Source: Rhodospirillales bacterium
GTDB lineage: Bacteria > Pseudomonadota > Alphaproteobacteria > Rhodospirillales > Defluviicoccaceae
Direction: 5' to 3'
DNA length: 64,000 bases
NCBI GenBank assembly: GCA_016793925.1
Contig: JAEULH010000036.1
Location: 1 to 64,000, forward strand
Positions 1 through 64,000 of this stretch are shown in pieces. The notes under the pieces were generated by a model. The model had not been told where the DNA came from. It made no database searches and worked only from the letters and a program-made list of their open reading frames with translations. Position 1 is the first letter of the stretch. Every line of letters starts with the position of its first letter. The translations under genes were made by a program, and so were the position numbers.

Positions 1-606
1 CTCGCCATCGAGGCGGGGCGGGCGCGCTGCACGGTCGGCGAAATCTCCGACGCCCTGGAAAAGGTTTTCGGCCGGCACAAGGCGGAGATCCGCGCCATCT
101 CGGGCATCTACAGCGGCGAGGTCGGGGAGAAATCGGACGTGATTGCCAAGGTCCATGCGATTGTCGACGACTTCGAGGCCAACGATGGCCGCCGGCCGCG
201 GATCCTCGTGGCCAAGATGGGCCAGGACGGCCACGACCGCGGCCAGAAGGTGATCGCGAGCGCGTTCGCCGATCTGGGTTTCGACGTCGATATCGGACCG
301 CTGTTCCAGACCCCGGCCGAGGTCGCGCGCCAGGCGGTGGAGAACGACGTCCACGTGATCGGCGCGAGCACGCTGGCCGCCGGCCACCTGACCCTCGTTC
401 CCGAACTCAAGAAGGAACTGAAGGCGCTGGGTCGCGACGACATCCTCATCGTCGTCGGCGGCGTCATCCCGCCGCAGGACTACAACGCGCTCTACGCAGC
501 CGGCGCCGAAGCGATCTATCCTCCGGGCACGGTGATCAGCGACGCCGCAATCGGGCTTATCGCCAGCCTTAACAAGCGGTTGGGGTACACAAGCGAGGCG
601 GCGTAG
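1..606 (+). CDS. scpA: Methylmalonyl-CoA mutase, large subunit, C-terminal part (5' end outside window)
   Basis: The frame is open from the first base, so only the last ~200 residues are present. They form the cobalamin-binding domain. The B12 base-off motif DGHDRG, with the cobalt-ligand His, is visible, as are [20 protein letters not shown] and GGVIPPQDY, which are typical of the MutB/ScpA large subunit. The enzyme interconverts methylmalonyl-CoA and succinyl-CoA in the cytoplasm, either in propionate breakdown or, run backwards, in propionyl-CoA formation. The meaB gene follows after 3 bases, the usual operon partner. A fused or single-chain mutase cannot be told from the large subunit of a two-subunit enzyme because the start is missing. 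Confidence 0.93.
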
Positions 607-609
607 CGC

Positions 610-1635
610 GTGATGGCCGGGGCACAAGCGACAGCCGCGACCTCCAAGCCGCGATCGGCGCTGAGCGTCGATGACTATGTGAACGGCGTGATCGGCGGCG
701 ACCGGGCGATGCTCGGTCGCACCATCACCATCATCGAAAGCCGCAGCCGGCGGCACCAGCAACTCGCTCAGGACATCCTCGCCAGGTTGCTTGCCTACAC
801 CGGCAAGGCGCACCGGATCGGCATCACCGGTGTGCCCGGCGCGGGCAAGAGCACGTTCATCGAGGCCTTTGGCTGCGGCCTGATCAGGCAGGGCCTGAAG
901 GTGGCGGTCCTCGCCGTCGATCCGACCAGCCCGGTCAGCGGCGGCAGTATTCTCGGCGACAAGACGCGCATGGCCGACCTTGCCGTGCAAGCCAACGCTT
1001 TCATCCGCCCGTCGCCATCGGGCGGGACGCTGGGCGGCGTCACCCGCACCACCCGCCAGACCATGGTGGTGTGCGACGCCGCCGGCTACGACGTGATCCT
1101 GGTCGAGACGGTCGGCGCCGGTCAGTCGGAGGTCGCGGTCTCCGACATGACGGATGTTTTCCTTGTGCTCATGCTTCCGGGTGCCGGCGACGAGCTGCAA
1201 GGGATCAAGAAGGGCGTGCTCGAGATCGCCGACATGATCGTGGTCAACAAGGCCGACAGCGGCAACGAGGTCCGGGCCAAGCAGGCCGCCGTCCATTACC
1301 GCAATGCCTTGCACATCATTCAGCCGAAAACGCCGACCTGGTCGCCGCCGGTGCTGCTCTGCAGTTCGATCGAGAACACCGGCATAGACCGCGTCTGGGG
1401 CAAACTGGTCGAACACAAGGACAAGCTCACCGCGACCGGGGAGTTCCAGCGGCGGCGGCAGCAGCAGCGGGTCAAGGCGATGTGGAGCCAGCTCCAGGAC
1501 CGGGTCATGACCGACATCAAGAACCACCCGAAGGTGGTCGAGCAGCTGCCCGAATTGCAGCGGGAGTTGCTGAGCGGCAACCTGACCGTCACCCGCTCCG
1601 TCGACCGGATCCTTCAGCTCTTCCACGAGGACTGA
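610..1635 (+). CDS. meaB: MeaB/ArgK-family GTPase, methylmalonyl-CoA mutase chaperone
   Basis: This is a 341-residue G3E-type P-loop GTPase. The Walker A motif GVPGAGKST lies at residues 74-82, followed by the family signature VDPTSPVSGGSILGDKTRM and a base-recognition NKAD. The length is that of MeaB. MeaB proteins gate cofactor loading of methylmalonyl-CoA mutase and protect it from inactivation, using GTP. The start is a GTG at 610 directly followed by ATG at 613; either could be used. The gene sits 3 bases after the mutase, so the two are almost certainly co-transcribed and translationally coupled. The older name ArgK reflects a mistaken arginine/ornithine-transport kinase assignment. Confidence 0.93.
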   Translation: MMAGAQATAATSKPRSALSVDDYVNGVIGGDRAMLGRTITIIESRSRRHQQLAQDILARLLAYTGKAHRIGITGVPGAGKSTFIEAFGCGLIRQGLKVAVLAVDPTSPVSGGSILGDKTRMADLAVQANAFIRPSPSGGTLGGVTRTTRQTMVVCDAAGYDVILVETVGAGQSEVAVSDMTDVFLVLMLPGAGDELQGIKKGVLEIADMIVVNKADSGNEVRAKQAAVHYRNALHIIQPKTPTWSPPVLLCSSIENTGIDRVWGKLVEHKDKLTATGEFQRRRQQQRVKAMWSQLQDRVMTDIKNHPKVVEQLPELQRELLSGNLTVTRSVDRILQLFHED

Positions 1636-1852
1636 GGATCGGGGTCGGCCTTACGCATCGCCGCGCGCTGCCGCGGCGTGCGGGGTGATCGCGGGAGACC
1701 GCGCTCGCAAGGCGGATCCCGCTCCGACCACTGTTCCCGCGCCTCGCGTCATGGCCGTGCTTGTTACGGCCATCCTCGCGTGTTCCCGTGGCATCGGTGC
1801 AAGACGCGGATGCCGGGGACCGGCGTCAGGACCGGCGCTCGGCATGGGGAAG

Positions 1853-1878
1853 GGACGGCGCCTGGGGCTGCGCCGTCC
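1853..1878. terminator. Hairpin between convergent meaB and hemerythrin genes
   Basis: A perfect 9-bp stem (1853-1861 with 1870-1878, arms GGACGGCGC/GCGCCGTCC) has an 8-base loop and lies 22 bases past the hemerythrin stop on the minus strand. A pyrimidine run follows on that strand. A second, weaker 7-bp hairpin lies at 1659-1678 on the meaB side. The 264-base gap between the convergent genes shows nothing else. Confidence 0.5.
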
Positions 1879-1899
1879 GCTCACGTCTGCCGCCACCGC

Positions 1900-2466
1900 C
1901 TACGTCTGTTGCCGGACCTCGCGTTGCCAGCGCAGAACCGTCTCGCGCAGGGTTTCGAACTGGGTGCCGACGTGCTCGCCAAACAGCGGATCCTCCTCGG
2001 AGACCATCCGCGCATCCAGCTCCGCCCAGTCCGCTTCGGTCAGAGCCTTCTCCGCCGCCGGGAAGAAGTTGCGCTCCTCCATCTCCAGGTGCTTGAGCTG
2101 GAAATCGATGAAGTTGTGCGCCCAACGCTTGAAGGACTCGCGCGGCACCTGCGCCTCGTCAAGGACGGCGCGGACGCCGGCGGCAAATTCGCGGGTTCGC
2201 GCCGCGATCTGCTCGTGCTCGGCCTGGAGGTCGCCCATCTTGGTCGCGGCCGCGGGGTCGCGCTCACGCAGCTTGGCGTAGATCAGGTTCTCCTTGGGAT
2301 GGTGGTACAGGTCCGGATAGCCGAGGAAGTAGTCGATCACGCCCTCGATGATGTCGTAGTCGGGTGAGCGGGCCTGCTCGAACTCCTTGACCTGCCACTC
2401 GAGGGTGCGGATGAGGGTGACAATGTTCGCGTGTTCCCGGTGCAGCGCACTTATGATCTCGGCCAT
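1900..2466 (-). CDS. Hemerythrin-domain protein
   Basis: A 188-residue all-helical hemerythrin/HHE cation-binding protein. Metal-ligand motifs are visible in order: LHREHANI near the start, YHHPKE, EHEQI and HLEMEE. Such proteins carry a non-heme di-iron site and bind O2, NO or act in stress sensing; the exact role here is unknown. The start is ATG at 2466 behind AAGGGATCAATA; the frame stays open for 40 more codons upstream, but those do not look like hemerythrin. It is a stand-alone gene convergent to meaB. A second, bacteriohemerythrin-type protein lies at 46652-47143. Confidence 0.88.
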   Translation of the reverse strand: MAEIISALHREHANIVTLIRTLEWQVKEFEQARSPDYDIIEGVIDYFLGYPDLYHHPKENLIYAKLRERDPAAATKMGDLQAEHEQIAARTREFAAGVRAVLDEAQVPRESFKRWAHNFIDFQLKHLEMEERNFFPAAEKALTEADWAELDARMVSEEDPLFGEHVGTQFETLRETVLRWQREVRQQT

Positions 2467-2824
2467 TATTGATCCCTTGTTCCGGCTCACCCACTGATAG
2501 GCGAGAACGATCCGCCGCGCACGCTCTTCCCGCCTAGCACAGGCTTGCCGCTGTTTCCATGGTTTTCGAGGCAAGGGATGTGCCATGTCAGGGCTGTGCG
2601 CCGGGGCGTCGGCTGCGACGGTGTCGCCGTCACCGACAAGCGCCGATGGGCGTCCGGTCGCCTTGCGAGACGTGCCGGAGACCGGCGCCGTCCGCCCTGC
2701 CCCGCGCTAGCCCGAAGTCCTCGCGTCTGCCCATCCCTTGGGCTAGCTTGCGCAAGATGTAAGCGAGGGGGGCGCGCGCCGCGGCCGGCCACTGGCAGGG
2801 GCGCCGGCGCGCGATGACGATGCA
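2467..2824. other. Intergenic region between divergent hemerythrin and VanZ-like genes
   Basis: 358 bases without a convincing gene. The short open frames here have arginine/proline-rich, shadow-like composition. The region must hold both promoters. I see no strong -35/-10 pair, only a small palindrome TTGCGCAA near 2751. Confidence 0.5.
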
Positions 2825-3241
2825 ATGGATGAGATGCAACAGATGAACGGCGCGGCTCCGCGGGGCTCAACCCACCGCGAACGTGCGGCGATGGCCGCTC
2901 GCCTCGCGTTCATCGTTGGCGTCGGGCTGATTACGGCGCTGTCGCTGGCGCCGGCCTCCGCGCTGCCGCCGCTTGGTTTATGGGACAAGTTGGAGCACGC
3001 GGTCGCGTACGCCCTTCTCGCCGCAACCGGCTGCACCGGCTTCGTGTCGAGGCGCGGTCGGATCGCTGTCCTGATTGGGCTGGCGATCTACGGTGGGGCA
3101 ATCGAGGTGGTGCAGCCCGTCGCGTCCGCTTCGCGTGAGAGCAGCGTCGCCGACTGGGTCGCCAACCTGACCGGGATCGGCGTCGGCTATGTGTTGGCAC
3201 TATTGATCAGGCTATTCATGCGCCGCACCAGCCTGGCGTGA
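2825..3241 (+). CDS. VanZ-like membrane protein
   Basis: A 138-residue inner-membrane protein with about four hydrophobic segments. It carries the VanZ-like signature: DKLEHAVAYALL, then GAIEVVQ, then DWVANLTGIGVGY. VanZ itself gives low-level teicoplanin resistance, but most small VanZ-like proteins have no known function. An internal ATG at 2843 could also serve as the start. The gene stands alone, divergent from hemerythrin, with a strong hairpin 39 bases downstream. Confidence 0.85.
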   Translation: MDEMQQMNGAAPRGSTHRERAAMAARLAFIVGVGLITALSLAPASALPPLGLWDKLEHAVAYALLAATGCTGFVSRRGRIAVLIGLAIYGGAIEVVQPVASASRESSVADWVANLTGIGVGYVLALLIRLFMRRTSLA

Positions 3242-3279
3242 CAGTGCCTGCGCCGACAAGGTGGCATGAGCTCGACCAA

Positions 3280-3309
3280 CCTGCCTTCGGGTGAGCACCC
3301 GAAGGCAGG
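3280..3309. terminator. Strong bidirectional terminator-like hairpin
   Basis: Perfect 13-bp stem (3280-3292 with 3297-3309, arm CCTGCCTTCGGGT) with a 4-base GAGC loop. It lies between the convergent VanZ-like gene and the small minus-strand gene. There is no long T-run on either side, so it may act as an RNA 3'-end stabiliser rather than a classical intrinsic terminator. Confidence 0.65.
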
Positions 3310-3369
3310 AAGTCGATCTCTAACATGTCACTCGGACGTCTTGTTCGGGATCGTCCGAGCGCTGGTCGC

Positions 3370-3555
3370 TCAGAAACTCCACGGATCGCTCGGCGCGAGG
3401 AGGGGCGCGTCGGCCTCGCCGTCGCGGAACGAATCCGGAGCCGGCCTGTGGCCGAACGGCTTGCCCGACATCCGGTTCATGAACGAATCCGGGACAACGG
3501 CGTAGAATACGGGGTCGACAGCCCCGTTCTCCATGCTGTAGAAAAGTGTGTTCAA
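3370..3555 (-). CDS. Small protein of unknown function (61 aa)
   Basis: TTG-started frame preceded by AAGGAG at a 9-base spacing, which is a good ribosome binding site. The protein is 61 residues, lacks a signal peptide or membrane segment, and carries three aromatic-proline motifs (PDSFMNR, PDSFRD, SDPWSF). I do not recognise it. In its favour are the ribosome binding site, an upstream TTGACA with a dyad over it, and a strong hairpin beyond its stop. Against it are the rare start codon and short length. The opposite strand is also open here, so composition alone cannot decide. Confidence 0.45.
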   Translation of the reverse strand: MNTLFYSMENGAVDPVFYAVVPDSFMNRMSGKPFGHRPAPDSFRDGEADAPLLAPSDPWSF

Positions 3556-3617
3556 GTTTCGACACTCCTTCAGTTGACTCTGTCGTTCGGTCGATCGTCG
3601 TTCGAAAGTTGAGCCGC

Positions 3618-3644
3618 GGCCGGGGTGTTGGCGTCACCCCGGCC
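3618..3644 (-). other. Stem-loop at the predicted 5' end of the small-gene transcript
   Basis: Perfect 10-bp stem (3618-3627 with 3635-3644, arm GGCCGGGGTG) with a 7-base loop. It sits just downstream of the candidate promoter and about 60 bases before the TTG start. It would form a stable cap on the leader mRNA. Confidence 0.4.
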
Positions 3645-3654
3645 AGTCCGCGGT

Positions 3655-3689
3655 CATCTGGCGAATTCCCGGCTCATTGTCAAGCCGGG
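3655..3689 (-). promoter_or_regulatory. Candidate promoter with operator-like dyad for the 61-aa gene
   Basis: On the minus strand a perfect TTGACA (3678-3683) is followed, after 17 bases, by CAGATG, a poor -10. The -35 is overlapped by the inverted repeat CCCGGCT-N8-AGCCGGG (3668-3674 and 3683-3689). A weak -10 with a dyad over the -35 suggests activator-dependent control. This is inferred from sequence only. Confidence 0.35.
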
Positions 3690-4201
3690 GCCGGTCTGGC
3701 GCCCGGCATGTGGATCATCGAACCTTTCGGAACCTGCTTTCCGCGGGGCCAATTCGGCTCTACGCAAGTGGCAAAAACCGCCAATCACAAAGCCTTAGGC
3801 TGAATACGATACGGCTGGTGGCGCCGGATCACACCGGGGAAGCTCTGACGCATCTCTCGTCTCTGTGACAAAGTTGCCACCGTTCGTGTGTCGCAACGGC
3901 TGTCGTTTGTCTTCACGCAACGGCTATGCCAATGACACCGCTGTTCAATGCGCTTTCCTGCGGCCTTCCATACGTCGCTCGCGTCACAGGCCGCGCTTGC
4001 CTCGTCGCTCCCCACGCAAATGCAGGCCCGGGCTCCGGACGTCAAGGCCCACGTTGCGCGCTTGTTGATATTTTTTCGCAAGCGGGGATCAAACGCGAAT
4101 GCGACACAATGTCATATTCCCGACAATCGAGGCGGGGCAGCGGCCGTTTCCGCGACGCAAGCTTGTCGAGGCGAAGCCGCAGGCGCTAGGCTGCGGCGTC
4201 C
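3690..4201. other. Intergenic region upstream of tRNA-Leu
   Basis: About 510 bases with no gene I can support. Open frames on both strands (for example 3785-4081 minus and 3948-4238 plus) have unlikely composition and no ribosome binding site. It contains a direct repeat CGCAACGGCT (near 3892 and 3916). The tRNA promoter should lie in the last 100 bases; CATATT near 4112 is the best -10 candidate. Confidence 0.45.
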
Positions 4202-4289
4202 GCCCGCTTGGCGAAATCGGCAGACGCAACGGACTTAAAATCCGTATCCCGACACGGGAGTGGGGGTTCGAGTCCCCCAGCGGGCACCA
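4202..4289 (+). tRNA. tRNA-Leu (anticodon UAA)
   Basis: An 88-nt class II tRNA with a 7-bp acceptor stem (GCCCGCT with AGCGGGC), an anticodon stem ACGGA/TCCGT and anticodon TAA at 4236-4238. It has a long variable arm, a T-arm GGGGG-TTCGAGT-CCCCC, and an encoded CCA at 4287-4289. It reads UUA and, by wobble, UUG leucine codons. Confidence 0.97.
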
Positions 4290-4499
4290 GGGCCGCTCAC
4301 GCGGTGAGTGCGACTTCATCAGGCGTTAGACGCAGCGTCGGCGTGTGCTATACAGCGCCATCGCATCCTGTCGCCGCCCGGATTCTGCCGCGCGTCAAGC
4401 GGCGAGGGCAACAGCGAGGTGGTTGCGCGCAGGGTGGCTTACCAAGTGCAAGAACGTCGCGTTTCGGGCGTCGCGACCTACACTCACGAGGAGAGGACT

Positions 4500-5603
4500 A
4501 TGGGCGAAGCTGCAGTACAATCGAAATCATCCGCGCGCCTTAAGCCAGGCGTCGTTACCGGTGAGGACTACCTGACCCTGGTCGAAGCGTGCAAGGCCGG
4601 TGGCTATGCGCTGCCGGCGGTGAACGTGACCGGCACCAATACCATCAACTCGGTGCTTGAGGCGGCGGCGAAGAACAAGGCCGACGTCATCATCCAGCTT
4701 TCGAACGGTGGCGCGCAGTTCTACGCCGGCCAAGGCCTTTCCGACAGCAGCGCGGCCAAGGTGCTTGGCGCGGTGTCGGCGGCCAAGCACGTGCACATGA
4801 TGGCGGAGCATTACGGTGTCTGCGTCGTCTTGCATACCGATCACGCCAACAAGAAGCTTATCCCGTGGGTCGAGGCGTTGCTCGATCACGGCGAGGCCTT
4901 CTTCAAAGAGACCGGCAAGCCCCTCTACAGCTCGCACATGCTGGATCTGTCCGAAGAGCCGATCGACTGGAATCTCGACGAATGCGCGCGCGTGCTGAAG
5001 CGCATGGCGCCGATGGGCATGAGCCTGGAGATCGAACTCGGCGTCACCGGCGGCGAAGAGGACGGCATCGGCGGCGAGTTCGACGAGAGCGCCGACAACT
5101 CCAAGCTCTACACCCAGCCCGAAGATGTCTTGCAGGCGTTCGACAAGCTCAACCCGATCGGCTCGTTCTCGGTCGCGGCGTCATTCGGCAACGTTCACGG
5201 CGTCTACAAGCCGGGCAACGTCAAGCTGCGCCCGGAGATCCTGAAGGGCTCTCAGGAGCTCGTCGCTCGCCAGCACAATGCGGGTCCCAATCCGCTCAAC
5301 CTGGTCTTCCACGGCGGCTCGGGCTCGGAGAAGGAAAAAATCTCCGAGGCGGTCACCTATGGCGTGTTCAAGATGAACATCGATACCGACACCCAGTTCG
5401 CTTTCTCCGAAGCGGTGGGCAAGTTCGTCGAAGAGCACCCGAAGGCGTTCAAGTACCAGATCGACCCGGACGACGGCACGCCGTTCAAGAAGTTCTACGA
5501 CCCGCGCAAGTGGCTGCGGGCGGCGGAAGTCGGAATGGCCGAGCGGCTGAGCGAGGCTTTCGTCGACCTCGGCTCGAAAGGCAAGTCTCTGGCGCAAGCC
5601 TGA
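4500..5603 (+). CDS. fba: Class II fructose-bisphosphate aldolase
   Basis: A 367-residue zinc aldolase of the class IIA (E. coli FbaA-like) size. It splits fructose-1,6-bisphosphate to glyceraldehyde-3-phosphate and dihydroxyacetone phosphate in glycolysis, and condenses them in gluconeogenesis. Visible features are LHTDHANKK (catalytic Asp and zinc His), the zinc-Glu segment GVTGGEEDG, zinc histidines in GNVHGVYK and VFHGGSGS, and the phosphate-binding NIDTDTQ. The start is ATG at 4500 behind GAGGAGAGG; the frame is open 64 codons further upstream without homology. It is monocistronic, 210 bases after the tRNA, and is followed by hairpins. Confidence 0.96.
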   Translation: MGEAAVQSKSSARLKPGVVTGEDYLTLVEACKAGGYALPAVNVTGTNTINSVLEAAAKNKADVIIQLSNGGAQFYAGQGLSDSSAAKVLGAVSAAKHVHMMAEHYGVCVVLHTDHANKKLIPWVEALLDHGEAFFKETGKPLYSSHMLDLSEEPIDWNLDECARVLKRMAPMGMSLEIELGVTGGEEDGIGGEFDESADNSKLYTQPEDVLQAFDKLNPIGSFSVAASFGNVHGVYKPGNVKLRPEILKGSQELVARQHNAGPNPLNLVFHGGSGSEKEKISEAVTYGVFKMNIDTDTQFAFSEAVGKFVEEHPKAFKYQIDPDDGTPFKKFYDPRKWLRAAEVGMAERLSEAFVDLGSKGKSLAQA

Positions 5604-5617
5604 GACCATATCCGGTC

Positions 5618-5693
5618 GGGGCGGCGCAGGCCGCCCCGCCTCGTCATGCGCGATCCGTGCCGGCGCCGACGCCTGCCTTCGGCGTCGGCGCCG
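5618..5693. terminator. Two hairpins between convergent fba and the Cys-rich gene
   Basis: Hairpin 1 has an 8-bp GC stem (5618-5625 with 5630-5637). Hairpin 2 has a 13-bp perfect stem (5661-5673 with 5681-5693) with a 7-base loop. Neither has a long T-run. They separate fba from the convergent gene that ends at 5706 and probably end transcripts from both sides. Confidence 0.55.
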
Positions 5694-5705
5694 CACCCTA
5701 GGCGA

Positions 5706-6059
5706 TCAGACGTGCAAGGTCGCTTGCTCGCCCTCTTCGCGACGCGAAGCCGCCGGTTGCCTGGTGCGCCCTTCGGCGACGCGGCGTGCGAAGAACTTGC
5801 ATGAGAACGTCGATCGGGTAACCAGCGGACCTTCGCTGTCCACGTATTGACGGACCATCGCGCCGCCGCACCGCCCCCAGTGATCGACGAACGCAAGCCA
5901 GTGGCGGCAGTCGCTGCATTTGGCGTCGTCCCCGGCGCCGATGCGACCCGCCGACAGCCTCCGGCCGTCGGACGCAGCACCCTGGCGCGGGCGCGGCGTC
6001 TGCCGGTCGGTCGGCTGCAGAATATCACCGGTACACGCGCTGTGCGCTCCTTTCGACAT
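5706..6059 (-). CDS. Cys-rich hypothetical protein, zinc-ribbon-like
   Basis: A 117-residue protein whose middle carries KCSDCRHW, then a GRCGG turn, then TFSCKFFARR, giving a C-x2-C ... C ... C spacing that could bind zinc or an Fe-S cluster. The arginine-rich C-terminus might touch nucleic acid. ATG at 6059 is chosen because a G-run (GGGGGG) lies 8 bases upstream; an ATG at 6092 lacks a ribosome binding site. The family is not recognised. It is divergent from luxI with 301 bases between, so its promoter shares that regulatory region. Function unknown. Confidence 0.6.
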   Translation of the reverse strand: MSKGAHSACTGDILQPTDRQTPRPRQGAASDGRRLSAGRIGAGDDAKCSDCRHWLAFVDHWGRCGGAMVRQYVDSEGPLVTRSTFSCKFFARRVAEGRTRQPAASRREEGEQATLHV

Positions 6060-6360
6060 CTGAACCCCCCATTGCTCAATTGGTGCACGCATTATGCACA
6101 CTTGCCACTTTTGGCACAATTTAAAGTTCATCCACCGGTTAAAGCACACCCCTTTTGTGGCAACAAGTGAATGATTTACACGATTCCGGAGCGCCACGCC
6201 TGGACCGGCACTCAGCACTTATTCCTTGTATATAGGAATATGATCTTGACAGCCCGTGGCATGTTCGCTAGTTGTTCGAACGTTCATCGCGGGCGGCGCA
6301 AAGGCGCAGCGTCCGCATCGATATTGAACACGACATTGCATAGCGAAGACGGGGATATTC
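6060..6360. other. Divergent control region upstream of luxI
   Basis: 301 bases, more AT-rich than the surroundings. It contains the dyad ATTCCT-N7-AGGAAT (6221-6239), a perfect TTGACA at 6246-6251, and the palindrome GTTCGAAC (6274-6281). No small gene here is convincing. Confidence 0.55.
6221..6251 (+). promoter_or_regulatory. Candidate luxI promoter and lux-box-like dyad
   Basis: The 19-base dyad ATTCCTTGTATATAGGAAT (6221-6239) lies just upstream of TTGACA (6246-6251). The best -10, 17 bases on, is TAGTTG, which is poor. A good -35, a weak -10 and an upstream dyad of lux-box length fit LuxR-type activation, but the dyad does not match the classical lux-box sequence. Confidence 0.4.
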
Positions 6361-6987
6361 ATGATCGATGCGTTTACGGTCGAGACAGCTCACTTGCTCG
6401 GCGATGCTCTACCGGCGCACCATCGTCTTCGTCATAAAATTTTTGTCGAGCGGCAGGGGTATCAGGTCCCGACGTATCGGGGCATGGAGTGGGACGCGTT
6501 CGACACGCCAGCGGCGGTTTATTTGATGTGGCGGGACGACCTCCAACAGGTCAGGGCGATTGCGCGCCTTATCCCGACCACGGTCCCGTACATGATCAGG
6601 GAGTTGTGGCCGCAATTGATCTGCGGCCACGCTCTTCCCTCTCGCGCCGACGTCTGGGAAGTGACGCGTCTCGGCGTTGACCGGACGCTGCTGCCGAATG
6701 TCCGCAGGCGTGTTTTCGGGGAGATGATGTGCGCGTGCGGAGAGTTCGCGCGCAAGCGCGCCATCCGCGAGTATTATCTCGTAACCCACCCGCGGGTCAT
6801 CCGCAGTATCGAGGCAAACGGATGCCGTACCCGGTTTCTCGGTCGGGCCCAGCCGATCAACGGCGCGCTGGTGGCTGAGGCGACGGTTGCGATCAGCGAC
6901 GCGTCCATCGCCAGCTTGCGCGAAATCTATGCCCTCCCGCAGCGGATCCTGCGGATCGCCGGTGAAGATACGGCGATGGCGGCCTGA
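6361..6987 (+). CDS. luxI: LuxI-family acyl-homoserine-lactone synthase
   Basis: A 208-residue autoinducer synthase that makes N-acyl-homoserine lactone from S-adenosylmethionine and an acyl-ACP. The conserved family residues fall at the canonical numbers: R24, F28, D45, D48, R69, E100 and R103. Only the W34 position differs, being Tyr. Motifs seen are RHKIFVERQGY, GMEWDAFDTP and VRAIARLIPTT. The C-terminus runs past the enzyme core. No luxR is adjacent; a LuxR-type regulator starts at 9220, on the far side of two minus-strand genes. The acyl chain length cannot be read from the sequence with confidence. Confidence 0.93.
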   Translation: MIDAFTVETAHLLGDALPAHHRLRHKIFVERQGYQVPTYRGMEWDAFDTPAAVYLMWRDDLQQVRAIARLIPTTVPYMIRELWPQLICGHALPSRADVWEVTRLGVDRTLLPNVRRRVFGEMMCACGEFARKRAIREYYLVTHPRVIRSIEANGCRTRFLGRAQPINGALVAEATVAISDASIASLREIYALPQRILRIAGEDTAMAA

Positions 6988-7009
6988 CTATCCGGAGCCG
7001 CGGATCGAT

Positions 7010-7384
7010 CTAGCGGCGGGGGCCGACGCTGCGGCCGGTTGCGGCATAGGCGCCGGCGGCGACGCCGAGAGCCTCGGCCCGGCTTTCGCACTCGCGGGCA
7101 ATTCGCCTGCAGATCCGAGCCTGCATGTTTTCGTCGCGCGCGTCACTGAGCAATCCGGCGACAACGTTGGCGTCGCCGTCGAGCCCGGCCACCCGCGCGG
7201 CGCGAAGGCATTGCCTGGCCGCGTGCTTGTGAACCTCGACGAAGCGGCGGGCCAGGATGGCCTTGTGGATCAGGCGCGGCAGCTCGTCGGCTTCGCCGAA
7301 GCCGTCGTCACCGACTGCGGGTTCGCCGCGCCCTGCCGCCGGCGGCTTGGAAAAGTCAACGACTGCTATCCCCACGTCAGACAA
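7010..7384 (-). CDS. Hypothetical protein between luxI and fadL
   Basis: A 124-residue, Ala/Arg-rich, mostly helical protein with no signal peptide or membrane segment. The start is TTG at 7384 behind AGGGGGAA; a GTG nine bases further in (7375) is also possible. It is convergent to luxI (22-base gap) and lies 178 bases downstream of fadL on the same strand, so it may be read with fadL. I do not recognise a family. A coding role is supported by the ribosome binding site and a protein-like helical second half (residues about 35-110). Confidence 0.55.
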   Translation of the reverse strand: MSDVGIAVVDFSKPPAAGRGEPAVGDDGFGEADELPRLIHKAILARRFVEVHKHAARQCLRAARVAGLDGDANVVAGLLSDARDENMQARICRRIARECESRAEALGVAAGAYAATGRSVGPRR

Positions 7385-7562
7385 TGCGTTCCCCCTGGAC
7401 CAACGAGCCTGACGATCCTAGGGCCCGGCGGTCGGTCGCGACCACCTCCCAAATCCGGCAGGTCGAAGCGATTCCCATCGGGGTCGAAGGACGAGGTGGT
7501 TCCCCGGCACCGGCCTGCCGTGGCCGCCTTCCACGCCTTATCACGTCTTATCAAGAGGCCGC

Positions 7563-8984
7563 TCAGAAGCGGTAGCGCAGTCCGAGGGACAGGGTTGTCG
7601 CGTGGGTCTCGGCCTGGCCCCGGATGTCGACGCGGCCGGCCGCCGGCGTGCCTGCGAAGAAGGTGCGCGAGATGTCGATGTCGGCCCGCTCGGCCCGCGT
7701 ATGAAAGATGGCGAGGTCGATGACGGCGTCGGCGACGTCGGCGAACGGCCGGTAGCTGCAGCCAAGGCCGAGGGAGTAGTTGTTGCCTTCGGGAACGCCG
7801 GCTGAGCGGTAACGATCGCTCGTCGGGGTCGTCTCGAAGCGAAAGCCTGCGCGCAGGCTCAGATGGCGGTTCCAGCGATACTCGCCGCCGACGGACAGCG
7901 CGTAGGAGTCATGATAGTCCTCGGGTATGACGATATCGTCGGCCCCGTCCGCCGTGCGGACGCGCACCTCGTTGAGCCGGCTCCAATTGAACCACTGAAA
8001 ATCAGCCAACAGGGTCAGGTGCGCGCCCACCTCCTGCGCCACGCCTGCCGTGACGATGTCGGGAAGGCGGAGCTTGGCCTTTGCGTCTGCGCTCATGTTG
8101 GCGGCCGCCAAGGGGCCGGCGAGACCGGAAAGACGCGCGCGACCCTTCAGCGTGTGATCGATGCCGGAGCGATAGTGAACGCCGATCCGCGTGGTCGGCC
8201 ATGGCCTGATCAGAATGCCGGCGTTGAAGCCGACGCTGAGGTCGTCGCCCCGGAGCCGGCTGCGCCCGTCCGTCGCCGCCGACGGCCCTCCGGGCGCAAG
8301 GGTATTGGGAACGGCGCTGGTCAGGCGGATATCGACGCTCTGCACGTCAAGACCGGCGCCGAGCGAGACGATGTTGTTCACCCGCAGGGCGATGGCCGGC
8401 GAAACGTCGATTGTCGTCAGGCTCGAGTCGATGGAGTCATAGCGGCCGAACCAGTCCGCGCCGTAGTCGAGGCTGAGACCGGACGGCGACGTGACGCCGA
8501 TGCCGAGCCATAGCGGCGTGCCGGAAAGCGGGACGGCGGCGTACACATTCGGCACCACCTCCGGCCGAAAGGGATTGCCGCCGTTGCCGCCGGCGTAGGC
8601 GAGGGCGACGCCGCCGGTGCCTGGCGTCGTCGCCGTGGATCCGCGGTCGCGAAAGGACGTCTTGGCAGACAACACACTTGCGCCGGCCATCACCTGGGCG
8701 CCGTCGAGTTCCGTCATTCCCGCCGGGTTCGCACTCACGGTTGCCGCGTCATCGGCGCCGGCAGCCTGGCCCGCGGCGGCGCGCCCGACGCTTCTCGCGC
8801 TCTGCTGGGTCACGTAGAAGCCGGATGCGGCGGCGTCGCGGCCGGTTGACATCGCGGTGAGGAGCACGACCCAGATGACGAGATTTGCCGCCGCGAGGAT
8901 CCCCCTCCTTCGCAGAACGAGCGGATGGCCAACCTCGCAACGGCCCGGCGGCGAAAAAACCTCCCCAAGCTTGACACAACCCAT
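7563..8984 (-). CDS. fadL: FadL/OmpP1-family outer-membrane transporter
   Basis: About 473 residues. After a long basic leader and a hydrophobic signal segment (ILAAANLVIWVVLL, cleavage probably before SGFYV), the mature N-terminus shows the FadL hatch signature: SGFYVTQQSARSVGRAAAG, then SANPAGMTEL. A beta-barrel follows, ending in GLRYRF with a C-terminal Phe. FadL channels carry long-chain fatty acids and other hydrophobic molecules across the outer membrane. The start is uncertain: ATG at 9014 would leave almost no leader after the -10 at 9029-9034, so ATG 8984 is preferred, though it lacks a clear ribosome binding site. The gene lies between luxI and luxR. Confidence 0.88.
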   Translation of the reverse strand: MGCVKLGEVFSPPGRCEVGHPLVLRRRGILAAANLVIWVVLLTAMSTGRDAAASGFYVTQQSARSVGRAAAGQAAGADDAATVSANPAGMTELDGAQVMAGASVLSAKTSFRDRGSTATTPGTGGVALAYAGGNGGNPFRPEVVPNVYAAVPLSGTPLWLGIGVTSPSGLSLDYGADWFGRYDSIDSSLTTIDVSPAIALRVNNIVSLGAGLDVQSVDIRLTSAVPNTLAPGGPSAATDGRSRLRGDDLSVGFNAGILIRPWPTTRIGVHYRSGIDHTLKGRARLSGLAGPLAAANMSADAKAKLRLPDIVTAGVAQEVGAHLTLLADFQWFNWSRLNEVRVRTADGADDIVIPEDYHDSYALSVGGEYRWNRHLSLRAGFRFETTPTSDRYRSAGVPEGNNYSLGLGCSYRPFADVADAVIDLAIFHTRAERADIDISRTFFAGTPAAGRVDIRGQAETHATTLSLGLRYRF

Positions 8985-9028
8985 AACAGAGATTTTAATA
9001 CCCGCATGGGGCAATCAGTGCTAGCTGG

Positions 9029-9034
9029 ATTATA
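9029..9034 (-). promoter_or_regulatory. Perfect -10 element upstream of fadL
   Basis: The minus strand reads TATAAT at 9034-9029, inside the small dyad GATT-N4-AATC (9028-9039). No good -35 stands 16-18 bases upstream, which suggests a helper regulator. The region is shared with the divergent luxR gene. Confidence 0.4.
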
Positions 9035-9219
9035 CAATCTTGGCATAATCACTGCACATTTGCCGCCCCCGAGCCTTTGCGTCGCTTCCTGCCGGCTCCC
9101 TCCCGATGTTCACCGTTCACGATAGCAGTCGTCGCGGCCCGAAGGCCTCCGCCTCTCCGGCCCGGCGATAGCGTAAAGCGCCAGCACCGGCTGCTTGCTT
9201 ATTTCGACGAGAGGTGCAG

Positions 9220-9951
9220 GTGCGGATTTCCGACTACATCGAGATGACGAATTCAGCGCAATCGCCGGACGTCGTCTTCGATCTCTTTCGCGTTGCTGTG
9301 GCGGGATATGGCTATGACAGGATCGCGTTTGCCGCCGTGACCCGTGCCGCGCAAAATGCGGTGCGCTCGGGTCTGCCGCGTCCCGCCCTGGTGGTGAGTT
9401 GCGCGCAGCCGTGGATCGATCACTACATCGGCGAACGCTACCAGGACGTTGATCCGTGCCTGCTGCTCGCGCCCGGCCGGCTGCGGCCGTATACCTGGGC
9501 GGAAACGCAAAGGGCCGAGCGCCTGTCCCCGCGGCAGCGGCGTCTTTTCGAGGAGTCGCGGGACGCCGGTCTCCGGGACGGCGTGTGCATTCCGGTCCAC
9601 GGCCCCGCCGGCGAGAGCTACGTCGTGAGCCTCGCCAGGTCGACGCTCGGCGAAGCCGGTGCCGCGCACCTCGGCACGCTGCAGATCCTTGCGACACAGC
9701 TCCAGCTTGCCTACACCGCGCTGGCGCGCGGCAGAAGGCCGACGGCGCCGAGCGTCTATCTCACCGACCGCGAGCGCGAATGCCTGACCTGGACGGCGCA
9801 GGGGAAGAGCGCCTGGTCGATCAGCAGAATCCTTGGCGTCTCGGAGCACACGGTTCAGTTTCACCTCAAGGGCGCGATGCGGAAGATCGGCGCCGGAAAC
9901 CGGGTACAGGCCGTGGTCATGGCGGTCCGGTTCGGCCTGATTGCTCCGTAG
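9220..9951 (+). CDS. luxR: LuxR-type quorum-sensing regulator
   Basis: A 243-residue protein with an N-terminal autoinducer-binding domain and a C-terminal LuxR helix-turn-helix. The six ligand-domain residues typical of AHL receptors are all present: W65 and Y69 (WIDHYIGERY), D78-P79 (DVDPCL), W93 (YTWAE) and G121 (GLRDGV). The HTH has LTDRERECLTW and the recognition helix region SEHTVQFHLKGAMRKIG. GTG at 9220 is preferred because GAGAGG stands 5 bases upstream; GTG 9214 is in frame too. It is the likely receptor for the LuxI product, although the genes are 2.2 kb apart with fadL between. Confidence 0.92.
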   Translation: MRISDYIEMTNSAQSPDVVFDLFRVAVAGYGYDRIAFAAVTRAAQNAVRSGLPRPALVVSCAQPWIDHYIGERYQDVDPCLLLAPGRLRPYTWAETQRAERLSPRQRRLFEESRDAGLRDGVCIPVHGPAGESYVVSLARSTLGEAGAAHLGTLQILATQLQLAYTALARGRRPTAPSVYLTDRERECLTWTAQGKSAWSISRILGVSEHTVQFHLKGAMRKIGAGNRVQAVVMAVRFGLIAP

Positions 9952-9984
9952 CCCGGGCCGCGAAACGCCGGCCGCCGGCCGCGG

Positions 9985-11442
9985 TCAGTCCTTCAGCTTC
10001 TTCCGCAAGAGGGCGTTGACCTGGCCGGGGTTGGCCTGACCCTTGGTCGCCTTCATGATCTGGCCGACGAACCAGCCGAGGATCTTGTCGTTGCCGCCCC
10101 GGAACTGGGCGACCTGCTTCGGATTGCCGGCGATCGCCGCGTCGACGGCGGCCTCGAGGGCGCCGGCGTCGGTGATCTGACTGAGCCCGCGCTCGGCGAC
10201 GATGGCCTCGGGCTTGCCGCCGCCTTCGGCCATCGCCTCGAAAACTTCCTTGGCCTGGCGGCCGGAAATCTTGTTCGTCGTCATCAGGTCGAGCAGGGCG
10301 CCGAGGTCGTCGGCGGAGATCGGCGAGTTGGCGATGCTGCGGCCCTGCTTGTTGAGCACCGCGAACAGGTTGGTGATGACCCAGTTGGCAGCCAGCTTCG
10401 GATCGCGGCCGTCGGCGAGCCGTTCGTAGTATTCCGCCGCTTCCTTCTCGGCGGTCAGTACCGCCGCGTCGTACGCCGACAGGCCATAGTCGTCGATGTA
10501 GCGCTGTTTGCGCTGGTCGGGGAGTTCGGCCATCGTCGCGCGAATGCCGGCAACGTACTCGGCCGTAAGGGTCAGCGGCAGCAGGTCGGGATCGGGAAAA
10601 TAGCGATAGTCATGGGCGAATTCCTTCGCCCGCATCGCCCGCGTCTCCCCCTTTGTCGGATCGTACAGCCGCGTCTCCTGGCGGACGGCGCCGCCAGTTT
10701 CATAGACCTCGACCTGGCGCTCGGCTTCGCGCTCGATCGCCTGCATGACGAAGCGAACCGAGTTCACGTTCTTGATTTCGGTGCGGGTGCGCAACTCGTT
10801 GTCGCCGACGGGACGGACGCTGACGTTCACGTCGCAGCGCATGGAGCCCTGTTCCATGTTGCCGTCGCAGGTGTCGAGGTAGCGGACGATGGCGCGCAGT
10901 TTGCGCAGGTAGGCGCCGGCCTCTTCGGGGCTGCGGACGTCCGGCCGCGAGACGATCTCCATCAACGCGACCCCGGCCCGGTTGAGGTCGATCAGGGTAT
11001 AGGTCGGATGCTGGTCGTGGAGCGACTTGCCGGCGTCCTGTTCGACGTGCAGCCGCTCGATGCCGATCCGCTTGCTGGAGCCGCAGGCGAGATCGATGTT
11101 GACCCAGCCCTCGCCGACCAGCGGCCGCTGGTACTGGGATATCTGGTAGCCGGCCGGCAGGTCGGCGTAGAAGTAGTTCTTGCGCTCGAAGACGCTGACG
11201 AGGTTGATCGCGGCGTTGAGACCGATGCCGGTGCGCACCGCCTGCTCTATGCAAAAGCCGTTGAGCACGGGCAGCATGCCGGGGAAGGCCGCATCGACAA
11301 GCGACACCTGCGAATTGGGCTCGGCGCCGAAGTCGGTCGCGGCGCCGGAAAAGAGCTTTGCCTTGGACTTGACCTGGGCATGGACTTCGAGGCCGACGAT
11401 CACCTCCCAGTCGCGGTTTTCGCCGTGAATCACGTATGGCAT
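9985..11442 (-). CDS. gatB: Aspartyl/glutamyl-tRNA amidotransferase subunit B
   Basis: A 485-residue GatB. With GatA and GatC it converts misacylated Glu-tRNA-Gln (and Asp-tRNA-Asn) to the amidated forms. The N-terminus [20 protein letters not shown] is diagnostic, followed by the catalytic kinase-like core and a C-terminal YqeY-like tail ([12 protein letters not shown]). ATG at 11442 is chosen from this conserved N-terminus; the frame is open 61 codons further upstream without homology. gatC and gatA are not next to it, although many bacteria keep the three genes together. Confidence 0.97.
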
Positions 11443-11621
11443 CTTCGCAATGTTTTCCTTGATGCAACTGGCGCGCACAAATCGCCTCGGCCGCGGCTCG
11501 GCGCGCCCGCTGGCAGGAAATGTAATGGCCGGCCGGGTCCGCGAACAGTGCAAAGGTGGATAAGCGCATCGCGGCGCGCGCCGACCCGCCGGGTCCGCCT
11601 CGGACGACAGCCTCCCCACCG

Positions 11622-12932
11622 TCACCGGCCTTCGATTTGGCCTTCGATTTGGCCTTCGATTTTGGCGTCAGCGCCTTCCCGGTCGCGGCGGCCGAGCCAG
11701 GCGAAGCGGGCGGAGAGCACGCCGACCGAAACGACGCTGGCAACGAACGTCGCCTCGAACAGTCCCATCGCGCCACGCTCGGCGGAGAAAGCCAGGATAT
11801 AGGCCAGCGGGATCATGATCGCGAGGTAGCTGACGGCGTGCAGCGCGGTCGGCGCCCAGGTCTCGCCGCGCCCGCGCAGCGCGTTCGCCATCACCCCCTG
11901 GCCGCCGTCGACGATCAGGATCCAGGCGCAGAAGGCGATCAGCGGCGTTGCCGCGGCGCCGAGCGCCGGATCGGTGGTGTAGCCGGCGGCGATCGCCGCG
12001 GGCGCCAGGGCGAATGCCGCGGTGAACACGGCGGTCGCGACCGCGCAGACGGCGAGGCCGATCCATCCGGCCAAGGCCACCTCTGCGCTGTCGCCGCGGC
12101 CGTGGGCCATGCCGACGCGGACGGCCGTGGCGGCGCCGACGCCGACGGCGACCATGAAGACCATCGAGATCAGGTTGAGGGCGATGGCGAAGGCCGCCAG
12201 CGGCAACACGCCGAGCCAGCCGGCGAACACGTTGAGTGCGCTGAAAGCTGCACCCTCGATGCCGATGCTGGCGGCCGCGGCGTAGCCGAGGCGGCGCTGG
12301 TGTCGCCAAGCCTTCCATGCGAAGCGCGCGCCGCCGCGCACTCCCAGGCGCGCGGCGTCGGCCATCGTCCAGACATAGGCTATAAGGCCCAGGGCGAGGA
12401 AGACGCGAACGCCGGTCGTTGCCCAGGCCGAGCCGACGGCGCCCAGGGCCGGCGCGCCCAGGTGACCGTAGACGAAGATCCAGTTCAGCCCGAGGTTGAC
12501 CAGGTTGCCGCCGATCATCATCGTCATCCCGGGCAGCGGCCGGCGCATTCCTTCCAGGAAGAACGTCGTCGTCAGAAAGAGGGTGTAGGCGGGCAGGCCG
12601 AAGCCGATGACGCGGACGACGGCGCCGCCTTCGCGGGCAAGCTCCGGCGTTTGTCCGAAGGCCAGCAGCAGCGGCTCGCCGAAGGCGCAAATGCCGGCGC
12701 CGGCCAGCCCAAGTGCCAGCGCATAGGGCAGCGAGCGACGCCATACCGCTCCGCAGGCGGCGCTTTCGCCGGCGCCGAAGGTTGCGGCGGTCACCACCAG
12801 CGTGCCCATGAGCAGGCCGACGAAGACGAGGATCAGCACGGTGATCGGCGCCAGGCCGATCCCGAGATAGGCCAGTTGCTCGGCGGAATGGCGCCCGACC
12901 ATCACCGTGTCGACGAAGCCCATGACCATCAC
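11622..12932 (-). CDS. MATE-family efflux transporter
   Basis: At least 436 residues with about twelve membrane helices. Family features are [13 protein letters not shown] near the start, [15 protein letters not shown] and [27 protein letters not shown] proteins export cationic drugs and metabolites using Na+ or H+. Coordinates given start at the first in-frame GTG. MATE-like sequence (LSALAAPVVVARSG) continues upstream in the same frame to about 12990, before a stop at 13074, yet no ATG, GTG or TTG occurs there; CTG at 13007 is a possible start. Otherwise the first helix is cut. The C-terminus ends in a short repeat. Confidence 0.85.
11627..11662. repeat. Three tandem copies of a 12-base unit in the MATE gene end
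   Basis: GGCCTTCGATTT is repeated three times without a break, at 11627, 11639 and 11651. Read on the minus strand within the MATE gene it gives the C-terminal tail [13 protein letters not shown]. In-frame 12-base units suggest slippage that changes tail length without breaking the frame. Confidence 0.9.
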
Positions 12933-13136
12933 CCCGGAGCGGGCGACGACGACCGGCGCGGCAAGCGCGCTCAGGTCGCAGACATGCGCCCGGAGCTGCT
13001 GAACCAGGGTCCGCGTGCCGCCCGGGCAGGTCCCGGTGCGCCTTGGCTTTTCGTTGACGTACAGGGCGTTAGCCTATATCCGTGCGGCAGGTTTGCAGGG
13101 AGGCGGGCCTTTTTTCCGGGGCACACCGGGGGTTCG

Positions 13137-13165
13137 CTGGCATTAACCCCCAATCGCGATATACT
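13137..13165 (+). promoter_or_regulatory. Candidate frd promoter
   Basis: CTGGCA (13137-13142), a 17-base spacer, then TATACT (13160-13165) lies 39 bases before the frdA start. The match to sigma-70 consensus is 4/6 and 5/6. No clear FNR-type TTGAT-N4-ATCAA box is seen, so anaerobic control, if present, uses another site. Confidence 0.4.
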
Positions 13166-13203
13166 CGCAGAAATTTACAAGGGGGAGGCAGTGGGAGCAC
13201 CCA

Positions 13204-14958
13204 ATGAAGGTCGTTAACACGGATATTGTCATCATCGGCGCCGGCGGCGCCGGGCTGCGCGCCGCCATTGCCGTCGCCGAGGCCGATCCGACGCTGAATA
13301 TCGCCCTCGTATCCAAGGTCTACCCGATGCGCAGTCACACCTGCGCAGCCGAAGGCGGCGCCGCGGGCGTAGTGAAGGAGAGCGACAGCCTCGACTATCA
13401 TTTCAACGACACGGTATCCGGCGGCGACTGGCTGACCGATCAGGATGCGGTCGAGCTGTTCGTCAACGAGATCCCCAAGGAGCTGACGCAGCTCGAACAC
13501 TGGGGCTGCCCATGGAGCCGCGAGGACACCGGCAAGGTGGCGGTCCGGCCATTCGGCGGCATGAAAATCATGCGGACGTGGTACGCCGCCGACAAGACCG
13601 GCTTCCACATGCTGCACACGCTGTTTCAGACCTCTCTTAAGTACTCGTCCATCCGCCGCTTCGACGAGTTCTACACCACCGACCTCATGATCGATGACGG
13701 CGTATGCCGGGGCTGCACGGCGATCGAAATGCGCTCCGGCGAGATGACCCTGTTCCTCGGCAAGACGGTGATCATCTGCTCGGGCGGCGCCGGGCGGATC
13801 TTCCCGTTCACGACGAACGGCGCGATCAAGACCGGCGACGGCATGGCCATGGCCTACCGCGCCGGCGTCCCGCTGAAGGACATGGAGTTCGTCCAGTACC
13901 ATCCGACGGGCCTGCCCGGCAGCGGGATCCTGCTGACCGAGGGCTGCCGTGGCGAAGGCGGCCTCCTCGTCAACAAGGACGGCTACCGCTACCTGCAGGA
14001 CTATGACCTCGGCCCGCCCGATCCGTGGCCGCGGCTCAAGGCGATGGAGCTCGGGCCGCGCGACCGCCTGAGCCAGGCCTTCTACCACGAGCAGAAGAAG
14101 GGCCGGACCATCCCATCGAAGTGGGGCGATGTCGTCCATCTCGACATGCGTCACCTGGGCGAGAAAAAGATCAACGAGCGCCTGCCCCTGGTCCGCGATC
14201 TGTCCCGCAGCTATGTCGGCGCCGATCCGGTCACGGACCTCGTTCCGGTCCGCCCCGTCGTCCACTACATGATGGGCGGCATTCACACCGACATCAATGC
14301 GGCGACGCCGATGTCGGGGCTCTACGCCGCGGGCGAGTGCGCTTGCGTCAGCATCAACGGCGCCAACCGTCTCGGCTCGAATTCGCTGGGCGAGCTGCTC
14401 GTTTTCGGCGCGCGCGCCGGTCGCCACGCCGTCGAGTACGTCAAGACCGTGGGCACGCTGGAAGGCGACGCACGGATCGAGAAGCAGGCGGGCGATGCGG
14501 AGAGCCGGATCAAGTCCCTGTTCAAGCGCACCGGCGGCAAACAGCGGGTGGCGGCGCTCAGGCGGGACATGAACATGACCCTGGAAGAGGGCTGCGGCAT
14601 CTACCGCGACGAGAACAGCCTGATCGACACCTGCACCCGGATCGCCGACGTGCGCGCCCGCTATCGCGACGTCCGTCTCGAGGACAAGAGCAACGTCTAC
14701 AACACCGACCTCTACCAGACCCTGGAACTGGGGGCGATGATCGAGGTCGCGCAGACGGTCGCCATCTCTGCGCTGCAACGCAAGGAGTCGCGCGGCGCCC
14801 ACCAGCGCCTCGATTTCACCGCGCGCGACGACGAGAACTACCTCAAGCACACGATGGCGTTCTACAACCCCAACGGCGACCCGCGCATCGACTACGCCGA
14901 CGTCACCATCACCAAGTCGCAGCCGGCTGCGCGCGTTTACGGAGGTGCCGCCGCATGA
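13204..14958 (+). CDS. frdA: Fumarate reductase flavoprotein subunit
   Basis: A 584-residue subunit carrying FAD and the dicarboxylate site; it reduces fumarate to succinate (or the reverse). It has the N-terminal dinucleotide motif [10 protein letters not shown], the covalent-FAD His45 in [23 protein letters not shown], and the active-site segments [11 protein letters not shown] and [12 protein letters not shown]. It opens an A-B-C-D operon, the order of E. coli frdABCD; alphaproteobacterial succinate dehydrogenase is normally C-D-A-B. The membrane subunits downstream are clearly of FrdC/FrdD type, which decides between frd and sdh. ATG 13204 has GGGAGC upstream. Confidence 0.93.
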
Positions 14959-15695
14959 GCGAGCGACAGATCGAACTGGAGGTCCTGCGCTACCGTCCGG
15001 AGATGGATGACAAGCCGTTCTTCCAGACCTACTCCGTTCCTTGCCAGGAGGAGTGGGTCGTCCTCGACGCCCTCAACTACGTCAAGGACGAGATGGACCG
15101 GACACTCAGCTACCGCTGGTCGTGCCACATGTTCGTCTGCGGCAGTTGCGGCATGGCCATCAACGGCGAGCCGAAGCTGGCGTGCAAGGCGTTCCTTCGC
15201 GACTACCAGACGAAGATCCGCATCGAGCCCTTGAGCAACTTCCCGATCGAGCGCGACCTGGTCATCGTCCAGGACGACTTCATTGAAAAGCTGGAGAGCG
15301 TTAAACCGTACATCATTCCGAAGCAGGAAAAGCCAATCGATCAGGGCGAGTACTTGCAGACGCCGGCGCAATTGAAGGCCTACAAGCAGTATTCGATGTG
15401 CATCAACTGCCTGTTGTGCTATTCGGCCTGCCCGCAGTACGCGCTCGAGGAGAAATTCATCGGTCCGGCGGCGCTGGCGCTGGCCCATCGCTACAACATG
15501 GACTCGCGCGACGTCGGGCGCAGCGCCCGCGAACATGTCGTCGCCAGCCACGACGGCATCTGGGCCTGCAGTTTTGTCGGCGCCTGCTCGCAGGTGTGCC
15601 CGAAGGACGTCGATCCGGCGGGCGCGATCCAGCAGGTCAAGTTCACGAGCGCGGTCGACTACCTGACCTCGTTCCTTCCGGGAGGGAAGCGATGA
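14955..15695 (+). CDS. frdB: Fumarate reductase iron-sulfur subunit
   Basis: A 246-residue electron-transfer subunit with three clusters. The [2Fe-2S] cysteines are C57, C62, C65 and C77 ([11 protein letters not shown] and LACKAF), the same numbers as in E. coli FrdB. The [4Fe-4S] cluster uses C149, C152 and C155 and shares the [12 protein letters not shown] segment with C159. The [3Fe-4S] cluster uses C159, C205 and C211, with C215 completing the [4Fe-4S] set ([17 protein letters not shown]). It passes electrons from membrane quinol to FrdA. The start overlaps the frdA stop (ATGA), so translation is coupled. Confidence 0.95.
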
Positions 15696-16084
15696 GCCGG
15701 AAGCCTTACCACCGCGAAGTCTCGAAGACGACGTGGTTCCTCAAGCAGAGCCGATACCAGCACTACATGCTCCACGAGATCAGCTCGGTCTTCGTCGCGA
15801 TCTACGTCGGCGTCCTGATCGTCGGGCTGTTCCGGCTGGCGCAAGGGCCGGAGGCATGGAGCGGCTGGCTGGCTGCTGTGACGAGCCCGATCGGGGTGAT
15901 TTTCCATATCCTGGTCTTCATCTTCTCGATCATCCACACGACCTCGTGGTTCAAGGCGGTGCCGCAGGCCATGCGGATCCAGCGCGGCGAAGAGATCGTC
16001 CCCGGCAACCTGATCATCGGCGCCCACTACGGGGTGTGGGCGGTGGTCTCCGTCGTTGTTCTTCTCGTAGCGGGAGTGGCGTAG
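15692..16084 (+). CDS. frdC: Fumarate reductase membrane anchor subunit C
   Basis: A 130-residue inner-membrane protein with three helices. It matches FrdC along its length: KPYHREVSKTTWF, YMLHEISSV with Glu29 (the quinol-site Glu of E. coli FrdC has the same number), GLFRLAQGPEAWSGW and HTTSWFKAVPQAMRI. With FrdD it anchors FrdAB and binds quinol; this anchor type lacks heme. The start overlaps the frdB stop by ATGA. Position 28, Arg in E. coli, is His here. Confidence 0.93.
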   Translation: MSRKPYHREVSKTTWFLKQSRYQHYMLHEISSVFVAIYVGVLIVGLFRLAQGPEAWSGWLAAVTSPIGVIFHILVFIFSIIHTTSWFKAVPQAMRIQRGEEIVPGNLIIGAHYGVWAVVSVVVLLVAGVA

Positions 16085-16087
16085 GCA

Positions 16088-16432
16088 ATGGCACGCTCGG
16101 CAAAAGCGGTTCCCTGGTTCCTGTTCGCGGCCGGCGGTACGGTCATCGCCTTCATCCTGCCGGTGATGATCTTTATCACCGGCATCGCCCCGGCGATCGG
16201 GTTGTTCGGCGACGCGCTGTCCTATGAGACGATGCATGCCTTCGTCGGCAACTGGCTGATCAAGCTGATCCTGCTCGGGATCATCGTGCTGGCGGCCTGG
16301 CATGCGGCGCACAGGCTGCGGGTCTGCGCCCACGATTTCGGCATCCGCGCCGACGGTGCGGTGTCCATCGTCGTCTACGGACTGGCCGCCATCGCCTCGG
16401 CCGCGACCGTCGTCGCGCTGCTGATGATCTGA
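16088..16432 (+). CDS. frdD: Fumarate reductase membrane anchor subunit D
   Basis: A 114-residue inner-membrane protein with three helices. It resembles FrdD in APAIGLFGDALSYE, HAAHRLRVCAHDFGI and VYGLAAIASAATVV. It forms the quinol site together with FrdC. It follows frdC after 3 bases and ends the operon; a textbook intrinsic terminator begins 28 bases later. Confidence 0.92.
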   Translation: MARSAKAVPWFLFAAGGTVIAFILPVMIFITGIAPAIGLFGDALSYETMHAFVGNWLIKLILLGIIVLAAWHAAHRLRVCAHDFGIRADGAVSIVVYGLAAIASAATVVALLMI

Positions 16433-16460
16433 GCGCGCGCCGGACTGCAGAGGACATGCG

Positions 16461-16490
16461 AAGGGCGGGCTCCGGCCCGCCCTTTTCTCT
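16461..16490 (+). terminator. Intrinsic terminator of the frd operon
   Basis: A 10-bp GC stem (AAGGGCGGGC with GCCCGCCCTT, 16461-16470 and 16475-16484) with a TCCG loop, followed by TTTTCTCT. This is the clearest Rho-independent terminator in the window. Confidence 0.92.
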
Positions 16491-16627
16491 GCGCGAGGGT
16501 CGCGCCCGGCGGGCGCGGAGGCGGATGAGCCGCACCGACCGACCTTTGCGACGCGGGCACGACGAGGCCCGACGCTTCCCATAAGGCTTCCGGACGGGTA
16601 TCCTGCACGACTCTTGCGTGCTGCCGG

Positions 16628-17089
16628 ATGGTGCTCTTGAGCGGTCGCGTCTTGCCGACTCCGTGGCTGGAGTTCGTCCGTTGGTGTCGCGCGCGCGGGC
16701 TTCGGCCGCTCCCGGCGCACCCGTGGACGATCGCCGCCTACGCCCGCTGGTGCGAGCACCGTCACCGCTATCCGACGATCGCGGCGCGGATCCGCGCGAT
16801 CGCCCGCATCCACCTGCTCAAGTGCGCAAGTTTCCCGGAGCGCCACCCGACCGTCCAGCGCACGCTCACCCTGATCGAGGCGCGCGACCGCGGTCGGGCT
16901 GACCGCAGCGACCTGTTCGATCCCGACACCGCGGGCGATGAGCGGCCGGCCGAGGGCGCAAAACGGAGGAGGCGGGAGCCGGTCGCGGAGGCGGCGCCGG
17001 CCGATGCGCCACGACAGCGGCGGCGCCGGCCGGGCGTGGCGCTGCGCGCAACGCCGCGTCTGGTGTCCCGGCGACCGCGCGCCCGCTGA
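16628..17089 (+). CDS. Integrase N-terminal-like hypothetical protein
   Basis: A 153-residue protein. Residues about 13-95 (TPWLEFVRWCRARGL, HPWTIAAYARWCEHRH, YPTIAARIRAIARIHLL) look like the SAM-like core-binding domain that precedes the catalytic domain in tyrosine recombinases. The catalytic domain (R-K-H-R-H-Y) is absent; instead the tail is an arginine/alanine-rich, probably disordered basic stretch. It could bind DNA. There is no strong ribosome binding site at ATG 16628. It stands alone after the frd terminator. It could be a decayed integrase or a domesticated DNA-binding protein. Confidence 0.5.
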   Translation: MVLLSGRVLPTPWLEFVRWCRARGLRPLPAHPWTIAAYARWCEHRHRYPTIAARIRAIARIHLLKCASFPERHPTVQRTLTLIEARDRGRADRSDLFDPDTAGDERPAEGAKRRRREPVAEAAPADAPRQRRRRPGVALRATPRLVSRRPRAR

Positions 17090-17231
17090 CGTCGGCGCGG
17101 CGAACGGCGGCGAACGCGCGTCTGTTGCGACTGCGAGCGGCAGGGGGTACGATTGCGCCACAACAAAGCCAACCACATGCCGCAACGCCGACGACACGGC
17201 GAACGGCGCCCGGCGCAGAGGGGACCCTGCC

Positions 17232-17666
17232 ATGGCCATGGACGAACTAAACGGCTACTATTTCGAGGATCTTTCCGAAGGCATGACCGACACCTTCGGC
17301 AAGACGATCACCGACGCCGACATCTGCATCTTCGCCGGCGTCTCCGGTGACACCAACCCGGTCCATCTCAACGACGAGTACGCCAAGGCGACGATGTTCA
17401 AGGGGCGGATCGCCCACGGCATGCTCGGTGCGGCGCTCATCTCGGCGGTATTCGGCACCAAGCTGCCCGGTCCGGGCTGCATCTACGTCAGCCAGACGCT
17501 CAAATTCAAGGCGCCGGTCAAGGTCGGCGACACGCTCATGGCCCGCGTCACCGTGCGCAAGCTCATCGCGAACAAGAAGTTCGCCGAGTTCGACACCGTC
17601 TGCACCGTCGGCGACAAAACGGTCATCGAGGGCGAAGCGCTCATCATGGTCCCGAGCAAGGGCTGA
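17232..17666 (+). CDS. phaJ: MaoC-type (R)-specific enoyl-CoA hydratase
   Basis: A 144-residue hot-dog-fold hydratase. It shows the hydratase-2 motif with catalytic Asp40 and His45 in FAGVSGDTNPVHLNDEYA, followed by FKGRIAHGML. PhaJ-type enzymes turn trans-2-enoyl-CoA into (R)-3-hydroxyacyl-CoA, feeding fatty-acid intermediates into PHA synthesis; other family members act in different acyl-CoA routes, so the gene symbol is provisional. ATG 17232 is chosen over ATG 17238, both in frame. It stands alone between the recombinase-like gene and ribF. Confidence 0.85.
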   Translation: MAMDELNGYYFEDLSEGMTDTFGKTITDADICIFAGVSGDTNPVHLNDEYAKATMFKGRIAHGMLGAALISAVFGTKLPGPGCIYVSQTLKFKAPVKVGDTLMARVTVRKLIANKKFAEFDTVCTVGDKTVIEGEALIMVPSKG

Positions 17667-17788
17667 CCGGCGGGCTCCCGCGGTCGACGGCAAGCGCGCG
17701 CCTGCGCAGAGACATGGCGCGGGCGCGGCAGGCCGCCGGCGCAACCGGGGGCTTGACCCCGCGCCCGACGGCGGGCAGGTAAAGGCTG

Positions 17789-18778
17789 ATGAGGCTGTTT
17801 CGAACCTACCAGGGCCTGCCCGCCAAGCTGCGCGGCTCCGCCGTCGCGGTCGGCAATTTCGACGGCGTCCACCTCGGCCACCAGGCCGTGATCGGCGAGG
17901 CCGGCCGCATCGCGCACGCGTCGGCGCTCCCGTGGGCGGTGCTGACCTTCGAGCCCCATCCGCGTTCGATCTTCGCGCCTGAGGGCGGATCCTTCCGGCT
18001 GACACCGTTCCCGGTGAAGGCTCGGTTGATCGAGGCGCTGGGTCCCGACCTGGTCGTCGTCATCCCTTTCGACGCCGAGTTCGCACGGATTTCGGCGCGC
18101 AGCTTTGTCGAGGACGTGCTCGTCAACGGGCTCGGCGCCAGCCACGTCATCTGCGGCCACGATTTTGCCTTCGGCCAGGGCCGCAAGGGCACGCCGGAAC
18201 TGCTGCTGTGGCTCGGCGACGAGTTCGGCTTCGGCTTCACCTGTGTCCAGGAGGTGCGCGACAGCGCGGGCGAAGGCTACTCGTCGACCCGTATCCGCGA
18301 CTATCTCCGCCGGGGCGAACCGGCCGTTGCCGCCCGGCTGTTGGGCCGCGCCTTCGAAGTCGAGGGCGACGTCGTCGAGGGTGACAAGCGCGGACGCACC
18401 ATCGGCTTTCCGACGGCGAACATCCGTCTCGGCGACTACATCCACCCGGCCCACGGCGTCTACTCCGTCCGCGTCGGCATCGTCGACAAGGGCGCGCCGA
18501 CGTGGTTCGACGGCATCGCCAACCTCGGCAGGCGGCCGACGTTCGCCGGCGGCGAGGTGCTGCTGGAAACCCACATCTTCGACTTCGCGGGCGACCTCTA
18601 TGGCCGCCGGATTCGCGTCGCTCTGGCCGAATACATCCGGCCGGAAAAGAAATTTGACGCCGTCGAGGCGCTGCGGGCACAAATCGCCGACGATGTCGCT
18701 CGCGCCCGCCAGTCGCTGCGCGACGGCGACCGGCGGCTGCCGATGGCGCGCACCGTCAGAACCGGATCGGGATTTTAG
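17789..18778 (+). CDS. ribF: Bifunctional riboflavin kinase/FAD synthetase
   Basis: A 329-residue enzyme making FMN from riboflavin and then FAD. The N-terminal nucleotidyl-transferase domain has VGNFDGVHLGHQAV and CGHDFAFG, with SSTRIRDYLRRG near residue 170. The C-terminal kinase domain begins at about 190 and has GRTIGFPTANI. It is followed after 3 bases by ileS, and then lspA, the standard ribF-ileS-lspA order. Confidence 0.96.
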   Translation: MRLFRTYQGLPAKLRGSAVAVGNFDGVHLGHQAVIGEAGRIAHASALPWAVLTFEPHPRSIFAPEGGSFRLTPFPVKARLIEALGPDLVVVIPFDAEFARISARSFVEDVLVNGLGASHVICGHDFAFGQGRKGTPELLLWLGDEFGFGFTCVQEVRDSAGEGYSSTRIRDYLRRGEPAVAARLLGRAFEVEGDVVEGDKRGRTIGFPTANIRLGDYIHPAHGVYSVRVGIVDKGAPTWFDGIANLGRRPTFAGGEVLLETHIFDFAGDLYGRRIRVALAEYIRPEKKFDAVEALRAQIADDVARARQSLRDGDRRLPMARTVRTGSGF

Positions 18779-18781
18779 GGT

Positions 18782-21616
18782 TTGGATTACAAGTCGACCG
18801 TCTTTCTTCCTCGCACCGACTTTCCCATGAAGGCCGGCTTGCCGCGCCGGGAGCCGGAGATGCTCGCCCGCTGGGAGGCGATGGGGCTGTTCCATCGGCT
18901 GCGCGAGGCCTCGAAGGGCCGCGAAAAGTTCATCCTCCACGACGGCCCGCCCTACGCCAACGGCAACATCCACATCGGCACCGGCCTGAACAAGATCCTC
19001 AAGGACGTCATCAACCGCTCGCAGCAGATGCTGGGCAAGGACGCGAATTACGTCCCCGGCTGGGACTGCCACGGGCTGCCCATCGAGTGGAAGATCGAGG
19101 AGCGCTACCGCGCCGCTGGAAAGGACAAGGACGAGGTGCCAATCGTCCGCTTCCGCCAGGAGTGCCGGGAGTTTGCCGCGAACTGGATCGATGTCCAGCG
19201 CAACGAGTTTCGTCGGCTGGGCGTCCTCGGCGACTGGGAGCGGCCGTACTCGACCATGAACCCGGCGGCCGAAGCGCAGATCGTTCGCGAGCTCGGCGCA
19301 TTCCTCATGAACGGGGCGCTCTACCGCGGCGCCAAGCCGGTGCTGTGGTCGATCGTCGAAGGCACGGCGCTCGCCGAGGCCGAAGTCGAATACTACGACC
19401 ACACCTCGACCACGATCTTCGTTCGTTTCCCGGTCGAGCGCGCGCCCAGACCGGTCCTCGAGGGCGCGGCTGTGGTCATCTGGACGACGACGCCGTGGAC
19501 CATCCCCGGCAACCGGGCGGTCGCCTACGGGCCGGACTGCCTCTACACCGTCATCGAGGTCAAGGCCGTCCATGACGAGAGTCTCGCCGTCGTGGGCGAG
19601 CGGCTGGTCGTTTTGCGCGATCTGGTCGGGACCGTCTGTGTCGCCGCCGGCATTGCCGACCATGAGGAGGTCGACAGCCTCGGCGGCGGCGATCTCGCCG
19701 GGACGGTCTGCCGCCACCCGCTTCACGCCGGCGGCTACGATTTCGCGGTGCCGCTCTTGCCGGCCGAGTTCGTCGATACGGAGACCGGCAGCGGTTTCGT
19801 GCACATCGCGCCCGGTCATGGCGCCGACGACTGGGAACTCGGCCTGCGCCACGGCGTCGCCGTGCCCGAGACGGTCGGGCCCGACGGCGCCTTCTTCGAC
19901 CATGTGCCCCTGTTCGCCGGGCGCCGCGTGCTGACGGCGGACGGCAAGGAGGGCGACGCCAACACCGCGGTCGTGACGGCGCTGAAGGAGGCCGGCGCGC
20001 TGCTCGCCTCGGGCACGCTGGTCCACAGCTATCCCCATTCGTGGCGGTCGAAGGCGCCGCTGATTTTCCGCAACACGCCGCAGTGGTTCATCTCCATGGA
20101 GAAGACCGGGCTGCGCGAGGTGGCGCTGGCGGCGGTCGATGCGACCCGCTTCGTGCCGGCTTCCGGCCAGCGGCGGTTGCGCGGGATGATCGAGACCCGG
20201 CCCGACTGGTGCATCTCGCGTCAGCGCGCCTGGGGCGTGCCGATCGCCGTCTTCGTCGAGCGGGCCAGCGGCGAGCCGCTGCGCGATCCACGGGTGCTCG
20301 ACCGGATCGCGGACGCCTTTGCCGCCGAAGGCGCCGACGCCTGGTTCACGTCCGATCCCGCGCGCTTCCTCGGCCCGGACTACAATCCCGACGACTTCGA
20401 GCAGGTCACCGATATTCTCGACGTCTGGTTCGAATCCGGCGCAACCCACAGCTTCGTTCTCGAACCGCGCCAGGATCTGCTCTGGCCGGCCTCGCTTTAT
20501 CTCGAAGGCTCCGACCAGCACCGCGGCTGGTTCCATTCGTCGCTGCTGGAGTCGTGCGGCACCCGCGGCCGCGCGCCCTTCGACGCGGTTCTCACCCACG
20601 GCTTCGTCATGGGCGAAGACGGCGAGAAGATGTCGAAGTCGCGGGGCAACGTGATCGCACCGCAGGACGTTGTCGAAAACCACGGCGCCGATGTCCTGCG
20701 CCTGTGGGTCGTCGGCTCCGACTACGCGGAGGATCTGCGCATCGGTTCGGCGATCCTCAAGCAGCACGCCGACGTCTACCGCCGCCTGCGCAACACCTTG
20801 CGCTTCCTGCTCGGCAACCTCGCCGGGTTCCGGCCCGAGGAGCGCATCGCGCCCGCCGAGATGCCCGATCTCGAGCGCTGGGTTCTCCACCGCCTCGTCG
20901 CGTTGGACCAGGCCCTGCGCAAGGCCTGCGATGACCTTGCCTTCCACGGCCTGTTCGGCGAACTGCACGCGTTCTGCGCGGTCGAGCTTTCGGCGTTCTA
21001 TTTCGACATTCGCAAGGACAGCCTCTATTGCGATCCGCCGGGCTCGCTGCGGCGGCGGGCGGCGCGCACCGTCCTCGACATCGTTTTCGACTGCCTGACG
21101 GCTTGGCTCGCGCCGTTCATCTGCTTCACGGCCGAGGAGGCGTGGCTGGCGCGCAATCCCGGCGACGATTCGAGCGTCCATCTGCGGACGTTCCCGACGC
21201 TGCCGGAGGCGTGGCGCGACGATGCGCTGGCGGCGCGTTTCGGCCTGGTGCGGAAGCTGCGCCGGGTGGTGACCGGGGCGCTCGAGGTCGAGCGTGCGGC
21301 GCGAAGGATCGGCTCCAGCTTGCAGGCGCGGGCCGTCGCCTACGCCGAGCCGGCCTACCACGACGCCACGCACGGCATCGACCTGGCCGAGCTGTTCATC
21401 ACCTCGACGGCCTCGCTGGAGCACGGTCCCGCGCCGGACAATGCGTTTGCGATTGCGGATGTGCCGGGGGTCGCGGTGGTCATCGTTCCGGCGGAGGGGC
21501 GCAAATGCGAACGCTGCTGGCAGGTGCTGGAGGAGGTCGGCCGGCTGCCGGATCATCCGGATATTTGCGAGCGTTGCGCCGACGCCGTCGGCGGCGATCT
21601 GGCGGCGGCCGAGTAG
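18782..21616 (+). CDS. ileS: Isoleucyl-tRNA synthetase
   Basis: A 944-residue class I synthetase. The HIGH-type motif sits in ANGNIHIGTGLNK and KMSKS in GEKMSKSRGN. An editing CP1 domain lies between them, with the segment VIWTTTPWTIPGN. The C-terminal zinc ribbon has CERCW and CERCAD. The start is TTG at 18782, only 3 bases after ribF; it keeps the conserved N-terminus DYKSTVFLPRTDFPM, which the next ATG (18827) would remove. Translation is probably coupled to ribF. Confidence 0.96.
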   Translation: MDYKSTVFLPRTDFPMKAGLPRREPEMLARWEAMGLFHRLREASKGREKFILHDGPPYANGNIHIGTGLNKILKDVINRSQQMLGKDANYVPGWDCHGLPIEWKIEERYRAAGKDKDEVPIVRFRQECREFAANWIDVQRNEFRRLGVLGDWERPYSTMNPAAEAQIVRELGAFLMNGALYRGAKPVLWSIVEGTALAEAEVEYYDHTSTTIFVRFPVERAPRPVLEGAAVVIWTTTPWTIPGNRAVAYGPDCLYTVIEVKAVHDESLAVVGERLVVLRDLVGTVCVAAGIADHEEVDSLGGGDLAGTVCRHPLHAGGYDFAVPLLPAEFVDTETGSGFVHIAPGHGADDWELGLRHGVAVPETVGPDGAFFDHVPLFAGRRVLTADGKEGDANTAVVTALKEAGALLASGTLVHSYPHSWRSKAPLIFRNTPQWFISMEKTGLREVALAAVDATRFVPASGQRRLRGMIETRPDWCISRQRAWGVPIAVFVERASGEPLRDPRVLDRIADAFAAEGADAWFTSDPARFLGPDYNPDDFEQVTDILDVWFESGATHSFVLEPRQDLLWPASLYLEGSDQHRGWFHSSLLESCGTRGRAPFDAVLTHGFVMGEDGEKMSKSRGNVIAPQDVVENHGADVLRLWVVGSDYAEDLRIGSAILKQHADVYRRLRNTLRFLLGNLAGFRPEERIAPAEMPDLERWVLHRLVALDQALRKACDDLAFHGLFGELHAFCAVELSAFYFDIRKDSLYCDPPGSLRRRAARTVLDIVFDCLTAWLAPFICFTAEEAWLARNPGDDSSVHLRTFPTLPEAWRDDALAARFGLVRKLRRVVTGALEVERAARRIGSSLQARAVAYAEPAYHDATHGIDLAELFITSTASLEHGPAPDNAFAIADVPGVAVVIVPAEGRKCERCWQVLEEVGRLPDHPDICERCADAVGGDLAAAE

Positions 21617-21630
21617 GCCGCCCGGACGCG

Positions 21631-22131
21631 ATGCGCCGGCCGCGCCATCTTGTCCTCGGCCTCGGCCTCGCCGGGTCTGTGATCGTCGCCGATCAGCTCA
21701 GCAAGTGGGCGATGATGGCGATCATGCGGCCGCCGCGGGTCATCGAGGTGACGGCGTTCTTCAACCTCGTCGTCGGCTGGAACCGGGGCGTCAGCTTCGG
21801 CCTGTTCAACACCGATTCGCCGCTGAACGCCTGGGTTCTTCCGGTCCTTGCCCTGTCCATCGCCGCCGTCCTCGCGATCTGGCTGAGCCGGACCGACCGG
21901 CGGACCATCGCCCTCGGCCTCGGCCTTATCATCGGCGGCGCCATCGGCAACGTCATCGATCGATTGCGATTCGGAGCCGTTTTCGACTACCTCGACTTCC
22001 ATGCCTTCGGATTTCATTGGCCGGCCTTCAACGTCGCCGATTCGGCGATCACCATCGGCGCCATCATCCTGGTGGCAGATTCCTTGTTTGTTCGATCGGA
22101 CATCCGTAAAATTCCCGAAGAAACACGGTAG
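21631..22131 (+). CDS. lspA: Lipoprotein signal peptidase (signal peptidase II)
   Basis: A 166-residue inner-membrane aspartyl protease with four helices. It cleaves the signal peptide of prolipoproteins after lipidation. The conserved parts are DQLSKW in helix 1, NRGVSFGLF, GNVIDR and FNVADS; the two catalytic Asp are in the last two motifs. ATG 21631 lies 14 bases after the ileS stop. A lipoprotein gene follows directly. Confidence 0.95.
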   Translation: MRRPRHLVLGLGLAGSVIVADQLSKWAMMAIMRPPRVIEVTAFFNLVVGWNRGVSFGLFNTDSPLNAWVLPVLALSIAAVLAIWLSRTDRRTIALGLGLIIGGAIGNVIDRLRFGAVFDYLDFHAFGFHWPAFNVADSAITIGAIILVADSLFVRSDIRKIPEETR

Positions 22132-22142
22132 GGACGTCTGAG

Positions 22143-22739
22143 ATGAAGCAGCATTGGTGGCCGGTTGCGGCCGTGGCGGTGGCACTGGTCGTCGGCGGTT
22201 GCCAATCCGTGCGCGATCTCGCCGGCCAAGGCAAGCGGCCGCCGGACGAGTTCACCGTCTACTCGCGCACGCCGCTCAGCGTCCCGCCGGACTTCAACCT
22301 CCTGCCGCCGGTGGCCGGAGCCGTCCCGGAAGCCACCACCGCGCGCGCGGATGCCCGTCAGGCCCTGTTGCAAAGCGCGGGCATCGCCTCGCCCATCGAC
22401 CCCGGCGCGGACGCCGCCGCCTACCGGGCCGGTGCCAGCGCGGCCGCGGCGCAGTCGCCAGGACTGTCCGCGCTGCTCGATCGTACCGGTGGGATCAGCG
22501 CCGACCCGAATATCCGCTCTATCGTCAACCGTGAGACGACCATCCTCGCGGACGCGGACCAGTCGCTGACCGAGCGGCTGATGTTCTGGAGCAAGACCAA
22601 GGAATACGGCGCGGTCGTCGATCCGGCCAAGGAAGCCCGTCGTATCCAGGACAACCAGGCGCTCGGCAAGCCGATCGTCGCCGGCGCCACGCCGACGATC
22701 GAGCGCAAGCCAAGGGCCTTGCTTGAAGGCATCTTCTAG
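22143..22739 (+). CDS. DUF3035 lipoprotein (BamF-type)
   Basis: A 198-residue lipoprotein. The signal peptide ends in the lipobox VVGGC, with lipidated Cys20. The family motif PPDEFTVYSRTPLSVPPDF is followed by LPPV. DUF3035 proteins are found in alphaproteobacteria and are commonly annotated as the beta-barrel assembly machine subunit BamF; direct evidence for this particular protein is lacking. It starts 11 bases after lspA and is probably co-transcribed with it. Confidence 0.8.
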   Translation: MKQHWWPVAAVAVALVVGGCQSVRDLAGQGKRPPDEFTVYSRTPLSVPPDFNLLPPVAGAVPEATTARADARQALLQSAGIASPIDPGADAAAYRAGASAAAAQSPGLSALLDRTGGISADPNIRSIVNRETTILADADQSLTERLMFWSKTKEYGAVVDPAKEARRIQDNQALGKPIVAGATPTIERKPRALLEGIF

Positions 22740-22915
22740 AGCAGGAGGGGCGGGGCCTGCGGCGGGCGGCCATCGGGCGCCCGAGGCTGTTGCAGGCGGC
22801 TGCTGCCCCCGCCGGTATCCGCCTCATCGTTCCGACGCGCTCCGGGTCGCCACACCGCCCGACGGCTCGCGGTGACAAAAACGTGGTTCAAGACAATCCT
22901 CGTGGAGAAGTGACG

Positions 22916-24286
22916 ATGGCGAAGCGATCGAGGGCGGGGCTGTTCATCGTGCTGGCGCTCGCCGCCATCCTCGCGCTCCTGCCGGCCGGGCAAGGCTCGG
23001 CAGCCGTCTTCAACCCGGAAACCTTCACCCTCGACAACGGCCTGCAGGTCGTCGTCATCCCCAACCACCGCACGCCGGTCGTGACCCACATGATCTGGTA
23101 CAAGGTCGGCGCCGCCGATGAGCAGACCGGCCACTCCGGCATCGCCCATCTGCTCGAACATCTGATGTTCAAGGGCACCCCGACCCACGGGCCCGGGGAA
23201 TTCTCGACGCTCGTCTCGCGCAACGGCGGCCAGGAAAACGCCTTCACCTCCTGGGACTACACCGCCTACTACCAAAGCGTCGCCAAGGACAGACTGCCTT
23301 TGGTCATGGAGCTCGAAGCGGACCGGATGACCAACCTGGTGCTCAACGACGAGCAGATCGCGTCCGAGAAGGAAGTGGTGCTGGAGGAGCGGCGCCAGCG
23401 GGTCGAAAACGACCCGGGCGCGATCCTCGACATCTACGCCGACGCCACCCTGTTTTTCAACCACCCGTATCGGCGGCCGATCATCGGCTGGGAGAACGAG
23501 ATCCGCGATCTCGCCGTCGCCGATGTGCTCGCCTTCTACAGGCGCTGGTACGCGCCGAACAACGCCATCCTGGTCGTCGCCGGCGACGTGACGGCCGACG
23601 AGGTGCGGTCGCTCGCCGAACGCTACTATGGCGGCATTGCGCGCGCGGACACGCCGCCGCGGGCGAATATTCAAGAACCGCCGGCAAAGACCCCGCGGCG
23701 GATCGAAATGAGCGATCCGCGCGTCCGCCAGGAAACCTGGAGCCGGAGCTACATTGCGCCGAGCGCGGTCTATGGCGCGCGCGAACTGGCCGATCCGCTC
23801 GAGGTGCTTGCGTACGTTCTCGGCGGCGGACCTTCGAGCCTGCTCTATCGCAAGCTCGTCGTCGAGGACGGGCTCGCCGACCAGGCTCAGGTGTCGTACG
23901 AGGCGGACATGCGCGGTCCGGCGCAGTTCGTCATCGGCGTGCAGCCGCGCGAAGGTGTTTCCCTGGCGACGATCGAATCCGCGGTCGATGCGGTTATTGC
24001 CGACGTGATTGCCGCCGGCGTCGGTAGCGAGGACGTGGTGAGGGCGAAGCGCCGCCTTCAGGCAGAGGCCGTTTATGCCCGCGACTCGATCAGCGATGGC
24101 GCGCAGGTGCTTGGCCGCGCCCTGGCGATCGGGATGCCGGTCGCGCATGTCGAGGGGTGGCCGGCGCGCATCGCCGCGGTTTCAGCCGATCAGGTGAACG
24201 CCGCGGCGCGCGCGGTTCTCGATCCCGGCGGATCCGTGACCGCGCTCCTGCGCAGCGAAGGCGAGCAGCAGGCGGCTGCCCAATGA
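22916..24286 (+). CDS. M16 zinc peptidase, catalytic subunit
   Basis: A 456-residue exported pitrilysin-family peptidase. It has a signal peptide (residues 1-30), the inverted zinc motif HxxEH as His78-Leu-Leu-Glu81-His82, and the third ligand at about Glu157 in EKEVVLEERR. A second, non-catalytic M16 domain follows. These periplasmic proteases cut peptides inside a clam-shell chamber formed by two M16 chains. ATG 22916 is chosen for its signal peptide and the GTGGAGAAG upstream. The next gene overlaps its stop and supplies the partner. Confidence 0.93.
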   Translation: MAKRSRAGLFIVLALAAILALLPAGQGSAAVFNPETFTLDNGLQVVVIPNHRTPVVTHMIWYKVGAADEQTGHSGIAHLLEHLMFKGTPTHGPGEFSTLVSRNGGQENAFTSWDYTAYYQSVAKDRLPLVMELEADRMTNLVLNDEQIASEKEVVLEERRQRVENDPGAILDIYADATLFFNHPYRRPIIGWENEIRDLAVADVLAFYRRWYAPNNAILVVAGDVTADEVRSLAERYYGGIARADTPPRANIQEPPAKTPRRIEMSDPRVRQETWSRSYIAPSAVYGARELADPLEVLAYVLGGGPSSLLYRKLVVEDGLADQAQVSYEADMRGPAQFVIGVQPREGVSLATIESAVDAVIADVIAAGVGSEDVVRAKRRLQAEAVYARDSISDGAQVLGRALAIGMPVAHVEGWPARIAAVSADQVNAAARAVLDPGGSVTALLRSEGEQQAAAQ

Positions 24287-25644
24287 ATACGGCCAATCGT
24301 CTCGGAGGAGCCCTCCGCCGCGCGACGCTGTCGGTCGCGCTGTTTGCGATCCTGGCCCTTGTCCTGCTGTCGATGGCCTCGCCGGCGCACGCTGTCGAAG
24401 TTCAGCGGGTCACCGGCGGCGGCGTCGAGGCCTGGCTCGTGGAGGATCACACCAACCCGATCATTACCGTCCGCCTGGCCTTCCGTGGCGGCGCCGCGCT
24501 GGACCCGGCGGACAAGAGCGGCTTGGCCGAGATGGTTGCGGCGCTGCTCGACGAAGGCGCAGGCGACCTCGACTCGACCGCCTTCCATGAGCGGCTCGAA
24601 GATCTCGCGATCAGCCTCAGCTTCGACGCCGATCTGGATGCCGTGAGCGGCAAGGTCGAGACCCTCAGCGACAATCGCGACGCCGCCTTCGCTCTGCTTC
24701 GTCAGGCACTGACCGCGCCCCGGTTCGACGCCGAACCTGTCGCGCGTGTCCGCAGTCAATTGCAGGCGCGCGCCCGCGCGGTCCTGGAGGATCCGGATGC
24801 GGTCGCATCGCAGGCGTTCTTCGCCATGGCCTTTCCCGATCATCCTTATGGCCGGCCCGCCGGCGGCACGGCCGACAGCCTCGCCGCCATCTCGGTGAAG
24901 GACCTGCAGGCGTTCGTCCCCTCGCGGCTGACGAAGGACAGGCTCGTCATCGGCGTCGTCGGCGACGTCACCGCGGACGAACTGGCGGCGCTTCTTCAGC
25001 GCACCTTCGCCGATCTCCCCGCGCAGGGCGATGCGGCGGCGGTCGCCGATGTCGAGCCGAACATCCACGGGCAGACCGTGGTGGTGCCCACGGGCGCACC
25101 GCAGAGCGCCATCGTCTTCGGCCAGCGCGGCCTTGCACGCGACGACCCCGACTTCTACGCCGCGACCGTGCTCGCGCACATCCTCGGCTCCGGTCCGTTC
25201 ACGTCGCGGCTTTACCAGGAAGTGCGGGAGCAGCGGGGTCTGGTCTACACGGTCTATGCCAGTCTGGCGCCGCTCGACCGTGCTGCGCTGATCCTCGGCA
25301 GCGCCGGCACGGTCAACGACCGAGCGGGCGAGACGCTCAAGGTCATCCGCAGTGTCTGGAGCGACATCGCGCGCAATGGCGTCGATGCAAGCGACCTGGC
25401 CGACGCCAAGACATACCTCACCGGCTCGTTCCCGCTCCGTTTCACCTCGAGCGGTCGGATCGCCGGCATCCTCGTCTCCATGCAGCTCGAGCATCTCGGG
25501 ATCGATTACCTCGATCGCCGAAACGGGCTCATCGAGGCGGTGACGCTGGACGATGTCAATCGGCTGGCGCACGGGCTGCTTGCTCCCGATTCGCTGGCCT
25601 TCGTCGTTGCCGGCGCGCCGGTCGGCGTCGAAGCGAACAACTAG
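24283..25644 (+). CDS. M16-family partner protein lacking the zinc motif
   Basis: A 453-residue exported protein (signal peptide ends near SPAHAVEV). It has M16 folds, including the C-domain segment GPFTSRLYQEVREQRGLVYTVYA with the conserved R-x7-Y-type pair. Where the active subunit has HLLEH, this one reads ALLDEGAGD, so zinc cannot bind. It is the usual inactive half of an alpha/beta M16 heteromer, supplying the substrate-binding R/Y. Its ATG overlaps the upstream stop (ATGA), which keeps the two subunits in balance. Confidence 0.9.
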   Translation: MNTANRLGGALRRATLSVALFAILALVLLSMASPAHAVEVQRVTGGGVEAWLVEDHTNPIITVRLAFRGGAALDPADKSGLAEMVAALLDEGAGDLDSTAFHERLEDLAISLSFDADLDAVSGKVETLSDNRDAAFALLRQALTAPRFDAEPVARVRSQLQARARAVLEDPDAVASQAFFAMAFPDHPYGRPAGGTADSLAAISVKDLQAFVPSRLTKDRLVIGVVGDVTADELAALLQRTFADLPAQGDAAAVADVEPNIHGQTVVVPTGAPQSAIVFGQRGLARDDPDFYAATVLAHILGSGPFTSRLYQEVREQRGLVYTVYASLAPLDRAALILGSAGTVNDRAGETLKVIRSVWSDIARNGVDASDLADAKTYLTGSFPLRFTSSGRIAGILVSMQLEHLGIDYLDRRNGLIEAVTLDDVNRLAHGLLAPDSLAFVVAGAPVGVEANN

Positions 25645-25967
25645 GCGCAGGCCCGCCGATCTTCGGGGCAACCCGGGCGGCGTCCGCGCCGCTGAGCGCC
25701 GCTGACCCTCGTCCGCTGACGATCGTTGCCCGCCGACGGGCGGATCGGCGAGCGTCCGCAATCTCGACGCGCCCCGGTCTCTCCCCGGTCTCTCCCCGCC
25801 ATCGGACCCGCACAACGACCCACAAATCAGGCACTTGCCCGGTCTTGCGAAAATTACTACTATAGGTTTGGTAATTCGCTCTTGGTTGCGTTTGCGGCAC
25901 TCCCATATCTCTTTGCGCGCACCGCGTCGCGCGGATGGGCGGTGGGACAGGGGCGGAAAATCGTCGC
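25645..25967. other. Intergenic region upstream of the L,D-transpeptidase
   Basis: 323 bases. It contains two tandem copies of CCCCGGTCTCT (25772-25793) and, further on, the promoter described separately. An ATG at 25935 in frame with the downstream gene could extend it by 11 residues. No other gene is supported. Confidence 0.5.
25835..25876 (+). promoter_or_regulatory. Promoter and inverted repeat upstream of the L,D-transpeptidase
   Basis: TTGCCC (25835-25840), a 17-base spacer and TACTAT (25858-25863) form a fair sigma-70 promoter. The repeat AATTAC-N13-GTAATT (25852-25857 and 25871-25876) brackets the -10 and the expected start point, the right place for a repressor operator. Confidence 0.5.
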
Positions 25968-27776
25968 ATGGGCTCGTGGAGCGATCGGTCGGTGTACAGG
26001 GTTCTTTCCGGCATCACGTTTGCTGTGGCTCTGGCCGCTGGCGCCGTTTTCGTCGCGCCCGGGCGGGCGGAAACCGGGGTTGAAGAGCCGGGCAAGGCGC
26101 TGGCGATGTATTCGCTGCCGGCGCCGACGCGAGCGGGGGACCCCGCGGAGTCGCGCAAGGATTCGGGGGCGATCAGGCCGCCGGCCTCGACCCCGACGGC
26201 CTATATCGCCGCCGCCATCGCCAGTCTCGTCGGCGATGCGAGCAGCGGATCCGCGTTGGGGCTCGATCCCGACCAGGGCGACCTTCTGGATAGCTTCTAC
26301 ATCCGCCGCGGCTTCGCCCCGGCGTGGGTCGACGGCACCGGCCTCAGTGCGCGCACAGCGGCGCTCTTTGGCGTCTTCCGCCGGGCCGCGGATGATGGTC
26401 TCGACCCCGAGGACTATATCCCGCTGCCGGTGATGGGCGCGTCGGGCGACAGCGCCGGCTACCTGGCGCGGCTCGACGTAAGCCTGAGCGCGTCGTTCCT
26501 GCGCTACGCCCGGCACCTGCGCACCGGACGCTCCGAGCCCGAGCGCCTGAACGCGGACGGCGCGATGGCGCGCAAGGCCTTCGATGCCGCAAGCGTTCTT
26601 ACGGCGGCTGCCGCTGCCGAAGATCTTGGCGGTTACCTCTCCGGCCTGGCGCCGGTGAACGCGAGCTACGAGGGCTTGCGCCGGGCGCTGCACGAATACC
26701 GCGTCCGCGCCGCAGCCGGTGGCTGGCCCGCACCCGCTTTCGATCGCCTGGAGCCGGGCAGCGAAGGCGACGGGGTTGTGCTGCTCCGGACCATTCTCCG
26801 AGCGACGGGCGACCTGCGCGAGGATCCGGCCGGCGTCGCCGCGCCGGCGGTGTACGACGACGCCGTGACGCAGGCCGTGCAGCGTTTTCAGACGCGACAC
26901 GGCCTGGAGCCTGACGGAATCGTCGGCGAGCAGACGCGGCTCGCCATGGCGGTCCCGGTGGAGGCGCGCATCCACCAGATTCTGCTCAACATGGAGCGGG
27001 CGCGCTGGCTGCCGGACAACCTTGGCGACCCGCACCTGATGGTGAATCTGGCGGGCTTCACCCTCAACTACGTCGGCAGCGACGGCGATCCGCTGGAGAT
27101 GCGCGTCATCGTCGGCAAGCCGGATCGCAGCACGCCGGAATTCAGCGGCCTGATCACGTACCTGGAGCTTAACCCGACCTGGACGGTGCCGCGAATCATC
27201 GCCCTTGAGGATCTGCTGCCGCAGTTTCGGCGGGATCCCAATTTTGCCGCCGCCAAGGGGTTCACGATCTTCTCCTACGGAGGCGGGGCGGTGGATCCCG
27301 CCGTCGTCGACTGGAGCTCGGTGCGGGCGTCCGGATTTCCCTACTGGCTCCGCCAGAAGCCCGGCCCGGGCAATGCCCTGGGCCGCGTCAAGTTCATGTT
27401 TCCGAACACCTTCGACGTCTACCTCCACGACACCCCCTCGCGCGGACTGTTTTCCCGGCCGGTCCGGGCCTTCAGTTCCGGCTGCATCCGGCTGGAGCGG
27501 CCGATGGATCTTGCTCTGAAGCTCCTGGAAGCCAATGGCAACTGGAGCCGAGAGCGTCTGCGTGCGGTTCTGGACGCCGGGGAAACCCGAGCCATCACGC
27601 TGAGCAGGCCGATCCCGGTCCATCTGGCCTACCTGACCGCCTGGCGTGGCGCCGACGGCGCGGTGAATTTCCGCGACGACATCTATGGTCGCGACCGCGC
27701 GCTCGAGGCAGCCTTGTCGGCGCAGGCGGTCAGCGTCGCCCAGGCCGGCGACGGAAGCGCGGCGCCGCTTCGATAG
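25968..27776 (+). CDS. YcbB-type L,D-transpeptidase
   Basis: A 602-residue exported protein. It has an N-terminal membrane/signal segment, a scaffold region with FYIRRGFAPAWVDGTG, a peptidoglycan-binding domain near residues 260-330 (FQTRHGLEPDGIVGEQTR) and a YkuD catalytic domain. The catalytic signature is VYLHDTPSRGLFSRPVR then SSGCIRLERP, with the nucleophile Cys. It makes 3-3 cross-links between peptidoglycan stems in the periplasm. The downstream DUF882 gene repeats the E. coli ycbB-ycbK arrangement of an L,D-transpeptidase next to the peptidase that opens 3-3 bonds. Confidence 0.92.
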   Translation: MGSWSDRSVYRVLSGITFAVALAAGAVFVAPGRAETGVEEPGKALAMYSLPAPTRAGDPAESRKDSGAIRPPASTPTAYIAAAIASLVGDASSGSALGLDPDQGDLLDSFYIRRGFAPAWVDGTGLSARTAALFGVFRRAADDGLDPEDYIPLPVMGASGDSAGYLARLDVSLSASFLRYARHLRTGRSEPERLNADGAMARKAFDAASVLTAAAAAEDLGGYLSGLAPVNASYEGLRRALHEYRVRAAAGGWPAPAFDRLEPGSEGDGVVLLRTILRATGDLREDPAGVAAPAVYDDAVTQAVQRFQTRHGLEPDGIVGEQTRLAMAVPVEARIHQILLNMERARWLPDNLGDPHLMVNLAGFTLNYVGSDGDPLEMRVIVGKPDRSTPEFSGLITYLELNPTWTVPRIIALEDLLPQFRRDPNFAAAKGFTIFSYGGGAVDPAVVDWSSVRASGFPYWLRQKPGPGNALGRVKFMFPNTFDVYLHDTPSRGLFSRPVRAFSSGCIRLERPMDLALKLLEANGNWSRERLRAVLDAGETRAITLSRPIPVHLAYLTAWRGADGAVNFRDDIYGRDRALEAALSAQAVSVAQAGDGSAAPLR

Positions 27777-27820
27777 ATCGACCTGCTTTCGAACGACCCC
27801 TTCGAGAGGATCCGAGCCGT

Positions 27821-27847
27821 CCGGGCGAGAGGCCATCTTTCGCCCGG
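27821..27847 (+). terminator. Hairpin after the L,D-transpeptidase gene
   Basis: 8-bp stem CCGGGCGA/TCGCCCGG (27821-27828 with 27840-27847), 11-base loop, followed by TGTTTCA. It lies 45 bases past the stop and before the DUF882 gene, so the two genes may be only partly co-transcribed. Confidence 0.5.
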
Positions 27848-27972
27848 TGTTTCATGACGGCCATCGCCATGCGCCGAATTGGCGTCTGAATCGTCCAACT
27901 GCTTGACGACGACGATTTCGCACAGGCAAAAAGAACATATGCGCAGATGGCGACATAAAGAGGGATGCGATT

Positions 27973-28536
27973 GTGGATCGTGAGCTGGACGACATTCATC
28001 TTGGCCGCCGACGCTTCCTCGGCATCGGGTTCGTTGCGGCCGCCGCGTTGGCTCCGGTCCCCGGTTGGGCGAAGGCATCCCCGCGTCAGGAACGCGCCCT
28101 CTCGCTCCTGCACGCTCACACCGGCGAGCGGCTGAACACAGTCTACTACGCCAACGGGCGCTACATCCCGAGCGCGCTCAAGCAAATCAACTACATTCTG
28201 CGCGACTACCGAATCAACGAGATCAAGCCGGTTTCACCCCAGCTCCTCGACCTGCTCTACGCTCTGGGCGGTCGGCTCGGCACCGGCGGCGCATTCGAGG
28301 TGCTTTCGGGCTATCGTTCTGCCGAGACGAACGCGCTCCTCGGGCAGCGCAACCGCGGCGTCGCCAAGCACAGCCTGCACATCGAAGCCAAGGCCATCGA
28401 CATCATGGTCCCCGGTGTCGGCGCGCGCGAAGTCGCGCGGGTGGCGCGGGATATGCGGGGCGGCGGCGTCGGCTACTACCCCCGGCACAGCTTCGTCCAC
28501 GTCGATATCGGCGACATTCGAACCTGGACGGCCTGA
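27973..28536 (+). CDS. DUF882 / MepK-like murein endopeptidase
   Basis: A 187-residue protein of the YcbK/DUF882 (M15-like) family. A twin-arginine signal is present (GRRRFLGIG), so it is probably exported folded by Tat. Zinc-site motifs are SLHIEAKAIDIM and FVHVDIGD; the LSGYRSAETNALL segment is typical of the family. E. coli MepK cuts 3-3 cross-links; the same role is inferred here from the adjacent L,D-transpeptidase. The start is GTG at 27973 behind AGGGATGCGATT. Confidence 0.88.
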   Translation: MDRELDDIHLGRRRFLGIGFVAAAALAPVPGWAKASPRQERALSLLHAHTGERLNTVYYANGRYIPSALKQINYILRDYRINEIKPVSPQLLDLLYALGGRLGTGGAFEVLSGYRSAETNALLGQRNRGVAKHSLHIEAKAIDIMVPGVGAREVARVARDMRGGGVGYYPRHSFVHVDIGDIRTWTA

Positions 28537-28541
28537 CCGCC

Positions 28542-28580
28542 GGACCGCGTTCTCGGGCCGCGTTCTCGGGCCGCGTTCCG
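28542..28580. repeat. Three tandem 13-base repeats
   Basis: Units GGACCGCGTTCTC, GGGCCGCGTTCTC and GGGCCGCGTTCCG lie head to tail just after the DUF882 stop. The copies differ by one or two bases. The function is unknown; they lie 170 bases upstream of the 3-hydroxybutyryl-CoA dehydrogenase gene. Confidence 0.8.
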
Positions 28581-28701
28581 GCTCGAATGCCCCGGCGCGG
28601 CGTCGCCGCGGACCGCCCTTTGCCGGCCGGTCGCGACCGGTCCGGCGGCAACGTTCCTCGGGGCTCGCTTTTGCCTCCCGCCCTGCTACAGTCGCGCTGC
28701 T

Positions 28702-28727
28702 GACGGTCCGGACCTGGGGGGACCGTC
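28702..28727 (+). promoter_or_regulatory. Stem-loop just before the hbd ribosome binding site
   Basis: 8-bp stem GACGGTCC/GGACCGTC with a 10-base loop, ending 8 bases before AAGGAG. It is too close to the gene to be a terminator for anything upstream; it could modulate ribosome access or mRNA stability. Confidence 0.35.
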
Positions 28728-28750
28728 CAAGGGACCAAGGAGCACAAAAC

Positions 28751-29602
28751 ATGAACATAGACAAGGTCGGCGTTGTCGGCGCCGGAACCATGGGTAATGG
28801 TATTGCCCAGACCTTTGCCGTTGGCGGCCTCGACGTCATCATGAGCGACATCAGCGAGCAGGCTGTGCAACGGGGCCTGGAGGCGATCGGCAAGAGCCTG
28901 GACCGGCTCGTTGCCCGGGACAAGATGGGCGCCGCTGACCGGGACGCCGCACTGGCGCGGATCCGCACAACAACCAGAAACGACGATTTCGCCGACCGGG
29001 ACCTGGTGGTCGAGGCGGCCCTGGAGAAGGTCGACCTCAAACGGAAACTGTTCGGCGAGCTCGACGGGATCTGCAAGTCCGACGCGATCCTCACCTCCAA
29101 CACGTCGTCGATTTCGCTGACCAAGATTGCCGCCGCGACGAAACGACCGGGCCGCGTCATCGGCATGCACTTTTTCAACCCGGTGCCGATGATGAAGCTC
29201 GTCGAGATCATCCGGGCGTTGCAGACGGAAGACGAGGTTTGCCGGACCATCGAGGAGGTGAGCCGGCGAATCGGCAAAACCCCGCACGTCGTCAAGGACT
29301 CCTACGGCTTCGTCGTCAACCGGGTCCTGGTGCCGATGATCAACGAAGGCATCAATTGCCTCTATGAGGGACTGACCCAGCCGGAGGACATCGACAACGC
29401 GATGAAGCTCGGCGCCAATCACCCGATGGGGCCGCTGGCGCTCGCCGACCTGATCGGCCTCGATGTCATTCTCGACATCATGCAGACCCTCTACGAAGGC
29501 TTCGACGATCCGAAATACCGGCCGAGCCCGCTGTTGAAGCAGATGGTCGACGCCGGATACCTGGGGCGCAAAACCGGTCGCGGCTTTTTCACCTACAACT
29601 AG
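28751..29602 (+). CDS. hbd: 3-hydroxybutyryl-CoA dehydrogenase
   Basis: A 283-residue NAD(P)-dependent (S)-3-hydroxyacyl-CoA dehydrogenase. It has the N-terminal Rossmann motif GVVGAGTMGNGIAQ, VVEAALEKVDLKRKLF, SNTSSIS, GMHFFNPVPMMKLVEII (catalytic His) and the C-terminal NHPMGPLALADLIGLD. It interconverts 3-hydroxybutyryl-CoA and acetoacetyl-CoA in butyrate/PHA-linked metabolism. ATG 28751 is supported by AAGGAG 8 bases upstream. Confidence 0.95.
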   Translation: MNIDKVGVVGAGTMGNGIAQTFAVGGLDVIMSDISEQAVQRGLEAIGKSLDRLVARDKMGAADRDAALARIRTTTRNDDFADRDLVVEAALEKVDLKRKLFGELDGICKSDAILTSNTSSISLTKIAAATKRPGRVIGMHFFNPVPMMKLVEIIRALQTEDEVCRTIEEVSRRIGKTPHVVKDSYGFVVNRVLVPMINEGINCLYEGLTQPEDIDNAMKLGANHPMGPLALADLIGLDVILDIMQTLYEGFDDPKYRPSPLLKQMVDAGYLGRKTGRGFFTYN

Positions 29603-29692
29603 ATCGGCCACGCCCTCGGCGGAACCGTTCCGGGAAGCGCCGCGAGCAATCAGGCTGCGCCCGCGGGGGCCTGCAGGCAAAGGAGAACGGCT

Positions 29693-29983
29693 ATGTATGT
29701 CAGTGTCCGCCGCTACGACCACGTCCGCTCGGTTACCCGGGTTTGCGGCCGGATTGCCGAGAGCTTCGTGCCGTTGTTGAAGAAAAGCCCGGGGTTCATC
29801 GCCTACTACGCCGTCGACGGCGGCGGCGGGACCATGGCGACGGTCAGCGTCTTTTCAACGGAGCGCATGGCCCAGGAGTCCAACGTCCTGGCGGCGCAGT
29901 GGCTGAAGGAGAATGTCGCCGACCTGCAACCGGACCCGCCGACCATCCTCGCCGGCAAGGCGGAGGTGGCGGTCACGGCCTGA
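29693..29983 (+). CDS. ABM-like small dimeric alpha-beta barrel protein
   Basis: A 96-residue protein with the pattern of antibiotic-biosynthesis-monooxygenase-like folds: MYVSVRRYDHVRSV, GFIAYYAVDGG, ATVSVFSTERMAQESN. Such proteins are usually dimers of ferredoxin-like folds; many are uncharacterised. There is no metal or cofactor motif. AAAGGAG lies 7 bases upstream of the ATG. It follows hbd after 90 bases on the same strand and may be in its operon. Confidence 0.75.
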   Translation: MYVSVRRYDHVRSVTRVCGRIAESFVPLLKKSPGFIAYYAVDGGGGTMATVSVFSTERMAQESNVLAAQWLKENVADLQPDPPTILAGKAEVAVTA

Positions 29984-29986
29984 CGG

Positions 29987-31690
29987 CTATCCTTCCGGCC
30001 TGGCGGCGGCGGTGGCCACCGCGCCGTCGGCGGGCGGCGGTTCATCGACGACACACCAGCGGGCGGTCTCCGCCGGGGCGCCCGCTTCCCCGCCGGCCGA
30101 TAGACCTTCGTTCGAGCATCCCGGCCAGTAGCCGCGGCGGCAGGACCGGTTGCGCTCGGTCCGCCACTGGCCTGCCGTTCTGCAGTTTCGCCAGTTCGTG
30201 TCCGTCGACAGAACCTTGTCGCGGTAGATCTCGTTCAACCAGAACTTGCCGATCACATCGCCGGTGGGCAGCAGGTCCACGACCCAGTCCCACTTGCGGG
30301 GCTCGGCGGGCCGGGCGACGGCGAGCGCGCCGCGGGCGACGGCGCGCTGGTAGCCCTTAAGAAAATGCGATTCCAGCGTTATGCCGAGCTTGCCTGCGCG
30401 CGTTTGAAACATGAGCTCGGTGACGAGCTGCTCGCAGTCGGCGGGGAGGACGAACGCGGTCGGGAAAACGAGAGATGTTCCCAAAAACGTCCCGGCGCGA
30501 GCGAAAGGATCGATCTCGAAGAAATAGCCGACGATCCGCATCTCGGCGACGACGGTGTCGATATGCGCCGCGATCGAGGCGTCGCTGAGGTTCACCCAGC
30601 GTCCGCTGACCTGCCGCCATACGGCCATGGCCTTGACCTCATCGGGGTCCGTCGCCGCCCAATGCCTCTCCAGAGACTGGGGAAAGTCGCGACCCTGGCC
30701 CGCGCGCTCGCGACGGATCATGGTCCCGATGGGTTCGCGGGCGCCGACCGCGCCCCACGAGACGACGTGGACGAGATGATGCGACGGGGCAGGTTGCGCG
30801 TCGAGGAACTCCTGAAGCATGAAGCCGACGCCCTGGGCGGTCACGGCGCCCTGGCTTTGCCCGGTAATCAAGACTTCGCCGCCATGCTCGCGATCCTCGG
30901 CGTACGCGGCCGCGTCGGCGATCAGGCGGAGCGCGGCGGTCGAGACCATGTGCGCGCGCGCCATGGTCAGGCCGGCGGCCCAGTCTCGGAAGTCGGTGTT
31001 GACGAAAACCTGCGTTCCCGCGATTGCGTAGATGCGGTGGGCTTCCCCCGGCGCCGGGTCGCGTCGCTCGAAGGCGATGGCCTTGAACCCGGTGTAGGTG
31101 TCGAGGTAGGTGGCCACGACGTCGTAATCCGGCAGGTCCGTCGCCGCGGCGGGAGGCGCGTCGCCCGCTTCGTGCAGATCGGGCAGGCGGTGTTCGGCGA
31201 CCTCATAGGCAAGGTCGGACGCGACGACCGTGGCTTCGTCGACCCGCCATAGCGGAGACAGCGAAGACCGCCTGTCGTCGACGACCTGGGTTCGGCGCAA
31301 GTCGTCGTAAACGAGATCGTTCGTCAGCGACCGGGGGAACGCGAGATCGCGCAGGCCATCGATCTGGATGTCGACTGCCGCGGGCCCGAGCGGCTCGGGA
31401 TGATCGACCTCGAACGACATCCGGGCGCCCTCGTCCGCTTGCGCGGCATCAAGGATCGCACGGGCGTGGGGGACGGCGCTTGGCGTGATGACCCGAACGT
31501 CCCGACGCGCCTCGCCGGCCGTGACGACGGGCGCGCCGGAGCAGTCGACAACATCATGCAGGCTTGCAGCTTCCGCCGGCAGGACCCATCCCGCCAGAAC
31601 CGGTCCGCCGAGGAATGCGACGATCCTGAGTGCCAACAGGGTGCGGGAGCACCAGGGAGCGCTTCCTGCCTGTCGGTCCAGTCCTGCCAC
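29987..31690 (-). CDS. Secreted hydrolase-like protein with GxSxG motif
   Basis: A 567-residue protein. The signal peptide (LLALRIVAFLGGPVLAGWVLPAEA) ends near residue 41. The lipase-like nucleophile elbow GQSQG sits in VLITGQSQGAVTAQGVG in the middle of the chain, preceded by YDVVATYLDTYTGFKAIAF, which resembles the entry strand of secreted alpha/beta hydrolases. A cysteine-containing C-terminal tail follows (NRSCRRGYWPGCSNE). A substrate cannot be named. GTG 31690 has GGAGG at a good distance. It is convergent with the ABM-like gene (3-base gap). Secreted lipase, esterase or a non-enzymatic relative are all possible. Confidence 0.65.
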   Translation of the reverse strand: MAGLDRQAGSAPWCSRTLLALRIVAFLGGPVLAGWVLPAEAASLHDVVDCSGAPVVTAGEARRDVRVITPSAVPHARAILDAAQADEGARMSFEVDHPEPLGPAAVDIQIDGLRDLAFPRSLTNDLVYDDLRRTQVVDDRRSSLSPLWRVDEATVVASDLAYEVAEHRLPDLHEAGDAPPAAATDLPDYDVVATYLDTYTGFKAIAFERRDPAPGEAHRIYAIAGTQVFVNTDFRDWAAGLTMARAHMVSTAALRLIADAAAYAEDREHGGEVLITGQSQGAVTAQGVGFMLQEFLDAQPAPSHHLVHVVSWGAVGAREPIGTMIRRERAGQGRDFPQSLERHWAATDPDEVKAMAVWRQVSGRWVNLSDASIAAHIDTVVAEMRIVGYFFEIDPFARAGTFLGTSLVFPTAFVLPADCEQLVTELMFQTRAGKLGITLESHFLKGYQRAVARGALAVARPAEPRKWDWVVDLLPTGDVIGKFWLNEIYRDKVLSTDTNWRNCRTAGQWRTERNRSCRRGYWPGCSNEGLSAGGEAGAPAETARWCVVDEPPPADGAVATAAARPEG

Positions 31691-31770
31691 GACCGCCTCC
31701 GTCCCATGGATGCGCCGTCCGCGCCTGCGCTGTCAGGCGCGGACGATGCCACGCGGGAACCGGATGATTG

Positions 31771-32007
31771 TCAGCGGTCGCGATGGACGTTGGGGTCGAG
31801 CTCCTTGGCCCGGTCCCTGCCGATCCTCTCCGCTTCTTCGAGCTCGCTCTTCTCTTCGCCTTCGATTGCAGCCTTGGCCTCGGCCGCGCTTTTGTCGACC
31901 TTTCCGGCGTCGACGAATTTCTTCGTGTCTTCGTTGTAAGCCTTTGCGGCCTCGCGGTTACCTTCGCCCTGATTGCCTGTCATACTCTTGGTGGTGTCGT
32001 CACCCAT
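31771..32007 (-). CDS. Small charged stress-type protein
   Basis: A 78-residue, very hydrophilic, helical protein: NQGEGNREAAKAYNEDTKKF, FVDAGKV, then an acidic-basic tail ending RAKELDPNVHRDR. Similar short proteins are widespread in alphaproteobacteria; their function is unknown and they resemble desiccation or osmotic-stress proteins in composition. No signal peptide. It stands alone upstream of the secreted hydrolase-like gene, on the same strand. Confidence 0.8.
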   Translation of the reverse strand: MGDDTTKSMTGNQGEGNREAAKAYNEDTKKFVDAGKVDKSAAEAKAAIEGEEKSELEEAERIGRDRAKELDPNVHRDR

Positions 32008-32164
32008 GTTCCAGTCTCCAAGCTAGAAAACCTACTAGGCACATGGTGAGGCCGCGGCGGCTCGACGGCATTAACGTAGGAGCGATTAAGGCCCTCCGCG
32101 GCCCTCGACCGCCGTCGCGCTGTTCGCCCGCGCCCCGTGGAGACAGGATCGGCCGACGCCGGGC

Positions 32165-32635
32165 TCAGCGCGGCCCGGCGAACAACATCGCCAGGTCCTG
32201 GAGCATGTTGGACCACGCGGCGCGATAGGTCGTGGCGATGCGCTGATCGACAACGCCTTCTTGCGTGACGATGCCGCGGGTCGTGCCATCGCGAAGATCG
32301 ACGAACTCGATCGTGACCGCCGTTCCCCCTTCGCCGCTGCCGTCGACGTTTGCAGGCCAGGTGAACACGAGACGCTGCGGCGGGCTCACCTCGATGTGCT
32401 CGCCCGCAGCAACTTTCGCGGCGTCCGCCCCCGGCACGTTCATTTCGTAGCGAAAGCGGCCGCCGACGCGCACGTCCATCTCGCAGAGCACCAATTTTCC
32501 CCGCGCCGTCTTGCCCCACCATTCCGGCTTCGTCGCCGGGTCGGTCCACGCCCGGTAGACTTCGGCCCGCGGACCGCCGATGACGCGGGCGACGCGAATA
32601 AGCGTGGCGGGTCTCGGTGGGCTGGTGGTTTCCAT
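32165..32635 (-). CDS. SRPBCC/AHSA1-family protein
   Basis: A 156-residue START-like fold protein. The signature RVIGGPRAEVYRAWTDPATK, then EWWG, then GGRFRYEM, SPPQRLVFTW and a C-terminal helix with WSNMLQDLAML are those of the activator-of-Hsp90 homolog 1 / polyketide-cyclase-like family. These bind hydrophobic ligands; no enzymatic role can be assigned. ATG 32635 is supported by an AGAGGGAC stretch upstream. Confidence 0.85.
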   Translation of the reverse strand: METTSPPRPATLIRVARVIGGPRAEVYRAWTDPATKPEWWGKTARGKLVLCEMDVRVGGRFRYEMNVPGADAAKVAAGEHIEVSPPQRLVFTWPANVDGSGEGGTAVTIEFVDLRDGTTRGIVTQEGVVDQRIATTYRAAWSNMLQDLAMLFAGPR

Positions 32636-32692
32636 GCCTGTCCCTCTGCTGTCCGGTTGAGGTGCGCCGGCGGGCCGGCCAGCCTGCGGCTG

Positions 32693-32989
32693 TTAATTTT
32701 TCTTCGGCTGCCCGGTTGTGCAAGTGAGGCTGCCGCTGGTGTTATCACAGCAGATGAGCTTACCGGTGCACGGATCCGTGACGCAACTGTTGATGGGCCG
32801 CGGCGACGTGCACTTGACATCGAGGATACCGCCGCCGATAGCGTTCCAGCCGGGGACGGCGGGCGGAGCCAATGCGGCGTCGGCTGAAGCGGTCGGCGCG
32901 AGGCAGACGGCCCAGATTGCCCAAATCATCAGACCGGCTGCAAGCGCGCGGATCGGCGTCTTCGTATTCAGGGTCACGTGTAGAGACAT
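32693..32989 (-). CDS. Small secreted six-cysteine protein
   Basis: A 98-residue preprotein. The signal peptide (RALAAGLMIWAIWAVCLAPTASA) leaves a mature part of about 60 residues with six cysteines spaced C-x8-C-x4-C-x5-CC-x8-C, as in a disulfide-knotted peptide. ATG 32989 has GGAGG nine bases upstream. It lies 31 bases after the FecR-TPR-barrel gene on the same strand, so both are almost certainly one transcript. No family recognised. It could be a secreted ligand, a cargo or an accessory of the barrel. Confidence 0.75.
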   Translation of the reverse strand: MSLHVTLNTKTPIRALAAGLMIWAIWAVCLAPTASADAALAPPAVPGWNAIGGGILDVKCTSPRPINSCVTDPCTGKLICCDNTSGSLTCTTGQPKKN

Positions 32990-33020
32990 AAGGATCACCC
33001 TCCTCTCTATTTGTTCAAGT

Positions 33021-36000
33021 CTAGAAGTTCAATGTCAGCCGCCCGATAATGGTTCGATCCGGAATATAGGGGCTGAGCGCCGGGTCGTTCCCGACCTTCC
33101 GGTAACTGTCGTCCTGATAGTTGAAGTCGTCATCTAGGATGTTCTGCACCCCGACGCTGACGAGGCCACGCCGATGGGGGAAGCGGTAGCCGACGCCGGC
33201 GTCGAGGACATAGAAGGTGTCGTCGCCCTCGGGCAAAGTGCTGCTGCTCTGCCGCTTCAAGTCCTGATAGACAAAGCTGACCCCGGCGGCGGCGAAAATG
33301 CCGCTCGGGCTGAAATAGCGCACGCTCAACGGCGCGGCGTAGGTGCTCACGTCGTTGGGCAGGCCGAGGTCATCGTCGTCGCGCTGGTAGCGATCGTAAA
33401 GCAGCTCGGCGCTGAGCGCCCATTCAGGGTGCGGAGCCCAGTTCAGGTAGGCGCGCGCCCCGGTCTCTTCTGCGGTTGTGGACCGGCTGGTCCCGTCAAT
33501 GTCGATAAAATACTCATCGAGATCGCGGTGTGTCGCCTCGAGCCCCCCGTAAAGGCGCTTCGCCAGCCGAAGGTCGATACCGACGCCGTAGAGCCACGAC
33601 TTGGTGCCGTTCGTGTCGTCGAAGAACTGGTTGAAGCCGGCGACCTGGGTCGGCTGGATGGTCTGGTTGGCGAGAAGAGCGGGCTTCAGCGTCCGCACCG
33701 CTGTGGCGCGGACGCGCAACGCCTCGGTCACGTCCCACTGCACCCCGAACTTCGGCGCAATGAGGTCGAAGTTGGTATCGGCTTCCTCGTAGCTGTCATA
33801 GCTCAACCCGAGGGTCCAGGTCACGTCCGCCGGCAGGACGACGTCGCTGTAGACGTAGCCCGTGTACTGCTCGATGGTCTGGTCCGTTCGGGTCTCGAAA
33901 GCGAAGAAATCACTATCGAAGCTGCTGCGCCGACGGACGTCGATGTCGTAGGCGCCGAAGCCGGAACGGATATTGTAACGCTCCCGGCTCAGGATCCACT
34001 GAGCCTCGCCCTGTACCCCGCGCTGCTTGGCCCGACCGTCGAACGTCGAGGGACCGCCGAACAGCGTTCCGCTGTCCGTCAGCTTGTCGTTGCGGTTGCT
34101 GTAGATGACGGATGCAATGACGTCGTGGCCGGGAGCCGGCGAATAGCGGGCGCCGATGCGCGCAGTGTCCTGATCGAGATCGCGGTCGAGGTCCGGCGAA
34201 AACGTGTGCGGATCGAAGTTCAGCCGGAGGTCGCCCGACTCCGTCCTTCGGCTGCGCAGCTCGGCCTGGACGTTGAAGGTCGGGCTGATCGCCGCCTGGG
34301 CGTAGACGTTGTAGATGTCGTGGCTGAGGTCGTTGTTCTGGCGAAAGCCGTTGGTCTGGTAGTGGAACTGGCCGGCGCTGAGGGAAAGCTTGTTGTAGAT
34401 CGCCGAGACGACCGCCTCGTTCCCGTAGGTCTGGTTGTTGCCGACCGCGCCGCTCAGATCGAGGCGCACCTGATTGCGCTCGAAGACGGGCGAAAACTCG
34501 TTGAAGCCGCCGCCGAGCACGCCGGCGGTGGCAAAGTTCAGCCGCGTCTCGGCGAAACTCGGCTGCACCGGGTTGATGTTGATGTCCTGCAGAAGCTGCG
34601 CCTGAAGAAGCTCGCTGACGCGGGCGATTTCGGTGCGCGGCTGCGCCGCGTAGGTGTCGGCGAGAAAGCGGTGCGCGGACGCGTTGCCGGGATCCACCGT
34701 GAGCGAGCGCGTCGCCTCGTTCGCCCCGAGCACGTCGAAGCCGAGGTCGTTGTAAATCCGCGCAACACCGACCTGGCGCGAGGCCAGGTCCTGATCGAGC
34801 AGCAGGCGCGAGCGATAGACGGCGCGGTTGTCGTTGAGCTCGATCGAGCGCTCCAGATCGTCCAGCGCCTCCACCGGCCGGTTTTCGCTCTGCTTGAGGA
34901 TGGCGTCGTAGAGCCAGGGCGTCGGATCGCGCGGATCGAGATCCTTGGCGATGGCGTACTGCTCGCCGGCGAGCTCCTCGCGCCGTTCAGCGAAATAGGC
35001 CTTGCCCAGATACGACCGCAGGAGCGACCGGTTCGGGTCGAGCCCGGCGGCGACCTCGATGTCGTTGCGACCGCGGCCGAGGTTGCCGGCGCGAATGGTG
35101 GCGAGGCCCAGGCCGAACCGCGCCAGCGGGCTGGCGCTGTCGAGCGAGACGGCCTTGCCGAACGCATCCTTCGCCGAGCCGTAGCGGAAGCCGGCGAGGG
35201 CAACAAAGCCGCGGATGGTCTGCACTCTCTCCAGATCGGGCGCGAGCGCCGTTGCCTTGTCGATCGCCCGTGCGGCCCGGTTGACATAGCCGAGTTCGAG
35301 CCAGAGTTCGGCCAGGCGCGCCCACGCCAACGCATTTTCCGGATGATCCGCCACGGCCTTCAGCAGGGTGTCGCGCGCGGCCTCGAGCCGGAGGTTGGCT
35401 TGCTGGGCGTAGGAGAGGGCGATCGCCGCTTCGGCGGAGTCGGGTGCCAGCCGCATCGCCCGCTCGGCGTCGGCGAGCGCAGCGGCCGGAGCGTCGTTGA
35501 CCACGGCGATCACTGCGCGCAGCGAATAGGCGCGCCCGGCCTGCGGATCGATGGCGAGGGCGCGGTCGAGTGCGGCGCTGGCCTCATCAAGCCGCCCGAC
35601 CGAAAGCAGCAGCGAGGCGGCGAGAACCTGGTAATCGGCGCCACGCTGGCTTGCTGGCACCGCGTCGAGGGCGGCGAAGGCCGCCTCGGTCTCGCCACGC
35701 GAGGCGGCCATGGCCGCCTCACGCAGCGCCGGCGGCCATGGCGGCGCCCGGCTGGCAGGACCGGTGAACAGGATCGGCGGGTAGTAGACGGCCCACTGGA
35801 CGGCATTGCGCGGCTGAACGAGGAGGACGCTGACCGGCTTCTGGTCGGCGCGCGCGAGCGCCGACTGCCCGGCCGTCAGCGTCAGGCGTCCATTGTCGTT
35901 GGCGGCGGCGACCTTGCCCTCGAATACGGTAACCTGGGCGCGATCGGTCGCGACGGCGACGAGGAACTCGGTGCCCTCGACCGCGGCATTGACGAAGGGC

Positions 36001-36380
36001 GTGTTGACGCTGAGCGCCCGCGCGCGCCGGCTGAAGAAATAGAGCTTGCCGAAGATCAGTTCGAGCAGCGATGGCGCTTCGGCTTCGACGCGGACGAGGC
36101 GGAGCGTCGTGTTCTGGTCGATGCGAATGACGCCATCGTCCATAAGCACGATGGCGGCGCGGCTGCGGTTGCCAACGCGGATCAGGTCGTTGACACACAG
36201 CGCCTGGTCGAGCACGGCCGGCCGCCAGATGCCCCCGACCTGGCGCTGAAGATCAACGCTGCCCTGTACGGAGGCGACCCTGCCGATCGGCGCCGCGCAG
36301 CGTTCGGCCGCGGCGACCGTCGTCGCAAACAGCAAAAGCGCAGCCGCGCCGGCAAAAGCCGGCAGCCGAAGCAGACGCAT
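33021..36380 (-). CDS. FecR-TPR-outer-membrane beta-barrel fusion protein
   Basis: A 1119-residue exported protein with three parts. After the signal peptide (1-25) comes a FecR domain at about 30-180 (GRVASVQGSVDLQRQVGG, AIVLMDDGVIRIDQNTTLRL, NTPFVNAAVEGTEFLVAV). Then about ten TPR-like helical repeats run from 210 to 560 (SVGRLDEASAALDRALAIDP and relatives). From about 600 to the end is an outer-membrane barrel ending in IIGRLTLNF with terminal Phe. FecR in other systems senses a TonB-receptor signal in the periplasm; here sensor, protein-interaction repeats and barrel are one chain and no ECF sigma gene is near. ATG 36380 has GAGGGGG upstream. Confidence 0.88.
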   Translation of the reverse strand: MRLLRLPAFAGAAALLLFATTVAAAERCAAPIGRVASVQGSVDLQRQVGGIWRPAVLDQALCVNDLIRVGNRSRAAIVLMDDGVIRIDQNTTLRLVRVEAEAPSLLELIFGKLYFFSRRARALSVNTPFVNAAVEGTEFLVAVATDRAQVTVFEGKVAAANDNGRLTLTAGQSALARADQKPVSVLLVQPRNAVQWAVYYPPILFTGPASRAPPWPPALREAAMAASRGETEAAFAALDAVPASQRGADYQVLAASLLLSVGRLDEASAALDRALAIDPQAGRAYSLRAVIAVVNDAPAAALADAERAMRLAPDSAEAAIALSYAQQANLRLEAARDTLLKAVADHPENALAWARLAELWLELGYVNRAARAIDKATALAPDLERVQTIRGFVALAGFRYGSAKDAFGKAVSLDSASPLARFGLGLATIRAGNLGRGRNDIEVAAGLDPNRSLLRSYLGKAYFAERREELAGEQYAIAKDLDPRDPTPWLYDAILKQSENRPVEALDDLERSIELNDNRAVYRSRLLLDQDLASRQVGVARIYNDLGFDVLGANEATRSLTVDPGNASAHRFLADTYAAQPRTEIARVSELLQAQLLQDININPVQPSFAETRLNFATAGVLGGGFNEFSPVFERNQVRLDLSGAVGNNQTYGNEAVVSAIYNKLSLSAGQFHYQTNGFRQNNDLSHDIYNVYAQAAISPTFNVQAELRSRRTESGDLRLNFDPHTFSPDLDRDLDQDTARIGARYSPAPGHDVIASVIYSNRNDKLTDSGTLFGGPSTFDGRAKQRGVQGEAQWILSRERYNIRSGFGAYDIDVRRRSSFDSDFFAFETRTDQTIEQYTGYVYSDVVLPADVTWTLGLSYDSYEEADTNFDLIAPKFGVQWDVTEALRVRATAVRTLKPALLANQTIQPTQVAGFNQFFDDTNGTKSWLYGVGIDLRLAKRLYGGLEATHRDLDEYFIDIDGTSRSTTAEETGARAYLNWAPHPEWALSAELLYDRYQRDDDDLGLPNDVSTYAAPLSVRYFSPSGIFAAAGVSFVYQDLKRQSSSTLPEGDDTFYVLDAGVGYRFPHRRGLVSVGVQNILDDDFNYQDDSYRKVGNDPALSPYIPDRTIIGRLTLNF

Positions 36381-36500
36381 AGACCCCCTCGCAGCGATTG
36401 CGTCCCACACGCACGGCTCTTTCCAGAGCTCACTTTCCGCACAGGTTCGCGTTTCGCGTTCCTGTTACGCCTTGCACCCACGAGCACGCTGCATAATCAA

Positions 36501-36530
36501 AGTATAGCTGTTGCAGACATGGCCTGACAA
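36501..36530 (-). promoter_or_regulatory. Promoter of the FecR-TPR-barrel gene
   Basis: Minus strand TTGTCA (36530-36525), an 18-base spacer, then TATACT (36506-36501). Match to consensus is 5/6 at both boxes. It predicts a leader of about 115 bases before the ATG at 36380. Confidence 0.55.
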
Positions 36531-36578
36531 CTGCATCTCCTCCCTGATTGCGCCCATATCCATTATCGCTGCGCAAAG

Positions 36579-36606
36579 CGGCGCCACTTCGGCTTGTATG
36601 GCGCCG
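36579..36606 (-). terminator. Hairpin between the CHASE2 cyclase and FecR genes
   Basis: 8-bp stem CGGCGCCA/TGGCGCCG (36599-36606 with 36579-36586) with a 12-base loop and CTTTG after it on the minus strand. It may partly end the cyclase transcript before the separate FecR promoter. Confidence 0.45.
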
Positions 36607-36625
36607 CCCTTCCAACGGAGGCGGC

Positions 36626-38869
36626 CTACTTGGAGTCAACGCGGATGATCGTCGGATCGCCGTCCAGGCCTCCGGCTTGGCCAAGCGCGAGGCTGCGGAC
36701 GCGATAGAAATTCGACGGGCCGTCGGTCGGATGCGTGCTCACGAGGTCCGCAAAGCCCTTTGCAGCCCGCTCCCAGTCGCCAGCCTGGAACGCGGCCAGG
36801 GCCTCGGCAAAGCTTGCGCAGAGCGCCACCATCGCCGGCGAGGCCTCCGGGCGTTTGCAGATCACCTCGACGACGCCGACCGGGTCGATTTTGCCGCGCA
36901 GGCGAAAGCGTCCGACCGGGCGCAGCAGGAAGCGCTCGCCAAGAGGAGCGGCAATCGTATCGGAGACGAGGAGCGACGTGCCGATGAGCTTGTTCAGGCC
37001 CTCGATGCGCGAGGCGGTGTTGGCGATGTCGCCGATGATGCTGTAGGCATAGTGGCCGCCGCCGCCGGCGTGGCCGACGAAGATCCAGCCGGCGTGGAGG
37101 CCGAGCCTCGTCGGCAGGTTGCGCTGGCGCTCGCTGCCGGCGAACCGGCGCACAGCCGCAAGCACCTCCAGCCCGGCTTCGCAGGCGCTGATGTGCACGC
37201 CGTCGCGAGGAGCCGCATTGGTCCAGGCGCACATCATCCCATCGGCGCGAAACTCAAGGACGTCCGCGCCGTGGCTCTTTATGGGCTCGGCGATGGCGGC
37301 GAAGTAGGCATTCAGGTAGCGGGCCACCTCCTGGGGGCTCATGGCCTCGGCGGCGGCCGTGAAGTTTTCGAGGTCGGAGGCGAGGCACGTCGCGTAGACG
37401 GTCTCGCCGAAGTCGCCGGGCCGGATCGCGCCGCCGTCGCGCAGGCCTTCGACCACCTTCTCCGGCAGGTAGTAGCTGATCGCCTGAGACATCGTCTGGC
37501 GCTGGCGATGGGCGATCATGTACTGGGCGAGGATGCCGAGGAAGAGCGCCAGCGGCAGCTGGAGCAGCAGCGGCGTCGCCAGCGGCAGCCACAGGTTGAA
37601 ACCGTTGAACACGGCCTGGGCGGCGAGCGCATAGATCGCGGCGGCGGCAATGACCGAGGGCACGATGACGACGGCCGGCAGGAGGGCCGCGGACAGCCCG
37701 AGGACGAGGCCGACAATGCCGAGCAAAGCCGCCGTCATGATGCCGGAGGCTGGTTCGATCATTCGCCGCGTAAGCATGTTCGCGAACGCCGTGGCTGCGA
37801 TCTCAACGCCGCTCAGGTCGACGCCGTTGTTCCAGGTGAAGACGCTGTAAAAGCCGTCCGGCTGGTCGGGATCGTCGACTTCGGCCGCGCCGAGGAAAAC
37901 GGCCTTGCCGGTGAGGTCGATCGTTTCATGCCGCTCCGGAGAGAGGAGAGCCGCAAAGGGGATGACCGGTATCGTTCCGGGCGGGCCGTAGAAATTGACA
38001 TAATGGCTGTTCGGTCCGCTGTAGAGGCTCGCCACGGCGCTGACCAGGGGTGACGCATTCTCCGCCCTGAGCAGGTTGTCGGCGTCGACCACGCTGCGAT
38101 AGGCGCTTCGCGCGGTCTGCATCGCCTCGCCGAAGTTGCCGCGCAGACCGCCGGCGAGAAACGGCATCCGACCGACATCCAGCATGCCGTCGCTCTCGAC
38201 CGCGTTGACCCAGCGGCAATAGGCCTCCAAGGCGTAAATCTGCAGTGCCACGGCCGGCATGGTCGGACCCTCGCCGGCGGTGCTCTGGAAGCTCCAGAAC
38301 TGACGCACGTTGGCGCCGACCTTCGGCAGCGGGAAGGGCGCGACCGCGGCCGCCGCATGAGCCAATTCGGGTATGGGCTCGGTGATCTGCTCGAGGCGAA
38401 GCTCCGCAGCCGCGCCCGATCCTGCTCCGAGCGTCGGCCCCTGGCGTCGTTCGAGCTGCTTGAACAGAATGACCTTGTTGGCCTCGGCGATGGCCGTTGC
38501 AAGGGCCGCGTCTTCCGCCGGTCGGGTGTAGTCGCTGAGAATGAGATCGACAGCGATCACGCTGGCGCCCGCGCGGTCGATGGCGCGGATAATGCGCGCC
38601 TGCACGGAGCGGGGCCAGCGACGCGGCTCGGCAGGCAGCCCGAGGTATGCGGCGGAGCGTTTGTCGAGTGCGACGACCGCCACGTTTGGCGGCGGCGCGA
38701 TGGGTCCGCGCAGCAAGAACAGCCAGCTCAGGCCCAGCGTCTCTTCGAACGCGATGCCGGGCGGGCTCAAGGCGAAGATCGCGCCGGCCGCACCGACGAC
38801 GGAGCCGAGGACCAGAGCCTTGAGCCAATGAAGCCTTGGCCTATGTTTGCGCTGAGAGATTTGATTCAC
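36626..38869 (-). CDS. CHASE2-domain class III nucleotide cyclase
   Basis: A 747-residue inner-membrane receptor. Helix 1 (16-34) is followed by a periplasmic CHASE2 domain (about 40-370; VVALDKRSAAYLGLP, VIAVDLILSDYTRPAEDAALA, GKAVFLGAAEVDD), three helices (375-452) and a cytoplasmic cyclase domain (490-680). Metal-binding Asp499 (ASDLENFT) and Asp543 (FRADGMM) and the transition-state pair Asn617/Arg621 (NTASR) are present, so it should be active. The substrate-choosing pair is Glu539 and Ser610, where adenylyl cyclases have Lys and Thr/Asp; this points to GTP or relaxed use. The start is GTG. The FecR-TPR-barrel gene follows. Confidence 0.9.
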   Translation of the reverse strand: MNQISQRKHRPRLHWLKALVLGSVVGAAGAIFALSPPGIAFEETLGLSWLFLLRGPIAPPPNVAVVALDKRSAAYLGLPAEPRRWPRSVQARIIRAIDRAGASVIAVDLILSDYTRPAEDAALATAIAEANKVILFKQLERRQGPTLGAGSGAAAELRLEQITEPIPELAHAAAAVAPFPLPKVGANVRQFWSFQSTAGEGPTMPAVALQIYALEAYCRWVNAVESDGMLDVGRMPFLAGGLRGNFGEAMQTARSAYRSVVDADNLLRAENASPLVSAVASLYSGPNSHYVNFYGPPGTIPVIPFAALLSPERHETIDLTGKAVFLGAAEVDDPDQPDGFYSVFTWNNGVDLSGVEIAATAFANMLTRRMIEPASGIMTAALLGIVGLVLGLSAALLPAVVIVPSVIAAAAIYALAAQAVFNGFNLWLPLATPLLLQLPLALFLGILAQYMIAHRQRQTMSQAISYYLPEKVVEGLRDGGAIRPGDFGETVYATCLASDLENFTAAAEAMSPQEVARYLNAYFAAIAEPIKSHGADVLEFRADGMMCAWTNAAPRDGVHISACEAGLEVLAAVRRFAGSERQRNLPTRLGLHAGWIFVGHAGGGGHYAYSIIGDIANTASRIEGLNKLIGTSLLVSDTIAAPLGERFLLRPVGRFRLRGKIDPVGVVEVICKRPEASPAMVALCASFAEALAAFQAGDWERAAKGFADLVSTHPTDGPSNFYRVRSLALGQAGGLDGDPTIIRVDSK

Positions 38870-39035
38870 GCCGGCGCATCCCTGTCACGCCGGCAATGCT
38901 ACGCCTTGGCACCGTGCCCAAGCCACAGGCAAACGTCGCGCTTCTCGCCAAATCCGCGGGCGCGCCGACGCGACCGACCGCGTCGTGGGCCTGAAGGTCG
39001 CTACTTTGCGCCACGTGTGGACGGCGAGGGAACGA

Positions 39036-40196
39036 TCAGGTTCGCGGCGGGAGCTGCTCGCGGGCCCTCGGGCGCGCCGCCGACAGGACGCCGCGCAGCT
39101 CGGTTTCGCACGCCCTGAGCTGGCTTTCGGCTTCGGCGCGTTTGCGTCGGCCCTCGTCGGCGATGCGCAGGCTGTCTTCGATGGTGGAAATGAGCGCGTC
39201 GTTGGCCTTCTTGACCGCGCCGATATCGAAAACGCCGCGCTCGATCTGGGTGCGCACCTCGATGTTGGCCTGCTTGAGGTTTTCAGCGTTGGCCAACAGC
39301 AGTTCGTTGGTCAGGTCGGTCGCCTCTTTCAGGGTCCGCCCCGCCTCGCGGGAGCGGAAGATGGTCACCGCCTGGGCGAGTTGCTGGCGCCACAACGGCA
39401 CGGTGTTGGCCAGGGTCGAGGTGATCTTGCCGATCAGGCTTTTGTCGTTCTCCTGCACCAGGCGGATGCTGGGCAGGCTCTGCATGGCCACCTGTCGGGT
39501 CAGCTTAAGGTCGTGCACGCGCCGTTCGAGATCGTCGCGGGCCATGCGCAGATCGCGGAGGGACTGGGCGTCGAGCACCTCGCCACTGCGCTGCGCCGTC
39601 CGCTCCGCGGTCGGTATCACCTCGAGGTCGAGCTGGCGTAGCTTCTCGTCGCCGCCGGCGATGTAATCGGCGAGCACATGGAAGTAGTCCAGGTTGGCCG
39701 CGTAGAGCCGGTCGAGTTGCGCGACGTCGGTCAGGAGCCGGGTTTTGTGGGCGTCGAGGCGGTCGGTAATGGCGTCGATCTGTTTGCGCACCTCCTCGTA
39801 GCGCTGAAGGAACGCGGCCATCGGCTTGCCCCTGCCCAGCACGCGCGAAAGCAGACGCGGCTTCTCGTTCAGGCCCATCTTGACGGCGTCGAAACCGCGC
39901 AAGGTGGTGAGCATTTCGTTGAGCGCGCTCCCGGCCGGCCCGACATCCTTGTTGCGAACGCCCTCCAGCATGTCATCGGAGACGGTGGTGAGCCGTTCCT
40001 GCGCCCGGGTGCCGAAGAACAGGATGGAGCCGGCGTCGTTCAGGTCGATTTCGCTCATGACGCGGTCGATCCGGGCCCGCCGCTCGGTGTCGGCCTCGGC
40101 ATAGGCGACGACCTCACCGGCCGGCGACTCCGCGGAAACAGGCGCACCGCCTCGCCCGTACGGCGCCGGCGGCCGGCTTGATCGATCAATCGCCAT
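39036..40196 (-). CDS. telA: TelA-family toxic-anion-resistance protein
   Basis: A 386-residue, largely helical protein of the TelA family (IDRVMSEIDLNDAGSILFFG, then QRYEEVRKQIDAITDRLD, LERRVHDLKLTRQVAMQSLP, and VPLWRQQLAQAV). Some members are linked to tellurite resistance; the general role in envelope stress is unclear. No membrane segment. It follows the XpaC-like gene after 74 bases, a pairing also seen in Bacillus (xpaC-yaaN). Confidence 0.88.
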   Translation of the reverse strand: MAIDRSSRPPAPYGRGGAPVSAESPAGEVVAYAEADTERRARIDRVMSEIDLNDAGSILFFGTRAQERLTTVSDDMLEGVRNKDVGPAGSALNEMLTTLRGFDAVKMGLNEKPRLLSRVLGRGKPMAAFLQRYEEVRKQIDAITDRLDAHKTRLLTDVAQLDRLYAANLDYFHVLADYIAGGDEKLRQLDLEVIPTAERTAQRSGEVLDAQSLRDLRMARDDLERRVHDLKLTRQVAMQSLPSIRLVQENDKSLIGKITSTLANTVPLWRQQLAQAVTIFRSREAGRTLKEATDLTNELLLANAENLKQANIEVRTQIERGVFDIGAVKKANDALISTIEDSLRIADEGRRKRAEAESQLRACETELRGVLSAARPRAREQLPPRT

Positions 40197-40270
40197 GGTC
40201 GAAGTCCCCTTGGTTCATCCCCAGAACGCCCCTCCGGCCGAAGCAACCTACGCCCAGGGGGAGACGCGGA

Positions 40271-41110
40271 TCAGGCCACGCCCTCGTGTTTCAGCCTGGT
40301 CGCCAGGACCTCGATCTGTACGTCCAGATCGACAAGGCTGTTGTCGGTCAGCTTGCGCTGCTGCTCATCGCAGACCGCCTCCATGTCGATGAGGAGGCGG
40401 CGGAAGTTCTGCTCGAGCTGTGGCGGCGGCAGGCGGGCGGTATCGGTGCGGGCGTAGGTTTCCGCCACCTGTCGGGCCCCGTCGAGGTAAACATTCATGA
40501 AGCGGCGCGCCCGCCGCAGCATCCGCGGGTCCTCCTCGATGGTCTCCAGAACCGTCCTCGCGCCGGCGACGATGCGCCCCAACCGGGCGCGAAATTCCGC
40601 CGAGCGGATGCTTCGGCCTGCGAGTTCGATCCCTTCGACCTTGGCGTAGGCCGCGCTCAGGGCCGCGCGTACTTCCCCGTCGCTGATACCGAGATCGGCC
40701 GGCAGGGCTTCGCCGCGCGGCCGCGGATCGAAGCCGTAGGCGAGGAAGAATCCGATCGCGGCGGCAATGCCGAACGCAGCCGCGGTGACCGGGTCGTGTC
40801 CCGCCGCAGCGAAGGCGGCGAAGGCCGTGGCGAGGCCGATAAGGCCTCCGCCGGCGGCCTTGAATGGCGGTGGCGGCGCCGAAAACGGCCGCTCGTGAAA
40901 GGCGGCTTCGCGGGCGAAGCCGCGGCGGGCGACGGTGACCCCGAACATGAGCCCGGTGAACGCGAGCGCCGAAGCCAGCATCGGACCGAGGGCGCCGGTC
41001 CACAGCGAAATCAGCGCGTCAAGCGCCAGCGGCATCGGCAGGACATACAGCCACCAGCCCCTGACCGTCGCTTTCGTCCTCTTCCACAGCGCTGCCAGAT
41101 CAGCGTCCAC
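40271..41110 (-). CDS. XpaC-like membrane protein
   Basis: A 279-residue protein with two pairs of membrane helices near the N-terminus (WWLYVLPMPLALDALISLW; about 100-125) and a helical cytoplasmic C-terminal half (ISDGEVRAALSAAYAKVEGI, MLRRARRFMNVYLDGARQV). This is the layout of the 5-bromo-4-chloroindolyl-phosphate-hydrolysis (XpaC) family, whose real biochemical role is not known. It lies between a tiny membrane-protein gene (3-base gap upstream) and telA. Confidence 0.8.
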   Translation of the reverse strand: MDADLAALWKRTKATVRGWWLYVLPMPLALDALISLWTGALGPMLASALAFTGLMFGVTVARRGFAREAAFHERPFSAPPPPFKAAGGGLIGLATAFAAFAAAGHDPVTAAAFGIAAAIGFFLAYGFDPRPRGEALPADLGISDGEVRAALSAAYAKVEGIELAGRSIRSAEFRARLGRIVAGARTVLETIEEDPRMLRRARRFMNVYLDGARQVAETYARTDTARLPPPQLEQNFRRLLIDMEAVCDEQQRKLTDNSLVDLDVQIEVLATRLKHEGVA

Positions 41111-41113
41111 GCG

Positions 41114-41278
41114 TCATTGTCCCGAGCGCGGCGCCGCCGGCGCCTGCGGCGGAGCTTCGATTGCCGATCCGTGGGGCGACGGGTCGCGCCCCGACGTGAA
41201 CAGCGCCTGGCAACTGACGACGCCGATCGTCCCGGCGAGCAGCAGCCACCCGATCATTCTTGTCATCGACCGCGGCAT
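41114..41278 (-). CDS. Tiny membrane or lipoprotein (54 aa)
   Basis: A 54-residue protein: basic start (MPRSMTRM), one hydrophobic segment IGWLLLAGTIGVVSCQALF, and a Pro/Ala-rich tail. VVSCQ resembles a lipobox, so it may be a small lipoprotein, or a single-span protein. ATG 41278 has GGGAGA seven bases upstream. It ends 3 bases before the XpaC-like start, so it heads the XpaC-TelA operon. Confidence 0.65.
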   Translation of the reverse strand: MPRSMTRMIGWLLLAGTIGVVSCQALFTSGRDPSPHGSAIEAPPQAPAAPRSGQ

Positions 41279-41429
41279 TGCCGCATCTCCCATGGTCCGA
41301 GCCCGGGCACAGGCACGGGCTTGGCGAAAGATGTGGGCTCTGTCCGCCGGCTCTTGCAATGGTGCAGGTAAGGGTAGGCCCGTCAAACCGGGAACAGCGC
41401 CGGGCCCTTGGTCCGGCGCTGCCTGGAGG

Positions 41430-41864
41430 TTAGCCGACCGGCGGAATGCGCAAGACCTGCCCGGGGTAAATCTTGTCCGGATGGTCGAGCATCGGCTTGT
41501 TGGCCTCGAAGATCGCATTGTACTTGCCGGCGTCGCCATACTCGGACTTGGCGATGGCCGACAGGGTGTCGCCCTTCTTGACCGTGTAGAATTTTGCCCC
41601 GGGCGACGTGGCGGGCGTCGTTATGTCTTCATCCACTTTGGCAACGCCCTCGACGTTGCCAAGGGCGAGGACGATTTTCTCCTTCTCCTCCTGGCTGGCC
41701 GCCTTGCCTTTTACTTTCACCGTATCGCCCTGAACTTCAACGTCCAGGTCGGAGCCCAGGCCGAGATCGGCCACCTGTTTTTTCAGGTCGTCGGGCTTCG
41801 GTGCGTCGTCGCCACCAATACCGAGCTTGTGCCCGGCAGCCTTTATGAAATCAAAAAGTCCCAT
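41430..41864 (-). CDS. kbp: BON-LysM protein, potassium-binding protein Kbp
   Basis: A 144-residue cytoplasmic protein. It begins MGLFDFIKAAGHKLG, has a BON domain (about 25-88; VKGKAASQEEKEKIVLALGN) and a C-terminal LysM (FYTVKKGDTLSAIAKSEYG, PDKIYPGQVLRIP). It matches E. coli Kbp (YgaU) nearly end to end; that protein senses K+ and is induced by osmotic stress. ATG 41864 with GAGGAGGAG upstream is preferred over an upstream ATG at 41882. It probably leads the small-protein-XpaC-TelA group on the same strand. Confidence 0.92.
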   Translation of the reverse strand: MGLFDFIKAAGHKLGIGGDDAPKPDDLKKQVADLGLGSDLDVEVQGDTVKVKGKAASQEEKEKIVLALGNVEGVAKVDEDITTPATSPGAKFYTVKKGDTLSAIAKSEYGDAGKYNAIFEANKPMLDHPDKIYPGQVLRIPPVG

Positions 41865-42234
41865 AACCCAGCTCCTCCTCATCGCGATGTATGCGCTCAG
41901 GGCCGGCCGCCACCCGTGCGGACGCGCGGCGACGGACCACTGTGAGCGACCCTATGCCGGGCTGGTGGCGCCGGACAATTGCATTCGGCATAGTGGCAGA
42001 TCACACTGGGCATTATCTGAAGCGGACGGTTCCGCTAACGGCAAGAGGATCACCGGCCCATGCGGCGGTTGCCAGGCAGCGACGAGATCACGCGATCCGG
42101 CCGGAGCCGCCGCCGACGTACAAAACGACAACCAAGACAACGGCGGCAGCGATGACCGGCTGCTCGACCCGCGATCAACTCTCGCGTTTCCGACGCGGGG
42201 CCCGGCAATGCGCGTTGCAGTTCATCGCGATTTT
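41865..42234. other. Divergent control region between kbp and the glycosidase gene
   Basis: 370 bases. The glycosidase frame is open right through it, but the residues upstream of 42235 lack family-like sequence. Both promoters should lie here; I see no strong consensus pair. Confidence 0.45.
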
Positions 42235-45048
42235 ATGAACACACCCGAGCATCGACGGCTGGACGATGCCGCCAATGGGCAGGCGGCTTGGAGGAAATGG
42301 GGCCCCTATCTCAGCGAACGGCAATGGGGCACGGTTCGCGAGGACTACAGCGCCGACGGCGATCCTTGGCGCTACTTCACCCACGACCAATCGCGCTCGC
42401 GCAGCTACCGCTGGGGAGAGGACGGCCTCGCCGGTTTCAGCGACGACCAGCAATTCCTCTGTTTTGCGGTGGCGCTGTGGAACGGCCAAGATCCGATCCT
42501 GAAGGAACGGCTGTTCGGGCTCGCCAACAACGAGGGCAACCACGGCGAGGACGTCAAGGAGGTCTACTACTACCTTGACGCGACGCCGACCTATTCATAC
42601 GCGAGGTATCTTTACAAGTACCCGCACGCGGCATTCCCATACCTCGATCTGGTCAAGACGAACGCCGGGCGCGGACGCAACGAGCCGGAACACGAGCTGA
42701 TCGACACCGGAGCCTTCGCCGCAGGCCGATATTTCGATGTCGATATCGAGTACGCCAAGGACTCGCCGGAGGACATCCTGATCGCGATCCGCGTGACCAA
42801 CCGCGGGCCCGAGCCGGCGACGCTTTACGTCCTTCCCACCTTGTGGTTCCGCAACACCTGGTCGTGGGACAGCGACACGCCGAAGCCGAACCTCAAGCAG
42901 GTGGAGAAGAAGTCGCCGACAAGCATCGTCGCCGCCGTCCACCCCGAGCTGGGGGTGCGCTACCTCTATTGCGAAGGCGCGCCGGTCGTCCATTTCACCG
43001 AAAACGAAACGAACAACAGACGGCTGTTCGGCGGCCACAACGCCGCGCCGTTCGTCAAGGACGGCATCAACGACCACGTCATCAGCGGCGTCAAGGCCGC
43101 GGTCAATCCCAAGCGGACCGGGACCAAGGCGGCCGCGCGCTACGGGCTGTCGCTGGCGGCGGGCGAAAGCGGCGTGCTGCGCCTGCGCCTCGCCGATGGC
43201 ACGCCGTCGTCGTCCGACCGGGCCGGCGGTCCCTTCGCCGGGTTCGATGCGGCGCTCGCCGCGCGCCGCGCCGAGGCCGACGCTTTCTACGCGGCGATCC
43301 TGCCAACCGTCGCGAACGGCGCTGAGCCGGACCTCGCCTCCGGCGCGAACGGCGTGGGTGGCGGCGACTTCACCGCCGAGGATGCGAAGATCGCCCGCCA
43401 GGCGCTGGCCGGCATGCTGTGGAACAAGCAGTACTACAACCTCGACGCCGCCCGCTGGCTGGCCGAGCACGGCGCCTCCGGCCTGCCGGCGCAGCCTGGG
43501 CCGAGGCGCCCCGCGCGGAACCGGGCGTGGACCCACCTCGCCGGCGCCGACGTCATCGCCACGCCCGATACGTGGGAATATCCCTGGTACGCCGGCTGGG
43601 ATCTGGCGCTGCAGAGCCTGCCGCTCGCGCTTGTCGATTGCGCCTTCGCCAAGCAACAGCTCCTTCTCCTGCTGGAGGAGCGCTACCTCCATCCCAACGG
43701 CCAGCTTCCATCCAGCGAGTGGGACTTCGCGGCCGTCGATCCTCCGCTCCACGCGTGGGCCGTCTGGTCGGTCTACAGCCTGGACAAGGCCCGCCGCGGC
43801 GGCGCCGGCGACCGCTCCTTCCTTCGCGACGCCTTCTCGCGGTTGCTGATGAATTTCACCTGGTGGGCCAACCGGCGCGATACGTCGGGCCGCGACCTGT
43901 TGTCGGGCGGGCTGGTCGGCATCGATGCGGTCGACATCTTCGACCGGTCCGTCTTCGGCGAGACCGGCGCCGGCCACCTGGAAACCTCCGCCGGCTGCGC
44001 CTGGATGGCGTTCAACTGCGCGCACATGCTCCAGAGCGCGGTCGAGCTCGCCGTCGATGATCCGGCAAGCGAATCTCTGGCGATCAAGTTCTACAATCAC
44101 CTCCTGAGCCTGGCCGTGGCGTCGGAGGATCTGGCCGGAGCTGGGCTGTCGCTGTGGAATGAGGCCGACGGCTTTTTCTACGATGTTGTTCGCGCGCCCG
44201 GCGGCGTCGCCGCTCAATTTGCCGTGCGCGCCTTCGCCGGGCTCCTGCCGCTATGCGCCAGCGCCATTATCCCGCGCGATGCGCTCGATCGGTTGCCACG
44301 ACTGGAAGCGCGCCTGCGTCGCGGCCTCCAGGGCCCCGGGCTCGCGGATCCTTCCCGACCCGGCCAGCGCGATCGCCGCCTTGTCGCCCTGGTTGACGAA
44401 GGCAGGCTCCGCCGGTTGCTGGCGCGCATGCTCGACGAGAACGAGTTCCTTTCGCCGTTCGGCATCCGCTCGCTGTCGGCGGCGCACCGCGACACCCCGG
44501 CGGCGCTCATGGTGACGGGCGCCAACGCAAACGCGCCTGTAGCGGTCGGTTACGAGCCGGGCGAAGCGGGCGACGGGCTCGGCGGCGGCAACGTCAACTG
44601 GCGCGGACCGATCTGGCTGTCGCTCAACACCCTGCTGGTCCAGGCGTTGCTCCAGCATTACCTCTATTACGGCAACCGCCTGCGCATCGAATGTCCGACC
44701 GGATCCGGGCAGCGCTTGACGCTTTACGAGATTGCCGAGGCGCTGACGCATCGTCTGGCCGCCATTTTCCGCCTCGACGCCACCGGACGGCGACCTTTCC
44801 TTGGTCCGCGCGAGCCGATGCAGACCGACCCGCACTGGCGCGACGGCCTCCTGTTCTTCGAGTACTTTCACGGCGACGATGCGCGCGGCCTCGGCGCCAG
44901 CCATCAGACCGGCGGGACCGGCCTGATCGCCCCGTTGCTGCGCTTCTTTTCAACCATGACCGCCGACGAGTTCCTGCAAGGCGGAGACCGCGGCAGCCTG
45001 CTGTCCTACGGCCGCCGCGAGGCCTGGCCGGCAACGGCCAGGGTCTAG
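42235..45048 (+). CDS. GH63-like glycoside hydrolase
   Basis: About 937 residues. The N-terminus (WRKWGPYLSERQWGTVREDY, then WRYFTHDQSRSRSYRWGEDG) and the segments GQDPILKERLFGLANNEGNHG and WEYPWYAGWDLALQ are typical of the large MGH1-type/GH63 'glucosidases'. The Asp in GWDLA is the likely general acid, and the (alpha/alpha)6 barrel makes up the C-terminal half. Substrates known for relatives include mannosyl- or glucosylglycerate and oligosaccharides; this one cannot be assigned. No signal peptide, so it is cytoplasmic. ATG 42208 is an alternative start; neither has a good ribosome binding site. Confidence 0.85.
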   Translation: MNTPEHRRLDDAANGQAAWRKWGPYLSERQWGTVREDYSADGDPWRYFTHDQSRSRSYRWGEDGLAGFSDDQQFLCFAVALWNGQDPILKERLFGLANNEGNHGEDVKEVYYYLDATPTYSYARYLYKYPHAAFPYLDLVKTNAGRGRNEPEHELIDTGAFAAGRYFDVDIEYAKDSPEDILIAIRVTNRGPEPATLYVLPTLWFRNTWSWDSDTPKPNLKQVEKKSPTSIVAAVHPELGVRYLYCEGAPVVHFTENETNNRRLFGGHNAAPFVKDGINDHVISGVKAAVNPKRTGTKAAARYGLSLAAGESGVLRLRLADGTPSSSDRAGGPFAGFDAALAARRAEADAFYAAILPTVANGAEPDLASGANGVGGGDFTAEDAKIARQALAGMLWNKQYYNLDAARWLAEHGASGLPAQPGPRRPARNRAWTHLAGADVIATPDTWEYPWYAGWDLALQSLPLALVDCAFAKQQLLLLLEERYLHPNGQLPSSEWDFAAVDPPLHAWAVWSVYSLDKARRGGAGDRSFLRDAFSRLLMNFTWWANRRDTSGRDLLSGGLVGIDAVDIFDRSVFGETGAGHLETSAGCAWMAFNCAHMLQSAVELAVDDPASESLAIKFYNHLLSLAVASEDLAGAGLSLWNEADGFFYDVVRAPGGVAAQFAVRAFAGLLPLCASAIIPRDALDRLPRLEARLRRGLQGPGLADPSRPGQRDRRLVALVDEGRLRRLLARMLDENEFLSPFGIRSLSAAHRDTPAALMVTGANANAPVAVGYEPGEAGDGLGGGNVNWRGPIWLSLNTLLVQALLQHYLYYGNRLRIECPTGSGQRLTLYEIAEALTHRLAAIFRLDATGRRPFLGPREPMQTDPHWRDGLLFFEYFHGDDARGLGASHQTGGTGLIAPLLRFFSTMTADEFLQGGDRGSLLSYGRREAWPATARV

Positions 45049-45054
45049 AAGGCC

Positions 45055-45075
45055 GCGCGCGGCTCTGCCGCGCGC
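45055..45075. terminator. Hairpin between convergent glycosidase and aqpZ genes
   Basis: 9-bp stem GCGCGCGGC/GCCGCGCGC (45055-45063 with 45067-45075) with a 3-base loop, in a 73-base gap. It can serve both strands; no T-run. Confidence 0.55.
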
Positions 45076-45121
45076 TGGCCAATCGTCCCTTGCAGCGCCT
45101 CGCAGCGCTCGAAGGTTGATG

Positions 45122-45865
45122 TTATTCCGCAGCGACCGCGCGCGGATCGCGCGCCTCCTGCACCGCGGGTTCGGCTTCCTGACCGAGCAGGCGCAGCCGA
45201 TAGACGAGCCCCGCGGCAAGAGCGCCCGCGATCGGCGCCAGCCAAAACAGCCAGAGCTGCTGCAGCGCCCAGCCGCCGACAAACAGGGCCTGAGAGGTGC
45301 TTCGCGCCGGATTGACCGAGGTATTGGTCACCGGAATGCTGATCAGGTGGATGAGCGTCAGCGCCAAGCCGATGGCCAGAGGCGCCAGTGCCGCAGGGGC
45401 GCGCTTGTCGGTAGCGCCGAGAATGACAATGAGAAAGCCGAAGGTCATCACGATCTCGGAGACAAGCGCGGCATTCATGGAAAAGCCGCCTGGCGAATGC
45501 GCGCCGAACCCATTGGCGGCGAATCCGGCGCCAACATCAAAGTCCGGGCCGCCGCTGGCGATGAGGAACAGCACGGCGGCCGCGGCGGTAGCGCCAATCA
45601 ACTGGACGACGACATACGGGACGATGTCGGCCGCCGGGAAGCGGCCGCCCGCCCACAGGCCGAATGTCACCGCGGGGTTGAAATGGCCGCCCGAAATGCC
45701 GCCGACGGCATAAGCCATCGTCAGCACGCTCAGCCCGAAGGCCAGCGAAACGCCGACCAGGCCGATGCCGACTTCGGGAAACTTGGCGGCGAGCACGGCG
45801 CTGCCGCACCCGCCCAGCACTAGCCAGAACGTGCCAATGAACTCCGCAAACAACCGTTTGAGCAT
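45122..45865 (-). CDS. aqpZ: Aquaporin Z
   Basis: A 247-residue water channel with six helices and two half-helices carrying NPA motifs: GGHFNPAVT and NTSVNPARS. The selectivity segment [19 protein letters not shown] (His, Thr, Arg) is that of AqpZ, the narrow water-selective type, rather than GlpF. It allows fast osmotic water flow across the inner membrane. ATG 45865 fits the AqpZ N-terminus ([15 protein letters not shown]). Confidence 0.95.
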
Positions 45866-45976
45866 ACCCCACCCCTGGATTTTGTTCGTAGATGATCTGC
45901 CGCCGACCGGCGGCCGCCGATGTCCGGCAGGGCGTCGCCCAGTCCTAATTGCGCGCGCATCGCCGTGGCCGGCTGA

Positions 45977-46564
45977 CTAGCGCGAAGCGCCCCGAGAAAC
46001 AAGAACCCAGACCCGCGCGGGCGGCAGGTTCCACAGGATATTGGCGAGAATGTGCGCGTGAACCCCCAGTTCGGCACGCACCTTTTCCGGTACCGGGCAG
46101 ATCGGTCCGTAAGAGAACTGCACGAATCGGCCGGCGCGCGGCATAACGCTGAAGGCGGCGCCCACGATCGCTTTCTGCAGCTGTTCCGACATGGCGAGGA
46201 GCGGCAGACCGGAGACGACGGCGTTGACCCGGTGGATACCGCGGCTGGTGAGGAGGGCCGGCAATTCGACGGCGTCGCCGCGGATCACTTTGGCCCGGGG
46301 AAAGCGCTGCTTCAGCAAGGCGTAGAGTCGCGGGTGGCGTTCGACGATAACCAGCCGCTCGGCCGGAACGCCGCGGGCGAGCAGCGCTTCGGTGATCGCG
46401 CCGGTGCCGCCGCCGAGTTCGACGACCACGCCGGGTCGATTGAGGTTGACCGGCCGCGCCATCGCCCGGGCCAAGGGACCGCTACTGGCGGCGACGGCGC
46501 CGATTTCGAGCGGCGAACGCAGCCACAAGCCGAGAATCAGACCGCGTTTGCGGATCGCAGACAT
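45977..46564 (-). CDS. PmtA-like phospholipid N-methyltransferase
   Basis: A 195-residue class I SAM methyltransferase. The motifs SSGPLARAMARPVN, VVELGGGTGAITEALLARG (SAM binding), ERHPRLYALLKQRFP and VSGLPLLAMS correspond to the Rhizobium-type phosphatidylethanolamine N-methyltransferase PmtA. It would add methyl groups to phosphatidylethanolamine on the way to phosphatidylcholine. Related small methyltransferases of the rRNA-dimethylase fold exist, so the substrate is inferred. ATG 46564 fits the conserved N-terminus. Confidence 0.75.
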   Translation of the reverse strand: MSAIRKRGLILGLWLRSPLEIGAVAASSGPLARAMARPVNLNRPGVVVELGGGTGAITEALLARGVPAERLVIVERHPRLYALLKQRFPRAKVIRGDAVELPALLTSRGIHRVNAVVSGLPLLAMSEQLQKAIVGAAFSVMPRAGRFVQFSYGPICPVPEKVRAELGVHAHILANILWNLPPARVWVLVSRGASR

Positions 46565-46651
46565 GGCGGGGATGGTCCTTCGGATCGGTGATGTCGGCGA
46601 TATGCCACCCGCCCGGTGCAAGCGCAAGCCGTGCGCTGCCTGTCGGCGCGA

Positions 46652-47143
46652 TTAACCGCGGTCGGTCATGTCCGAGGGACGATGCCGCGATGCGGCCGGC
46701 GAGCGGCAGCGAAGGGCCGCGTCCAGCGTGTGCGATTCAACGCCCACGGCGCAGACATACGGCTTGTAGGCCATGTCCTGAATCAGGATGTGGTGGCGCA
46801 GCCATGCCGTGAGGTAGGCAAACAACTCGCGGGCGAGGGGGGCATCGGCCTCCTTCAGCGACCTTGCGCGCAGGCTTTGCACGAACGTGGCAAATCGCTC
46901 GTGCTCGTCCTGGTGCAGGCGCGACTCCGGGAAGCCGCAGGCGCCCATGAGACGCTCCTCGCGGGCGAAGTGATACCGCGCATACATGGCCAGGGTTTCA
47001 AGCACCGTCTCGATGGTCATGCGCGCCTCGGCGCCCTGCTCGACTTCACCAAGCAGGTTGATGATGCGCACCAGGCAACGATGGTCTGAGTCCAGCGCGG
47101 GTACGCCGACGCTCATTGCCTCCGTCCATCGGCAGGCCGCCAT
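46652..47143 (-). CDS. Bacteriohemerythrin
   Basis: A 163-residue hemerythrin of the bacteriohemerythrin type. Family pattern in order: SVGVPALDSDHRCLV, YHFAREERLM, HQDEHERF, WLRHHILIQDMAYKPY, giving the His/Glu/Asp di-iron ligands. It binds O2 and may deliver it or act as a sensor. The tail after residue 135 is variable and Cys/Arg-rich. Monocistronic. Confidence 0.9.
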   Translation of the reverse strand: MAACRWTEAMSVGVPALDSDHRCLVRIINLLGEVEQGAEARMTIETVLETLAMYARYHFAREERLMGACGFPESRLHQDEHERFATFVQSLRARSLKEADAPLARELFAYLTAWLRHHILIQDMAYKPYVCAVGVESHTLDAALRCRSPAASRHRPSDMTDRG

Positions 47144-47298
47144 CGCCAGCCTCCCCTCAGCTCCTTCGACGATCTTGATGAACGATCTCCCAGAACCGCT
47201 ATGCTACCATGGATTGACGTCCAATAAACCAAAGAACAAACGGGCACCGACCGGAAAAGGCGCATCTTTCGCGTCAATCGACCGCCGGCTTGGCCGCG

Positions 47299-47754
47299 TC
47301 AGCGCGGGCCGATCCGCGCCTGCTCGGCTGCCGCGCGGGCCAGCGCATCGGCGCGCTCGTTTTCGGCATGTCCGGAATGGCCGCGGATCCACCGCCAGTC
47401 GACCTCGTGGCCGGCCAGGGCCGCGTCGAGGCGCTGCCACAGCTCGGCGTTCTTGACCGGCTTGCGCGCGGCTGTACGCCAACCGTTCCGCTTCCACTGG
47501 TGGATCCAGCGCGTGATCCCGTCGCGGACGTACATGCTGTCGGTATGCACGCGGGCGCGCACGCCGCGGCGCAGCGCCTCGAGCCCGGCGATCGCCGCCG
47601 TGAGCTCCATCCGGTTGTTTGTGGTCTCCGCTTCGCCGCCGGAAAGTTCGCGCTCCCGGTCTCGCCAGCGGAGGATGACGCCCCAGCCGCCGGGCCCCGG
47701 ATTGCCGAGGCAGGCGCCGTCGGTGAAAATGTGCACGACGTCGTCGCTTGCCAT
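47299..47754 (-). CDS. rnhA: Ribonuclease HI
   Basis: A 151-residue RNase HI that degrades RNA in RNA-DNA hybrids. The acidic catalytic residues are seen in [16 protein letters not shown] (Asp), [10 protein letters not shown] (Glu), HTDSMYV (Asp) and [11 protein letters not shown] (Asp), with the basic handle [19 protein letters not shown]. It starts 5 bases after the thrB stop, the common alphaproteobacterial thrB-rnhA order. Confidence 0.95.
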
Positions 47755-47759
47755 CGGCT

Positions 47760-48722
47760 TCAGTCGAGGCCGTAGCCGCCGAACCCACGCACGCCGCGAT
47801 GGAAGCGCATCTTCTGCAGGTATTCCGTCGGGTTCTTCGGCGTGACCAGCGCGGTCTTGGGCGTGTTCAGCCAGTCATAGAGCCGGGTCAGGAGAAAGCG
47901 CATGGCCGCGCCGCGGGCCAGGACCGGCAGCGCGTCAAGCTCGTCGGGGGTCAGCTCGCGGACCGCTCGGTAGGCCTGGACCAGTCGCCGGGCCTTGGTG
48001 ACATTGAAGCTGCCGTCCGGCTCGAAGCACCAGGCGTTCAGGCATACGGCGAGGTCGTAGGCGAGAAAGTCGCGGCAGGCGAAGTAGAAATCGATGATGC
48101 CCGAAAGCCGGCCGCCCGAGAAGAAGACGTTGTCGGGGAACAGGTCGGCGTGAATGATGCCGCAAGGCAGCGCCCGCGGCCAGCCTCCCTCGAGAGCGGC
48201 AAGTTCCTCTTCCAGTTCGCGCGCGAGTTCGATGGCCATGCCATGACCGCGCCGCGCGATGGCCTCGTACAGGGGCCGCCAGCCTCCGACCGAGAGGTCG
48301 TTGTCGCGACGGCCGGCGAAGTCGGCGGCCGCCAGGTGCATCCGCGCCATGGCCTCGCCAAGCCCGGCGCAATGGCCGGCGGTCGGATGGCGCGGCCACA
48401 TGCCGCTCAGGAAGGTGACGATCGCAGCGGCGCGACCGGCGAGGGTGCGCAGGGTCTGGCCGTCGCGCCCGCTCACCGGCGTCGGGCAGGGGAGCCCGCG
48501 CCGGGCGAGATGTTCCATGAGGCCGAGGAAGAAGGGCAGGTCTTCGACTTTGACCCGCTTTTCGTACAGCGTCAGGATGAAGGTGCCGCGCTCGGTGACC
48601 AGCAGGTAGTTGGTGTTTTCGATCCCCTCGGCGATGCCCTTGCAGGCGATGACCGTGCCGATGTCGTATTGAGCAGCGAAGCCGGCTACCTCTTCGTCGG
48701 CGATTTCGGTGTAGACGGCCAT
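47760..48722 (-). CDS. thrB: Homoserine kinase, APH-type (type II)
   Basis: A 320-residue aminoglycoside-phosphotransferase-fold kinase that phosphorylates homoserine in threonine synthesis. It has ENTNYLL near the ATP site, the catalytic HADLFPDNV loop and the metal-binding IIDFYFAC. This is the alphaproteobacterial kind, unrelated to the GHMP-type ThrB of E. coli. It lies directly upstream of rnhA. Confidence 0.94.
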
Positions 48723-48884
48723 GCGTCATCTTGTCATGCCCGTCGCGCCGGAGATAGTCTCTACCGGCGCCGGGGATGAGCGCCCTCTTGTCGCCGCGCA
48801 GTCCGGCCTCGACCGCCGCCGGTCGGCCCGGCCGCCCGATCTTCGCCGCGCAGCGGCTGCGCTGACCTGAGGAACGATTGCGCC

Positions 48885-49145
48885 ATGTCACAATCCGTCT
48901 GCGCTCAAACGTCGCCCTATCCCATGGATGTGGAGGCGGGAAAAAAGTACGCGTGGTGCGCATGCGGGCGGAGCGCGACCCAGCCCCTGTGCGACGGCAG
49001 CCACAAAGGCACCGGCATGAACCCGCTCATCGTTACCGCCGATGAGGCGGGTACGGTCTACTTCTGCGGCTGCAAGCAGACCGCCCGGCCGCCCTTCTGC
49101 GACGGCACGCACTCCAGGCTTGCACCCACGCCCCCGGTTCGCTGA
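48885..49145 (+). CDS. Double CDGSH iron-sulfur domain protein
   Basis: An 86-residue protein with two CDGSH-type [2Fe-2S] motifs: CACGRSATQPLCDGSH and CGCKQTARPPFCDGTH (3Cys-1His ligands each). Such small proteins are redox-active and may transfer clusters or electrons; the partner is unknown. ATG 48885 is preceded by a weak GAGGAACGAT. The next gene starts 1 base after the stop. Confidence 0.92.
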   Translation: MSQSVCAQTSPYPMDVEAGKKYAWCACGRSATQPLCDGSHKGTGMNPLIVTADEAGTVYFCGCKQTARPPFCDGTHSRLAPTPPVR

Positions 49146-49146
49146 G

Positions 49147-49746
49147 ATGAGGCTCGACGGTGCGGGCGCGCACGGCCGGGTCGCCGGACGGCGGCGCGTA
49201 CGCCGGCGGTTGCGGCGGATGGCTGCGGCATCGGTGGGCCTGGGCCTGCTTGCAGCTTGCGGCAGCTCGCCCGAACCGCCCGTCTGCCCGCCGGTTTCGG
49301 TGCTCACCGAGGCGGCGACGCTGACGCGGTTCGCCCCCGGTCGCGGTACGGATCTCGTCGACGTCGATATGCACGCCGAGATCGCCGATATCCGGAGTGC
49401 CTGCATCTACGCCAAGGAGAAGGACGGCCCGACGAAGCTGGTCGTTGCGGTTGCGCCAAGCATCGTCGCCGCCCGCGGGCCGGCAAACGAGAGTCGCAAG
49501 GCCGACTTCGAGTATTTCGTCAGCGTTATCGGGCCCGATCGGAGCATCCTGAACAAGCAGCTTTTTCCGGTGAGCATCGTCTTCCCGGGGAATAACACCC
49601 GGGTGGAGGTCGTTCAGGACGATCCGCCTGTCAGCATCGACATGCCGCCCGGCGCCGATAAGGACCTTCGTTACCAGATCCTGCTCGGGCTGCAAATGAG
49701 CGAGGCCGAGCTTCGCTACAATCGCCAACGCGCGGGCATGCCCTGA
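49147..49746 (+). CDS. Hypothetical lipoprotein
   Basis: A 199-residue lipoprotein. A basic leader is followed by a hydrophobic stretch and the lipobox GLLAACGSS. The mature part (DLVDVDMHAEIADIRSACIY, FEYFVSVIGPDRSILNKQLF) has a beta-rich pattern and resembles uncharacterised alphaproteobacterial outer-membrane lipoproteins. It starts one base after the CDGSH gene and is probably co-transcribed. Confidence 0.75.
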   Translation: MRLDGAGAHGRVAGRRRVRRRLRRMAAASVGLGLLAACGSSPEPPVCPPVSVLTEAATLTRFAPGRGTDLVDVDMHAEIADIRSACIYAKEKDGPTKLVVAVAPSIVAARGPANESRKADFEYFVSVIGPDRSILNKQLFPVSIVFPGNNTRVEVVQDDPPVSIDMPPGADKDLRYQILLGLQMSEAELRYNRQRAGMP

Positions 49747-49852
49747 GCGCCGGCCGGCGTCATGACGATCTGACGATGCCTTGGCCGGTCCTCATTTCGT
49801 GTGGTACACGCGGCCTGGAATGTGCTAACGAAGGCTGAAGCTCAAGCGAACG

Positions 49853-50036
49853 CTGCGGGAGAGATCGGCTCGAGCATGCCGGCGCCGAAGGAGCAACCGC
49901 CCCGGAAACTCTCAGGCATCCGGACCGCAGACGGGATGAGGCTCTGGAGAGCAGGCGACCGGTAAGGCCGGCCGTCTCACCGAAGAAGAAACCGTGGGCG
50001 CGCATCCGCGGGAATCTTTCAGGTTCGAGGACAGAG
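49853..50036 (+). promoter_or_regulatory. Tandem glycine riboswitch
   Basis: Aptamer 1 (49853-49930) is closed by CTGCGG/CCGCAG and shows GGAGAG, GCGCCGAAGGAGCAA, GGAAACTCTCAGGCA and GGAC. Aptamer 2 (about 49940-50036) is closed by CTCTG/CAGAG and shows CTGGAGAG, CACCGAAGAAGAAA, GAATCTTTCAGG and GGACAGAG. The linker is short. Two cores in this order upstream of gcvT are the hallmark of the glycine on-switch. A GGCGCC stem (50050-50055 with 50069-50074) upstream of the gcvT ribosome binding site may be the expression platform. Confidence 0.9.
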
Positions 50037-50110
50037 GGGGCACGCATCGGGCGCCGGCATTGTCGATTGGCGCCTCGGTGATTGTGTCAGCTGTCGTCGA
50101 GGAGAGCCGC

Positions 50111-51226
50111 TTGACCGACGCCGCCTTACCGCTTAATCGCACGCCGCTCGACGCGCTGCACCGCAAGCTCGGTGCGCGGATGGTGCCGTTTGCCGGCTAC
50201 GACATGCCGCTGCAGTACGGTCAGGGGATCATCGCCGAGCACATTCACACCCGCACCCACGCGTCGCTGTTCGATGTCTCGCACATGGGCCAGGCGATCC
50301 TGCGTGGCGACGGCGCCGCCGAGGCGCTCGAAAGCCTGGTCGTCGCCGACCTCCAGGGCATGCTCGCCGGTACCGTCCGCTACACCCTGCTGACCAACGA
50401 GCAGGGCGGGATCATCGACGACCTGATGGTGATCCACGGCGGCTATTACCTCGTGATCGTGGTCAACGCCGCGCGCAAGGAGGCCGACTTTGCCCACATC
50501 GTCGGACGGATCGGCGATCGTTGCGACATCGAGATCTGGCACGACCGCGCCCTGCTCGCCCTTCAGGGGCCGGAGGCGTCGAAGGTGTTCTCGCAACTGG
50601 CGCCGGCATCCCGGCACATGCTGTTCATGACCGCCGAGAACTTCAAGATCGGGCCGATGATCTGCGGCGCGACCCGGTCCGGCTACACCGGCGAGGACGG
50701 CTTCGAGATCACCGTGCCGGGCGAACACGCCGGCGCCCTCGCCGATCTGCTGCTTGAGGACTCGCGCGTCAGCATGGCCGGCCTCGGCGCTCGCGACTCC
50801 TTGCGGCTCGAGGCGGGCTTGTGCCTTTACGGCCATGACATCGACGAGACGACGACGCCGGTCGAAGCCGGGCTGGCCTGGACCATCGGCAAGCGCCGGC
50901 GCGAGACGGGCGGCTTTCCCGGCGCCGACATCATCCTGCGCCAACTCGCCGAGGGGCCGCCCCGCCGCAGGGTCGGTATTCGCCTGGAGGGCAAGGTCCC
51001 TGCGCGCGCCGGCGCCGAGATCACCGACAAGCGCTGGACCATCGGCACGGTCACCAGCGGCGGCTACGGCCCGAGTGTCGGCGGCCCGATCGCGATGGGT
51101 TACGTCGACGCCGATTTCACGGAGCCGGGAACGGAGGTCGAGGTGCTTGTCCGCGGCAAGCCCCATCCCGGCCGTGTTGTGAAAATGCCGTTCGTAGCCC
51201 ACCGCTACGCCAAGTTGACGCCTTAG
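50111..51226 (+). CDS. gcvT: Glycine cleavage system T protein
   Basis: A 371-residue aminomethyltransferase. It takes the aminomethyl group from lipoyl-GcvH, releases ammonia and forms 5,10-methylene-tetrahydrofolate. Motifs seen: MVPFAGYDMPLQYGQGI, SLFDVSHMGQ, GGIIDDLMV, RSGYTGEDGFEI and ARDSLRLEAGLCLYGHD. TTG 50111 is chosen because GAGGAG stands just upstream and the N-terminus fits the family. It is the first gene of the riboswitch-controlled operon. Confidence 0.94.
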   Translation: MTDAALPLNRTPLDALHRKLGARMVPFAGYDMPLQYGQGIIAEHIHTRTHASLFDVSHMGQAILRGDGAAEALESLVVADLQGMLAGTVRYTLLTNEQGGIIDDLMVIHGGYYLVIVVNAARKEADFAHIVGRIGDRCDIEIWHDRALLALQGPEASKVFSQLAPASRHMLFMTAENFKIGPMICGATRSGYTGEDGFEITVPGEHAGALADLLLEDSRVSMAGLGARDSLRLEAGLCLYGHDIDETTTPVEAGLAWTIGKRRRETGGFPGADIILRQLAEGPPRRRVGIRLEGKVPARAGAEITDKRWTIGTVTSGGYGPSVGGPIAMGYVDADFTEPGTEVEVLVRGKPHPGRVVKMPFVAHRYAKLTP

Positions 51227-51241
51227 AGCCGGAGCAGCGCC

Positions 51242-51619
51242 ATGGCCCAGGTCCGTTACACGCAAGAGCATGAGTGGATCCGCATCGACGCCGATGTCGG
51301 CACCGTCGGCATTACCGACTTCGCCCAGCAGCAACTGGGCGACATCGTTTTTGTCGAGTTGCCGACGGTCGGCAGCCAGGTGCGCGCCGGCGCAGAGGCC
51401 GCGGTCGTGGAGTCGGTCAAGGCGGCGAGCGAGGTTTACGCGCCGGCAAGCGGCGAGGTTGTCGCCGTGAACGAAGCGCTGGCCGAGGAGCCGGCGAAGG
51501 TCAACGCCGACGCGACCGGCGGCGGCTGGTTTTTCAAGATCAGGCTGGCCGACCCGGGCGAGCTGGAGGCGCTGATGGAGCCGGCTGCCTACAAGGACTA
51601 CGTGGCGGGCCTGAGCTGA
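51242..51619 (+). CDS. gcvH: Glycine cleavage system H protein
   Basis: A 125-residue lipoyl carrier shuttling the aminomethyl group between P, T and L proteins. The lipoylated Lys60 is in [14 protein letters not shown]. The N-terminus [12 protein letters not shown] and [12 protein letters not shown] are typical. It lies 15 bases after gcvT; its stop overlaps the gcvPA start. Confidence 0.96.
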
Positions 51620-52968
51620 TGCGCTACCTGCCTCTGAGCGAGGACGACCGGCGGCACATGCTCGCGGCCATCGGCGCGCGCGACATCGACGACCTGTTCA
51701 GCGACGTTCCGGCGCCGGCGCGCCTCGCCGATCCGGTCGATCTGCCCGGTCACCAGGGCGAGATTGCGGTCGAACAGGCGTTCCGCGGTTTCGCCGGCCG
51801 CAACCTGAGCCCCGCCGAGGCGCCCTGCTTTCTCGGCGCCGGTCTCTATCGCCATCATGTTCCGGCGGCCGTCGACCATCTGATCCAGCGCGGCGAGTTC
51901 CTGACCGCCTACACGCCCTACCAGCCCGAGGTTGCCCAGGGCACCCTGCAGTACCTGTTCGAGTTCCAGACCCAGGTGGCGCTGCTCACCGGAATGGAGG
52001 TCGCGAACGCGTCGATGTACGACGGTGCGACGGCCTGCGCCGAGGCGGTGCTGATGGCGGTGCGGCTGGGCAAAACCCGCCGTCGGGCGATCGTCGCCGG
52101 CGGCGTCCACCCCCACTATCGGGACGTGGCCGCAACCTACGGCCGCTTCGCCGACATCGACATGATCGCAGCACCGCCGTCGTGGCCGGGAACGGACGAC
52201 CCGGCGGCGCTGATCGACGCCAAGACCGCCTGCGTCGTTGTCCAGAACCCCGACGTCTTCGGCCGGATCCACGACTACAGCGACCTCGCCGAAGCCTGCC
52301 ATCGCGCCGGTGCCTTGCTGATCGTCAACGTCTGCGAGCCGGTCTCGCTCGGTGCGATCACCCCTCCGGGCGAGATGGGCGCCGACATCGTCGTCGGCGA
52401 GGGCCAGTCGTTCGGCAACGCCACCGGCTTCGGCGGCCCGACGGTCGGGTTTTTTGCCACCCATACCCGCTTCGTCCGGCAGATGCCCGGTCGCCTCGTC
52501 GGCCAGACGGTCGACGCCGACGGCCGGCGGGGCTTTGTTTTGACCCTGTCGACCCGCGAGCAGCACATTCGCCGGGAAAAGGCGACGAGCAACATCTGCA
52601 CCAACTCCGGCCTGTGCGCGCTTGCCTTTACCATCCACCTGACCCTGCTGGGTGAGGCCGGGCTGCGCCGGCTGGCGGCGCTCAACCACGCCAACGCCGT
52701 CGCCCTCGCCGACAGGCTCGCCCGGATCCCGGGAATCGAGGTTCCGGACGGCGCGTTTTTCAACGAGCTGACCGTCCGCCTGCCGCGGCCGGCGGCTCCG
52801 GTGGTCGAAAAGCTGGCCGCGGACGGGATTCTCGCCGGCGTCCCGGCGTCGCGACTGTTCGCCGGCGAGCCGGGGATGGAGGCACTGCTGATCCTCGCTG
52901 CCAGCGAACTCACCAGCGAAAGCGACCTGGAACGGCTGGCGGCGGGTCTGCGGGAGGCCTTGTCATGA
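51619..52968 (+). CDS. gcvPA: Glycine dehydrogenase (decarboxylating) subunit 1
   Basis: A 449-residue alpha chain of the split P protein, which decarboxylates glycine with pyridoxal phosphate. Features: [50 protein letters not shown] and [18 protein letters not shown]. This half lacks the PLP lysine, which is in gcvPB. The start overlaps gcvH (TGATG). Confidence 0.95.
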
Positions 52969-54482
52969 GCGAGCCTGAGCGGACGTTCAGCGGCCACCGC
53001 GGCCTGCAGCTTGAAGAAGCCCTGATCTTCGAGCAGGGTTCGCCGGAGCGCACCGCCGTCGATCTGCCCCAGCCGGCGAACCGGGTCGATCGGCTGGGCG
53101 GACTGCAGAGGCGCAGCGCAATCGGCCTGCCCGGGCTGTCCGAGCCCGAGGTCGTGCGCCACTACACCCGCCTCAGCCAGAAGAACTACTGCATCGACTC
53201 CGGCCTCTATCCGCTGGGCTCGTGCACGATGAAGCACAACCCGCGGCTCAACGAGAAGGTCGCGCGCTTGCCAGGCCTCGGCGACCTGCACCCGTTGCAG
53301 CCGGTCTCCACCGTCCAGGGCGCGCTCGAGGTCATCCACACCTGCGCCCACTGGCTCATGACGCTGACCGGAATGCCGGCGGTGGCGATGTCGCCCGCCG
53401 CCGGCGCGCACGGTGAACTGGTCGGGCTGATGACGATCCGCGCCGCCATCGAGGACCGCGGCGAGCGGCGCGCAAGGGTGCTGGTGCCGGAGTCGGCCCA
53501 CGGCACCAACCCGGCGACCGCCCATGCCTGCGGCTACGCGGTGGAAGCCATTCCCGCCAATGCGAGGGGTCGCGTCGACCTGGAGGCACTGCGCGCGAAG
53601 CTCGATACCGACGTCGCTGCGATCATGGTGACCAATCCCAATACCTGCGGGCTGTTCGAGTCCGATGTCATCGAGATCGCCGCCGCTGCGCACGCGGTCG
53701 GCGCATTCTTCTACTGCGACGGCGCCAACTTCAACGCCATCGTCGGCCGCGTCCGCCCGGCCGACCTCGGCATCGACTGCATGCACATCAACCTGCACAA
53801 GACCTTCTCCACGCCGCACGGCGGCGGCGGTCCGGGCAGCGGCCCGGTGGTCCTGACGGCGGAATTGGCGCGCTACGCGCCGTTGCCCTACGTCGTCTGC
53901 GAGAGCGGGCGCTACCTGCTGATCGAGCACGGCGCGGACGATCCCGACGCCAGACCGCTGGGCCGCATCAAAGGCTTCCACGGCCAGTTCGGCATGTTCA
54001 CGCGGGCGCTGGCCTACATGATGGCGATGGGCGCCGACGGCCTCAGGCAGGCGTCCGGCGACGCCGTGCTGAACGCCAACTACATCATGGCCCGGCTCAA
54101 GGACGTGCTGCATCCGGCGTTTCCCGGACCCTGCATGCACGAGGTCGTGTTCGACGACACGACGCTCAAGGACACGGGCGTGAGTACGCTGGACCTCGCC
54201 AAGGCGCTGATCGACGAAGGTTTCCATCCGATGACGATGTACTTCCCGCTCGTCGTCCACGGCGCGATGCTCATCGAACCGACCGAAACGGAAAGCCTCG
54301 AGACGCTCGATCTCTTCATCGAAACCATGCGGGCGCTGGTTCTTCGCGCCAAGGCGGGGGAGGCCGCAGCCTTCCATCAGGCGCCGCGGCTGACGCCGCG
54401 TCGTCGTCTGGACGAAACCGCGGCCGCGCGCCGGCCGGTCCTGCGTTGGCAGCCGGCCGCCATCGACAAGGCGGCGGAATAG
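52965..54482 (+). CDS. gcvPB: Glycine dehydrogenase (decarboxylating) subunit 2
   Basis: A 505-residue beta chain of the P protein. The PLP-binding Lys is in [19 protein letters not shown]. Other signatures: [29 protein letters not shown] and ESEVIEIA-like [13 protein letters not shown]. It overlaps gcvPA by ATGA. The last ~30 residues are an Ala/Arg-rich extension. It ends the gcv operon; lpd (L protein) is not here. Confidence 0.95.
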
Positions 54483-54528
54483 CCTCCCGTCGTCGCACGG
54501 GACGCCGGGTGCTGACGGCGCCGCCGCG

Positions 54529-55989
54529 ATGACCGACCCGAGCCTCAGGAGCCTGAGTCACGCCGTCGACGGGCGGGTGATCGTCAAGTACCTGGGGATG
54601 CTGTCGCTGTCTCTGGCGGCAATGGCCGCGGTTCCGGCGGCCGTCGCCGCGGCGTTGGGCGAAGTGACCGCGGCGGAACGCTACGCATCGGTTTTCGCCG
54701 TTCTGCTGCTCGCCGGGTTCCTTGGGTCGCGTCGCGCCGCGGCTGCAGACATCCAGATCAACGAAGGCCTGGTCATCGTCGCCCTGACCTTCATCCTGGG
54801 CGCGCTGGTGATGACGTGGCCGTTCATGTCGGCCGGGCTTTCACTGATCGACGCGCTGTTCGAGGCCGTGTCCGGCCTGACGACGACCGGCCTGTCGACC
54901 CTGCCCAGCGTCGAACATATGCCGGCATCGTTCCTGTTTACCCGCTCGTGGCTGCAGTGGTACGGCGGCCTCGTCATCATCGTCGTCGCCCTCGCCGTGA
55001 TCATCGGGCCCAGCGCCGGTGCCCGGAGACTGGCGGTGGACGAGGGCGACGCCGCCGAAGGGGTGGCTTCGACGCGGATGCGGGCGCGCAGCGTGCTCAA
55101 AGTCTACGTCGCGTTGACACTCGCCGGCATCGTCCTAACCTGGCTGGCCGGCGCGACGCCGACGGATGCGTTGATCCACACGCTCTCGGCGATCTCGACG
55201 GGCGGCTTTTCCAACCACGACGCCAGCGCCGGAGGCCTTGGCGCTCCGGCCGCAGCCACGGTGTCGCTCATCTCGCTGATCGGCGCGATCTCGCTCTCCC
55301 TGCAGGCCAGCGCCATCCGCAACCCCCGCCTGCTGTGGAGCGACGGCGAGGTGCGCGCGATTGTCGCCGTCGTTCTTCTCACCGCGGCGGCCTTGATGGC
55401 CTGCATGTCCGCAAAGTCCGGTCTCTCGCTGGGCGGCATCGGCGAAGCGCTTTTCCTTGCCGTCTCTTCGCAGACGACCAGCGGGTTTGCGTTGACGCCG
55501 ATCGCCGCCCTTGCGCCGGCGGCGAAACTGGTGCTGATCTTCTCGATGCTGATCGGCGGCGACATGGGCTCGACCGCCGGCGGGATCAAGATCTTCCGCC
55601 TCCTCGTCATTGGCCGGGTGCTGCAGTTGCTGCTCGTGCGGACCTGCATCGCCAACCATGCCGTCGTGACCCCGCGCGTCGCCGGGCGCATCGTCGGCGA
55701 CGAAGAGATCCGCGTCGCCTGCGGCATCGTCGCCGCCTACGCCGCGGTCATTCTCGTCTCCTGGTTCGTGTTCGTCGCCTGGGGCTTGGCGCCGCTCGAT
55801 GCGCTCTTCGACGTGGTTTCTGCCGCCGCCACGGTCGGACTGTCGACCGGCGTCACGTCGGCGAGCCTGCCCGCCGCGCTCAAGGGGCTGCTCTGCATCG
55901 ACATGCTGATGGGCAGGCTTGAAATCATCGCCGTGCTGGTGCTTGTCTATCCGCGCACCTGGTTGGGACGACGGGCGGCGCGTCCCTAG
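54529..55989 (+). CDS. trkH: TrkH-family potassium uptake protein
   Basis: A 486-residue K+ channel-like transporter made of four membrane-pore-membrane repeats. The four filter segments are visible: GLTTTGLST, SAISTGGFSN, SQTTSGFA and AATVGLST. It takes up K+ at the inner membrane under control of a cytoplasmic RCK protein, probably the one encoded next. ATG 54529 lies 46 bases after the gcv operon. Confidence 0.94.
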   Translation: MTDPSLRSLSHAVDGRVIVKYLGMLSLSLAAMAAVPAAVAAALGEVTAAERYASVFAVLLLAGFLGSRRAAAADIQINEGLVIVALTFILGALVMTWPFMSAGLSLIDALFEAVSGLTTTGLSTLPSVEHMPASFLFTRSWLQWYGGLVIIVVALAVIIGPSAGARRLAVDEGDAAEGVASTRMRARSVLKVYVALTLAGIVLTWLAGATPTDALIHTLSAISTGGFSNHDASAGGLGAPAAATVSLISLIGAISLSLQASAIRNPRLLWSDGEVRAIVAVVLLTAAALMACMSAKSGLSLGGIGEALFLAVSSQTTSGFALTPIAALAPAAKLVLIFSMLIGGDMGSTAGGIKIFRLLVIGRVLQLLLVRTCIANHAVVTPRVAGRIVGDEEIRVACGIVAAYAAVILVSWFVFVAWGLAPLDALFDVVSAAATVGLSTGVTSASLPAALKGLLCIDMLMGRLEIIAVLVLVYPRTWLGRRAARP

Positions 55990-56029
55990 ACCGGGCGCCG
56001 TCGAAGGCACGAAAGAGGAGACGGGCGAG

Positions 56030-56698
56030 GTGAGGTTCGCGTTCGTCGGCGCCGGCGCCACGGCCGTTGGCGCCGCGAAGATGCTGATCAGGGGCGGCCA
56101 CGAGGTCATCCTCGTCGACATCGACCCGGCCAAGATCAAGATCCTGACCGAGGAGATCGATTGCGGCCTGGTTGCCGGCGACGGCTCGAAGCCGGCCGTT
56201 CTGCGCGATGTCGGTCCGGCCGATACCGAGCTGCTCGTCTGCGTGACCGACAACGACGAGACCAATATCCTCGCCACCCTGGTCGCTCGTTCGCTCGGCT
56301 TTCGCCGGATCGTGACCAAAATCGAGGAGCCCGAGTTCGAGCACATCTGCGTCGAGCTCGGCCTCGAAGACATCATCATTCCCAGCCGCGACGCGGCGCA
56401 GCGGCTGGCGGATATCGCCACCGGCGCCCTGCCGGAAGAGGTTTCGCGCTACTTCAAGGCCGGAGCGCGGATGTTCTCGTTCGTCGCCGGCGAGACCGCG
56501 GCCGGTCCGGTCGCGAAGCTGGATCTGCCCAGCCGCTGCCGCGTCATGTGCCTTTACAGAAAGGGCGAGTTGATCGTCGCCGACGCCGATACCACCATTA
56601 ACAGCGGCGACGAGGTGGTGCTGTTCACCCACGAGAAAAACCTGCCGCAGCTCAAGGAGCGCTGGGTCAAGTCGCGGGCGAACGGGCAAACGCCATGA
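56030..56698 (+). CDS. TrkA-type RCK regulator, single repeat
   Basis: A 222-residue protein with one RCK_N domain (Rossmann FVGAGATAVGAAKML and VDIDPAKI) and one RCK_C domain (VAKLDLPSRCRVMCLYRKGE). E. coli TrkA has two such units; single-unit forms resemble KtrA. It binds NAD(H)/ATP and gates TrkH. GTG 56030 has GAGGAG nine bases upstream, and the gene begins 40 bases after trkH. Confidence 0.9.
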   Translation: MRFAFVGAGATAVGAAKMLIRGGHEVILVDIDPAKIKILTEEIDCGLVAGDGSKPAVLRDVGPADTELLVCVTDNDETNILATLVARSLGFRRIVTKIEEPEFEHICVELGLEDIIIPSRDAAQRLADIATGALPEEVSRYFKAGARMFSFVAGETAAGPVAKLDLPSRCRVMCLYRKGELIVADADTTINSGDEVVLFTHEKNLPQLKERWVKSRANGQTP

Positions 56699-56759
56699 AC
56701 GGGAGCATCGCTGTGGCGCGGCGCGCAGCGCGTGCGGATAGGGACTCGAGACCGGCGCG

Positions 56760-57212
56760 ATGACGACGCATACGGAAACGCGCGATATCGCCGCACCGCG
56801 GGAGGTGGTGTTCGATCTTGTCGCCGACGTCGAGCGCTACCCGGAGTTCCTGCCGTTGTGGAACGAGGCGCGGGTCTACCGCCATAGTCGCGGCGGGATC
56901 TACTTCACCGAGCAGGAGGTGGGGATCGGCCCGATCCGGCAGCGGTTCCATACCCGCACAACCCTTGTTCGGCCCGAGCGCATCGACATTACCTCAAACG
57001 ACCCCAGCTTTCGCACCTTCCATATCGGCTGGGAGTTCGCCGAACGGCCCGGCGGTTGTCGCGTCTGCATCGTCCTGAGCTGGCGGGTAAAGTCGTGGTT
57101 GTTGCAGCGCGGGATCGATATGGTCCTGCCCGAGACGGCGAAGTCCATGGTCGACGCCTTCGAGCGGCAGGCCCGCCAGGCCGTGAACGCCGCCGGGCGC
57201 TCATCGTCGTGA
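56760..57212 (+). CDS. COQ10/RatA-type START-fold protein
   Basis: A 150-residue protein: RDIAAPREVVFDLVADVERYPEFLPLW, the family start, then a hydrophobic ligand-binding barrel and a C-terminal helix (MVDAFERQARQAV). COQ10 homologs bind coenzyme Q and support respiration; the same family was named RatA in E. coli. Cytoplasmic or peripheral. Monocistronic or read with trk genes. Confidence 0.9.
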   Translation: MTTHTETRDIAAPREVVFDLVADVERYPEFLPLWNEARVYRHSRGGIYFTEQEVGIGPIRQRFHTRTTLVRPERIDITSNDPSFRTFHIGWEFAERPGGCRVCIVLSWRVKSWLLQRGIDMVLPETAKSMVDAFERQARQAVNAAGRSSS

Positions 57213-57237
57213 GCGCGGCGATCGCAAGGAATACGCA

Positions 57238-58056
57238 GTGGCCATTCGCGATTTGCTGATACACGTCGACACGACACCGGCGGCGGGCCGTCGGCTCGAC
57301 CTCGCCGTTGCGCTCGCGGCGCGGCTGGAAGCGCGCCTGATCGGCTTTTTTGCCGCGGCCGACAGCCATGTACAAGGTCTGTCGTCGCTTACCCGCCAAG
57401 AGCACCTTCTGCGCGTCGTCGCCAACGCCGAGCCGTCCTTCCACGAGCGCGCCGCCGCCGCCGGCGTGGCGGCCGAGTGGCGTTCGACGGTTCCCCGCGA
57501 CGATGTCGGCGTGGCGCGAGAGGTCATCCATGCCGCTCGCTCGGTCGATCTCGTCGTCCTCGGTCAGTTCGATCCCGGCAGTGCCGACGGCGCGCTGCCG
57601 CCGACGCTGGTGGAGCAGACGGTGATGCGGTCCGGTCGGCCGGTGCTCGTCGTCCCCTTCGCGGGAACCTTCAACGCCATGGCCAGGCGGGTGATCATCG
57701 CCTGGAACGGCAGTCGCGAGGCGGCGCGGGCGCTCAACGACGCGCTGCCGCTGCTGGCCGACGCCGACGAGGTCACCGTGCTGGCGCTTGCGCCGGTCCG
57801 ACCCGCCTCGCCGATGGGGGAAGCGGCCTCGACCCGGATCGTCCGTCATCTCAACGACCACGGAATCGCCGCGAAGCCCGACCGCCTGGTCTTCAAGGCC
57901 CGAGAGATCGACCCGGCCGAACGGCTGCTGTCGCATCTCGCCGATTGCGCCGCCGACCTGCTGGTGATGGGTGCCTGGCCGCGCACGGGCGAGCGGAACA
58001 GCCTGACCACCGGCGTACTCGCACGGACGACCGTGCCCATGCTGCTGTCTTATTGA
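57238..58056 (+). CDS. Tandem universal stress protein
   Basis: A 272-residue protein with two UspA folds. The first (1-140) has LLIHVDTTPAAGRRLDLA and VDLVVLGQ; the second (145-272) has VIIAWNGSREAARALNDALP and ends LVMGAWPRTGERNSLTTGVLARTTVPMLLSY. GTG 57238 with AAGGA upstream. The usual ATP-binding G-x2-G-x9-G pattern in the second fold is imperfect. Role: general stress survival; the ligand is not clear. Confidence 0.88.
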   Translation: MAIRDLLIHVDTTPAAGRRLDLAVALAARLEARLIGFFAAADSHVQGLSSLTRQEHLLRVVANAEPSFHERAAAAGVAAEWRSTVPRDDVGVAREVIHAARSVDLVVLGQFDPGSADGALPPTLVEQTVMRSGRPVLVVPFAGTFNAMARRVIIAWNGSREAARALNDALPLLADADEVTVLALAPVRPASPMGEAASTRIVRHLNDHGIAAKPDRLVFKAREIDPAERLLSHLADCAADLLVMGAWPRTGERNSLTTGVLARTTVPMLLSY

Positions 58057-58114
58057 CGATGCGAAAATACGGTTCGGTTCCGACCGCTTGCGGCCGGACC
58101 ATCGCGAGCCGGCA

Positions 58115-60190
58115 ATGAGCGTCGCCGACAGCGAGACGCTGATTCGCCACGCGCCTGCCGATCAACGCCTGAAACCCGGTCCGGATCACGGACGAACCGG
58201 CGGCGGCTCCGCAGCGCCGATGCCGCTGCAATACCGTCCCGATATCGATGGTCTGCGCGCCGTCGCGGTCATCCTGGTCGTTCTGTTTCACTTCGGCGTC
58301 AAAGGCTTCAGCGGCGGCTACATCGGCGTCGACGTCTTCTTCGTGATCTCGGGTTTCCTGATCACAAGCCTGATCCACGATGAGATCGTCCAGGGGCGCT
58401 TTTCCTTCGCCCGCTTCTACGAGCGGCGCATCCGCAGGATCATCCCGGCGCTGTTCGTCGTCGTGGCGGCATCGTTCGTCGCCGGCTGGTTCATCCTGCT
58501 GCCCTGGGATTACGACAACTTCGCGCGGTCGGCTTTGGCGACCGTCACGTTCGTTTCGAACATCTGGTTCTGGCACGAGACCGAGGACTACTTCTCGCGC
58601 GCAGGCGAGTACGCGCCGCTGCTGCACACGTGGTCCCTGGCAGTGGAGGAGCAGTTCTATATCGTCTTCCCGCCGCTGTTGATCCTCCTTGCGCGCCTGT
58701 TGCGTCCGCGCCGGCTCATGGCTCTCGTCGCCGCCGTTTGCGCCGTATCCTTCGTCTATTCCGCATTTCTGGTCGCGCACCAGCCGGAAGCGGCATTCTT
58801 CCTGTCGCCCGGGCGCGCATGGGAGCTTGGGCTCGGTGCGCTGTTGGCGCTCGGCCTCGCCCCGCGGCTCGGGAACGACTGGCTGCGCGAGGCGTTGGCG
58901 GTGGCCGGCCTTGCCGCGATCATCGCCGCGGCGGTCCTGTTCCGCCACGGAACGCCGTTCCCGGGGTACGCCGCCCTGGCTCCCTGTCTGGGCGCGGCGG
59001 CGCTCATCCATACCGGCGTGCGCGGGCCCGGCCAGCGCCAGACCTGGGTCGCGCGCACCCTGTCGCTGCGCCCCGTCGTCTTCATCGGTCTGATTTCCTA
59101 CTCGCTCTATCTCTGGCACTGGCCGATTCTCGTCTTTCTCCGCCACGTCTTCGCCGATCCGGTCCTGCCGGCGAGGGTGACGCTGCTTGCCGCCGGTGCG
59201 TCCGGCGCGGCGGCCGTGCTGTCCTGGCTGTTCGTCGAGCGGCCGTTGCGCGCCCGTGGGCGGATCCGGCGGCGGGAGGTGTTCGTCGCCTGGGGGGCGG
59301 CGTCGGTCGTCATCGGCTGTCTGGCCCTCTCGATTTGCCTGACCGACGGGATGCGCGGCCGCGCCATGAGCCCTGCGGTGCTCGCCGCCGACGCGGCGAC
59401 GAGAGATCGAAACCCGAGAACGGACGAATGCTTCGAGGTCGACCCGAAAGCCGGCCTGTGCACCTTCGGCGCCGCCGACGGGGCCAAGGCCGACCTGCTG
59501 TTTTGGGGCGACTCGCACGCCAATTCCCTGCTGCCGGGGATGGATGTTGCCGCCCGCGCCATAAACAGGAGCGGCGTCTTCGCGGCGCTCGGCGGCTGTC
59601 CGCCGCTCCTCGACTTCATGTCAGACGACGGGGATGCCGCCCTGGAATGCAAGCAGTTCAACGACGCGGTCATGGCCGAACTGAACAACCGCGAGGACAT
59701 CCGGACCGTCGTGTTGACGGCCCGCTGGGTTGCCTACGTCGAAGGCAAGGGTCGGAACAAGGAAGCAGCCGATCCGGCCGCGTCGTTCCAGAGCGCGGTA
59801 ATGCGGACGGTCGAGACGATACGCGCCAGCGGGCGCTCGGTGCTCATCCTCGGCGATGTCCCCGATGTCGGCTGGGACGTGCCGCGCAGGATCATCGCCG
59901 CCGAGCGCTGGAACCTGCCGTTGCCGCCCGTCCCCGATCTCGCCGCGGCGCGCGCGCTGAACGCCGACGCGGCGCAGGCTCTTGCGGCCGCGGCGCGGCG
60001 TCCGAGCGTCCGGTTCGTCCCGTTGATCGACGCCTTGTGCCGACCGCAGTGTGTCGTGACCGAAGACGACGGCAGGCCGATCTTTTCCGATACCGATCAT
60101 CTCACGGCGAGCGCGGCGCGGGACCTGTTGGCGCCCATCCTGATCGAAGCCCTGACCGGCCAACAGGTCCCGGCGCTCGGCGATCATTGA
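58115..60190 (+). CDS. OafA-type acyltransferase with SGNH domain
   Basis: A 691-residue protein. Residues ~40-370 form the ten-helix acyltransferase-3 domain (YRPDIDGLRAVAVILVVLFHFG, YIGVDVFFVISGFLIT, RFYERRIRRIIPAL, HTWSLAVEEQFYIVFP). Residues ~440-690 form a periplasmic SGNH hydrolase-like domain with GDSHANSLL and DTDHLTASAA. Such fused enzymes transfer acetyl or other acyl groups onto lipopolysaccharide, peptidoglycan or exopolysaccharide. The acceptor here is unknown. ATG 58115 is preferred over an ATG at 58088. Confidence 0.92.
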   Translation: MSVADSETLIRHAPADQRLKPGPDHGRTGGGSAAPMPLQYRPDIDGLRAVAVILVVLFHFGVKGFSGGYIGVDVFFVISGFLITSLIHDEIVQGRFSFARFYERRIRRIIPALFVVVAASFVAGWFILLPWDYDNFARSALATVTFVSNIWFWHETEDYFSRAGEYAPLLHTWSLAVEEQFYIVFPPLLILLARLLRPRRLMALVAAVCAVSFVYSAFLVAHQPEAAFFLSPGRAWELGLGALLALGLAPRLGNDWLREALAVAGLAAIIAAAVLFRHGTPFPGYAALAPCLGAAALIHTGVRGPGQRQTWVARTLSLRPVVFIGLISYSLYLWHWPILVFLRHVFADPVLPARVTLLAAGASGAAAVLSWLFVERPLRARGRIRRREVFVAWGAASVVIGCLALSICLTDGMRGRAMSPAVLAADAATRDRNPRTDECFEVDPKAGLCTFGAADGAKADLLFWGDSHANSLLPGMDVAARAINRSGVFAALGGCPPLLDFMSDDGDAALECKQFNDAVMAELNNREDIRTVVLTARWVAYVEGKGRNKEAADPAASFQSAVMRTVETIRASGRSVLILGDVPDVGWDVPRRIIAAERWNLPLPPVPDLAAARALNADAAQALAAAARRPSVRFVPLIDALCRPQCVVTEDDGRPIFSDTDHLTASAARDLLAPILIEALTGQQVPALGDH

Positions 60191-60269
60191 GGCTGCGTGC
60201 CTTGTGTTAAGGTGCCGGCGGCGGCGGCGGTGCGGAATGCGACCCGGGTAACAGCAGCGAAAGGCGCAC

Positions 60270-61127
60270 ATGGGCAAGGCATGGTCCATCATCGACGGTC
60301 ATCTCCGGGCGATGGCCGATCAGGCGATCGGCTACCTGCCGGCGATTTCCATCGCCATTCTGATCGTCATCGCGACCTGGATCGCCGACAAGATCCTCGA
60401 TCGGATCGTCGCCTCGGCCATGGGCCGGGCCCGGTTGCGCCGCGGCCTGGTCGAGGTTGTGCAGAAGCTGACCTCGGTTCTGCTCTGGATCCTCGGCCTC
60501 CTCATCGCGACGACGGTCATCTTTCCGAGCATGACGCCCGGCCGGCTGGTGACCGCCGTCGGCCTCGGCTCCATCGCCATCGGCTTCGCCTTCAAGGACA
60601 TCTTCGAAAACTTCATCGCCGGGATCCTGATCCTGTTCCGCGAGCCGTTTCGCCTCGGCGACTACATCGAGTGTTCGGATATCGAAGGTCAGGTCGAGCG
60701 GATCACCATTCGCGACACCCACATCCGCCAGGTCGACGGGCAGCGGGTGGTCATTCCCAACGCGATGCTGTTCAAGGATCCGGTCACCGTGCGCACCGAC
60801 CAGGACCTGCGCCGGACGACCATTGTCTGCGGCGTCGCCTACGGCGAGGACGTGGACAAGGCCCGCGACGTCATTCGCCGGGCGGTCGAGCCGCTGCGCA
60901 GCGTCCGCACCGACCCGCCCGTCCAGATCTTCGCCCAGGCCTTCGGCGCCAGCAGCATCGACTTCGAGGTGACCTGGTGGACCGGCTCGCGTCCCATCGA
61001 CATCCGCATCTCGCGCGACGAAGTGGTGGCGGCGGTCAAGCGCGGGCTCGACGATGCCGGGATCGAAATCCCGTTCCCCTACCGGACGCTGACCTTCAAG
61101 GAGCCGGTTTCCGTACTCACGCCGTAA
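60270..61127 (+). CDS. MscS-type mechanosensitive channel
   Basis: A 285-residue small-conductance channel. Three membrane helices are followed by the pore-lining helix (VGLGSIAIGFAFKDIFENFIAGILIL), the beta domain (FRLGDYIECSDIEGQVERI, RQVDGQRVVIPNAMLF) and the C-terminal vestibule. It releases solutes on hypo-osmotic shock. ATG 60270; the gene stands alone, convergent with the glutathionyl-hydroquinone reductase gene. Confidence 0.94.
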   Translation: MGKAWSIIDGHLRAMADQAIGYLPAISIAILIVIATWIADKILDRIVASAMGRARLRRGLVEVVQKLTSVLLWILGLLIATTVIFPSMTPGRLVTAVGLGSIAIGFAFKDIFENFIAGILILFREPFRLGDYIECSDIEGQVERITIRDTHIRQVDGQRVVIPNAMLFKDPVTVRTDQDLRRTTIVCGVAYGEDVDKARDVIRRAVEPLRSVRTDPPVQIFAQAFGASSIDFEVTWWTGSRPIDIRISRDEVVAAVKRGLDDAGIEIPFPYRTLTFKEPVSVLTP

Positions 61128-61191
61128 GGCGATTGCGCGGCCGTCGGACGCTCGCGTGCGGAGCATCCGAAGCCGGCGCCGGCGACGGAGG

Positions 61192-62157
61192 TCACGCGGC
61201 GTGGCCCGCGCGCGGAAGGACGTCGCGTCGATGCGGCGCCATCAGGTCGAGCGCCGGGCCTTTCGGGATGATCCCGTTCGGGTTGACCGTCCGATGGCTG
61301 CCGTAATAGTGGGCCTTGATGTGATCGAAGTGCACCGTCGCGGCGACGCCGGGAACCTGGTAGAGTTCGCGGAGGTAGCCCCACAGGTTCGGGTAGTCGA
61401 CGATCCGCCTCAGATTGCACTTGAAATGACCGAAGTAGACGGCGTCGAAGCGCACCAGCGTGGTGAACAGCCGCCAGTCGGCCTCGGTGATCCGCTCGCC
61501 CAGGAGGTACCGGCGCTGGCCGAGACGCGCCTCCAGCTCGTCGAGCGTGGCGAACAGCGCGTCGAACGCCTCCTCGTAGGCTTCCTGTGAGGTTGCGAAG
61601 CCGGCCCTGTAGACGCCGTTGTTGACCGTGCGGTAGACGCGGTCGTTGATCGCGTCGATCTCGGCGCGGAGCGGCTCGGGGTAGTAGTCGACCCCGCCGG
61701 CGATGCCGGCGAAGGCGCTGTTGAACATCCGGATGATTTCGGCGGACTCGTTGTTGACGATCGTTCCCAGGTGGCGATCCCACAGCACCGGTACCGTCAC
61801 CCGCCCGGAATAGCCGGGGACGGCCCGGGTGTAGACCTCGTAGAGGTATCGCGCGCCGGCGATCGGATCCGCCCCCTCGCGCAGGGTCCAGCCGTTTTCA
61901 AGCATCAACGGCTCGACCACCGACGCCGATATCGCCTCCTCGAGGCCTTTGAGCGCGCGGAAAATCAAGGTCCGGTGTGCCCACGGGCAGGCGTAGGAGA
62001 CGTAAAGGTGGTAGCGCCCCGCCTCCGCCTTGTGCCCGGAGCTGCCGTCGGCGCTGATCTGCCCGCGGAACCGACTCTCGGCGCGAACGAAACGTCCGCC
62101 GGTCGAGGCCGTCTCGTACCACCGGTCGTGCCAGATCCCGTCAATCAGCATGCCCAT
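61192..62157 (-). CDS. Glutathionyl-hydroquinone reductase
   Basis: A 321-residue Xi-class glutathione transferase (YqjG/EcM4 family). The catalytic Cys57 is in YACPWAHRTL, followed by VPVLWDRHLGTIVNNESAEI. It removes glutathione from glutathionyl-hydroquinones, protecting against quinones. It lies 15 bases downstream of wrbA on the same strand, so two quinone-handling enzymes share an operon. Confidence 0.93.
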   Translation of the reverse strand: MGMLIDGIWHDRWYETASTGGRFVRAESRFRGQISADGSSGHKAEAGRYHLYVSYACPWAHRTLIFRALKGLEEAISASVVEPLMLENGWTLREGADPIAGARYLYEVYTRAVPGYSGRVTVPVLWDRHLGTIVNNESAEIIRMFNSAFAGIAGGVDYYPEPLRAEIDAINDRVYRTVNNGVYRAGFATSQEAYEEAFDALFATLDELEARLGQRRYLLGERITEADWRLFTTLVRFDAVYFGHFKCNLRRIVDYPNLWGYLRELYQVPGVAATVHFDHIKAHYYGSHRTVNPNGIIPKGPALDLMAPHRRDVLPRAGHAA

Positions 62158-62172
62158 GCGTTCGGCTCCTCT

Positions 62173-62775
62173 TCAGCCGGCGAGTTTGCTGGCGATCGCG
62201 GCGACGTGACGGCCCTGGAAGCGGGCCAGATCGAGCTCGTTTTCGCTGGGCTGGCGCGAGCCGTCGCCGGCGGCGATGGTGGTCGCACCGTAGGGCGAGC
62301 CGCCCGAGATCTCGTCGAGGGTCATCTGCCCTGCGGCGGAATAGGGCAGGCCGACAATCACCATGCCCAGATGCAACAGCGTCGTGTGGAACGAGGTCAG
62401 GGTCGTTTCCTGGCCGCCGTGCTGGGTCGCGGTGCTGGTAAAGACGCTTCCGACTTTGCCGATCAGCGCGCCTCTCATCCACAACCCGCCGGTCTGGTCG
62501 AGGAAGTTGCGCATCTGCGCGCACATGTTGCCGAACCGGGTCGGTGTGCCGAATATGACGGCGTCGTAATCGGCGAGGTCGTTGGGGGCGGCGATGGGGG
62601 CCGGTTGATCCAGCTTCACGTTCGCCTTCCTTGCGACCTCCTCGGGCATCAGCTCGGGGACGCGCTTGATGTCGACGGTGGCGCCCTCGACGCCGCGGGC
62701 GCCCTCGGCGACCGCTTCGGCCATGGTTTCGACGTGTCCGTAGCTGCTGTAGTAAAGGACGAGGATGCGAGCCAT
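62173..62775 (-). CDS. wrbA: NAD(P)H:quinone oxidoreductase WrbA
   Basis: A 200-residue flavodoxin-like FMN enzyme that reduces quinones by two electrons. It shows [20 protein letters not shown] (FMN phosphate site), [33 protein letters not shown] and the C-terminal [18 protein letters not shown] 62775 fits the family; a longer frame to 62871 does not. Confidence 0.95.
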
Positions 62776-62913
62776 GATCGTCTGTTCCCCTCTGCTGATG
62801 CATTTCGCCGCGAACCGCGGATCGGAAGACGCTTGATCTTCGTAGCTGGGAAGCCGGCGTCGCAATGACAAACGGGCTTTGCGCCGCCACCTCGTTGCGT
62901 TGTCTGCGCGCCT

Positions 62914-64000
62914 TCAGCGGCCCTCGCGCCACCAGGCCCCGCCCAGGCCGCCAAGCGCTGCGGCGAGGACTAGGAGCGCGGGCAGCAGCGGGACCTCCTT
63001 GACGCCGATGACCGCATAGGCATGGTTGCGGCGCAGGCCCATCCAGCCGCGCCCGGCGCTGGCCTGCCCCGGCTCGACCCGCCTGAAGCGCGGCAGTCCG
63101 TCGTGCAGCCAGCCGACGCCGCCGCCGCTCGCCGCGCTGACCGGCGCCAGTCGATCCGGCGTCGCGCGCAGGTCGGCAAGCTCGGGCGGATCGACCGAAC
63201 CGGCAGCGGCCCAGGCCGTCAGTGCCGGATCCTCGACCCGGTACAGCCCCGCTTCCTCCGCCTGGACCTCGGCGCGGGCGATGCTGTCGGCGCCGGGCTC
63301 GAGGACAACCGTCTGCCGGGTCCCGGTCGGGCTGGTGACGGTCGCCTCGATCGGTTCCTTCGCCAAAGTCCGCCGCTCGATGCTGAGCCGGCCGTCGGCG
63401 ACGTGTGCCGAGAGCCGCTCTTCCTCCAGTTCCGGTTCCTTCATCAACCAGTGGACCAGCCGGCGCGAAAGCTCGCCCTGGGGGCCGCCGCCGTCGAAGC
63501 CGCGGCCCCACAGCCAGATCTGGTCGCTGGCGAGCTGGGCGATCCGGCCTTCGCCGACCCGGTCGACGATCAGGAGCGGGCGGTTGCCGGGACCTTCCAT
63601 CAGGACCGAACCGCTGCGGACCGCGGTTTCGATGAGGCGGAACCAGCGCCCCCAGGTGGGCTTTCCGGCGTCGGCCTCGCCGCCGTCGCCTTCTCCCGCG
63701 ATCCCCTCGTCGGGCAGGCCGGCGGTGACAGGGTGACGGCGGCCCACCTCGGACACGGACGGACGAAAGGCCTGCTCGACGATGGCGCCGGTCGGCGCGG
63801 CCGGCATCGATGGGCCGAGGTTGGTCAGATAGAGGCTCTGCGGCCCGGCGGACTCCGGGCCGGTGGCGAGCAGGATGGCGCCGCCGTTGCGGAGGTACTC
63901 GGCCACCCGCGTCAGGTACTCCGGCGCGAGCACGCCGCGGACGACGAAGCGGTCGAAGACGATCAGGTCGAAGTCATAGAGCCGGCGCTCGAAGAGTTCC
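62914..64000 (-). CDS. Membrane-anchored GATase-like protein, C-terminal part (5' end outside window)
   Basis: The frame is open to the window edge, so about 361 C-terminal residues are present. YDFDLIVFDRFVVRGVLAPEYL and LRNGGAILLATGP resemble a class I glutamine-amidotransferase-like fold without a clear catalytic Cys. A beta-rich segment follows (EVQAEEAGLYRVEDP), and the end has a single membrane helix (PLLPALLVLAAALGGLGGAWW). Such proteins occur in MoxR-BatA-type clusters as integral membrane partners. Assignment to that cluster needs the upstream genes. Confidence 0.65.
   Translation of the reverse strand, partial: ELFERRLYDFDLIVFDRFVVRGVLAPEYLTRVAEYLRNGGAILLATGPESAGPQSLYLTNLGPSMPAAPTGAIVEQAFRPSVSEVGRRHPVTAGLPDEGIAGEGDGGEADAGKPTWGRWFRLIETAVRSGSVLMEGPGNRPLLIVDRVGEGRIAQLASDQIWLWGRGFDGGGPQGELSRRLVHWLMKEPELEEERLSAHVADGRLSIERRTLAKEPIEATVTSPTGTRQTVVLEPGADSIARAEVQAEEAGLYRVEDPALTAWAAAGSVDPPELADLRATPDRLAPVSAASGGGVGWLHDGLPRFRRVEPGQASAGRGWMGLRRNHAYAVIGVKEVPLLPALLVLAAALGGLGGAWWREGR

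Follow-up and report, generated by a model that had tools for sequence, protein, structure and literature searches.

A candidate NsrA-type receptor-cyclase relay with a possible self-encoded ligand or plug in a Rhodospirillales bacterium

What does a CHASE2 domain sense, and could its signal be encoded beside it? The question is raised by a contig of a Rhodospirillales bacterium of the family Defluviicoccaceae (JAEULH010000036.1, assembly GCA_016793925.1), the first 64,000 nucleotides of which we call the window. Here a CHASE2 cyclase gene is followed by genes for a FecR-TPR-barrel protein and a small exported protein. A preliminary description had proposed that the barrel carries or senses the peptide or another ligand, and that its periplasmic part reports to the CHASE2 domain. 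The best lead on what CHASE2 domains sense is rhizobial NsrA, an outer-membrane receptor reported to perceive protein signals together with CyaK or CyaD1/D2 in Sinorhizobium (PMC7529298).

Results

Three genes on one strand

The three genes lie between 38869 and 32693 on the minus strand, in the order that had been described: the CHASE2 cyclase (P0001), then the FecR-TPR-barrel gene (P0002), then the six-cysteine gene (P0003; Table 1). The domain content was also borne out. The 747-residue cyclase carries its CHASE2 sensor; FecR, TPR repeats and a C-terminal beta-barrel (OMP_b-brl, 31 bits) are joined in a single exported chain of 1119 residues; and the 98-residue P0003 has an export signal and six cysteines in its mature part. 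Tight spacing is found only between the barrel gene and P0003, whose ATG stands 31 nt past the barrel stop with a Shine-Dalgarno sequence rated good; the cyclase and barrel genes are 246 nt apart. TelA, Halogen_Hydrol and BON-LysM genes lie upstream of the cyclase on the same strand, an AHSA1 gene comes after P0003, and none of these four flanking genes, when scanned, was a sigma or anti-sigma gene. Elsewhere in the window, positions 29987-31690 of the minus strand hold a 567-aa ORF with a lipase-like GQSQG motif and no Pfam match.

Table 1. Features of the three-gene locus, in window coordinates
Feature	Position	Strand	Evidence
CHASE2 class III nucleotide cyclase P0001, 747 aa	36626..38869	-	ORF + Pfam
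Periplasmic CHASE2 sensor domain, aa 43-387 of P0001	37709..38743	-	PF05226 E 3.9e-22
Class III cyclase catalytic domain, aa 494-660 of P0001	36890..37390	-	PF00211 E 9.9e-13
Weak promoter-like site, cyclase/barrel intergenic region	36501..36530	-	1 found vs 0.6 expected, not above chance
FecR-TPR-barrel protein P0002, 1119 aa, NsrA-like	33021..36380	-	ORF, Pfam, AlphaFold2, hhalign
FecR domain, aa 66-157 of P0002	35910..36185	-	PF04773 E 1.4e-15
TPR superhelix, aa 217-597 of P0002	34590..35732	-	Pfam TPR + model helix pairs
22-stranded beta-barrel, aa 637-1118 of P0002	33027..34472	-	DSSP on AlphaFold2 model, Foldseek
Conserved loop, strands 13/14, aa 899-926 of P0002, PTQVAGFNQFFDD	33603..33686	-	conservation 0.79
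Shine-Dalgarno AGGAGGG for P0003	32998..33004	-	sequence
Exported six-Cys small protein P0003, 98 aa	32693..32989	-	ORF, Shine-Dalgarno
C-x8-C stretch CDNTSGSLTC at P0003 C-terminus, candidate hairpin	32720..32749	-	sequence

P0002 is a remote homologue of NsrA

An AlphaFold2 model of P0002 built from 53 sequences (pLDDT 90.2, pTM 0.88) places a FecR beta-domain at residues 33-186, TPR helices at 217-597 and 22 strands at 637-1118. When the barrel was compared with the PDB by Foldseek, FhuE was the best match (E 9e-16), followed by FpvA, FptA and FecA; all are TonB-dependent receptors, and on this result we set aside the idea of a plain porin or polysaccharide exporter. The model has no N-terminal plug, only a 40-residue linker between the TPRs and strand 1, and Pfam gave no plug or TonB_dep_Rec match in P0002. 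Loops 3-4 and 13-14, predicted by strand order to be extracellular, are the most conserved of the barrel (mean 0.78 and 0.79), whereas most other outer loops are variable (mean 0.14-0.27).

The layout resembles that of NsrA. On S. meliloti pSymB, near 1,567 kb, a 1227-codon frame of FecR-TPR-barrel layout overlaps a CHASE2 cyclase gene; the record does not name its genes, and we take the pair to be nsrA and cyaK because of the frame's size, its layout and its place beside the cyclase. The overlap recurs in S. chiapasense. Alignment of P0002 with NsrA by hhalign gave probability 100 and E 6e-40 over 1003 columns at about 22% identity; judged by this profile comparison, P0002 is a remote homologue of Sinorhizobium NsrA over its full length. 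The relay half of the earlier proposal, from barrel to CHASE2 domain, thus gains an experimental precedent in NsrA-CyaK/CyaD1/D2 of Sinorhizobium (PMC7529298).

As in the S. meliloti NsrA-CyaK/CyaD1/CyaD2 systems, a FecR-TPR-barrel outer-membrane protein adjoins a CHASE2 class III cyclase in the window, and the S. meliloti cyclase and P0001 are homologous (23% identity). Unlike the window, the rhizobial locus has the reverse gene order, with the receptor first and overlapping, and has no linked small protein gene; a partner is therefore not essential to this type of relay. The window unit shares a 22-stranded TonB-receptor-type barrel and a FecR domain with FecA-FecR-FecI. It differs in joining the two in one chain, with TPRs between them and no plug, and in having a cyclase as the linked output. 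With no sigma factor among the four flanking genes scanned, classic Fec-type sigma regulation was disfavoured.

In Campylobacterota, a CHASE2 cyclase, a FecR outer-membrane protein and a TPR protein are clustered (PMC9239204); there, unlike in the window, FecR and TPR are listed as separate proteins, a phosphodiesterase is present, and the text consulted describes no small cysteine protein. The Burkholderia operon of a LysM-FecR protein and a CHASE2 histidine kinase likewise sets a FecR protein beside a CHASE2 sensor, but its output is a kinase, it has no barrel, and no small cysteine protein is described (PMC5192318). In Magnetospirillum, the gene following mtxA, whose role in magnetotactic bacteria is not established, encodes a CHASE2 cyclase (PMC4439547), and mtxA may share the signalling logic of the window unit.

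The cyclase is linked to the barrel gene in relatives

We fetched 80 loci whose barrel proteins are about 40-50% identical to P0002 along their full length, together with relatives from the window's own family, and counted linkage in the 67 barrel genes for which 2.8 kb or more of upstream sequence was present. Conserved linkage, on which the preliminary description had made the unit depend, was found: a homologous CHASE2 cyclase lies within 3 kb in 56 of the 67, and in 49 of these 56 it is upstream on the same strand. Five of the 11 unlinked genes are second barrels, 5-7 kb from the cyclase within one cluster. Clustering of the relatives' neighbours revealed no third gene conserved to the cyclase's degree.

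The barrel gene occurs in only 4 of 297 genomes of the window's order, all four in its family, as against 72 of 120 genomes of a Nitrosomonas-type family. This patchy spread fits horizontal transfer, which is also mentioned for the Campylobacterota CHASE2 adenylate cyclase cluster (PMC9239204). A distant DNA search among plasmids returned no match.

The association of FecR with CHASE2 extends beyond these loci. Across the phylum, of 150 CHASE2 genes at least 32 have a FecR gene no more than 5 kb away, where about 0.5 would be expected; only the best 150 matches of each list were counted, which makes the figure a lower bound. The source genome has two CHASE2 genes, each adjoining a FecR gene. 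Its second FecR gene (G000:C109:6614-8118, locus L102), which has no barrel match, is directly followed by a CHASE2 cyclase that retains the base-selecting Lys, by eye, in GTIDKFAGD. FecR matches in frames of 1234-1273 aa were seen in genomes G044, G053, G105 and G117. Three of these frames have a CHASE2 gene at a distance of 3-4 kb, and the set resembles additional receptors of the NsrA type from other families.

The cyclases look active, and cGMP is a plausible product

P0001 keeps the metal-binding Asp499/Asp543 and the transition-state Asn617/Arg621. Both aspartates and the arginine are invariant in an alignment of 47 cyclase sequences, and the asparagine is present in 45; on this conservation the cyclases of the set look catalytically active. 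The base-selecting pair of P0001, Glu539/Ser610, is atypical. The adenine-selecting Lys is found in only 2 of the 47, one of them, unlike P0001, being the S. meliloti NsrA-linked cyclase. Because this lysine is replaced, we infer from the alignment that cGMP is at least as likely a product as cAMP for the cyclases of P0001's clade, and 'adenylate cyclase' is not a safe label for P0001. In class III cyclases, Glu at this position is the guanylate-cyclase residue; its partner, Ser in P0001, is different, however, so the product may be either cyclic nucleotide.

Small cysteine-tailed genes recur after barrels

A small, highly divergent ORF recurs 3' of the barrel genes, usually of 70-230 aa; the gammaproteobacterial proteins are larger (250-370 aa, 10-19 Cys). 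Conservation lies in the extreme C-terminus; the remainder of the partner can be anything between about 40 and 370 aa long. With a simple definition of a Cys tail (at least two Cys among the final 40 residues and one among the final 8), a Cys-tailed small ORF follows 44 of 81 barrel genes, compared with 41 of 374 other long ORFs of the same loci (OR 9.7, p 2e-16). None was found by this definition downstream of the other 37 barrel genes, although at several of them a larger secreted Cys-rich protein is encoded. With a strict C..G..C tail motif, 25 of 89 ORFs immediately 3' of barrels scored positive, compared with 140 of the 7635 remaining ORFs (OR 21); representative tails are NPTCGWYFFGGRWYWLCW, KNPYCYWVYQGGSLVERCF and SSPGCVYYFWGGRWWKFCS. 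When a profile of 19 tails was run against 120 whole genomes, all 14 matches at E 0.002 or better adjoined a separately found barrel, a result that speaks for specificity and not for sensitivity, many of the 14 being, or closely resembling, training sequences. The convergent partners at L044 and L045, absent from the training set, were recovered at weak scores.

The conserved tail is often predicted to form a disulfide-type beta-hairpin (C..GG..C). In the AlphaFold2 model of the L012 partner, strands 72-77 and 80-85 are paired with Cys72/Cys85 at the base, with pLDDT near 90 there, and the minimal partner, beside the barrel at L056:13512-13754, consists of a signal peptide and the hairpin only. 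The genes appear to be real, since dN/dS is about 0.09 in close pairs, where by this measure the partners are under purifying selection; other partner pairs are 29-54% identical as against 75-77% for their barrels. Ten partners gave nothing above the Pfam cut-off. Many partners carry a lipobox. The partners at L018, L027, L034, L035, L040 and L082 keep the Cys hairpin and have no recognisable export signal, which counts against a secreted ligand because such a ligand needs one.

Other proteins occupy this place at some loci. At L033, L058, L062, L074 and L101, second barrels in Nitrosomonas-type loci, some barrel copies are succeeded by members of another small family (TYTVKK...C...EEGQI, 75-82 aa); still other small proteins are found at L026/L028 and L070/L084; and at L100, after the barrel at 7812, a larger protein with RTX-like repeats replaces the small Cys protein.

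Cys-tailed genes are enriched after barrels, and P0003 occupies that position, yet it is an orphan: it had no match in Pfam or NCBIfam, only background among the 297 genomes of its order, and a score of about 0 bits against the tail profile. Its membership consequently rests on position, export signal, cysteines and the C-x8-C tail, a spacing that it has in common with the proteins encoded 3' of the barrel in two close relatives, L006 (CAVISGRRTC) and L013 (CVTVGGRRTC). We regard P0003 as a positional counterpart of the hairpin partners, not a proven member.

Discussion

The interpretation that we favour, with confidence evenly poised, is that the unit is an NsrA-CyaK-type relay that supplies its own ligand or plug. 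The 22-stranded barrel, for which the modelled fold and the homology speak, would be the surface receptor, a role suggested by analogy with NsrA, and the TPR superhelix and FecR domain would replace the usual N-terminal plug. The periplasmic FecR/TPR arm would contact the linked inner-membrane cyclase at its CHASE2 domain and alter its activity; conserved linkage and NsrA genetics both point to this contact. The cyclase, whose active-site residues are intact, would then produce a cyclic nucleotide. The small exported protein encoded after the barrel would be the receptor's partner, most likely a ligand or a removable plug of the lumen, acting in the wider family through a C-terminal beta-hairpin closed by a disulfide. 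Its position, the enrichment after barrels and the predicted hairpin are consistent with this role, in which it would bind the barrel. Such a partner could give the cell a readout of its own density, of the state of its envelope or of secretion. That P0002 and P0001 signal together is probable, while the case for the small protein as ligand or plug of the relay is balanced. We put forward only tentatively, as possible but rather doubtful, the broadest reading: a widespread Gram-negative autocrine signalling system in which an exported disulfide-hairpin ligand acts on a plugless barrel and, through the FecR arm, on a CHASE2 cyclase, possibly with cGMP as the product.

TPRs also precede a barrel in PgaA, BcsC and Slam, and this layout suggests a secretion channel, with the small protein as cargo, the hairpin as secretion signal and the cyclase regulating or monitoring export. 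A conserved extreme C-terminus on a cargo whose remainder runs from about 40 to 370 aa would suit such a signal. However, the P0002 barrel resembles TonB-dependent receptors and not exporters of 14-18 strands, the hairpin-only gene at L056 would be a signal without cargo, partners that have no signal peptide would miss the periplasm, and NsrA, its homologue, reportedly acts as a receptor (PMC7529298). We consider export quite unlikely. A built-in subunit is unlikely too: just as LptE closes LptD, the small protein would be a structural plug or assembly factor, not a signal, sealing the plugless 22-stranded pore. The model of P0002, in which no globular plug fills the stretch from the TPRs to strand 1, leaves room for it and the lipobox of many partners agrees with it, but partners diverge fast relative to barrels in several pairs, reach 370 aa, and are missing from the rhizobial systems.

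Those rhizobial pairs, which sense a host protein with no linked peptide, and the orphan status of P0003, which the family tail profile fails to recognise, could mean that an NsrA-type pair senses an external molecule here and that the small exported protein is, in this window at any rate, unrelated and encoded downstream by chance. Set against this are the strong positional enrichment of small Cys genes in relatives, the 31-nt spacing and good Shine-Dalgarno sequence before P0003, and the secreted Cys-rich genes that the closest relatives likewise carry at that place; we judge a chance neighbour very unlikely.

Under the favoured relay with its own ligand or plug, the third gene is apparently what is new. 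It would add a small-protein family with a recognisable motif, present in Nitrosomonas and other gamma-/betaproteobacterial, alphaproteobacterial, 'Deltaproteobacteria' and Nitrospirota genomes, and the unit would show a TonB-receptor-type barrel whose coupled output is a cyclase and not a sigma factor. If the ligand is indeed encoded beside the receptor, CHASE2 sensing would become directly testable with a synthetic peptide, and under the autocrine reading CHASE2 would have, for the first time, a ligand system that the cell encodes itself. The arrangement recurs among relatives in many bacteria, and cells may therefore make the molecule that their own receptor senses.
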